Shown here piece after piece: positions 1-20,439 of a stretch of 20,439 bases of DNA (positions are counted from its first letter, which is position 1; each line of letters opens with the position of its first letter). The notes beneath the pieces were generated by a model. It was given only the letters and a program-made list of their open reading frames with translations, was not told where the DNA came from and did not search any database. The stretch is from a virus, in the IMG/VR virus record IMGVR_UViG_3300030056_000118, positions 1 to 20,439 of that record, one strand, 5' to 3'. The translations under genes were made by a program, and so were the position numbers.

Positions 1-438
1 CTGCGCCTGGAACTGCGTGGCCGCTTTCACGGTGATGTAGCGACGCGCCGACTCGGGCAGCGTCTCGAAGTCGAACATCCAGACCACCTCAGCGACCGGG
101 CCGTTGTCGGCGTCGAACACGTAGGTGCTGTCGTCTGCGTTGTATAGCTTGCCGCCGCGCGGGACGATACGGCGTGACTCTGCCGTCGATGGGCGCAGCG
201 AGATGACGTTCTGTGGTAACACAACCTGACCGTCAGAGGCCGGGGTGAAGTAGTAGTCGTAGTCGCGGTTGAAGTACCAGCCGCGTGACTGAATCTCTCG
301 TGCCTTCGTGCGCAGCGTGTCGCGCGCAATCGAGGCATCGGTGAAGCCCATGTTGTCGAGCGTGTTGACGGGAGTCTCGCCCACTGCCTTCAGCAGTTGG
401 TTGACAGCCTCAAGCTCCGTGGTTGCAGTGAGTTGCAT
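1..438 (-). CDS. Tail tubular protein A (T7 gp11-like), partial
   Basis: This is the first 146 residues of the head-to-tail adaptor of T7-like phages, which joins the portal vertex to the tail tube and nozzle. The opening residues (LEAVNQLLKAVGETPVNTLD, residues 9-28) are the hallmark start of this family, followed by the usual Trp/Tyr/Phe-rich stretch (RGWYFNRDYDYYF). The ATG at 438 follows the terminator downstream of the capsid gene, so expression probably depends on read-through or on another promoter. The gene runs off the left edge. T7 gp11 is about 196 residues, so roughly 50 residues are missing here. Confidence 0.9.
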   Translation of the reverse strand, partial: MQLTATTELEAVNQLLKAVGETPVNTLDNMGFTDASIARDTLRTKAREIQSRGWYFNRDYDYYFTPASDGQVVLPQNVISLRPSTAESRRIVPRGGKLYNADDSTYVFDADNGPVAEVVWMFDFETLPESARRYITVKAATQFQAQ

Positions 439-450
439 AAGTCTCCAGGC

Positions 451-489
451 AAAAAAAACCCGCCACGCCGGTTAAGGTCGTGACGGGTT
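451..489 (-). terminator. Rho-independent terminator after the capsid gene (T-phi position)
   Basis: On the minus strand a stem AACCCGTCACG / CGTGGCGGGTT (one mismatch) with an 11-base loop is followed directly by eight T residues. It begins 13 bases after the capsid stop codon and ends before the tail tubular A gene. This is the place of the T-phi terminator after gene 10 in T7, which reduces but does not abolish transcription into the tail genes. Confidence 0.88.
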
Positions 490-501
490 GAGGGGTGACG
501 C

Positions 502-1449
502 TTACGCGCCGATGGCAATTTCCGCAGCGCCGGCAGCACGCAGAGGGCCGTGGCCCAGGGCGAACTTGCTCAGCATCAGGGTGCCCTGACGACGTGCGTC
601 ATAGGTGTCTTCCAGTGCCAAGTCCAGCAGCTTCAGCGTGCCGACCGCGCTCTTGTGGAACACAGAAGCAACCGACTTGCTGTAGTCCGCACGACGGCTG
701 GCAACGACCTTCGCGTTCGCGGTGTCGTCTGCGTTCGGGAAGAAGTTGGTCTTCAGCAACGGGATGCGGGCGATGGACTGGATGACAGCCTGCGAGAGAC
801 TTGCGCCTTCCGTCGGGTTGAAGTCACGATCCACCAGGTCTTTCACCTGGGTCAGCAAGTACCACATGGCGGGCTTCAGCACGGCAACAACGTCCTCATC
901 GGGAACGTTCTTCTCGTCGAAGTTCTGACGAATCTGACGGATCGCCGCAGCGACCAGCGATGCGTCGGTGCCCATCGTCGCAGCCTTGACGATCAGGCCA
1001 CCCGGCTGACCATCCACCGGGCCTTCGGTCTGGCGAGCTGCCAGGATTGCGCAACGGATTTCGTTGAGCTGGCGCTGCTTTGCCAGTTCGAGACCCTGCT
1101 GCTTCGTGTACTCGCTACGCACATCGTAGTGGTTCATCGCCTCGTCGATGTTCGGAATGAACACATGCGAGATCAGCATGGGATCGAGGTTCAGGATCAC
1201 TTCGTTGTGCTGGACATTCAGGCCCGTGATCTCGGTGCCCGGTACGTGGTACTCGGAGCCGATGGTGCCGATGGCCGGGAACGAGGCCGACTTGCCGTGC
1301 GAGATGTTGCGCTCGGTGACCTTGCCCGCCAGCTTGTACTCCTCAACGAACGAGGCCAGAACTTCACCCGCGTACTGCTTGAGGAACAGCGCCTTGTCAT
1401 CACCAGTGTTCTGGACTTGACCAAGACGATTCGGTACAGCGTTTGCCAT
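502..1449 (-). CDS. Major capsid protein (T7 gp10-like)
   Basis: The 315-residue product is the major head shell protein of T7-like podophages, with the HK97-type fold. Family features are visible in order: an N-terminal segment with FLKQYAGEVLASF, the pair GKSASFPAIG (a strongly conserved capsid motif near residues 52-61), the NLDPMLISHVFIPNIDEA region, and a C-terminal half with KTNFFPNADD and SVASVFHKSAVGTLKLLDL. The size is close to T7 gp10A (345). The ATG at 1449 is preceded by AAGGAA at about 12 bases. It lies between the scaffold gene and a strong terminator, as in T7. I saw no evidence for a frameshifted minor form. Confidence 0.96.
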   Translation of the reverse strand: MANAVPNRLGQVQNTGDDKALFLKQYAGEVLASFVEEYKLAGKVTERNISHGKSASFPAIGTIGSEYHVPGTEITGLNVQHNEVILNLDPMLISHVFIPNIDEAMNHYDVRSEYTKQQGLELAKQRQLNEIRCAILAARQTEGPVDGQPGGLIVKAATMGTDASLVAAAIRQIRQNFDEKNVPDEDVVAVLKPAMWYLLTQVKDLVDRDFNPTEGASLSQAVIQSIARIPLLKTNFFPNADDTANAKVVASRRADYSKSVASVFHKSAVGTLKLLDLALEDTYDARRQGTLMLSKFALGHGPLRAAGAAEIAIGA

Positions 1450-1506
1450 TTTGTTCTTGTGATTTCCTTACGTGAGAGAAGTTGAATACCCCGCTATTTG
1501 CGCTTG

Positions 1507-1544
1507 ACCCCGCCTATTTCATCGGGGGCAGAGGCGTGCGGGGT
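1507..1544 (-). other. Inverted repeat between scaffold and capsid genes
   Basis: The 100-base gap between scaffold and capsid holds an inverted repeat ACCCCGC / GCGGGGT (1507-1513 with 1538-1544). An alternative pairing of the left arm is possible with CGGGG at 1523-1527. There is no T-run, so it is not a simple terminator. It could be an RNA-processing or stability element ahead of the highly expressed capsid message. The phage promoter consensus found elsewhere is not present here. Confidence 0.35.
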
Positions 1545-1550
1545 TGTGGT

Positions 1551-2309
1551 TTAGAACTCGGAGAGGCGCAGCCGCTCCGCGACTTCGGCACGGAATGCCG
1601 GGTCGTTCTTGTACTGAGGCGAGCGCATCGCTGCGGTCACTTCGATCTGCGACTTGAACGGCGCAGCACCCGTGGGGGACTTCTTGCCATTCAGCAGGGA
1701 ACCCGGAGGGGCACCGCGCTTCGCAGCGTGACGTGCAGCGAGGGCCTCGACGGCCATCTTTGCTCGTGCGGGATTGCCGGACGTGACGGCGGAGTTGAAC
1801 TCGATCTTCTCGGCTTCGGCGAGGTTGCCCTTCGCCCACTCGATCAGACCAAGGTACGCTTCGTTGCCACCAGCGGTGCCATAGACAGCCGCATCGTATG
1901 CATCGACTTCCGCCTGCTTGCCACGGATGTAGGTGTCCACCTCGGCCTTCGGGATGCCAGCCTTTTCCAGCGAGGCATAGGTCTCGTCAGACAGCTTGCC
2001 CTTCTCGGCGTACTCGGTGTTGAGGCCAGCCCAATCCAGGCCGGCATTCTCGACAACCTTCTGAGCACCTTCGTCGCCCGCTGGAATCTCCAGGGCCGGC
2101 TTGGTTTCCGCAGCGGCAGCGGCAGCTTCTTCAGCCGTTGGCGTCGTCGTTTGCTTGGCAGTCAGTTCGGCGTGAGCGGCGACCAGCTCCTCGACGGTCT
2201 TGAAGCCACCATAGGTGACCTCGGTTGCAGCAGCGGCTTCCGTAGTGGCAGCAGCGGCAGCGGCCGAAGCCTCGGTGGTGTTCATTGTGATCTCGGACTT
2301 TTCGGTCAT
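1551..2309 (-). CDS. Capsid assembly scaffold protein (T7 gp9-like)
   Basis: A 252-residue, Ala/Glu-rich, probably helical protein. It sits between portal and capsid genes, the invariant position of the scaffold that templates procapsid assembly in T7-like phages. The N-terminal third is low-complexity (runs of Ala, Thr and Glu). It is followed by YGGFKTVEELVAAHAELTAK and a more conserved C-terminal half with GNEAYLGLIEWAKGNLAEAE. The ATG at 2309 has only a weak ribosome site. An ATG nine codons in (2285) has GAG nine bases ahead and is an alternative start. T7 gp9 has 307 residues, so this version is shorter. Confidence 0.88.
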   Translation of the reverse strand: MTEKSEITMNTTEASAAAAAATTEAAAATEVTYGGFKTVEELVAAHAELTAKQTTTPTAEEAAAAAAETKPALEIPAGDEGAQKVVENAGLDWAGLNTEYAEKGKLSDETYASLEKAGIPKAEVDTYIRGKQAEVDAYDAAVYGTAGGNEAYLGLIEWAKGNLAEAEKIEFNSAVTSGNPARAKMAVEALAARHAAKRGAPPGSLLNGKKSPTGAAPFKSQIEVTAAMRSPQYKNDPAFRAEVAERLRLSEF

Positions 2310-2314
2310 AAGGC

Positions 2315-2485
2315 TCAGTGGTTGAAGTTGTAGATGGTGAGACCGTTGACGACGGACTTGTACTTCTCCAGTGGATCGGCCTCGGCCTTCACTGTGTCCT
2401 TCGGGGTCTTCACGGGAGTCGGGGTGACCGGCTTGGTCTTTGCCGGATCAGCCGGCGTGTCGGTCACTGGATTACTGTTGGCCAC
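2315..2485 (-). CDS. Small GTG-started protein between portal and scaffold (56 aa)
   Basis: I do not recognise a family. The frame opens at a GTG (2485) preceded by AGGAG at six bases and overlaps the last 14 bases of the portal gene. It ends five bases before the scaffold start. The product is Pro/Thr/Lys-rich for the first 35 residues and ends with EKYKSVVNGLTIYNFNH. The ideal ribosome site, snug fit between two structural genes and absence of any other coding frame here support it. T7 has no gene at this point. It may be a minor virion or assembly protein, but that is only from position. Confidence 0.68.
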   Translation of the reverse strand: MANSNPVTDTPADPAKTKPVTPTPVKTPKDTVKAEADPLEKYKSVVNGLTIYNFNH

Positions 2486-4043
2486 TCATATCTCCTGGTG
2501 GTGCCATGGCGGCACCTGCGATGGTTGGGGCTGCACGAATGGCGGCCTGGTGCATGGTGTCGGTCTGCTGTTCCTGTTGGAGCTGCTCATCAGTCTTGAT
2601 GAGGCCCTTCATGGTCAGATCGGATGCAGCGCCCATACGGGCCATCAGCTCGCCGGGATTCACACGCTGTGAGAACACTTGCGGTGTGAGTACCTGCTGC
2701 GCTGCTTGTGCCCATTCCATGAGCTTCTGCATGTCCTGCCCACGCCCGAGTGCGGCGACGCCGACAACGATGCGGGGCTTGATGAGACCTGGGGGCAGAT
2801 CGGGGAGTCGATGGGCGCGTGTGAGGCGATCCATGATCCGGCGAACCAGCGGGAGCAAAAGGTCTTCCGCGAGGATCGAATAGATGCCGCCGAGGGTGTC
2901 TTCCAGCTCTTGGGCCAGGTAGCGGATTTCCTCAGCAGTGACTCGCTCGCCGCTGCGCTGAATCGAGGTGCGAACGCCGAACGCCATCTCCAATCGGGTA
3001 ATCAGCTTGTCGATGTGCTGACCCACGAAGTTGAAGTCGCCGAACTTCTCCTGCGAAACAGCCTTGAGCTGCTCGGCCTTGAAGCGCAACACGTCACCTG
3101 ACTCGGCCTGCGTGATTGCAGTTGGTCGGATCGTGGCGTTCTCATCCAGTGCCCACAGAACCTTGGCGGCTGCTGCGGCACCCTTGAGGATGGCCTTGCT
3201 CAGCTTCTCCAGTGCATCGAAGTCGCCGTAGTAGTCGTAGATCAGGCCGGCGCCGTAGTCCTCGCCGTCTTCCTCGGGAATCCGCAGGGGAATCCAAGGA
3301 CACGCGTCGATGGGATAGGAACCCTGGGAGCCTGGAACGATGGTGCTGTTCACTTCCTGGTACACCTGCCACAGTCCACCCTCGCGGTAGATGCGGGTAT
3401 ACAGCTCCACATCCTGCTCAGGGCCAGCGTCCTTCGTAGCACCTTGTTTCTTGTCGAGACCCAAGATGGACTTTAGGTCTGTCCCGAGAGTCGAAGGTGC
3501 GACGCTATCGAGCGTGACCATCTCCAGCACGGAACCCATGCCGTCGCGGTCAACCACGTAGCGGGACAGCGGATACATCTTGGCGTTGCCGTCGTCGGGC
3601 ACGTACATCAGCACGTTGCCGGTTGCCACGAGGTGCTTCAGGCCGAGGCCCAAGCGTCCACGCATGCCGGACGTTTCGATGTCGTTGATGACGGTGCGCT
3701 CGATCTCGGCGAGGCCCATCTCCAGTTCACCCTGCTGGATGCCGGCCTGCTCTGCGAGCGTGTTGGCGTCCATACCATCGGGTGACAGCTTGAAGAAGTT
3801 GGCGTTTGCGGGGAACAGCGCCAGCAGCAGGCGGGCGGACAGCGAATTGACGCAGCGCGCTCCGGTGCCTTGGTACGGGGTGGTGCGGGAAGAGCTCGAC
3901 TTGCCCTTCGAGACTTCCTTGTAAAGCGTCGGCAGTGTGAGAGTTGCGCATTGCTTCGCGCGGGACTCGGCGGCGTTACGGTCAGACTTGAGCTGGTTGT
4001 AACGGCCTTCTGCTGAGACGGTCTGCGGGGCGGACGTGCTCAA
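2472..4043 (-). CDS. Portal / head-tail connector protein (T7 gp8-like)
   Basis: The 523-residue protein forms the dodecameric portal vertex through which DNA enters and leaves the capsid. It has the podophage connector pattern: an N-terminal GRYNQLKSDRNAAESRAKQCA region, GARCVNSLSARLLLALFPANANFFKL (residues about 60-85), VATGNVLMYV, and the C-terminal GVRTSIQRSGERVTAEEIRYLAQELEDTLGGIYS block. The length is near T7 gp8 (536). The likely start is a TTG at 4043 that overlaps the upstream stop codon as TTGA, implying translational coupling. It is followed by the scaffold gene. Confidence 0.95.
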   Translation of the reverse strand: MSTSAPQTVSAEGRYNQLKSDRNAAESRAKQCATLTLPTLYKEVSKGKSSSSRTTPYQGTGARCVNSLSARLLLALFPANANFFKLSPDGMDANTLAEQAGIQQGELEMGLAEIERTVINDIETSGMRGRLGLGLKHLVATGNVLMYVPDDGNAKMYPLSRYVVDRDGMGSVLEMVTLDSVAPSTLGTDLKSILGLDKKQGATKDAGPEQDVELYTRIYREGGLWQVYQEVNSTIVPGSQGSYPIDACPWIPLRIPEEDGEDYGAGLIYDYYGDFDALEKLSKAILKGAAAAAKVLWALDENATIRPTAITQAESGDVLRFKAEQLKAVSQEKFGDFNFVGQHIDKLITRLEMAFGVRTSIQRSGERVTAEEIRYLAQELEDTLGGIYSILAEDLLLPLVRRIMDRLTRAHRLPDLPPGLIKPRIVVGVAALGRGQDMQKLMEWAQAAQQVLTPQVFSQRVNPGELMARMGAASDLTMKGLIKTDEQLQQEQQTDTMHQAAIRAAPTIAGAAMAPPGDMSGQQ

Positions 4044-4225
4044 GTGGGGATGACGAGACTGCTTCCGTAAGCGGAGGTGGTGGAGTTATTCAGGTCGATC
4101 CGCAGTTGCTTGCGGCCCTGACTTGCGCTCTCCTGGGAACCGTTCATGCCGTCGCGCGCGGTGAGCATCACGGCGGGCTTATCTGCTTCGGTCGGCTTGG
4201 GCGCTTGGGGGGAACTACTGCACAT
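4040..4225 (-). CDS. Small virion-type protein before the portal (T7 gp6.7/7.3-like position)
   Basis: A 61-residue protein directly upstream of the portal gene, where T7 carries 6.7 and 7.3, small proteins of the virion and tail assembly. The C-terminal half (GRKQLRIDL, then STTSAYGSSLVIPT) resembles the basic, Ser/Gly-rich ending seen in such proteins, while the first half is disordered-looking. The ATG at 4225 has GAGGA at a good distance inside the preceding gene. The assignment rests on position plus a weak C-terminal resemblance. It is the second gene after the structural promoter. Confidence 0.6.
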   Translation of the reverse strand: MCSSSPQAPKPTEADKPAVMLTARDGMNGSQESASQGRKQLRIDLNNSTTSAYGSSLVIPT

Positions 4226-4400
4226 ACTGATCCTCTTGTTCGCGCTGCCGCTTGAGCTTCAGCGAGAGAACCAGGCGGCGTTCGCCTGAGCGCATGAGGA
4301 ACTCATCGCGATCCAGCTTCGAGTCATAGATGACCTCGGGGTATCGCGCGTCCAGCTCGTCGATCAGGTCGTAGGCGTGCAGGGGAATGGTGTCGGACAT
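4215..4400 (-). CDS. Small conserved podophage protein, first gene of the structural operon
   Basis: A 61-residue acidic/basic soluble protein with the pattern DLIDELDARYPEV, then DRDEFLMRSGERRLVLSLKLK. Small proteins with this kind of ELD..YPE ... R....GERR.V..L layout commonly precede the portal gene in podophages, but I know of no established function. The ATG at 4400 is the first start after the phage promoter near 4475. Its ribosome site lies at the foot of the large hairpin at 4404-4450, so RNA processing could affect its translation. Confidence 0.7.
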   Translation of the reverse strand: MSDTIPLHAYDLIDELDARYPEVIYDSKLDRDEFLMRSGERRLVLSLKLKRQREQEDQYVQ

Positions 4401-4403
4401 AGG

Positions 4404-4450
4404 GGGTTCCGTGGGTGTATGAATGAGTCTTCAGGAACCCACCGGAACCC
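4404..4450 (-). promoter_or_regulatory. Long 5'-leader hairpin with TGAGTC-type loop (RNase III-site-like)
   Basis: In the structural-operon leader, GGGTTCC plus GTGGGT (4404-4416) pairs with ACCCAC, a bulged C and GGAACCC (4437-4450), giving 13 base pairs. Inside is a second stem TGAA/TTCA (4420-4423 with 4430-4433). The apical segment AATGAGTCTTCAGG (4422-4435, + strand) recurs with one change at 18841-18854 in the early leader hairpin. Long leader hairpins just after phage promoters are typical RNase III processing sites in T7. That function is inferred. Confidence 0.7.
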
Positions 4451-4465
4451 TTGATGGGAAACGGT

Positions 4466-4494
4466 TGTTTCCTCCTATGTTGGTTGTTTTACCC
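4466..4494 (-). promoter_or_regulatory. Phage RNA polymerase promoter for the structural operon
   Basis: Read on the minus strand the site contains GTAAAACAACCAACATAGG, very close to the sites at 18871-18898 and 15785-15814 and alignable with the T7 promoter (ending ATAGG, with AAC and CA matches upstream). By analogy the transcript starts at the G at 4475. It lies 75 bases before the first structural gene. Its placement matches a late T7 promoter ahead of the head genes. Confidence 0.82.
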
Positions 4495-4516
4495 ACCCCC
4501 TTACTTGGAGGATACT
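4488..4516 (+). promoter_or_regulatory. Possible sigma70 promoter for the + strand membrane gene
   Basis: TTTACC (4488-4493), a 17-base spacer and GATACT (4511-4516) match the host consensus at four of six positions each. The start point would fall near 4523, just before a strong ribosome site. An overlapping alternative is TTGATG (4451) with TATGTT (4476) at 19-base spacing. Either would collide with the opposite-facing phage promoter. Evidence is only sequence similarity. Confidence 0.35.
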
Positions 4517-4545
4517 CACGCTTCCAAGGGGAGGAAGGCGCCAAC

Positions 4546-4965
4546 ATGTACCTGCTCAGAGCACTCGTTCTTGCTGCCATCGGCTTGTACTGCTACCCCG
4601 GCGACATCTCCGACATTCCGTTTGCGGCTCTGACGCTGAGCAAGGCCGGGAACTACATCATTGCTTGGGGGTTTTGGGCTTACGCGGGCTACTCAGTGAT
4701 GATTTCCTTATCGAAGGATCGAATCTGGCCGTGGCGCTGGAAGACGTGGGAGTACGCTGCCGGCCTTCTTGTCCGTTTGGTAATGTGCAGCGGGTACTTG
4801 GGTCTCTTTTACTACTACCTTCAAGGCGGTCGGCTCGTTGGCTGGCTGCTGATTGTTGCCATCGTGGTTCTGGCATGCATGCTTCTGTGGGCCATGTTCA
4901 CTGAAGAGTTCGACTTCGAGCGGAAAAAAAACACCGGAGCCGGAGCCGATCCGGGCCGCACTTAG
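4546..4965 (+). CDS. Membrane protein encoded opposite to all other phage genes
   Basis: A 139-residue protein with four hydrophobic segments: residues about 1-18 (MYLLRALVLAAIGLYCY), 32-54 (GNYIIAWGFWAYAGYSVMISL), 69-93 (YAAGLLVRLVMCSGYLGLFYYYL) and 98-120 (GWLLIVAIVVLACMLLWAMF). A charged tail follows. The ATG at 4546 is preceded by GAGGAAGG at seven bases, which argues strongly for translation. A longer frame opening at 4423 would cross the leader hairpin and promoter and is unlikely. It ends in a convergent 4-bp overlap with the dNMP kinase stop. I recognise no family. Opposite orientation and membrane location fit a lysogen-expressed accessory gene such as a superinfection-exclusion factor, which is a guess. 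Confidence 0.75.
   Translation: MYLLRALVLAAIGLYCYPGDISDIPFAALTLSKAGNYIIAWGFWAYAGYSVMISLSKDRIWPWRWKTWEYAAGLLVRLVMCSGYLGLFYYYLQGGRLVGWLLIVAIVVLACMLLWAMFTEEFDFERKKNTGAGADPGRT
4924..4954 (-). terminator. Possible terminator after the replication-gene block
   Basis: On the minus strand, just after the dNMP kinase stop, CCGGA (4954-4950) can pair with TCCGG (4938-4934). TG and eight T residues (4931-4924) follow. The stem is short (5 bp, GC-rich), so strength is uncertain. It lies inside the 3' end of the convergent membrane gene and would insulate the replication block from the structural promoter downstream. Confidence 0.45.
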
Positions 4966-5522
4966 CCGCCGTCGTAACTGGCGAGGGCCAGTTCAGCCTG
5001 TTCTTCCAGGTCGCCGAGGGAGCCGTCGTTGTAAATGCACATGTCTTCCGAGGGGTTCGGGGTGACCCCCTTCTCTGACACATGCGCCGCCACTTCGGTG
5101 GCTTCGCCCCTTGACAGATGGATGATCCAGCCGCCCAGCGAGCGGATCATTTCCGCCTCGTTGTCGAACCGGACATCTGAGAACACCACAAGGCTCGGCG
5201 GGTTGGCCTGAGCACGCAGCGTCTCGATCTTCTTGGCGGCTACCTTGATCCAGAGGTTCGGGTCGATCTGATCGCGACCCCACTCGGTGCCCAGGGTTTG
5301 CATCAGGTGCCGTGGGGACTTGCCGTTGAGCCAGGGGAGCGGAAGCTCCTTGGCATCGCTGTTCGTGATCTCGTCAACGGACATGCCGATCAGGCCGGCG
5401 ATGAACTCGCGGATGGGTGAGGCGAAGGAAAGCTGGACAGCGTTTTTGTCCAGGAACTTGAAGATACCGGCGAGCGTGTCTTTGCCGCTACGTGCGCGGC
5501 CAGAGATGCCGATGATCTTCAT
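4962..5522 (-). CDS. Deoxynucleoside monophosphate kinase (T4 gp1-like P-loop kinase)
   Basis: A 186-residue P-loop kinase that would phosphorylate dNMPs released by host DNA breakdown so they can be reused for phage replication. It has the Walker A loop GRARSGKDT at residues 8-16. It also has SPRHLMQTLGTEWGRDQIDPN (about 69-89), diagnostic of the phage dNMP kinase family, and a Walker-B-like VVFSDVRFDNEA. Length is typical for podophage versions. The ATG at 5522 overlaps the exonuclease stop as ATGA, so the two nucleotide-metabolism genes are coupled. T7 itself lacks this enzyme, but many relatives carry it. Confidence 0.9.
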   Translation of the reverse strand: MKIIGISGRARSGKDTLAGIFKFLDKNAVQLSFASPIREFIAGLIGMSVDEITNSDAKELPLPWLNGKSPRHLMQTLGTEWGRDQIDPNLWIKVAAKKIETLRAQANPPSLVVFSDVRFDNEAEMIRSLGGWIIHLSRGEATEVAAHVSEKGVTPNPSEDMCIYNDGSLGDLEEQAELALASYDGG

Positions 5523-6331
5523 TGGGGTGTCCAGAGGGTGACCTCCTCGGTCTTGAAGTTGTAGTCGCCGTCACGCAGGATTCGCGCGCAACGGGCCTGG
5601 ATCAGAGCTTCCTCAGCGGTGCCCTTCTTGGTGGCGTAGGCTTCCACCACGGCTACCCACAGGGCGGCCAGGTGATCCTCAACGGACTCGCCCAACATCG
5701 CCTCGTGAACGGGCATCAGGAATTCATCGGCCCGCTTGGGGCCTATGCCGGGACAGCCCTTGTAGTTGTCCACGGTGTCACCCGTGAGCACCTGCTTCAT
5801 CCAGAACAGATTGGCTTCGTGCTCGCTGATCGTGCGGGTGCCGATGTCGGGCTTGCCGGGATTGAACAGGCGGCCGGGAATCGTCTGCATGTCCTTGTCG
5901 ATGGACACGATGATTCGCTTGCCAGGGCACAGCCGGGGTTTCGGCATGGTCGCCAGGAGACCGAGGATGTCATCGCCTTCGAGGTACTCGCGGGTGATGA
6001 TCTTCTCGGGGTACAGCTCGTGGAGGAATCCATCCACAGCAGTCCACAGGGCCGGCTTGGGTTTCGTGCGGTTGCCCTTGTACGTGGGCAGGATCGCCTT
6101 GCGGAAGTTGGTGCTGACCGAGAGAGGCAGGAGGAAGTTACGCGTACCGAACTTCTCCAGCAGCTCCTCGATATAGTCGTCCAGGTCGGCCTTCGCCTTC
6201 TCGGGGTTGACCACCTCAGCAACCACAACCTCAGCGCCGTCGTCTTCGTCTTCCCACTTGATCGTCTTCGTGTTCTTGAAGGACAGTTGGTAGCGGAGAA
6301 CGTCGGCGTCAATGAGGATCGTTAACCCCAC
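5519..6331 (-). CDS. 5'-3' exonuclease (T7 gp6-like, FEN superfamily)
   Basis: The 270-residue enzyme removes RNA primers and degrades host DNA, as T7 gene 6 exonuclease does. It shows the flap-nuclease metal motifs: LIDADVLR near the N-terminus (D8, D10), YKGNR, EGDDILG, SIDKDMQTIPG, and the helix-3-turn-helix segment TGDTVDNYKGCPGIGPKRA. The ending ARILRDGDYNFKTEEVTLW closely parallels the T7 gp6 C-terminus. The start is a GTG at 6331, overlapping the previous gene by 10 bases. T7 gp6 has 300 residues. Confidence 0.95.
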   Translation of the reverse strand: MGLTILIDADVLRYQLSFKNTKTIKWEDEDDGAEVVVAEVVNPEKAKADLDDYIEELLEKFGTRNFLLPLSVSTNFRKAILPTYKGNRTKPKPALWTAVDGFLHELYPEKIITREYLEGDDILGLLATMPKPRLCPGKRIIVSIDKDMQTIPGRLFNPGKPDIGTRTISEHEANLFWMKQVLTGDTVDNYKGCPGIGPKRADEFLMPVHEAMLGESVEDHLAALWVAVVEAYATKKGTAEEALIQARCARILRDGDYNFKTEEVTLWTPQ

Positions 6332-6546
6332 TGCTCTTGCCAGATACCCACGAAGGTGGAGTGATCCACCTGCCGAATATCGTAAGTGTGCGCGCTGACA
6401 CTGAGGTTGTGGATCGGATCGTTCGGGCCGTAGTAGCGCGCCTGCGCCGCCCGCATGTGCGCCACGCGGATGTAGCGCGCACCACGATCAGCGACGTGAC
6501 GCTGGAGATCGGCAGGGCCGCCGATCAGGGTTACTTGAATGGTCAT
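6322..6546 (-). CDS. Small protein of unknown function (74 aa)
   Basis: I do not recognise a function. The 74-residue soluble protein starts MTIQVTLIGGPADLQRHV and ends STFVGIWQEQWG. The VTLIGGPADG-like start is seen in other small phage proteins I cannot name. Its ATG at 6546 overlaps the previous stop as ATGA and its end overlaps the exonuclease start, so it is embedded in a coupled series. Confidence 0.65.
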   Translation of the reverse strand: MTIQVTLIGGPADLQRHVADRGARYIRVAHMRAAQARYYGPNDPIHNLSVSAHTYDIRQVDHSTFVGIWQEQWG

Positions 6547-6776
6547 TTTGTTTCCTCGCGGCGAGTGACCATAAGGTTGTGAACCATGCGGTCGCAGCGC
6601 ATGTCGTAGTGCTTCTGGATGGCCGGGTTGAGTTCAGCCACAACCCCGTCGATGGCCTTGTCGATTGCAGGCTTCAGCGCGGTGAGCACGTCGCCCTCAA
6701 GGCGCTTGCGCAGTTCCTGCACGAATAGGACGAGGAGCTGGCGGCTCTCCATGTCGTCGTTAATGCTCAGGCTCAT
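6543..6776 (-). CDS. Small helical protein of unknown function (77 aa)
   Basis: A 77-residue, predicted largely alpha-helical protein (RQLLVLFVQELRKRLEGDVL, then KPAIDKAIDGVVAELNPAIQ) with no membrane segment or recognised domain. The start overlaps the Rz1-like stop as ATGA and the end overlaps the next gene in the same way. Its place directly after the spanin pair could hint at lysis, but nothing in the sequence says so. Confidence 0.65.
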   Translation of the reverse strand: MSLSINDDMESRQLLVLFVQELRKRLEGDVLTALKPAIDKAIDGVVAELNPAIQKHYDMRCDRMVHNLMVTRREETK

Positions 6777-7033
6777 TGGGTTCCCTTCAGTTCGTTGGTT
6801 GCGCTCTGCTTGTCTGCGTTGCAGCGTTGCAGTGCGTCCTCCGCCTGACCGGCGAAGTTGAATAGGTCTCCACCCGTACTCGTCGGGTCATCCACCAGGG
6901 CATCCAGGGATGCGTGGCGGCCCTCAATGGCGGTCGGGGAGAGGAAGGCGCTGCTGCTTCGCACGGTTGTATGCGTCGCGCAGCCCTGTAGGCAGAGGGG
7001 TATCAAGAAAAGCAGCAGTCGGATGATCTTCAC
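6773..7033 (-). CDS. Rz1-like outer-membrane spanin lipoprotein
   Basis: An 86-residue lipoprotein with a signal peptide (MKIIRLLLFLIPLCLQGC) and lipobox LQGC, so lipidation is predicted at C18. The mature part would sit at the inner face of the outer membrane and pair with the Rz-like protein to fuse the membranes at the end of lysis. The gene begins within the Rz-like gene in another frame (6924-7033 shared), the classic nested Rz/Rz1 layout. The start is GTG at 7033 with GGAG about ten bases upstream. There is no holin or endolysin next to it. Confidence 0.82.
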   Translation of the reverse strand: MKIIRLLLFLIPLCLQGCATHTTVRSSSAFLSPTAIEGRHASLDALVDDPTSTGGDLFNFAGQAEDALQRCNADKQSATNELKGTQ

Positions 7034-7283
7034 GGGCAGCTATCTCCAGTTCGTGAGTGACGCGATCCCGGTTGTTGCGGATCAGTGAGTCGAGGTCGCG
7101 GCGGTAGGCGACCTCCTTGGAGAAGGCATCAAACCGCTGCGTGAGTGCGTCGTACTGCTGAGCTGTTTCTTCCAGCTTCACGACGCGCGTGGTCATTGCT
7201 CGATACGAATAGACGCCATAGGCGCCGGCACCGAGAGCGACGAGGATCAGCAGGGCCGCGATGTAGTAGAGGGCCTGCTTCAT
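6924..7283 (-). CDS. Rz-like inner-membrane spanin
   Basis: A 119-residue type II membrane protein: one N-terminal anchor (about residues 5-27, YYIAALLILVALGAGAYGVY) followed by a periplasmic helical domain (RVVKLEETAQQYDALTQRFDAF, then RDLDSLIRNNRDRVTHELE), the pattern of Rz i-spanins. It acts with the nested Rz1-like lipoprotein. I place the start at the ATG at 7283 because it makes an ATGA overlap with the previous gene. A GTG at 7292 would add three residues. In T7 the spanin genes are late (18.5/18.7). Here they sit among replication genes. Confidence 0.82.
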   Translation of the reverse strand: MKQALYYIAALLILVALGAGAYGVYSYRAMTTRVVKLEETAQQYDALTQRFDAFSKEVAYRRDLDSLIRNNRDRVTHELEIAAREDHPTAAFLDTPLPTGLRDAYNRAKQQRLPLPDRH

Positions 7284-7447
7284 GGCCGACACACGTAGTC
7301 AACGGAGTGCGCTTGCACCGCCGCGATCTGTGCTTGAATCTTCGCGAGTCGTAGGCTGTGCAGCGCGGCACGCTCGCGGGACTTGATGACCCTGCGTTGC
7401 TTAATGGCGTCGATGAGGCCACCGAAGATGAACTTCAGTGCCTTCAT
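7280..7447 (-). CDS. Small basic protein of unknown function (55 aa)
   Basis: A 55-residue basic protein (MKALKFIFGGLIDAIKQRRV at the start, then a helix rich in Arg, Ala and Gln). It has no clear membrane segment: the hydrophobic start is only about ten residues. Both ends form ATGA overlaps with neighbours, and it lies directly ahead of the Rz-like gene. No family recognised. Confidence 0.62.
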   Translation of the reverse strand: MKALKFIFGGLIDAIKQRRVIKSRERAALHSLRLAKIQAQIAAVQAHSVDYVCRP

Positions 7448-7701
7448 AGGTGGTAGTCCTCGGGAGTCGTTGCCTTCGGCTGAAAGTGGCGGGCTTGCAC
7501 GCCGCACTTCCACGGGGCACGCGAGGTGCGCTCGCTGTCGCACTTGATGTAGTGGCTCAGCGGAGTGGTGTTGACCCTCTTCGTACCGCCGCGTACCGGA
7601 TCGACCAGCGTGATGGAGGTGCGCTTGCGGGTGCAGTTGTCGTACTCGGACGGATAGCCGGGTGCGCGCTGATAGAACTTGCAGTCTTTGCAGGACTTCA
7701 T
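7444..7701 (-). CDS. Cys-rich protein, probable zinc-binding (85 aa)
   Basis: An 85-residue protein opening with CKDCKF and carrying further cysteines in DNCTRK, IKCDSERTS and WKCGVQA. The arrangement C-x2-C ... C ... C ... C would suit a zinc-ribbon-like fold. Similar small Cys-rich proteins with a VDPVRG segment occur in podophages, but I know of no established role. ATGA overlaps at both ends tie it to the HNH endonuclease gene upstream and the 55-residue gene downstream. Confidence 0.7.
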   Translation of the reverse strand: MKSCKDCKFYQRAPGYPSEYDNCTRKRTSITLVDPVRGGTKRVNTTPLSHYIKCDSERTSRAPWKCGVQARHFQPKATTPEDYHL

Positions 7702-8018
7702 CGGTGCTCCTGGTAATAGGCGGCCACGCGCAGCAGCTCCTCGGGAGTTGCGTTGCTCTTGATGGCGTTTGCTTTGGATGAGATGACCGTGACGTTGCCC
7801 TTTGTGTAGCCGAGAGTCGGGTCATTGCGGTCGAGGGATGGAGAGTTCGGGCCTTGGGCCAGTCCACCTGTGTTGCGATATAGCGGTAAGCCCAGCACCG
7901 GGCAGAAGTCGGGGATCACCACGTCCTCAATCGTGAGGTCGAATGGGATGCCCCGCTTCTTCGCCCGGTGCTTCGTCAGTGCAAGGAGACGGCTTGCCGG
8001 TGTGGCGCACTTCCTCAG
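7698..8018 (-). CDS. HNH / His-Me finger endonuclease (T7 gp5.3-like position)
   Basis: The product resembles the free-standing phage endonucleases that carry IPDFCPVLGLPL, then SPSLDRNDPTLGYTKGNVTVISSKANAIKS. The DR.....GY..GNV.VIS..AN core is characteristic and gives the metal-binding nuclease centre. It follows the DNA polymerase gene, where T7 has 5.3. The start is uncertain. The only conventional start in frame is a TTG at 8069, 54 bases inside the polymerase gene with no ribosome site. I favour a CTG at 8018 because it makes a CTGA overlap with the polymerase stop, like the other junctions here. That gives 106 residues. Confidence 0.82.
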   Translation of the reverse strand: MRKCATPASRLLALTKHRAKKRGIPFDLTIEDVVIPDFCPVLGLPLYRNTGGLAQGPNSPSLDRNDPTLGYTKGNVTVISSKANAIKSNATPEELLRVAAYYQEHR

Positions 8019-9859
8019 TGCGTGTCGTGCCAGTTGTTGCCGACTTTGTATTCGCCGGCCAGGGGGCAACGAAAGCCGAAGTGCTCACCAGCACGGAAGA
8101 TCGCATCGGTGGCAGCGGCTCCTACGGTCTCGGCATGTTCCTCGGATACTTCGATCTGCCACTCGTCGTGGATGTTGCCTACGAACTCATAGTCAGTACC
8201 GGGAACCAAGCCGATCTCTTGCAGACGCTTGTCGAGTAACACAAGAGCCTTCTTCATCACGATTGCACCAGCTCCTTGCAGCAAGGTGTTGAGTGCTGCG
8301 TGATCGCTGCGAACATGCAGCTTGCGGCCGTCCAGGCCCTTGAGGTATCCCTGCGCACGCACGGTGGCCTTGATGGCCTTGATGAGTGCTGCCAGTGCAG
8401 GCAGTCCCTTCAGGAACTGTGCCTTCAGCTCCGCACCACGCTTCGCACCCTTGCCGACAATCGAGCCGATCTTCGCGTCGCCCGCTCCGTAGAGGAAGGC
8501 GTAAATGAAGGTCTTGGCCTGGTTGCGGTTCGTCAGACCGGCAGCGACCATGTTGGTCGTATGCACGTCGCCTTCGAGGATGACCTTCGCGTACTCGCCG
8601 GCATCCCATCGACCCATGAAGTGCGCAAGGCAGCGCAGCTCCAGGCCGCTCGCATCCGCACCCACCAGCTTCTTGCCCTTGGGCACCATGAACAGTGCGC
8701 GGCACTCCGGGCCGTAAAGGGAACCGGAGGAGGGCACCTGTGCCATGTTGGGGTTCGAGTGCGTCATGCGGCCGGTGACTGCGCCGTTCTGACTGACACG
8801 TCCGTGGATACGGCCGTCAGCCTTCACTGCCTTGAACCACGCCTGCTTGCCTTCACTGAGCTGGCCCAGCCGTTTCTCAACGGTGAGGTACTCGGTCAGC
8901 AAGGGAGCCTCTGCGTACTTCAGGCCGGCGAGGGTTGTCTCGTCCACCTTGGGCGTTCCCTGGTCGGTGAACTCCGTGGGCTTCCATCCGTACAGGTGCG
9001 ACAGGCGATCAGCTATGTGCTGACGCGAGCCGGGGTTGAAGGTGACGGTCTTCCACTTCTGGAACGGAACGCCTTTGACGTAACCCTTCGCCTTGTTGTC
9101 GCGCTTCGGGATGATGATGCCGGCCTTCGCCTGCCACGGCGGAAACACCGCACGCAGCTTCTCGACCAGCTCGGCGCGCAGGCCGATCAGCGTGGCTTCC
9201 AGCTCCAGCGCCTTGTCCTTGTTGAACAGGAAGCCGTGGGCCTCCTGCCGACGAAGGATCGGAGCGATGTCGTGCTCCAGGCGGATGCTTTCCTCGCTGA
9301 AGCCCTGCGCGATCAGCTTGTCGTAGAGCTTGGCGGTGACGCGGATGTCCTGGACGCAGTAGTCGTCCATCTCCTGATTCCATGACTCCCAAGGGTCGAG
9401 GCCCTTGGCTTTCATCATGTCGGAGTAGTCACCCTTCCAGACGCCCATGCGCCAGCCCCAGGCTTCGAGCGAGTGCTTGCCCATGAGCTTCTTCGGGAAG
9501 ATCGCAGCGGCGCGCTTGCCTTGTGCGGCGTCCTTCTCGTGCTGCCGGATGCGCTTGATGTCATCGTTGAACAGGTCGGTGAACATGAGCTGGGACATGA
9601 TGAGCGTGTCCCACACCTGGCCCCTCGGATTGAACCAGGGGTAGACCTTCTGTGTCGCCGGGATGTCGAAGCCGATGATGTTGTGTCCGCAGATGTCGTC
9701 TGCCTCGTGCAACATCCTCACGCCGGACTCGATGCTCAGCTTCGATCCGTGATCGTTGGCCCGGTGAGTCACTCCCTTCTTGGTGTCGCGTATCGCGATA
9801 CAGTGCAGGCGATCCAGTTCAGGGATGAGGCCATTGGTCTCGTTGTCGAATATGTGCAT
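8015..9859 (-). CDS. DNA polymerase, family A with 3'-5' exonuclease domain (T7 gp5-like)
   Basis: The 614-residue replicative polymerase. The N-terminal proofreading domain opens with IFDNETNGL (D5, E7: the DxE metal site), followed by ICGHNIIGFDIP. The polymerase domain shows motif A (VGADASGLELRCLAHF), motif B (RNQAKTFIYAFLYGAGDAKIG, with K and Y of the O-helix) and motif C (GNIHDEWQIEV, H564-D565-E566). It would work with host thioredoxin only if a thioredoxin-binding loop exists. The protein is about 90 residues shorter than T7 gp5 (704), so that loop may be reduced. GAGGAA precedes the ATG at 9859. Confidence 0.97.
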   Translation of the reverse strand: MHIFDNETNGLIPELDRLHCIAIRDTKKGVTHRANDHGSKLSIESGVRMLHEADDICGHNIIGFDIPATQKVYPWFNPRGQVWDTLIMSQLMFTDLFNDDIKRIRQHEKDAAQGKRAAAIFPKKLMGKHSLEAWGWRMGVWKGDYSDMMKAKGLDPWESWNQEMDDYCVQDIRVTAKLYDKLIAQGFSEESIRLEHDIAPILRRQEAHGFLFNKDKALELEATLIGLRAELVEKLRAVFPPWQAKAGIIIPKRDNKAKGYVKGVPFQKWKTVTFNPGSRQHIADRLSHLYGWKPTEFTDQGTPKVDETTLAGLKYAEAPLLTEYLTVEKRLGQLSEGKQAWFKAVKADGRIHGRVSQNGAVTGRMTHSNPNMAQVPSSGSLYGPECRALFMVPKGKKLVGADASGLELRCLAHFMGRWDAGEYAKVILEGDVHTTNMVAAGLTNRNQAKTFIYAFLYGAGDAKIGSIVGKGAKRGAELKAQFLKGLPALAALIKAIKATVRAQGYLKGLDGRKLHVRSDHAALNTLLQGAGAIVMKKALVLLDKRLQEIGLVPGTDYEFVGNIHDEWQIEVSEEHAETVGAAATDAIFRAGEHFGFRCPLAGEYKVGNNWHDTH

Positions 9860-9868
9860 GGAGTTTCC

Positions 9869-10426
9869 TCAGTAGTCGCCTCCATGTTTGGGAGCGGGGA
9901 TGAAGCGGGAGCGCACCAGTTGGGCGGCTACGGAGCGCGTGCGGGTGTAGCCGTAGCTCTCATAGCGAGCGATACGCTTCACGGCGCGGTCGTGGTTCTG
10001 CACCTTGTTGAAGCGCAGGTACTTGTGCGATGCGTCGCACACGAAGTCAGGGCCTTCGATGACCTCGACGACACCCGGCTCGACCATCTCGGCTCCGCAG
10101 GTGACGCAAGTGAGATCGAAGTCCGCAACGAGGTCGCCGAGGGTCTTGTGGAATCGGAAGCCGACCAGGTTGAAAGGTGGGTTCACGCCATCAGAGAAGA
10201 TGCGAGCACCGCTGACATCGGACTTGAGTTCGGAGAAGCGCGGCTCCCACGAGAAGAACTGGAGAGCCAGCAGGTAGTCGGTGTAGGAGGCGAAGAACAA
10301 GTCAATGTCCTTCACCTCCGTCCCGTCGAACAGAGAGCGGAAGCATCCGCCCCCGATGAAGGCCAATGCGTCCACGCCGGGTGGCAGGAGATTGAAGATG
10401 CTCAGTGCGTACTCTTTGGGAGTCAT
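9869..10426 (-). CDS. Nucleotidyltransferase-like protein (pol-beta fold)
   Basis: A 185-residue protein with the minimal nucleotidyltransferase signature: GGG at residues 25-27, then KDIDLFF with D40 and D42 as the DxD pair. A likely third acidic site is ADFDLTC (D102/D104). A CxxC pair (C107, C110) follows and the C-terminus is basic. By family knowledge such proteins transfer nucleotides to proteins, RNA or small molecules; the target cannot be read from sequence. It lies between DNA polymerase and the primase region, which T7 does not have. AAGGAAGG precedes the ATG at 10426. Confidence 0.75.
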   Translation of the reverse strand: MTPKEYALSIFNLLPPGVDALAFIGGGCFRSLFDGTEVKDIDLFFASYTDYLLALQFFSWEPRFSELKSDVSGARIFSDGVNPPFNLVGFRFHKTLGDLVADFDLTCVTCGAEMVEPGVVEVIEGPDFVCDASHKYLRFNKVQNHDRAVKRIARYESYGYTRTRSVAAQLVRSRFIPAPKHGGDY

Positions 10427-10440
10427 GGGCCTTCCTTGGG

Positions 10441-10677
10441 TCAGTCGATCAGGGCTTTGACGCGAGCGGCGATGCGCGTGGCGCGGTCGGCTTCGTCGTG
10501 TGCTGCGTCAGCGAAGTCCAGGAAGTCGTGCGCCATCTCGGTGTGCGACTCGGCAGCAGCGCGGTGATCCAGGGCCAGCTTCTCCAGGTTCTGCACGTCC
10601 TTCTCGAAGCGCGCGGTGATCGAATCGACGGTGAACGGGAACAGACGAGCCAGCAGCAGTTCGATGTAGAGCTTCAT
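10441..10677 (-). CDS. Small helical protein of unknown function (78 aa)
   Basis: A 78-residue protein starting MKLYIELLLARLFPF, followed by a long heptad-like helix with many Ala, His and acidic residues (ARFEKDVQNLEKLALDHRAAAESHT onward). It may be a coiled coil. The ATG at 10677 has GAGGA six bases ahead and overlaps the preceding stop as ATGA. A longer frame reaching 10779 is unlikely. No family recognised. Confidence 0.65.
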   Translation of the reverse strand: MKLYIELLLARLFPFTVDSITARFEKDVQNLEKLALDHRAAAESHTEMAHDFLDFADAAHDEADRATRIAARVKALID

Positions 10678-10853
10678 GTGATTTCCTCGACGGTGATGGT
10701 TACGCGCACACGCTTGCCGCCCTCGGGGAATCGACGGGCTGCATCGGCTGCGGTCATGGGTACTGCGTATGGGAAACATGCGGACGCACCAGCGAGTGCC
10801 GGTGCGTCCATGGGGATGTAGAACTCGTGAGTCGTTACGGCGAGGTCAGTCAA
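10674..10853 (-). CDS. Small TTG-started protein (59 aa)
   Basis: A short frame filling the space between the primase/helicase and the 78-residue gene. It starts at a TTG (10853) that forms a TTGA overlap with the primase stop and ends in an ATGA overlap with the next gene. The 59 residues include HEFYIPMDAPALAGAS and end GGKRVRVTITVEEIT, a beta-strand-like tail. The perfect fit into the overlap pattern is the main support. There is no clear ribosome site and no family is recognised. Confidence 0.5.
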   Translation of the reverse strand: MTDLAVTTHEFYIPMDAPALAGASACFPYAVPMTAADAARRFPEGGKRVRVTITVEEIT

Positions 10854-12472
10854 AAGTCTTGACTGCCTTCCCCTGGCTCCGGTGGGAACATCGGGGTTTC
10901 TTCAAGCACCTGCTCGAACAGCCTGCCGGTCTCCACGTCGTAGCCGAGACCGATGGTCTTGCCTGTGGCCTGGCCGGTGAAGCGATCCTTCAGGATGCGG
11001 AACGTGGTGTGTTGGCGGACGTTGATGTCCTCCGCCTGCTGGTCACGCTCCAGGCCGAACATGAAGTGACTCCAGAAGCCGATGGCACGGGAGCCTTTGA
11101 AGTGACGGATCATCACTCGACCGCCTTCTTCGTGCGGCTTGCCCTCCGGTGTTGCCAGATGCGAGATGCCGTAGAAGCAGACGTTGTATGCCTGCGCGAA
11201 CGAGGCGATCTCGGCCATGATCTGTTCGAGGGCCTTGCGCTCGTCGTCCTCAGCAGCCGCGAGGGCCGTAAGGTGGTCGAGGAAGAAGTGCTTCACGCCT
11301 TCAGCAGCCGCGAGGTACTTCATCTTCGCCAGAACAATCGGCCACTCCGTGCTGCCGAACGAGTCGTACATGAAGACGTTGCCACTGGCTTCGACCTTCT
11401 CGAACGCTTCGTTGAGTTCCTCCTGCGTCCACGAGTTGTCAGGGACATGGAAACGGCGACCGGCGAGCTTGCCGGCGACACGCTTGCCAGTCTCGACGGG
11501 CGGCTGCTCCAGGTAGAACAGGCCGACCTTCTCGTTGAGGGTCACAGCGGTGTGGACGATCTCCTGCGTGAACAGGTCGGTCTTGCCGATGCCTGTGCCC
11601 GCACCAAAGAAGTACACCTCGCCATAGCGACGGCCGTAGGTGTACTCCGTCAGGGACGGGAGGAACCACGGAAGTCCACGGATGATCTTGGCGAGCGCCT
11701 TCTCTTTGATGTCACCGAACGTCACGATGCCATCGGGGCGGAACACCTTGGCGTTCCAGATGGCCGTGATGATCTCGCGGGCCTTGCCGGCCAGCAGGAG
11801 TTCGTTCGGGTCTTTCATCGACAGGTGCGCGATCTTGCACTTGCCCGGTGTGAACAGCAGCGCGCACTCTTGCGCAGCAGCCTGACCAGGTTCGTCCATG
11901 TCGAACACGAGGACAACTTCCTCGAACTTCTCCAGCCACTCAAGTTCTTGGGCGATGGTCTTCTTCGCACCTTGAGCACCGTTCGGAACGGACACGACGG
12001 GCCACTTGTTCTCTTGCGCCTGACTCACACTGAGGCAGTCGATCTCGCCTTCAGTGATGACGATGCGGCGGCCGGGACTCCAGAGATGCTGACCGTACAG
12101 GCCGGCTCCTTTGAGCGAGCCACGGACGTTGAACTCCTTACCGGCGTAGCGCACCTTCTGCGCAACCACTTCGCCGTCACGCATGTAGTTGGCGATCTGT
12201 ACTGGTTTCCCGTGGTGCTCGCCGACTGTGTAGCCGAACTTGGCACAGGTATCTTCCGACAGTCCCCGCTTGGTTAGAGCTTGGGCCTGTCCATGCAGGA
12301 AGTCTGCGGACATTCGCTTGCTCCTTGTGGGGGTATGGGTGCTATCGCCCTGGCGGGTCTTGCCGCAGGAGAAGCAGTGCGTGTGCCCATCGGTGTAGAG
12401 GGCACACGCATCGGAGGAACCGCAGTCGTCGCACGAGCCTTTCGAGACCAGCTCGGACTCAGCGGTTTCCAC
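10850..12472 (-). CDS. DNA primase/helicase (T7 gp4-like)
   Basis: The 540-residue bifunctional replication protein. An N-terminal zinc-binding primase module has C14, C17, C33 and C36 (CDDCG ... HCFSCGK). TOPRIM motifs are VITEGEIDCLS and LVFDMDEPGQAA. The C-terminal hexameric helicase of the RecA fold has Walker A GAGTGIGKT at 290-298 (K297), then FLDHLTALAA, FYGISHL and SRAIGFWSH. Length is close to T7 gp4A (566). It starts at a GTG (12472) inside the previous gene. An internal ATG at 12313 (M54) has its own ribosome site, as for T7 gp4B. Confidence 0.96.
   Translation of the reverse strand: METAESELVSKGSCDDCGSSDACALYTDGHTHCFSCGKTRQGDSTHTPTRSKRMSADFLHGQAQALTKRGLSEDTCAKFGYTVGEHHGKPVQIANYMRDGEVVAQKVRYAGKEFNVRGSLKGAGLYGQHLWSPGRRIVITEGEIDCLSVSQAQENKWPVVSVPNGAQGAKKTIAQELEWLEKFEEVVLVFDMDEPGQAAAQECALLFTPGKCKIAHLSMKDPNELLLAGKAREIITAIWNAKVFRPDGIVTFGDIKEKALAKIIRGLPWFLPSLTEYTYGRRYGEVYFFGAGTGIGKTDLFTQEIVHTAVTLNEKVGLFYLEQPPVETGKRVAGKLAGRRFHVPDNSWTQEELNEAFEKVEASGNVFMYDSFGSTEWPIVLAKMKYLAAAEGVKHFFLDHLTALAAAEDDERKALEQIMAEIASFAQAYNVCFYGISHLATPEGKPHEEGGRVMIRHFKGSRAIGFWSHFMFGLERDQQAEDINVRQHTTFRILKDRFTGQATGKTIGLGYDVETGRLFEQVLEETPMFPPEPGEGSQDF
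12311..12326 (-). promoter_or_regulatory. Internal ribosome site and start for a short, helicase-only form
   Basis: Within the primase/helicase gene, AAGGAG (12326-12321) lies seven bases before an in-frame ATG (12313, codon 54), just after the zinc-binding module. T7 gene 4 makes a 56-kDa helicase without the zinc domain from such an internal start (M64). The same arrangement is predicted here. Confidence 0.65.
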
Positions 12473-12620
12473 GCTGGACAGACCACATGGCCTTGCGGGT
12501 CACCAGGCCGACCTTGCGGCGCAGTGCGGAACCGACGAGGCGGATGACGTTGTTGGTGTGGTTCGCGTTGCGGTACGCGCTATCGAACGCGGCGCGCATC
12601 GTGGTTGCAGCCTGGGTCAT
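12459..12620 (-). CDS. Small basic protein of unknown function (53 aa)
   Basis: A 53-residue protein rich in Arg and Asn (FDSAYRNANHTNNVIRLVGSALRRK), not recognised. The ATG at 12620 is preceded by AAGGAA at seven bases and overlaps the HTH-gene stop as ATGA. The 3' end overlaps the GTG start of the primase/helicase by 14 bases, so it probably couples primase translation. Confidence 0.62.
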   Translation of the reverse strand: MTQAATTMRAAFDSAYRNANHTNNVIRLVGSALRRKVGLVTRKAMWSVQRGNR

Positions 12621-12970
12621 GCAGTTTCCTTGAGAGCATTGATGAGGGAGCTGATCGCGCACGGGCAATGCCCGAGGCGACGCATGGTTTCTTCGATGTG
12701 CTCGACGTTCAGCCGCAGGCACTTGGCGCGGGGCGGATTGATCGGGCCGGCGTAACGCTTCTGCGTCGCGCTGAGGGAGTAGCGGATGTAGCGTTGGCCG
12801 GTGGCGTCACGCGCCTCGGTCTTGATGACCTCGTATCCCGCTGCAACGATCTCGTCGATGCGTGAGGCGAGACGGCGGATGCGGTAAACACCCTCGGCTT
12901 GCCACGAGGTGATGTGCGCTTCGGCACGCAGGTGCGCGAGCACGGTCTTTGATTGCAGCGGGAGTTTCAT
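12617..12970 (-). CDS. Helix-turn-helix domain protein (117 aa)
   Basis: Residues about 7-50 (SKTVLAHLRAEAHITSWQAE, then YRIRRLASRIDEIVAAGYEV) match the small winged-HTH type found in phage proteins (the HTH_39-like pattern VL.HL......IT..EA...Y.I.RLA.RI.EL...GY.I). The rest, including NPPRAKCLRLNVEHIEETMRRLGHCPC, is unassigned. It could be a DNA-binding regulator or a replication accessory factor. The ATG at 12970 shares one base with the lysozyme-like stop. Confidence 0.75.
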   Translation of the reverse strand: MKLPLQSKTVLAHLRAEAHITSWQAEGVYRIRRLASRIDEIVAAGYEVIKTEARDATGQRYIRYSLSATQKRYAGPINPPRAKCLRLNVEHIEETMRRLGHCPCAISSLINALKETA

Positions 12971-13368
12971 CAGGGTTCCTTGAGGAGTTCTTTCAGGGCG
13001 AGGAGAGGTGCCTCGTGACCAAACACCAGCGGAAGGCAGTGATCCGGTCGCGCGGTCATTGCCCGCAGCACCATCAGTTGCTCCGCCGTGAAGCTCCCCT
13101 TCGTCTCCAGGAACTCGGTGAGGCCGCCGATGAGGCAGACCTGGAGCGAGCTGGAGGCATGGGTAGGCGCGACAGCACCACGAACGCGTTCGTCCCGTCC
13201 CTTCTCGACAGTGCCGTCGCGTCGGATGACGTAGTGAACGGCGATCTCGGAGTAACCCTGGCGGCGGTGTGCGCTCGCCAGTTCCTTCACGCCGATGTCG
13301 GCGGATGGAGCGGTCATGGAACAGGTGACGAAGATGCGCTCGATGGTGTCGAGTGCCTTGATCTTCAC
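12970..13368 (-). CDS. T7 lysozyme homologue lacking amidase residues (gp3.5-like)
   Basis: The 132-residue protein aligns with T7 lysozyme over IERIFVTCSMTAPSADIGVK, HRRQGYSEIAVHYVIRRDGTVEKGRDE, SLQVCLIGGL and FTAEQLMVLR. T7 lysozyme is a zinc amidase that also binds and inhibits the phage RNA polymerase. Here the zinc ligand H17 is replaced by T15 and the catalytic Y46 by V44. The HHEVAPKAC region is cut to GHEAP, which removes K128 and the zinc ligand C130. The amidase should therefore be inactive, and a role in RNA polymerase control is inferred. The start is a GTG (13368) in a GTGA overlap with the RusA-like stop. T7 lysozyme has 151 residues. Confidence 0.85.
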   Translation of the reverse strand: MKIKALDTIERIFVTCSMTAPSADIGVKELASAHRRQGYSEIAVHYVIRRDGTVEKGRDERVRGAVAPTHASSSLQVCLIGGLTEFLETKGSFTAEQLMVLRAMTARPDHCLPLVFGHEAPLLALKELLKEP

Positions 13369-13772
13369 AACGAGTAGATGCTTACGGAGGTGTATGCGGC
13401 TTCGCCTGGAGCGGCGAATCGCTTGGTCGTGACCAGGTGGACAATCTGATTGTCGTCTGCCCAATAGCCGCCGATCTTCGTGATGATGTCGAGTGCCGCT
13501 TTGGCGGTGTTATCGACATCCATACGCGGGAAGAACAGCTTGGACGTGCGGGCCTTTGTGCAGACGGCCGTGGTCACAACGAGGAGGGGTTTGTTCTTGT
13601 CGATCCAGAGGGTTCCCTCGGGAATCACTTCGAGTGCAGCGTCGATCCACTGCTTGTACGGCTTGGCGATGTAGGTGCCCCAGCGGGTGACTCGGGGGCG
13701 GGATGCGGGCAGAGGTTCGAGTGGGATGTGGATGGTGGCGAGATGTCCCGCCACCACCGCTTCCGGCTTCAT
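13365..13772 (-). CDS. RusA-type Holliday junction resolvase
   Basis: The product carries the RusA signature: ASRPRVTRWGTYIAKPYKQW near the N-terminus, RMDVDNTAKAALD (D85, D87, N88) and YWADDNQIVHLVTTKR (D106, D107). These acidic residues bind metal for cleavage of four-way junctions. It occupies the slot of T7 gene 3 endonuclease I, between SSB and lysozyme, and probably does the same job of resolving branched replication intermediates before packaging. I use the ATG at 13772 (135 residues, the usual RusA size). An ATG at 13895 would add 41 low-complexity residues lying over the acidic tail of SSB. Confidence 0.9.
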   Translation of the reverse strand: MKPEAVVAGHLATIHIPLEPLPASRPRVTRWGTYIAKPYKQWIDAALEVIPEGTLWIDKNKPLLVVTTAVCTKARTSKLFFPRMDVDNTAKAALDIITKIGGYWADDNQIVHLVTTKRFAAPGEAAYTSVSIYSL

Positions 13773-13788
13773 GCCCGGTGTCAGGAAC

Positions 13789-14448
13789 TTAGAAGTCCCC
13801 GCTGCCGCCACTCGTGTCCTCGTTGCTTGCTTCGTCGTTGTCGTCGAACGACGGTGCCGGTGTGTCGTCGGCTTCGTAGCCGCCTTCGTCTTCACCGAAG
13901 CCGCAACCCGCAGCAGTCACACTGCCGAAGCTCACCAGTTCCAGCAGCTTCACGCCAACCAGTTTCGGTGACAGGTAGAACTTCTTGGCGCTCGGCACGC
14001 CGCCGCCGCCCAGCTCGCAGGCAACGCGGAGAACGGAACCGCCACCGATGGTCGGCGGGTTCTTGATCTCTTTGCCCTTGCTGTCGAAGATCGTCGGCTT
14101 ACGCGTCCACGGCTTGTTGGTCTTCTTGCTGACGCCACTGGCCTTCATCTTGAAGTTGATGGTGATGCGGCCGGTTTCTTCGCCTTCCTTGTCCAGCTCC
14201 TCGGTGAATACCGGGGCGGCCTCGAACTTCTTGTGAGCCGGCTTCTCAGCCTTGAACTCCTCGAACAGTTCGTCGCGCACCTTCTCCAGATCGGAGACGA
14301 GCTTCTGTACTTCAGGCAGGTTCGGATCGAATGCCAGCCGCGCGGTGTACTCACCTTCGGGCTTGAACTTCGTGTCCGGTGCATTGAGGTTCGGCCATAC
14401 GGCCACACCCTTCGGGGTGTTGAGGATCGGGTACTTCTTCTGTGCCAT
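13789..14448 (-). CDS. Single-stranded DNA-binding protein (T7 gp2.5-like)
   Basis: A 219-residue OB-fold protein that coats single-stranded DNA and coordinates polymerase and primase/helicase. The pattern follows T7 gp2.5: TPKGVAVWPNLNAPDTKFKPEGEYTARL near the start (given here in part, residues 11-38), IFDSKGKEI, and LSPKLVGVKLLELVSF. It ends in a strongly acidic tail (EDEGGYEADD, DDNDEASNEDTSGGSGDF) that in T7 contacts partner proteins and ends in an aromatic residue, as here (F219). The size is near T7's 232. Confidence 0.93.
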   Translation of the reverse strand: MAQKKYPILNTPKGVAVWPNLNAPDTKFKPEGEYTARLAFDPNLPEVQKLVSDLEKVRDELFEEFKAEKPAHKKFEAAPVFTEELDKEGEETGRITINFKMKASGVSKKTNKPWTRKPTIFDSKGKEIKNPPTIGGGSVLRVACELGGGGVPSAKKFYLSPKLVGVKLLELVSFGSVTAAGCGFGEDEGGYEADDTPAPSFDDNDEASNEDTSGGSGDF

Positions 14449-14598
14449 TCAGTCTTCCGGGTAGGGGTTTGAGATTGCAGTCAACACGGCGGTGTCGATT
14501 CCGGCCGTGTGGAGATTGCGCAGGGTCTTGAGGGACAGCGATCCGGTTTCATCCAGCTCGCGGTAGGCGTCCCGAAGGAGTTCGGTTGGGGTTTTCAG
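14449..14598 (-). CDS. Possible small CTG-started protein (49 aa)
   Basis: The 150 bases between two clear genes hold a frame with no ATG, GTG or TTG at its start. It has a CTG at 14598 preceded by AGAGG at five bases and overlapping the upstream stop as CTGA. The product (KTPTELLRDAYRELDETGSL after the start, ending AISNPYPED) looks like a short helical protein, and the stop abuts the SSB start. It is supported by the overlap pattern and ribosome site only. Confidence 0.45.
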   Translation of the reverse strand: MKTPTELLRDAYRELDETGSLSLKTLRNLHTAGIDTAVLTAISNPYPED

Positions 14599-14882
14599 GT
14601 GAACCTCTGTTTGATCTCACCTTCGACGTAGGCCGTCACGGCAGAGAAGGTGTCTTCGTTGCGGAAGGTGCAGTCGTCCTGCATGCGACCCACGACGCTC
14701 AGCAGTTCGCGAGGGTCGATCTCCAGGACTTCAGCGGTCACCTTCAGCGCGGCGGCCAGTGCGAGGACTTGGCGGGCCGGGTGAAGGTCTTGCAGCGCGT
14801 TGATTACGGCGAACGCCCCTTCCGCCGCAGCGGTAGGGGACGAGGCCAGTACGCGGTCGCGGACTGTGGAGACCAAGCTCAC
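14595..14882 (-). CDS. Small helical protein of unknown function (95 aa)
   Basis: The 95 residues (VSTVRDRVLASSPTAAAEGA onward, then LALAAALKVTAEVLEIDPRE and MQDDCTFRNEDTFSAVTAYV) look all-helical and soluble. I recognise no family. The start is taken at GTG 14882, which forms a GTGA overlap with the upstream stop. A longer frame to 14954 is unlikely. It sits in the early region between RNA polymerase and SSB, where T7 has variable host-takeover genes. Confidence 0.65.
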   Translation of the reverse strand: MSLVSTVRDRVLASSPTAAAEGAFAVINALQDLHPARQVLALAAALKVTAEVLEIDPRELLSVVGRMQDDCTFRNEDTFSAVTAYVEGEIKQRFT

Positions 14883-15115
14883 GAGAAGCGGGCCATCAGT
14901 CCGAGATTGGTGTCGATTGCGGCGTAGTTGACGCCTGTGCGCTGCGCCGGCCACGAGTGGCGGATCAGATGGAAGAACGCACGCTTGCGCAGGGCACGCT
15001 TGATCTCGCCAGTGACAGCCAGGATCAGCGGCAGATCGTTCGTCCGCGATGCGGCGACGGCCATGCGCTGCATGCGCTTCGTGTAGAACGGGGACAGCGT
15101 GCGTGCCTTAGCCAT
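14879..15115 (-). CDS. Small basic protein of unknown function (78 aa)
   Basis: A 78-residue basic protein starting MAKARTLSPFYTKRMQRMAV and containing GEIKRALRKRAFFHLIRHSW. It is likely helical and cytosolic and could bind nucleic acid, but no domain is recognised. It begins inside the end of the upstream 51-residue membrane gene and ends in a GTGA overlap. It is part of the small-gene cluster after RNA polymerase. Confidence 0.65.
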   Translation of the reverse strand: MAKARTLSPFYTKRMQRMAVAASRTNDLPLILAVTGEIKRALRKRAFFHLIRHSWPAQRTGVNYAAIDTNLGLMARFS

Positions 15116-15263
15116 GAAAGCGACTCCAGAGGTTGCGGAAGGTGTTGCGGACGCGGCGGGCGGCGGCCTTGACGGCCATCACGGTCGCGGCGGCGGCACC
15201 GATGAGGACGCAGGTGCCCAGCAGGGCGACGCCGATCACGTCGCCGAAAGTCCAGATGAACAT
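15108..15263 (-). CDS. Small single-span membrane protein (51 aa)
   Basis: A 51-residue protein with one transmembrane segment (about residues 6-29, GDVIGVALLGTCVLIGAAAATVM) followed by a positively charged tail (KAAARRVRNTFRNLWSRF). The layout predicts N-terminus out and C-terminus in. Similar short membrane proteins occur in early regions of podophages, with no agreed role. A holin is a remote possibility, but one span and early position argue against it. The ATG at 15263 lies five bases after the previous stop. Confidence 0.6.
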   Translation of the reverse strand: MFIWTFGDVIGVALLGTCVLIGAAAATVMAVKAAARRVRNTFRNLWSRFHG

Positions 15264-15267
15264 CGGC

Positions 15268-15408
15268 TCAGCCCCCCAGCAGGGAGCGCGCGGCGACTCG
15301 GAAGTCAGCCAGCGTGCCGTGGACGGCGGGGTCGTAGATCGCGAGCACAACGCCGTATCTGTCGGTGGCGGTGTGGGTATTGAGTTGGGAGTTGTACTGG
15401 ATGCTCAT
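15268..15408 (-). CDS. Small protein of unknown function (46 aa)
   Basis: A 46-residue frame starting at ATG 15408 with GAGGA four bases ahead. The sequence begins MSIQYNSQLNTHTATDRYGV and ends AARSLLGG. It is the first gene after RNA polymerase, in the place of T7's small 1.x genes. No family is recognised. The ribosome site and tight spacing with both neighbours support it. Confidence 0.55.
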   Translation of the reverse strand: MSIQYNSQLNTHTATDRYGVVLAIYDPAVHGTLADFRVAARSLLGG

Positions 15409-15440
15409 GGTGTCCTCAATGGTCAAAAGGAATCAAGTAA

Positions 15441-17885
15441 TTAGGCAAAGAAGTACAGGGACGATTCGACCAAGGAGAGGTCGAGGTCGCCGCAGGGCGG
15501 GAGTTCGGGAAGTTCGACAGCCACTTCAGCCGGAAGCTGAGCGGCCAGTTCGTTGCGGAAGTCGGTGAGGACTTCGCGGGTGTACTGCTCGTGGAAGGCA
15601 GCTCTCAGTGAGGCGGCCAGCACGTCGGTGTCAGCCGCGTGGGCTGCGTAGGAGTCGTGGATCATGGCGAAGTCCGTAATGCCGTTCTCAAGGGCAGTGC
15701 AGACGGTGAGCATCAGGTGGGCCGCATCACAGGAGTGGATGAAATTGGGCGAGATGCCCAGGGCCTGTCTGCGTGAATCGAGTTTTGTTCCTTCTACGTT
15801 GGTTGTTATACGTACCGATCTCCCCCCAATGTGCGTTTCTACGCGGGTTCCGAGGGTTTCGCGGTACTCCTGGAGCACCGGGAATCCGGCCGGGGTTGTC
15901 CAGCTCACGGGCATGTCGCCCTTTGCTGCAACCTTCGCGGAGGCCTTCAGCCAATCCATCGCTACACGAGCGGCGATCACCACCTGACCAATGGCATCCC
16001 ACAGCACACCAGCAAGGTACGAGGATTCCTCGTGGGCCTGCTTGTCCCGTTCGTTGCCCATCTTCTCCATGATCTGCCCGCGCATGCCGGCCTTGGTCAC
16101 GCCGTAGGGCAGGGTCATCACGGGGCGCTTCACGATGTCACGGGAAAGCTGACCGTCCCAGCGCGCGGCCAGAGGACAGCCACCTTCGGCTTCCTTCTTG
16201 ACGCGCGCGGCGGCGACCTTCATCACCTGTGTATAGATGTCGGCGGGTTTCTCCTGGGGGATCAGGTTGGTTGCCTTGCCACCGATGGGATCACGCAGCA
16301 TGGCGCTGAAGTTCTGTAGGCCATTGCATGAGCCGTCGAGGGCGATGGGGAGATGCGACACGTACTCCGTGCCCATCATCTTGTAGCCAGCCCACTCGAA
16401 GCAGGCGGCCAGGGCCGACCAGGGGGCGTCAGGTTCCTTTGCTGGGTTGCTGGGGTTCGTTGCCCAAAAACGTTGACCGTCCATCGGGTCGAGCGCGGAG
16501 TCGAGAATCTGATCCTCGTGATCCTTCACCCACTGGATGCGCTCCTCGAACGTCAGCTTGTCGATACCGAAGACGTTCGCGACGTGGATGGCGAGCCAGC
16601 GGGCACCCGAAGCGCCCAAGGGTTTCCCCTTGGCGAACGTCAGCAGCGCCTTGGCTTGGTCGTCGCCCTGGGGATTCAGGGTTCCCGGTACGGGATAGAC
16701 GCGACCTCTGAAGTCCAGCGAATGCGGGAAGTAGATGGCCTCCTCGGGGGCGAAGCGGGCGGCGAGGGCGATCTTCTGCGCTGCCGAGACACGCTGGGAG
16801 GTGGAGCGGGCGTTCTCCTCATATATGTCAGCGCGCTTGCGCTTCCAGGCTTTGAACTCCTCGGGCTGCTCTACCTTATATGTGTCCATGTCGAACGACG
16901 GCAGTCCCGGCAGCTCGATCAGGTCACGGGATGGCAGGCCGGCGATGCCGCCGCCAGCTTCCCAGGCGTCCTGCATGACCTGGAGGACGGAGGTGTTCAC
17001 TTTCCAGGCGGTTGACTGGATCGCGTTGATCGACTGGTACACGGCCGGCATGTCCACGTTGCCCAGCTCGCGCAGGTAGGACTTGTTCCGGGTACGCACC
17101 AGCGGCACGAGACCACCAGCATCAGTCAGGTAGCCGCCACCCTTGGAGGACACCCAATCGACCGGGCGAACCAGCATGGGCATGCGGATCGGGCTGAAGT
17201 GCGCAGCGGCATCGTGGGCCTTGTCGAGCCATTCGAGCACCTGCTGGGTGCCCCTCAGGAGCGTGCGGCGTCTGTCCTGGCCGTGGCTGGAGTCGAGGAA
17301 CAGCTCGGCGAACCCTGTGGATTCGATGAACAGCTCGACCATTTTCATGCCGAAGTGAACGCCGTCGTAGCCGGGGAACGCGAACTGCTCCAGCTCGACG
17401 CGGCGGGTGGCCGCTTCCATGACGTTGCGGGAGTGGCGCTGGGAGGTGCTCTTTTTCAGGACACCCTGGATGTGCTTGTAAAGACCGGGGGAGACCTCGC
17501 GGAATCGCGAGTAGTTGATGGAGTCCTCAATCGACGTAGCGATGGCCTCAGCGACCGACTGCACGCGGGTGTCCCTGTTCGAGACGGCGTTAAGGCAGTG
17601 GCGGACGGTGATGTAGGCGATCTCGGCGGACGGGAACTTCTCGACCCAGCGAACAGCGGTGTGCTTCTTGCCGGGTTTCCCGTTGCGAGCTTCGGACACG
17701 AAGGTGTCGATGGCTGCGGAGAGGGGGGTAACGCTTTCGGTGATGAGGCGGCGGCCGGGGCCAGAATCGGCCTCGTCCTGGCGTCCGCGTTCCTTCTTAT
17801 AGCGGTCAACGCCGAGGGTCAGAGATTCTTCTTCGAGGGCGAGCTGTCTGTCGCGGAGGGACGGGGTGTTCTGCACGGTATCCAT
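15441..17885 (-). CDS. Single-subunit DNA-dependent RNA polymerase (T7 gp1-like)
   Basis: The 814-residue polymerase that would transcribe middle and late phage genes from its own promoters. Catalytic motifs match T7: ALDGSCNGLQNFSAML (D517, equal to T7 D537), VKRPVMTLPYG (K586 and Y594, equal to K631 and Y639), SPNFIHSCDAAH, and MIHDSYAAHAADTD (D744, equal to D812). It ends YFFA, like the FAFA C-terminus of T7. It is about 70 residues shorter than T7 (883), mostly toward the N-terminus. TAGGAG precedes the ATG. A terminator separates it from the upstream antirepressor-like gene, and a promoter for this enzyme lies within its own 3' region. Confidence 0.97.
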   Translation of the reverse strand: MDTVQNTPSLRDRQLALEEESLTLGVDRYKKERGRQDEADSGPGRRLITESVTPLSAAIDTFVSEARNGKPGKKHTAVRWVEKFPSAEIAYITVRHCLNAVSNRDTRVQSVAEAIATSIEDSINYSRFREVSPGLYKHIQGVLKKSTSQRHSRNVMEAATRRVELEQFAFPGYDGVHFGMKMVELFIESTGFAELFLDSSHGQDRRRTLLRGTQQVLEWLDKAHDAAAHFSPIRMPMLVRPVDWVSSKGGGYLTDAGGLVPLVRTRNKSYLRELGNVDMPAVYQSINAIQSTAWKVNTSVLQVMQDAWEAGGGIAGLPSRDLIELPGLPSFDMDTYKVEQPEEFKAWKRKRADIYEENARSTSQRVSAAQKIALAARFAPEEAIYFPHSLDFRGRVYPVPGTLNPQGDDQAKALLTFAKGKPLGASGARWLAIHVANVFGIDKLTFEERIQWVKDHEDQILDSALDPMDGQRFWATNPSNPAKEPDAPWSALAACFEWAGYKMMGTEYVSHLPIALDGSCNGLQNFSAMLRDPIGGKATNLIPQEKPADIYTQVMKVAAARVKKEAEGGCPLAARWDGQLSRDIVKRPVMTLPYGVTKAGMRGQIMEKMGNERDKQAHEESSYLAGVLWDAIGQVVIAARVAMDWLKASAKVAAKGDMPVSWTTPAGFPVLQEYRETLGTRVETHIGGRSVRITTNVEGTKLDSRRQALGISPNFIHSCDAAHLMLTVCTALENGITDFAMIHDSYAAHAADTDVLAASLRAAFHEQYTREVLTDFRNELAAQLPAEVAVELPELPPCGDLDLSLVESSLYFFA
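15785..15814 (-). promoter_or_regulatory. Phage RNA polymerase promoter inside the RNA polymerase gene
   Basis: The minus strand reads GTATAACAACCAACGTAGAAG, nearly the same as the sites at 4466-4494 and 18871-18898. By analogy the start is the G at 15794. It lies in codons 691-700 of the polymerase and would drive the small genes and SSB. The codons used (ATA, ACA, GTA, AAA) are AT-rich and unlike the GC-rich choices around them, which suggests selection on the DNA itself. Confidence 0.75.
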
Positions 17886-17903
17886 GCGGGTCTCCTAGAA
17901 ACG

Positions 17904-17927
17904 AAAAAGGCCCCTTGCGGGGCCTTG
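17904..17927 (-). terminator. Rho-independent terminator between antirepressor and RNA polymerase genes
   Basis: On the minus strand AAGGCCCC, GCAA and GGGGCCTT form an 8-bp GC-rich stem followed by TTTTCG. It lies 25 bases after the antirepressor-like stop and 19 before the RNA polymerase start. It should stop much host-driven transcription before the polymerase gene. Confidence 0.85.
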
Positions 17928-17952
17928 AGGTGTCGAATGGGGTGTTGGTGGA

Positions 17953-18729
17953 TCAGGCGGCCAGAGCGGCTTCCTGCAAGCGGCGGCGGACTCGGTAGAT
18001 CAGCTCCGTCCCCTTGCCGGTGACGTGCGTGCGGCCCAGGGCGCGACCTTGGCTGACCAGGGTCTTCTGGATGAAGCAGCCGGCGCGCAGGTACTTGGCG
18101 TAGGCGAAGACGCTGTTCTTGCCGTCCCGGTAGAGCACCTTGGCGTCGATCAGCATCTTGGTGAGCTGCTGGTCAGTCATGCCGAACCGCTGGCCGGCTT
18201 CCCGCAGGCACATGGTCGTGCCGTCAGCCATGGTGGCCTCGGCCAGCTCGACCTTCGGGCGGTCGGTCTCGATCTTGGCGGCCAACAGTAGGCGTTGCTT
18301 CTCCGACTCCATCCCAAGCTGAAGAAGCTCCAGGGTGGAGAGAGTTGCGACGGGGGCGGCGGGGGCCGGCGTGTCCTTCACGCGGTTCTCTTTGAAACCC
18401 CGCAGGACATCCAGGTGGAAGCGGGGGCTGATCCACATGGCGTAGCTCAGGGCGAGGTCTTCCACTGCGTAGGTGCCGCCGTACCGTCCCCGGCTCATCT
18501 CGACCGGATTCTTATTGCTGGAATCCCAGCCTTTAGAAACTTCCTCCACCAGCTCCACCGTCGAGGTGAGCTGCATGAAGTTCGAGGGCTTGTGGCGCTC
18601 CAGCTCACCGGCTGCGCGGTGGAGGTCGTTCAGGCAGTACCGTCCCTCAGCGTCACGACGGATCGGTGTGCCGAGGATCACAGCGATGACGGTTCTGGTG
18701 GCGGCGGTAGCGTGGGCGATCAGATTCAT
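17953..18729 (-). CDS. KilA-N / KilAC antirepressor-like regulator
   Basis: A 258-residue two-domain DNA-binding protein of the phage antirepressor class. The N-terminal KilA-N domain (about residues 15-110) has RRDAEGRYCLNDLHRAAG, KPSNFMQL and GRYGGTYAVEDLALSYAMWI, then FHLDVLRGF. The C-terminal KilAC/ANT domain (about 150-250) has PKVELAEATM, CLREAGQRFGMTDQQLTKML and LYRDGKNSVFAYAKY. It is the first phage gene inside the right attachment end. The ATG at 18729 has AAGGAG six bases ahead. A GTG at 18765 would start inside a leader hairpin. Strictly lytic T7 lacks such a gene, so a role in the lysis/lysogeny choice is plausible but inferred. Confidence 0.9.
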   Translation of the reverse strand: MNLIAHATAATRTVIAVILGTPIRRDAEGRYCLNDLHRAAGELERHKPSNFMQLTSTVELVEEVSKGWDSSNKNPVEMSRGRYGGTYAVEDLALSYAMWISPRFHLDVLRGFKENRVKDTPAPAAPVATLSTLELLQLGMESEKQRLLLAAKIETDRPKVELAEATMADGTTMCLREAGQRFGMTDQQLTKMLIDAKVLYRDGKNSVFAYAKYLRAGCFIQKTLVSQGRALGRTHVTGKGTELIYRVRRRLQEAALAA

Positions 18730-18754
18730 GGTCTTCTCCTTGGGCACATAAAGA

Positions 18755-18782
18755 AGCCCCGGCACCGTGAGGCACCGAGGCT
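18755..18782 (-). promoter_or_regulatory. Leader hairpin ahead of the antirepressor gene
   Basis: In RNA from the minus strand, AGCCUCGGUGCC and GGUGCCGGGGCU form a 12-bp stem (allowing two G-U pairs) with a UCAC loop, followed by UCUUUAU. It resembles a weak terminator or attenuator and lies just before the ribosome site of the antirepressor gene. It contains two copies of the GGCACC motif (+ strand) also repeated near the attachment site. Confidence 0.55.
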
Positions 18783-18820
18783 GAAAATGGGATGGGGCGG
18801 CGGTACACTGGAGACCCAGA

Positions 18821-18876
18821 GGAGATCGTCAAGAGCACCTAATGAGTCTTTAGGTTCTCTCTCTTGGATCGTCTCC
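18821..18876 (-). promoter_or_regulatory. Early-leader hairpin sharing its loop with the structural leader
   Basis: A long imperfect hairpin directly after the predicted start at 18878. The apical stem is ACCTAA/TTAGGT (18837-18842 with 18850-18855) around the loop TGAGTCT. Flanking it, CAAGAG pairs with CTCTTG (18830-18835 with 18861-18866) and GGAGA with TCTCC at the base. AATGAGTCTTTAGG (18841-18854) repeats the loop region of the hairpin at 4404-4450. An RNase III-type processing site is the likeliest reading. Confidence 0.68.
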
Positions 18877-18898
18877 CCTAGGTTGGTTGTTTTACCCA
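18871..18898 (-). promoter_or_regulatory. Phage RNA polymerase promoter upstream of the early genes
   Basis: The minus strand reads GGTAAAACAACCAACCTAGG, sharing AACAACCAACNTAG with the sites near 4475 and 15794. The predicted start is the G at 18878. Because it precedes the antirepressor and RNA polymerase genes, the polymerase could drive its own expression. Confidence 0.8.
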
Positions 18899-18902
18899 TC
18901 GC

Positions 18903-18952
18903 GGCACCCAAACGGCACCTCGACGGCAACGGCGGCACCTGGATTTGGCACC
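18903..18952. repeat. Cluster of GGCACC direct repeats next to the attachment site
   Basis: GGCACC occurs at 18903, 18914, 18933 and 18947, with a variant GGCAAC at 18925. The first three intervals (including the variant) are 11, 11 and 8 bases, close to one helical turn. Two further copies lie in the leader hairpin (18761, 18771). The last copy overlaps the -35 box of the rightward promoter. They could be repressor operators or arm-type sites for integrase or excisionase. Confidence 0.6.
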
Positions 18953-18973
18953 TGTAGCGGCTATTGCTATGCT
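18945..18973 (+). promoter_or_regulatory. Sigma70-type promoter pointing out of the prophage toward tig
   Basis: TTGGCA (18945-18950), a 17-base spacer and TATGCT (18968-18973) match the consensus at five and four of six positions. Transcription would start near 18980 and run through the tRNA remnant into tig. No phage gene lies downstream on this strand. Confidence 0.55.
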
Positions 18974-19001
18974 AAGTGGCTGAGCTGGGGTGTTATGCGG
19001 G

Positions 19002-19059
19002 CGGGTTTAGGTTCTGACGGCTAATCCCCGTGCGGGTTCGAGTCCCGCCTCTCGCACCA
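19002..19059 (+). pseudogene. 3' remnant of tRNA-Leu (UAG); attachment-site end of the prophage
   Basis: From the anticodon loop TTTAGGT onward the sequence is a good tRNA-Leu: a variable arm closing ACGG/CCGT, a T-arm GCGGG TTCGAGT CCCGC, and the acceptor end CTCTCGCACCA. The 5' half is missing. No GCGAGAG acceptor strand lies upstream, and the bases before the anticodon loop (GCGGG) do not pair with TCTGA after it. This is the duplicated 3' end left by integration into a tRNA gene. The intact copy should be at the other end of the prophage. Confidence 0.85.
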
Positions 19060-19083
19060 TGCCCCGTGATTTTTTTATTTGTA

Positions 19084-19099
19084 GGCGACGATTGTCGCC
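19084..19099. other. Short perfect inverted repeat upstream of tig
   Basis: GGCGAC, GATT, GTCGCC forms a 6-bp perfect hairpin or operator-like palindrome in the 87-base gap between the tRNA remnant and tig. A T-rich tract (TTTTTTTATTT) precedes it and may end tRNA transcription. I saw no convincing separate promoter for tig in this gap. Confidence 0.4.
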
Positions 19100-19146
19100 A
19101 TGGCGCCTGTGCCAGGCCCACAACATAGGTAGTACCAGGAGACGTC

Positions 19147-20439
19147 ATGCAGGTTTCGGTTGAGAACATCGGCTCGCTCGAGCGCAAGCTCACGGTGAAG
19201 TTTCCCGCGGAGCGGTTCGAGACGCAGGTGAGCGCGCGCATTGCAGAAATGGGTCGCACGGTCCGCCTGAAGGGTTTTCGCCCAGGCAAGGTACCCACCA
19301 CGGTGATCAAGCAGCGCTTCGGCGCGCAGGTGCGTGGTGAGGTGTTGTCCGACCTGATCGGCAGCACGCTGCGTGAAGCGGTGGAGCAGGAAAAGCTGCA
19401 GCCGATCGCGAATCCGGCGATCAATACCACCGGCCAGCCGGAAAATGGCGAAATCGCCTACACCGCCACCTTCGAGGTGATGCCGGAGTTTCCTGCTGTC
19501 GATGTGGCCGCACTCGAGATCAACCGTACGGTAGCAGTGGTGACTGACGCCGATATCGACAAGATGCTGGAAACCCTGCGTCAGCAGCGCCGCAGCTTCG
19601 ACGAAGTCGACCGCGCCTCGATCGAGGGCGATTTCGTGATGTTTGAATACTCCGCCGAGGCCGGTGACTACCGCTTCCCGGCGGAAGGCCTGGAGCGCGC
19701 CGGTAGCGTGCTTGGCTCGGGTACCTTGTTCAAGGCACTGGACGAAGCGCTTGTCGGCCGCAAGACCGATGACAGTTTCGACGCTGAAATCGCGTTTCCT
19801 GCGGATTTCCGTAACGACCAGCTGGCTGGCAAGACCGCCAAGGTCAGTTTCAAGATCATCAAGGTGCAGGAGCCGAAGCTGCCTGAGATCGACGGCGAGT
19901 TCGTCAAGCTGTTCGGTATCGACGATGGCGACCTGGAGACTTTCCGCAAGGAAGTACGTGCGAACCTGGAGCGTGAACTGAAGGCTGCGCTGATGGCGCG
20001 CCTGAAGTCCGAAGTGGCCGAAAGGCTGGCTGACGCACATCCCGAGCTGGATGTGCCCAAGCTGATGGTGCAGTCGGAAGCGCAGAACATGGCTACCGGC
20101 AGTGTGCCGCGCGGCCAGCAACCGCCGCCGCAGCTGATCGAGGCGGCGACGCCGATCGCGCGCAAGCGAGTGATTGCTGGCCTGCTGATGGGTGAAATCG
20201 CCCGCAAGCAGGAGCTCAAGATCGACCGCAAGCGCGTTGCCGAGCAGCTTGCCGCGATCGCCTCGACCTATGAGGAGCCGGAGAAGGTCATTGAACTCTA
20301 CAACGGTGACCCCCAGTTGATGTCTGGGCTGCAGAATCGCGTGATGGAAGATCAGGTGGCCGAATGGGTGGCAGAACATGCTAAAACCACCCAGCAGGAC
20401 CTGAGCTTCGATGACGTTATGCGGCCAGCCAACGCCTGA
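19147..20439 (+). CDS. tig: Trigger factor, ribosome-associated chaperone and prolyl isomerase
   Basis: The complete 430-residue bacterial trigger factor, which binds the ribosome near the exit tunnel (via L23) and shelters new chains. The N-terminal ribosome-binding domain carries the signature GFRPGKVP at residues 43-50. An FKBP-like prolyl isomerase domain follows (about 150-245, FVMFEYSAEAGDYRFPAEGL, then FPADFRNDQLAGKTAKVSFKI). The C-terminal helical arms run to the end (LFGIDDGDLETFRKEVRANL, VMEDQVAEWVAEHAKTTQQD). AGGAG precedes the ATG and the TGA is the last codon of the window. It is host sequence: clpP and clpX commonly follow in proteobacteria but are beyond the edge. Confidence 0.97.
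   Translation: MQVSVENIGSLERKLTVKFPAERFETQVSARIAEMGRTVRLKGFRPGKVPTTVIKQRFGAQVRGEVLSDLIGSTLREAVEQEKLQPIANPAINTTGQPENGEIAYTATFEVMPEFPAVDVAALEINRTVAVVTDADIDKMLETLRQQRRSFDEVDRASIEGDFVMFEYSAEAGDYRFPAEGLERAGSVLGSGTLFKALDEALVGRKTDDSFDAEIAFPADFRNDQLAGKTAKVSFKIIKVQEPKLPEIDGEFVKLFGIDDGDLETFRKEVRANLERELKAALMARLKSEVAERLADAHPELDVPKLMVQSEAQNMATGSVPRGQQPPPQLIEAATPIARKRVIAGLLMGEIARKQELKIDRKRVAEQLAAIASTYEEPEKVIELYNGDPQLMSGLQNRVMEDQVAEWVAEHAKTTQQDLSFDDVMRPANA

Follow-up and report, generated by a model that had tools for sequence, protein, structure and literature searches.

Organisation of the locus

The window, by which is meant the whole 20,439-nucleotide stretch analysed here, is a 20.4-kb fragment of a T7-like prophage. 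Its minus strand carries genes for capsid, connector, exonuclease, DNA polymerase, helicase-primase, RusA, SSB and RNA polymerase, with the middle genes coming directly downstream of the RNA polymerase gene. The features discussed below are these, in window coordinates:

4475..4492, minus strand: P3, promoter-like copy GTAAAACAACCAACATA followed by G and then GAGGAAAC, upstream of the head-tail connector and late genes
17885..15441, minus strand: T7-like single-subunit RNA polymerase gene, 814 aa (open reading frame and Pfam PF00940)
15780..15863, minus strand: specificity beta-hairpin, residues 675-702 (AlphaFold2 model and alignment to T7 739-770)
15783..15815, minus strand: codons 691-701, with rare A-ending codons (codon reading and usage counts)
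15795..15811, minus strand: P2, promoter-like copy GTATAACAACCAACGTA, -17 to -1, with an inferred +1 at 15794, inside RNA polymerase codons 692-698
15810..15845, minus strand: predicted base-reading residues 681, 683, 690 and 692, corresponding to T7 R746, N748, R756 and Q758 (phmmer alignment and column variability)
17953-18765, minus strand: KilA-N/ANT antirepressor-like gene, between P1 and the RNA polymerase gene
18878..18895, minus strand: P1, promoter-like copy GTAAAACAACCAACCTA followed by G, upstream of the KilA-N/ANT and RNA polymerase genes, with syntenic copies in relatives
19030-19059, plus strand: apparent 3' end of a tRNA-Leu-like gene, read by eye, preceding tig
19147-20439, plus strand: host trigger-factor gene (tig), at which the window ends

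Rhodanobacter and Dyella relatives adjoin the same tig gene, and the tRNA-Leu-like 3' end together with tig is the probable attachment site common to the prophages of both genera. ARAGORN reported no complete tRNA within the window. The clade to which the fragment belongs consists of T7-like prophages of Rhodanobacter-type bacteria. In close relatives the KilA-N/ANT gene either goes undetected or has its place taken by highly diverged versions, of 50% and 30% identity.

The polymerase and its specificity hairpin

Assignment of the polymerase rests on a Pfam RNA_pol match (E 2.6e-116), a PDB sequence match to T7 RNA polymerase (E 1e-134) and a Foldseek match of the predicted structure to the T7 enzyme (E 1.2e-55, TM 0.86). 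Both the model and the alignment place a specificity beta-hairpin between the FPV.Q.Y and GI.PNF motifs. Its strands, as predicted by AlphaFold2, span residues 675-686 and 689-702, with a Gly-Gly tip at 687-688. This model was built from 47 diverse homologues and has a mean pLDDT of 88.9, with a lower value of about 65 for block 691-700; an earlier model from 15 close sequences reached a pLDDT of only 48.

In T7 RNA polymerase, R746 is one of the residues that read bases. Within the T7 specificity loop, the limits of which are about 739-770, N748, R756 and Q758 have also been reported to read promoter positions -11 to -7 (PMC5937735). The phmmer alignment pairs S690 with T7 R756, R692 with Q758 and T700 with S767. 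The first-pass annotation had counted back without gaps from the GISPNF motif and set codons 691-700 opposite T7 758-767, which is off by no more than one or two positions. Its placing of these codons in the promoter-recognition loop also survives the structural check, since residues 689-702 form the second strand of the modelled hairpin. No other window of the polymerase protein varies as much as the hairpin, and the predicted base-reading columns 681, 683, 690 and 692 are among the most variable in the protein (0.54-0.69, against a mean of 0.15).

Three promoter-like copies in the window

A promoter near 15794 within the polymerase codons had been proposed at first pass, and its coordinates and codons are correct. 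Codons 691-700 read GTA, CGT, ATA, ACA, ACC, AAC, GTA, GAA, GGA and ACA, and the extended P2 element, GTATAACAACCAACGTA followed by GAAGG, occupies 15811..15790 on the minus strand (codons 692-699). Three sites in the window match TAWAACAACCARCNTAG, all on the minus strand, whereas 100 shuffles gave an expectation of 0.00. A flank-only pattern blind to the core finds exactly the same three sites, with a Markov expectation of 0.05, and the core is ACAACC in the loop, P1 and P3 alike. The copies fulfil the criterion for promoters of the T7 group, namely a repeated conserved element, ending in TA followed by G, on one strand and upstream of gene blocks. By analogy with T7 promoters, the G after TA is inferred to be +1.

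P2 covers the second strand of the hairpin, beginning at the codon of the Q758 equivalent (692). This is the only codon of a predicted base-reading residue to overlap P2, at -18 to -16 and outside the core. The core itself writes residues 694-696 (694 and 695 for positions -12 to -7), same-strand neighbours of the predicted base-reading residues. It had been suggested that changes in the loop which alter recognition would thereby alter a promoter. An automatic link of this kind is too strong: because codons 681, 683, 690 and 692 adjoin the core and only 692 touches P2, a change in a base-reading residue alone leaves the core as it was.

The loop copy follows the promoters of its own genome

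Relatives were collected from viral contigs and bacterial genomes down to about 58% polymerase identity, with whole phage sequences for many; some records are fragments without P1 or P3. The comparison set comprises 17 viruses, counting phages and prophages together; about 13 different promoter cores occur among them, and all 17 carry P2 in an unchanged codon register. Genomes of the clade have P1 upstream of the polymerase gene, where the contig reaches it, and P3 upstream of the late genes. The exception is L118, in which no P3 was detectable; a deletion is likely, because the match to its connector gene does not begin until residue 87. In most relatives P3 was located through TAGGAGG, independently of the loop, whilst in G024-G026 and G031 it was found by similarity to the loop, with support from synteny.

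A plain best-match scan of 18-mers had no power to discriminate, chance matches in GC-rich DNA being common. Three other tests took its place, based on the flank-only motif, on own against foreign promoters and on synonymous choice. With the flank-only motif, each clade genome yields 2-4 sites, the expectation being 0.05-0.15 in the four genomes for which it was calculated, and 11 genomes outside the clade yield none. At the threshold used the motif also recovers the loop copy in 8 of 11 genomes, missing those of G005, G006 and G007. The loop core agrees with the P1 and P3 cores of its own genome at 5.59 of 6 bases and with foreign ones at 2.13 of 6, a value for own promoters that none of 300,000 permutations reached. 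Across the whole polymerase gene, the loop was the best match to the other promoter copies of the genome in 31 of 31 tests. The genomes are kin and not independent, so these and the other probabilities overstate the certainty.

The agreement is apparent in individual genomes. Loop, P1 and P3 all carry AACACA in G002 (the first two identical to those of Rhodanobacter ANJX3), AGTGCG in G003 and AGTCGG in G006; ACACGC is common to the loop and P1 of L118, and ACTCAC to the loop and P3 of G005, for which no P1 is recorded. The Dyella cores are GTGGCG in the loop, ATGGCG in P1 and GTGGCA in P3. Even the -5 base co-varies, being A at the three sites of the window and G at all three of Rhodanobacter A1T4. 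When the loop is left out of the tree, repeated switches are seen among close relatives, and four polymerases that are 87-91% identical carry three different cores. Among these four, loop residues differ by 30-48% where the cores differ, against 9-12% elsewhere, and at only 2 of 23 positions where the core is the same.

The matching is not perfect. In G019 the loop core is ACGCAC and that of P1 and P3 ACACGC, whilst G018 has ACAGTG in the loop, ACACGC in P1 and ACAGGG in P3. The initiation bases are GAAGG or GATGG at P2 and GGAGG or GGGGA at the other copies. Most members of the clade retain TA at -2/-1 and G at +1. Some sites deviate at +1; in G006 and G007, P2 lacks the TA, and P1 deviates likewise.

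Codon choice and synonymous constraint

The break from surrounding codon usage remarked on in the first-pass annotation is real: ATA, GTA, GGA, ACA and AAA are rare in these polymerase genes, making up 4.7% of Ile, 8.9% of Val, 11% of Gly, 10% of Thr and 16% of Lys codons, respectively. The comparison of synonymous sites in relatives that it had called for did not refute its reading: among 400 windows of 10 codons, codons 693-702 rank first for synonymous conservation, with a score of 0.93 where the gene averages 0.585. Furthermore, in 11 of 13 genomes no other synonymous choice at codons 693-697 would spell the genome's own promoter better (Fisher P about 1e-33, 10 core types being combined). 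That value comes from the 13-genome test; in a second test the combination is undefined, as TTA is absent elsewhere in the G024-G026 gene set.

Synonymous conservation, codon choice and the match to the genome's own promoters together lead to the conclusion that the DNA of the loop is selected as a promoter, although its promoter activity is inferred from sequence. Selection on the DNA itself had been proposed from codon usage, and the divergence of the loop copy in step with the other promoters of each genome, a test not foreseen at that stage, upholds it.

Reach of the arrangement

Polymerases only 58-59% identical to the Dyella enzyme have a loop promoter in the same register but of very different sequence. 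The cores of these sister lineages are unrelated (AGTGGTCA and ACAGTGGC), and the loop matches a P3 about 11 kb downstream: ATTTAGTGGTCACTATT and ATTTAGTGGTCACTCTT in G025, and ATATAACAGTGGCTATA and ATATAACAGTGGCTCTA in G024, the distance being 10.95 kb in both. No loop copy was seen in a group at 54-56% identity, nor, in a survey that was not exhaustive, in LUZ100, S2B, BB8, jiawei, a group at 44% identity, Sphingomonas prophages and others. De novo counting of repeats in distant phages returned mostly codon-biased repeats. One phage of the 44% group, G016, repeats CTAWAACCCACCTCTCGCAG on the polymerase strand at 16083, 21697, 24647, 25913, 26290 and 38819, one copy lying just after the polymerase stop; this is likely to be a promoter family of that group.

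Comparison with known T7-like systems

In T7, phi1.1A and phi1.1B lie after gene 1. Like these and other promoters of the T7 group, P2 is, by inference, a promoter of the own-polymerase type near the end of the polymerase gene region, and it resembles T7 class II promoters in feeding DNA-metabolism genes and in having a 17-nt upstream element that ends in TA before G. T7 promoters, by contrast, lie outside the specificity-loop codons and write no polymerase residues. The Pseudomonas phage LUZ100, the polymerase of which is 38.6% identical to that of the window, shares a temperate T7-like layout, with a tRNA-Leu near its integrase and a mapped phage promoter, phi1, upstream of the polymerase gene as P1 is here (PMC10134795). 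It differs in that phi2 and phi3 lie at 6707-6801, past the polymerase stop (6686), and none of its promoters is in the loop. Promoters placed just past the stop, as in LUZ100, are probably the older arrangement.

When polymerase specificity was changed in the G78-KIRV T7 evolution experiment, matching changes were selected in several promoters (PMC6171733). In co-evolution of the T7/T3 type, however, promoter and loop are separate DNA, whereas in the clade described here one promoter is loop coding sequence. The clade thus shows a new form of the T7 polymerase-promoter system, one of the promoters being embedded in the reader itself. No published report of a loop-embedded promoter was found in the literature searched, a search that left most subscription papers outside its coverage.

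The role of P2

P2 is very probably a true promoter that the phage's polymerase itself uses to serve the middle genes, though the firing of P2, its start site, its reading by this polymerase and the dependence of the middle genes upon it are all inferred. It would drive the middle genes downstream, a role held in T7 and LUZ100 by promoters just past the polymerase stop. About 20 bp would then carry two messages, one being loop residues 692-698 and the other the loop's own target, positions -17 to -1. A switch in specificity would require P1, P2 and P3 to change together, and at P2 residues 694-696 would be rewritten in the process.

The T7 primary origin uses the phi1.1A/B promoters adjoining gene 1, and the position of P2 near the end of the polymerase gene resembles it. 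P2 might likewise serve mainly to prime DNA replication, middle-gene expression being secondary, and the constraint on the DNA would look identical. Such a main role seems unlikely, as the middle genes lie directly downstream and transcription is the simpler function; the two roles are in any case mutually compatible. Still less probable is a function as decoy or roadblock, in which the polymerase would bind P2 within its own gene for autoregulation or pausing and start no productive transcripts. The location of P2 would suit this, as would the departure of the initial transcribed sequence GAAGG from P1 and P3 and, in two phages, that of the melting region, but binding alone would not need the TA at -2/-1 and the G at +1 that most members keep, and P1 of G006 and G007 deviates in the same way as P2. 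That the resemblance is mere coincidence, or follows simply from conservation of the loop as protein, can practically be discounted: although the motif is short, AT-rich and within a gene, and some GC-rich 18-mer best matches at other places in the genome come just as close when only mismatches are counted, residues 694-696 vary freely whilst the DNA tracks the promoters of each genome and synonymous choice is promoter-optimal, so that this explanation is already refuted unless the alignments are wrong.

Far more tentatively, the loop segment may be considered as a transferable lock-and-key cassette, in which recombination of one short segment would move a new specificity together with a working cognate promoter. 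Exchange could then take place between prophages competing for the tRNA-Leu/tig site, allowing the clade to switch specificity often.

How a polymerase and its many promoters alter their specificity in concert has long been asked of T7-like phages. A single family of close relatives now offers about 13 matched loop/promoter pairs, and in it one of the promoters and its reader are physically fused. The pairs constitute a training set for a loop-to-promoter code and candidate orthogonal polymerase-promoter pairs, and permit a direct test of whether the fusion eases or constrains specificity switching.

Additional promoter-like sites

Two further kinds of site were observed, which, were the cassette idea true, would be relics of earlier specificities or sites for the polymerases of rival phages. 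P3b is a non-cognate promoter-like site 46-80 nt upstream of the cognate P3 in G010 (14390, plus strand) and L153 (1454-1470, plus strand), with cores ACCGCC and ACCCGG. P4, a fourth promoter-like site, is on the opposite strand relative to the polymerase gene and occurs, always as minus, at 37973 in G002, 35614 in G004, 35546 in G005, 43231 in G006, 3053 in G007, 35806 in G010 and 35072 in G019. Its flanks are constant and its core does not match the loop of the genome's own polymerase; in G005, the one case examined, it is antisense to the lysis region. The P4 core of G007, ACAGTG, is the loop core of G018.
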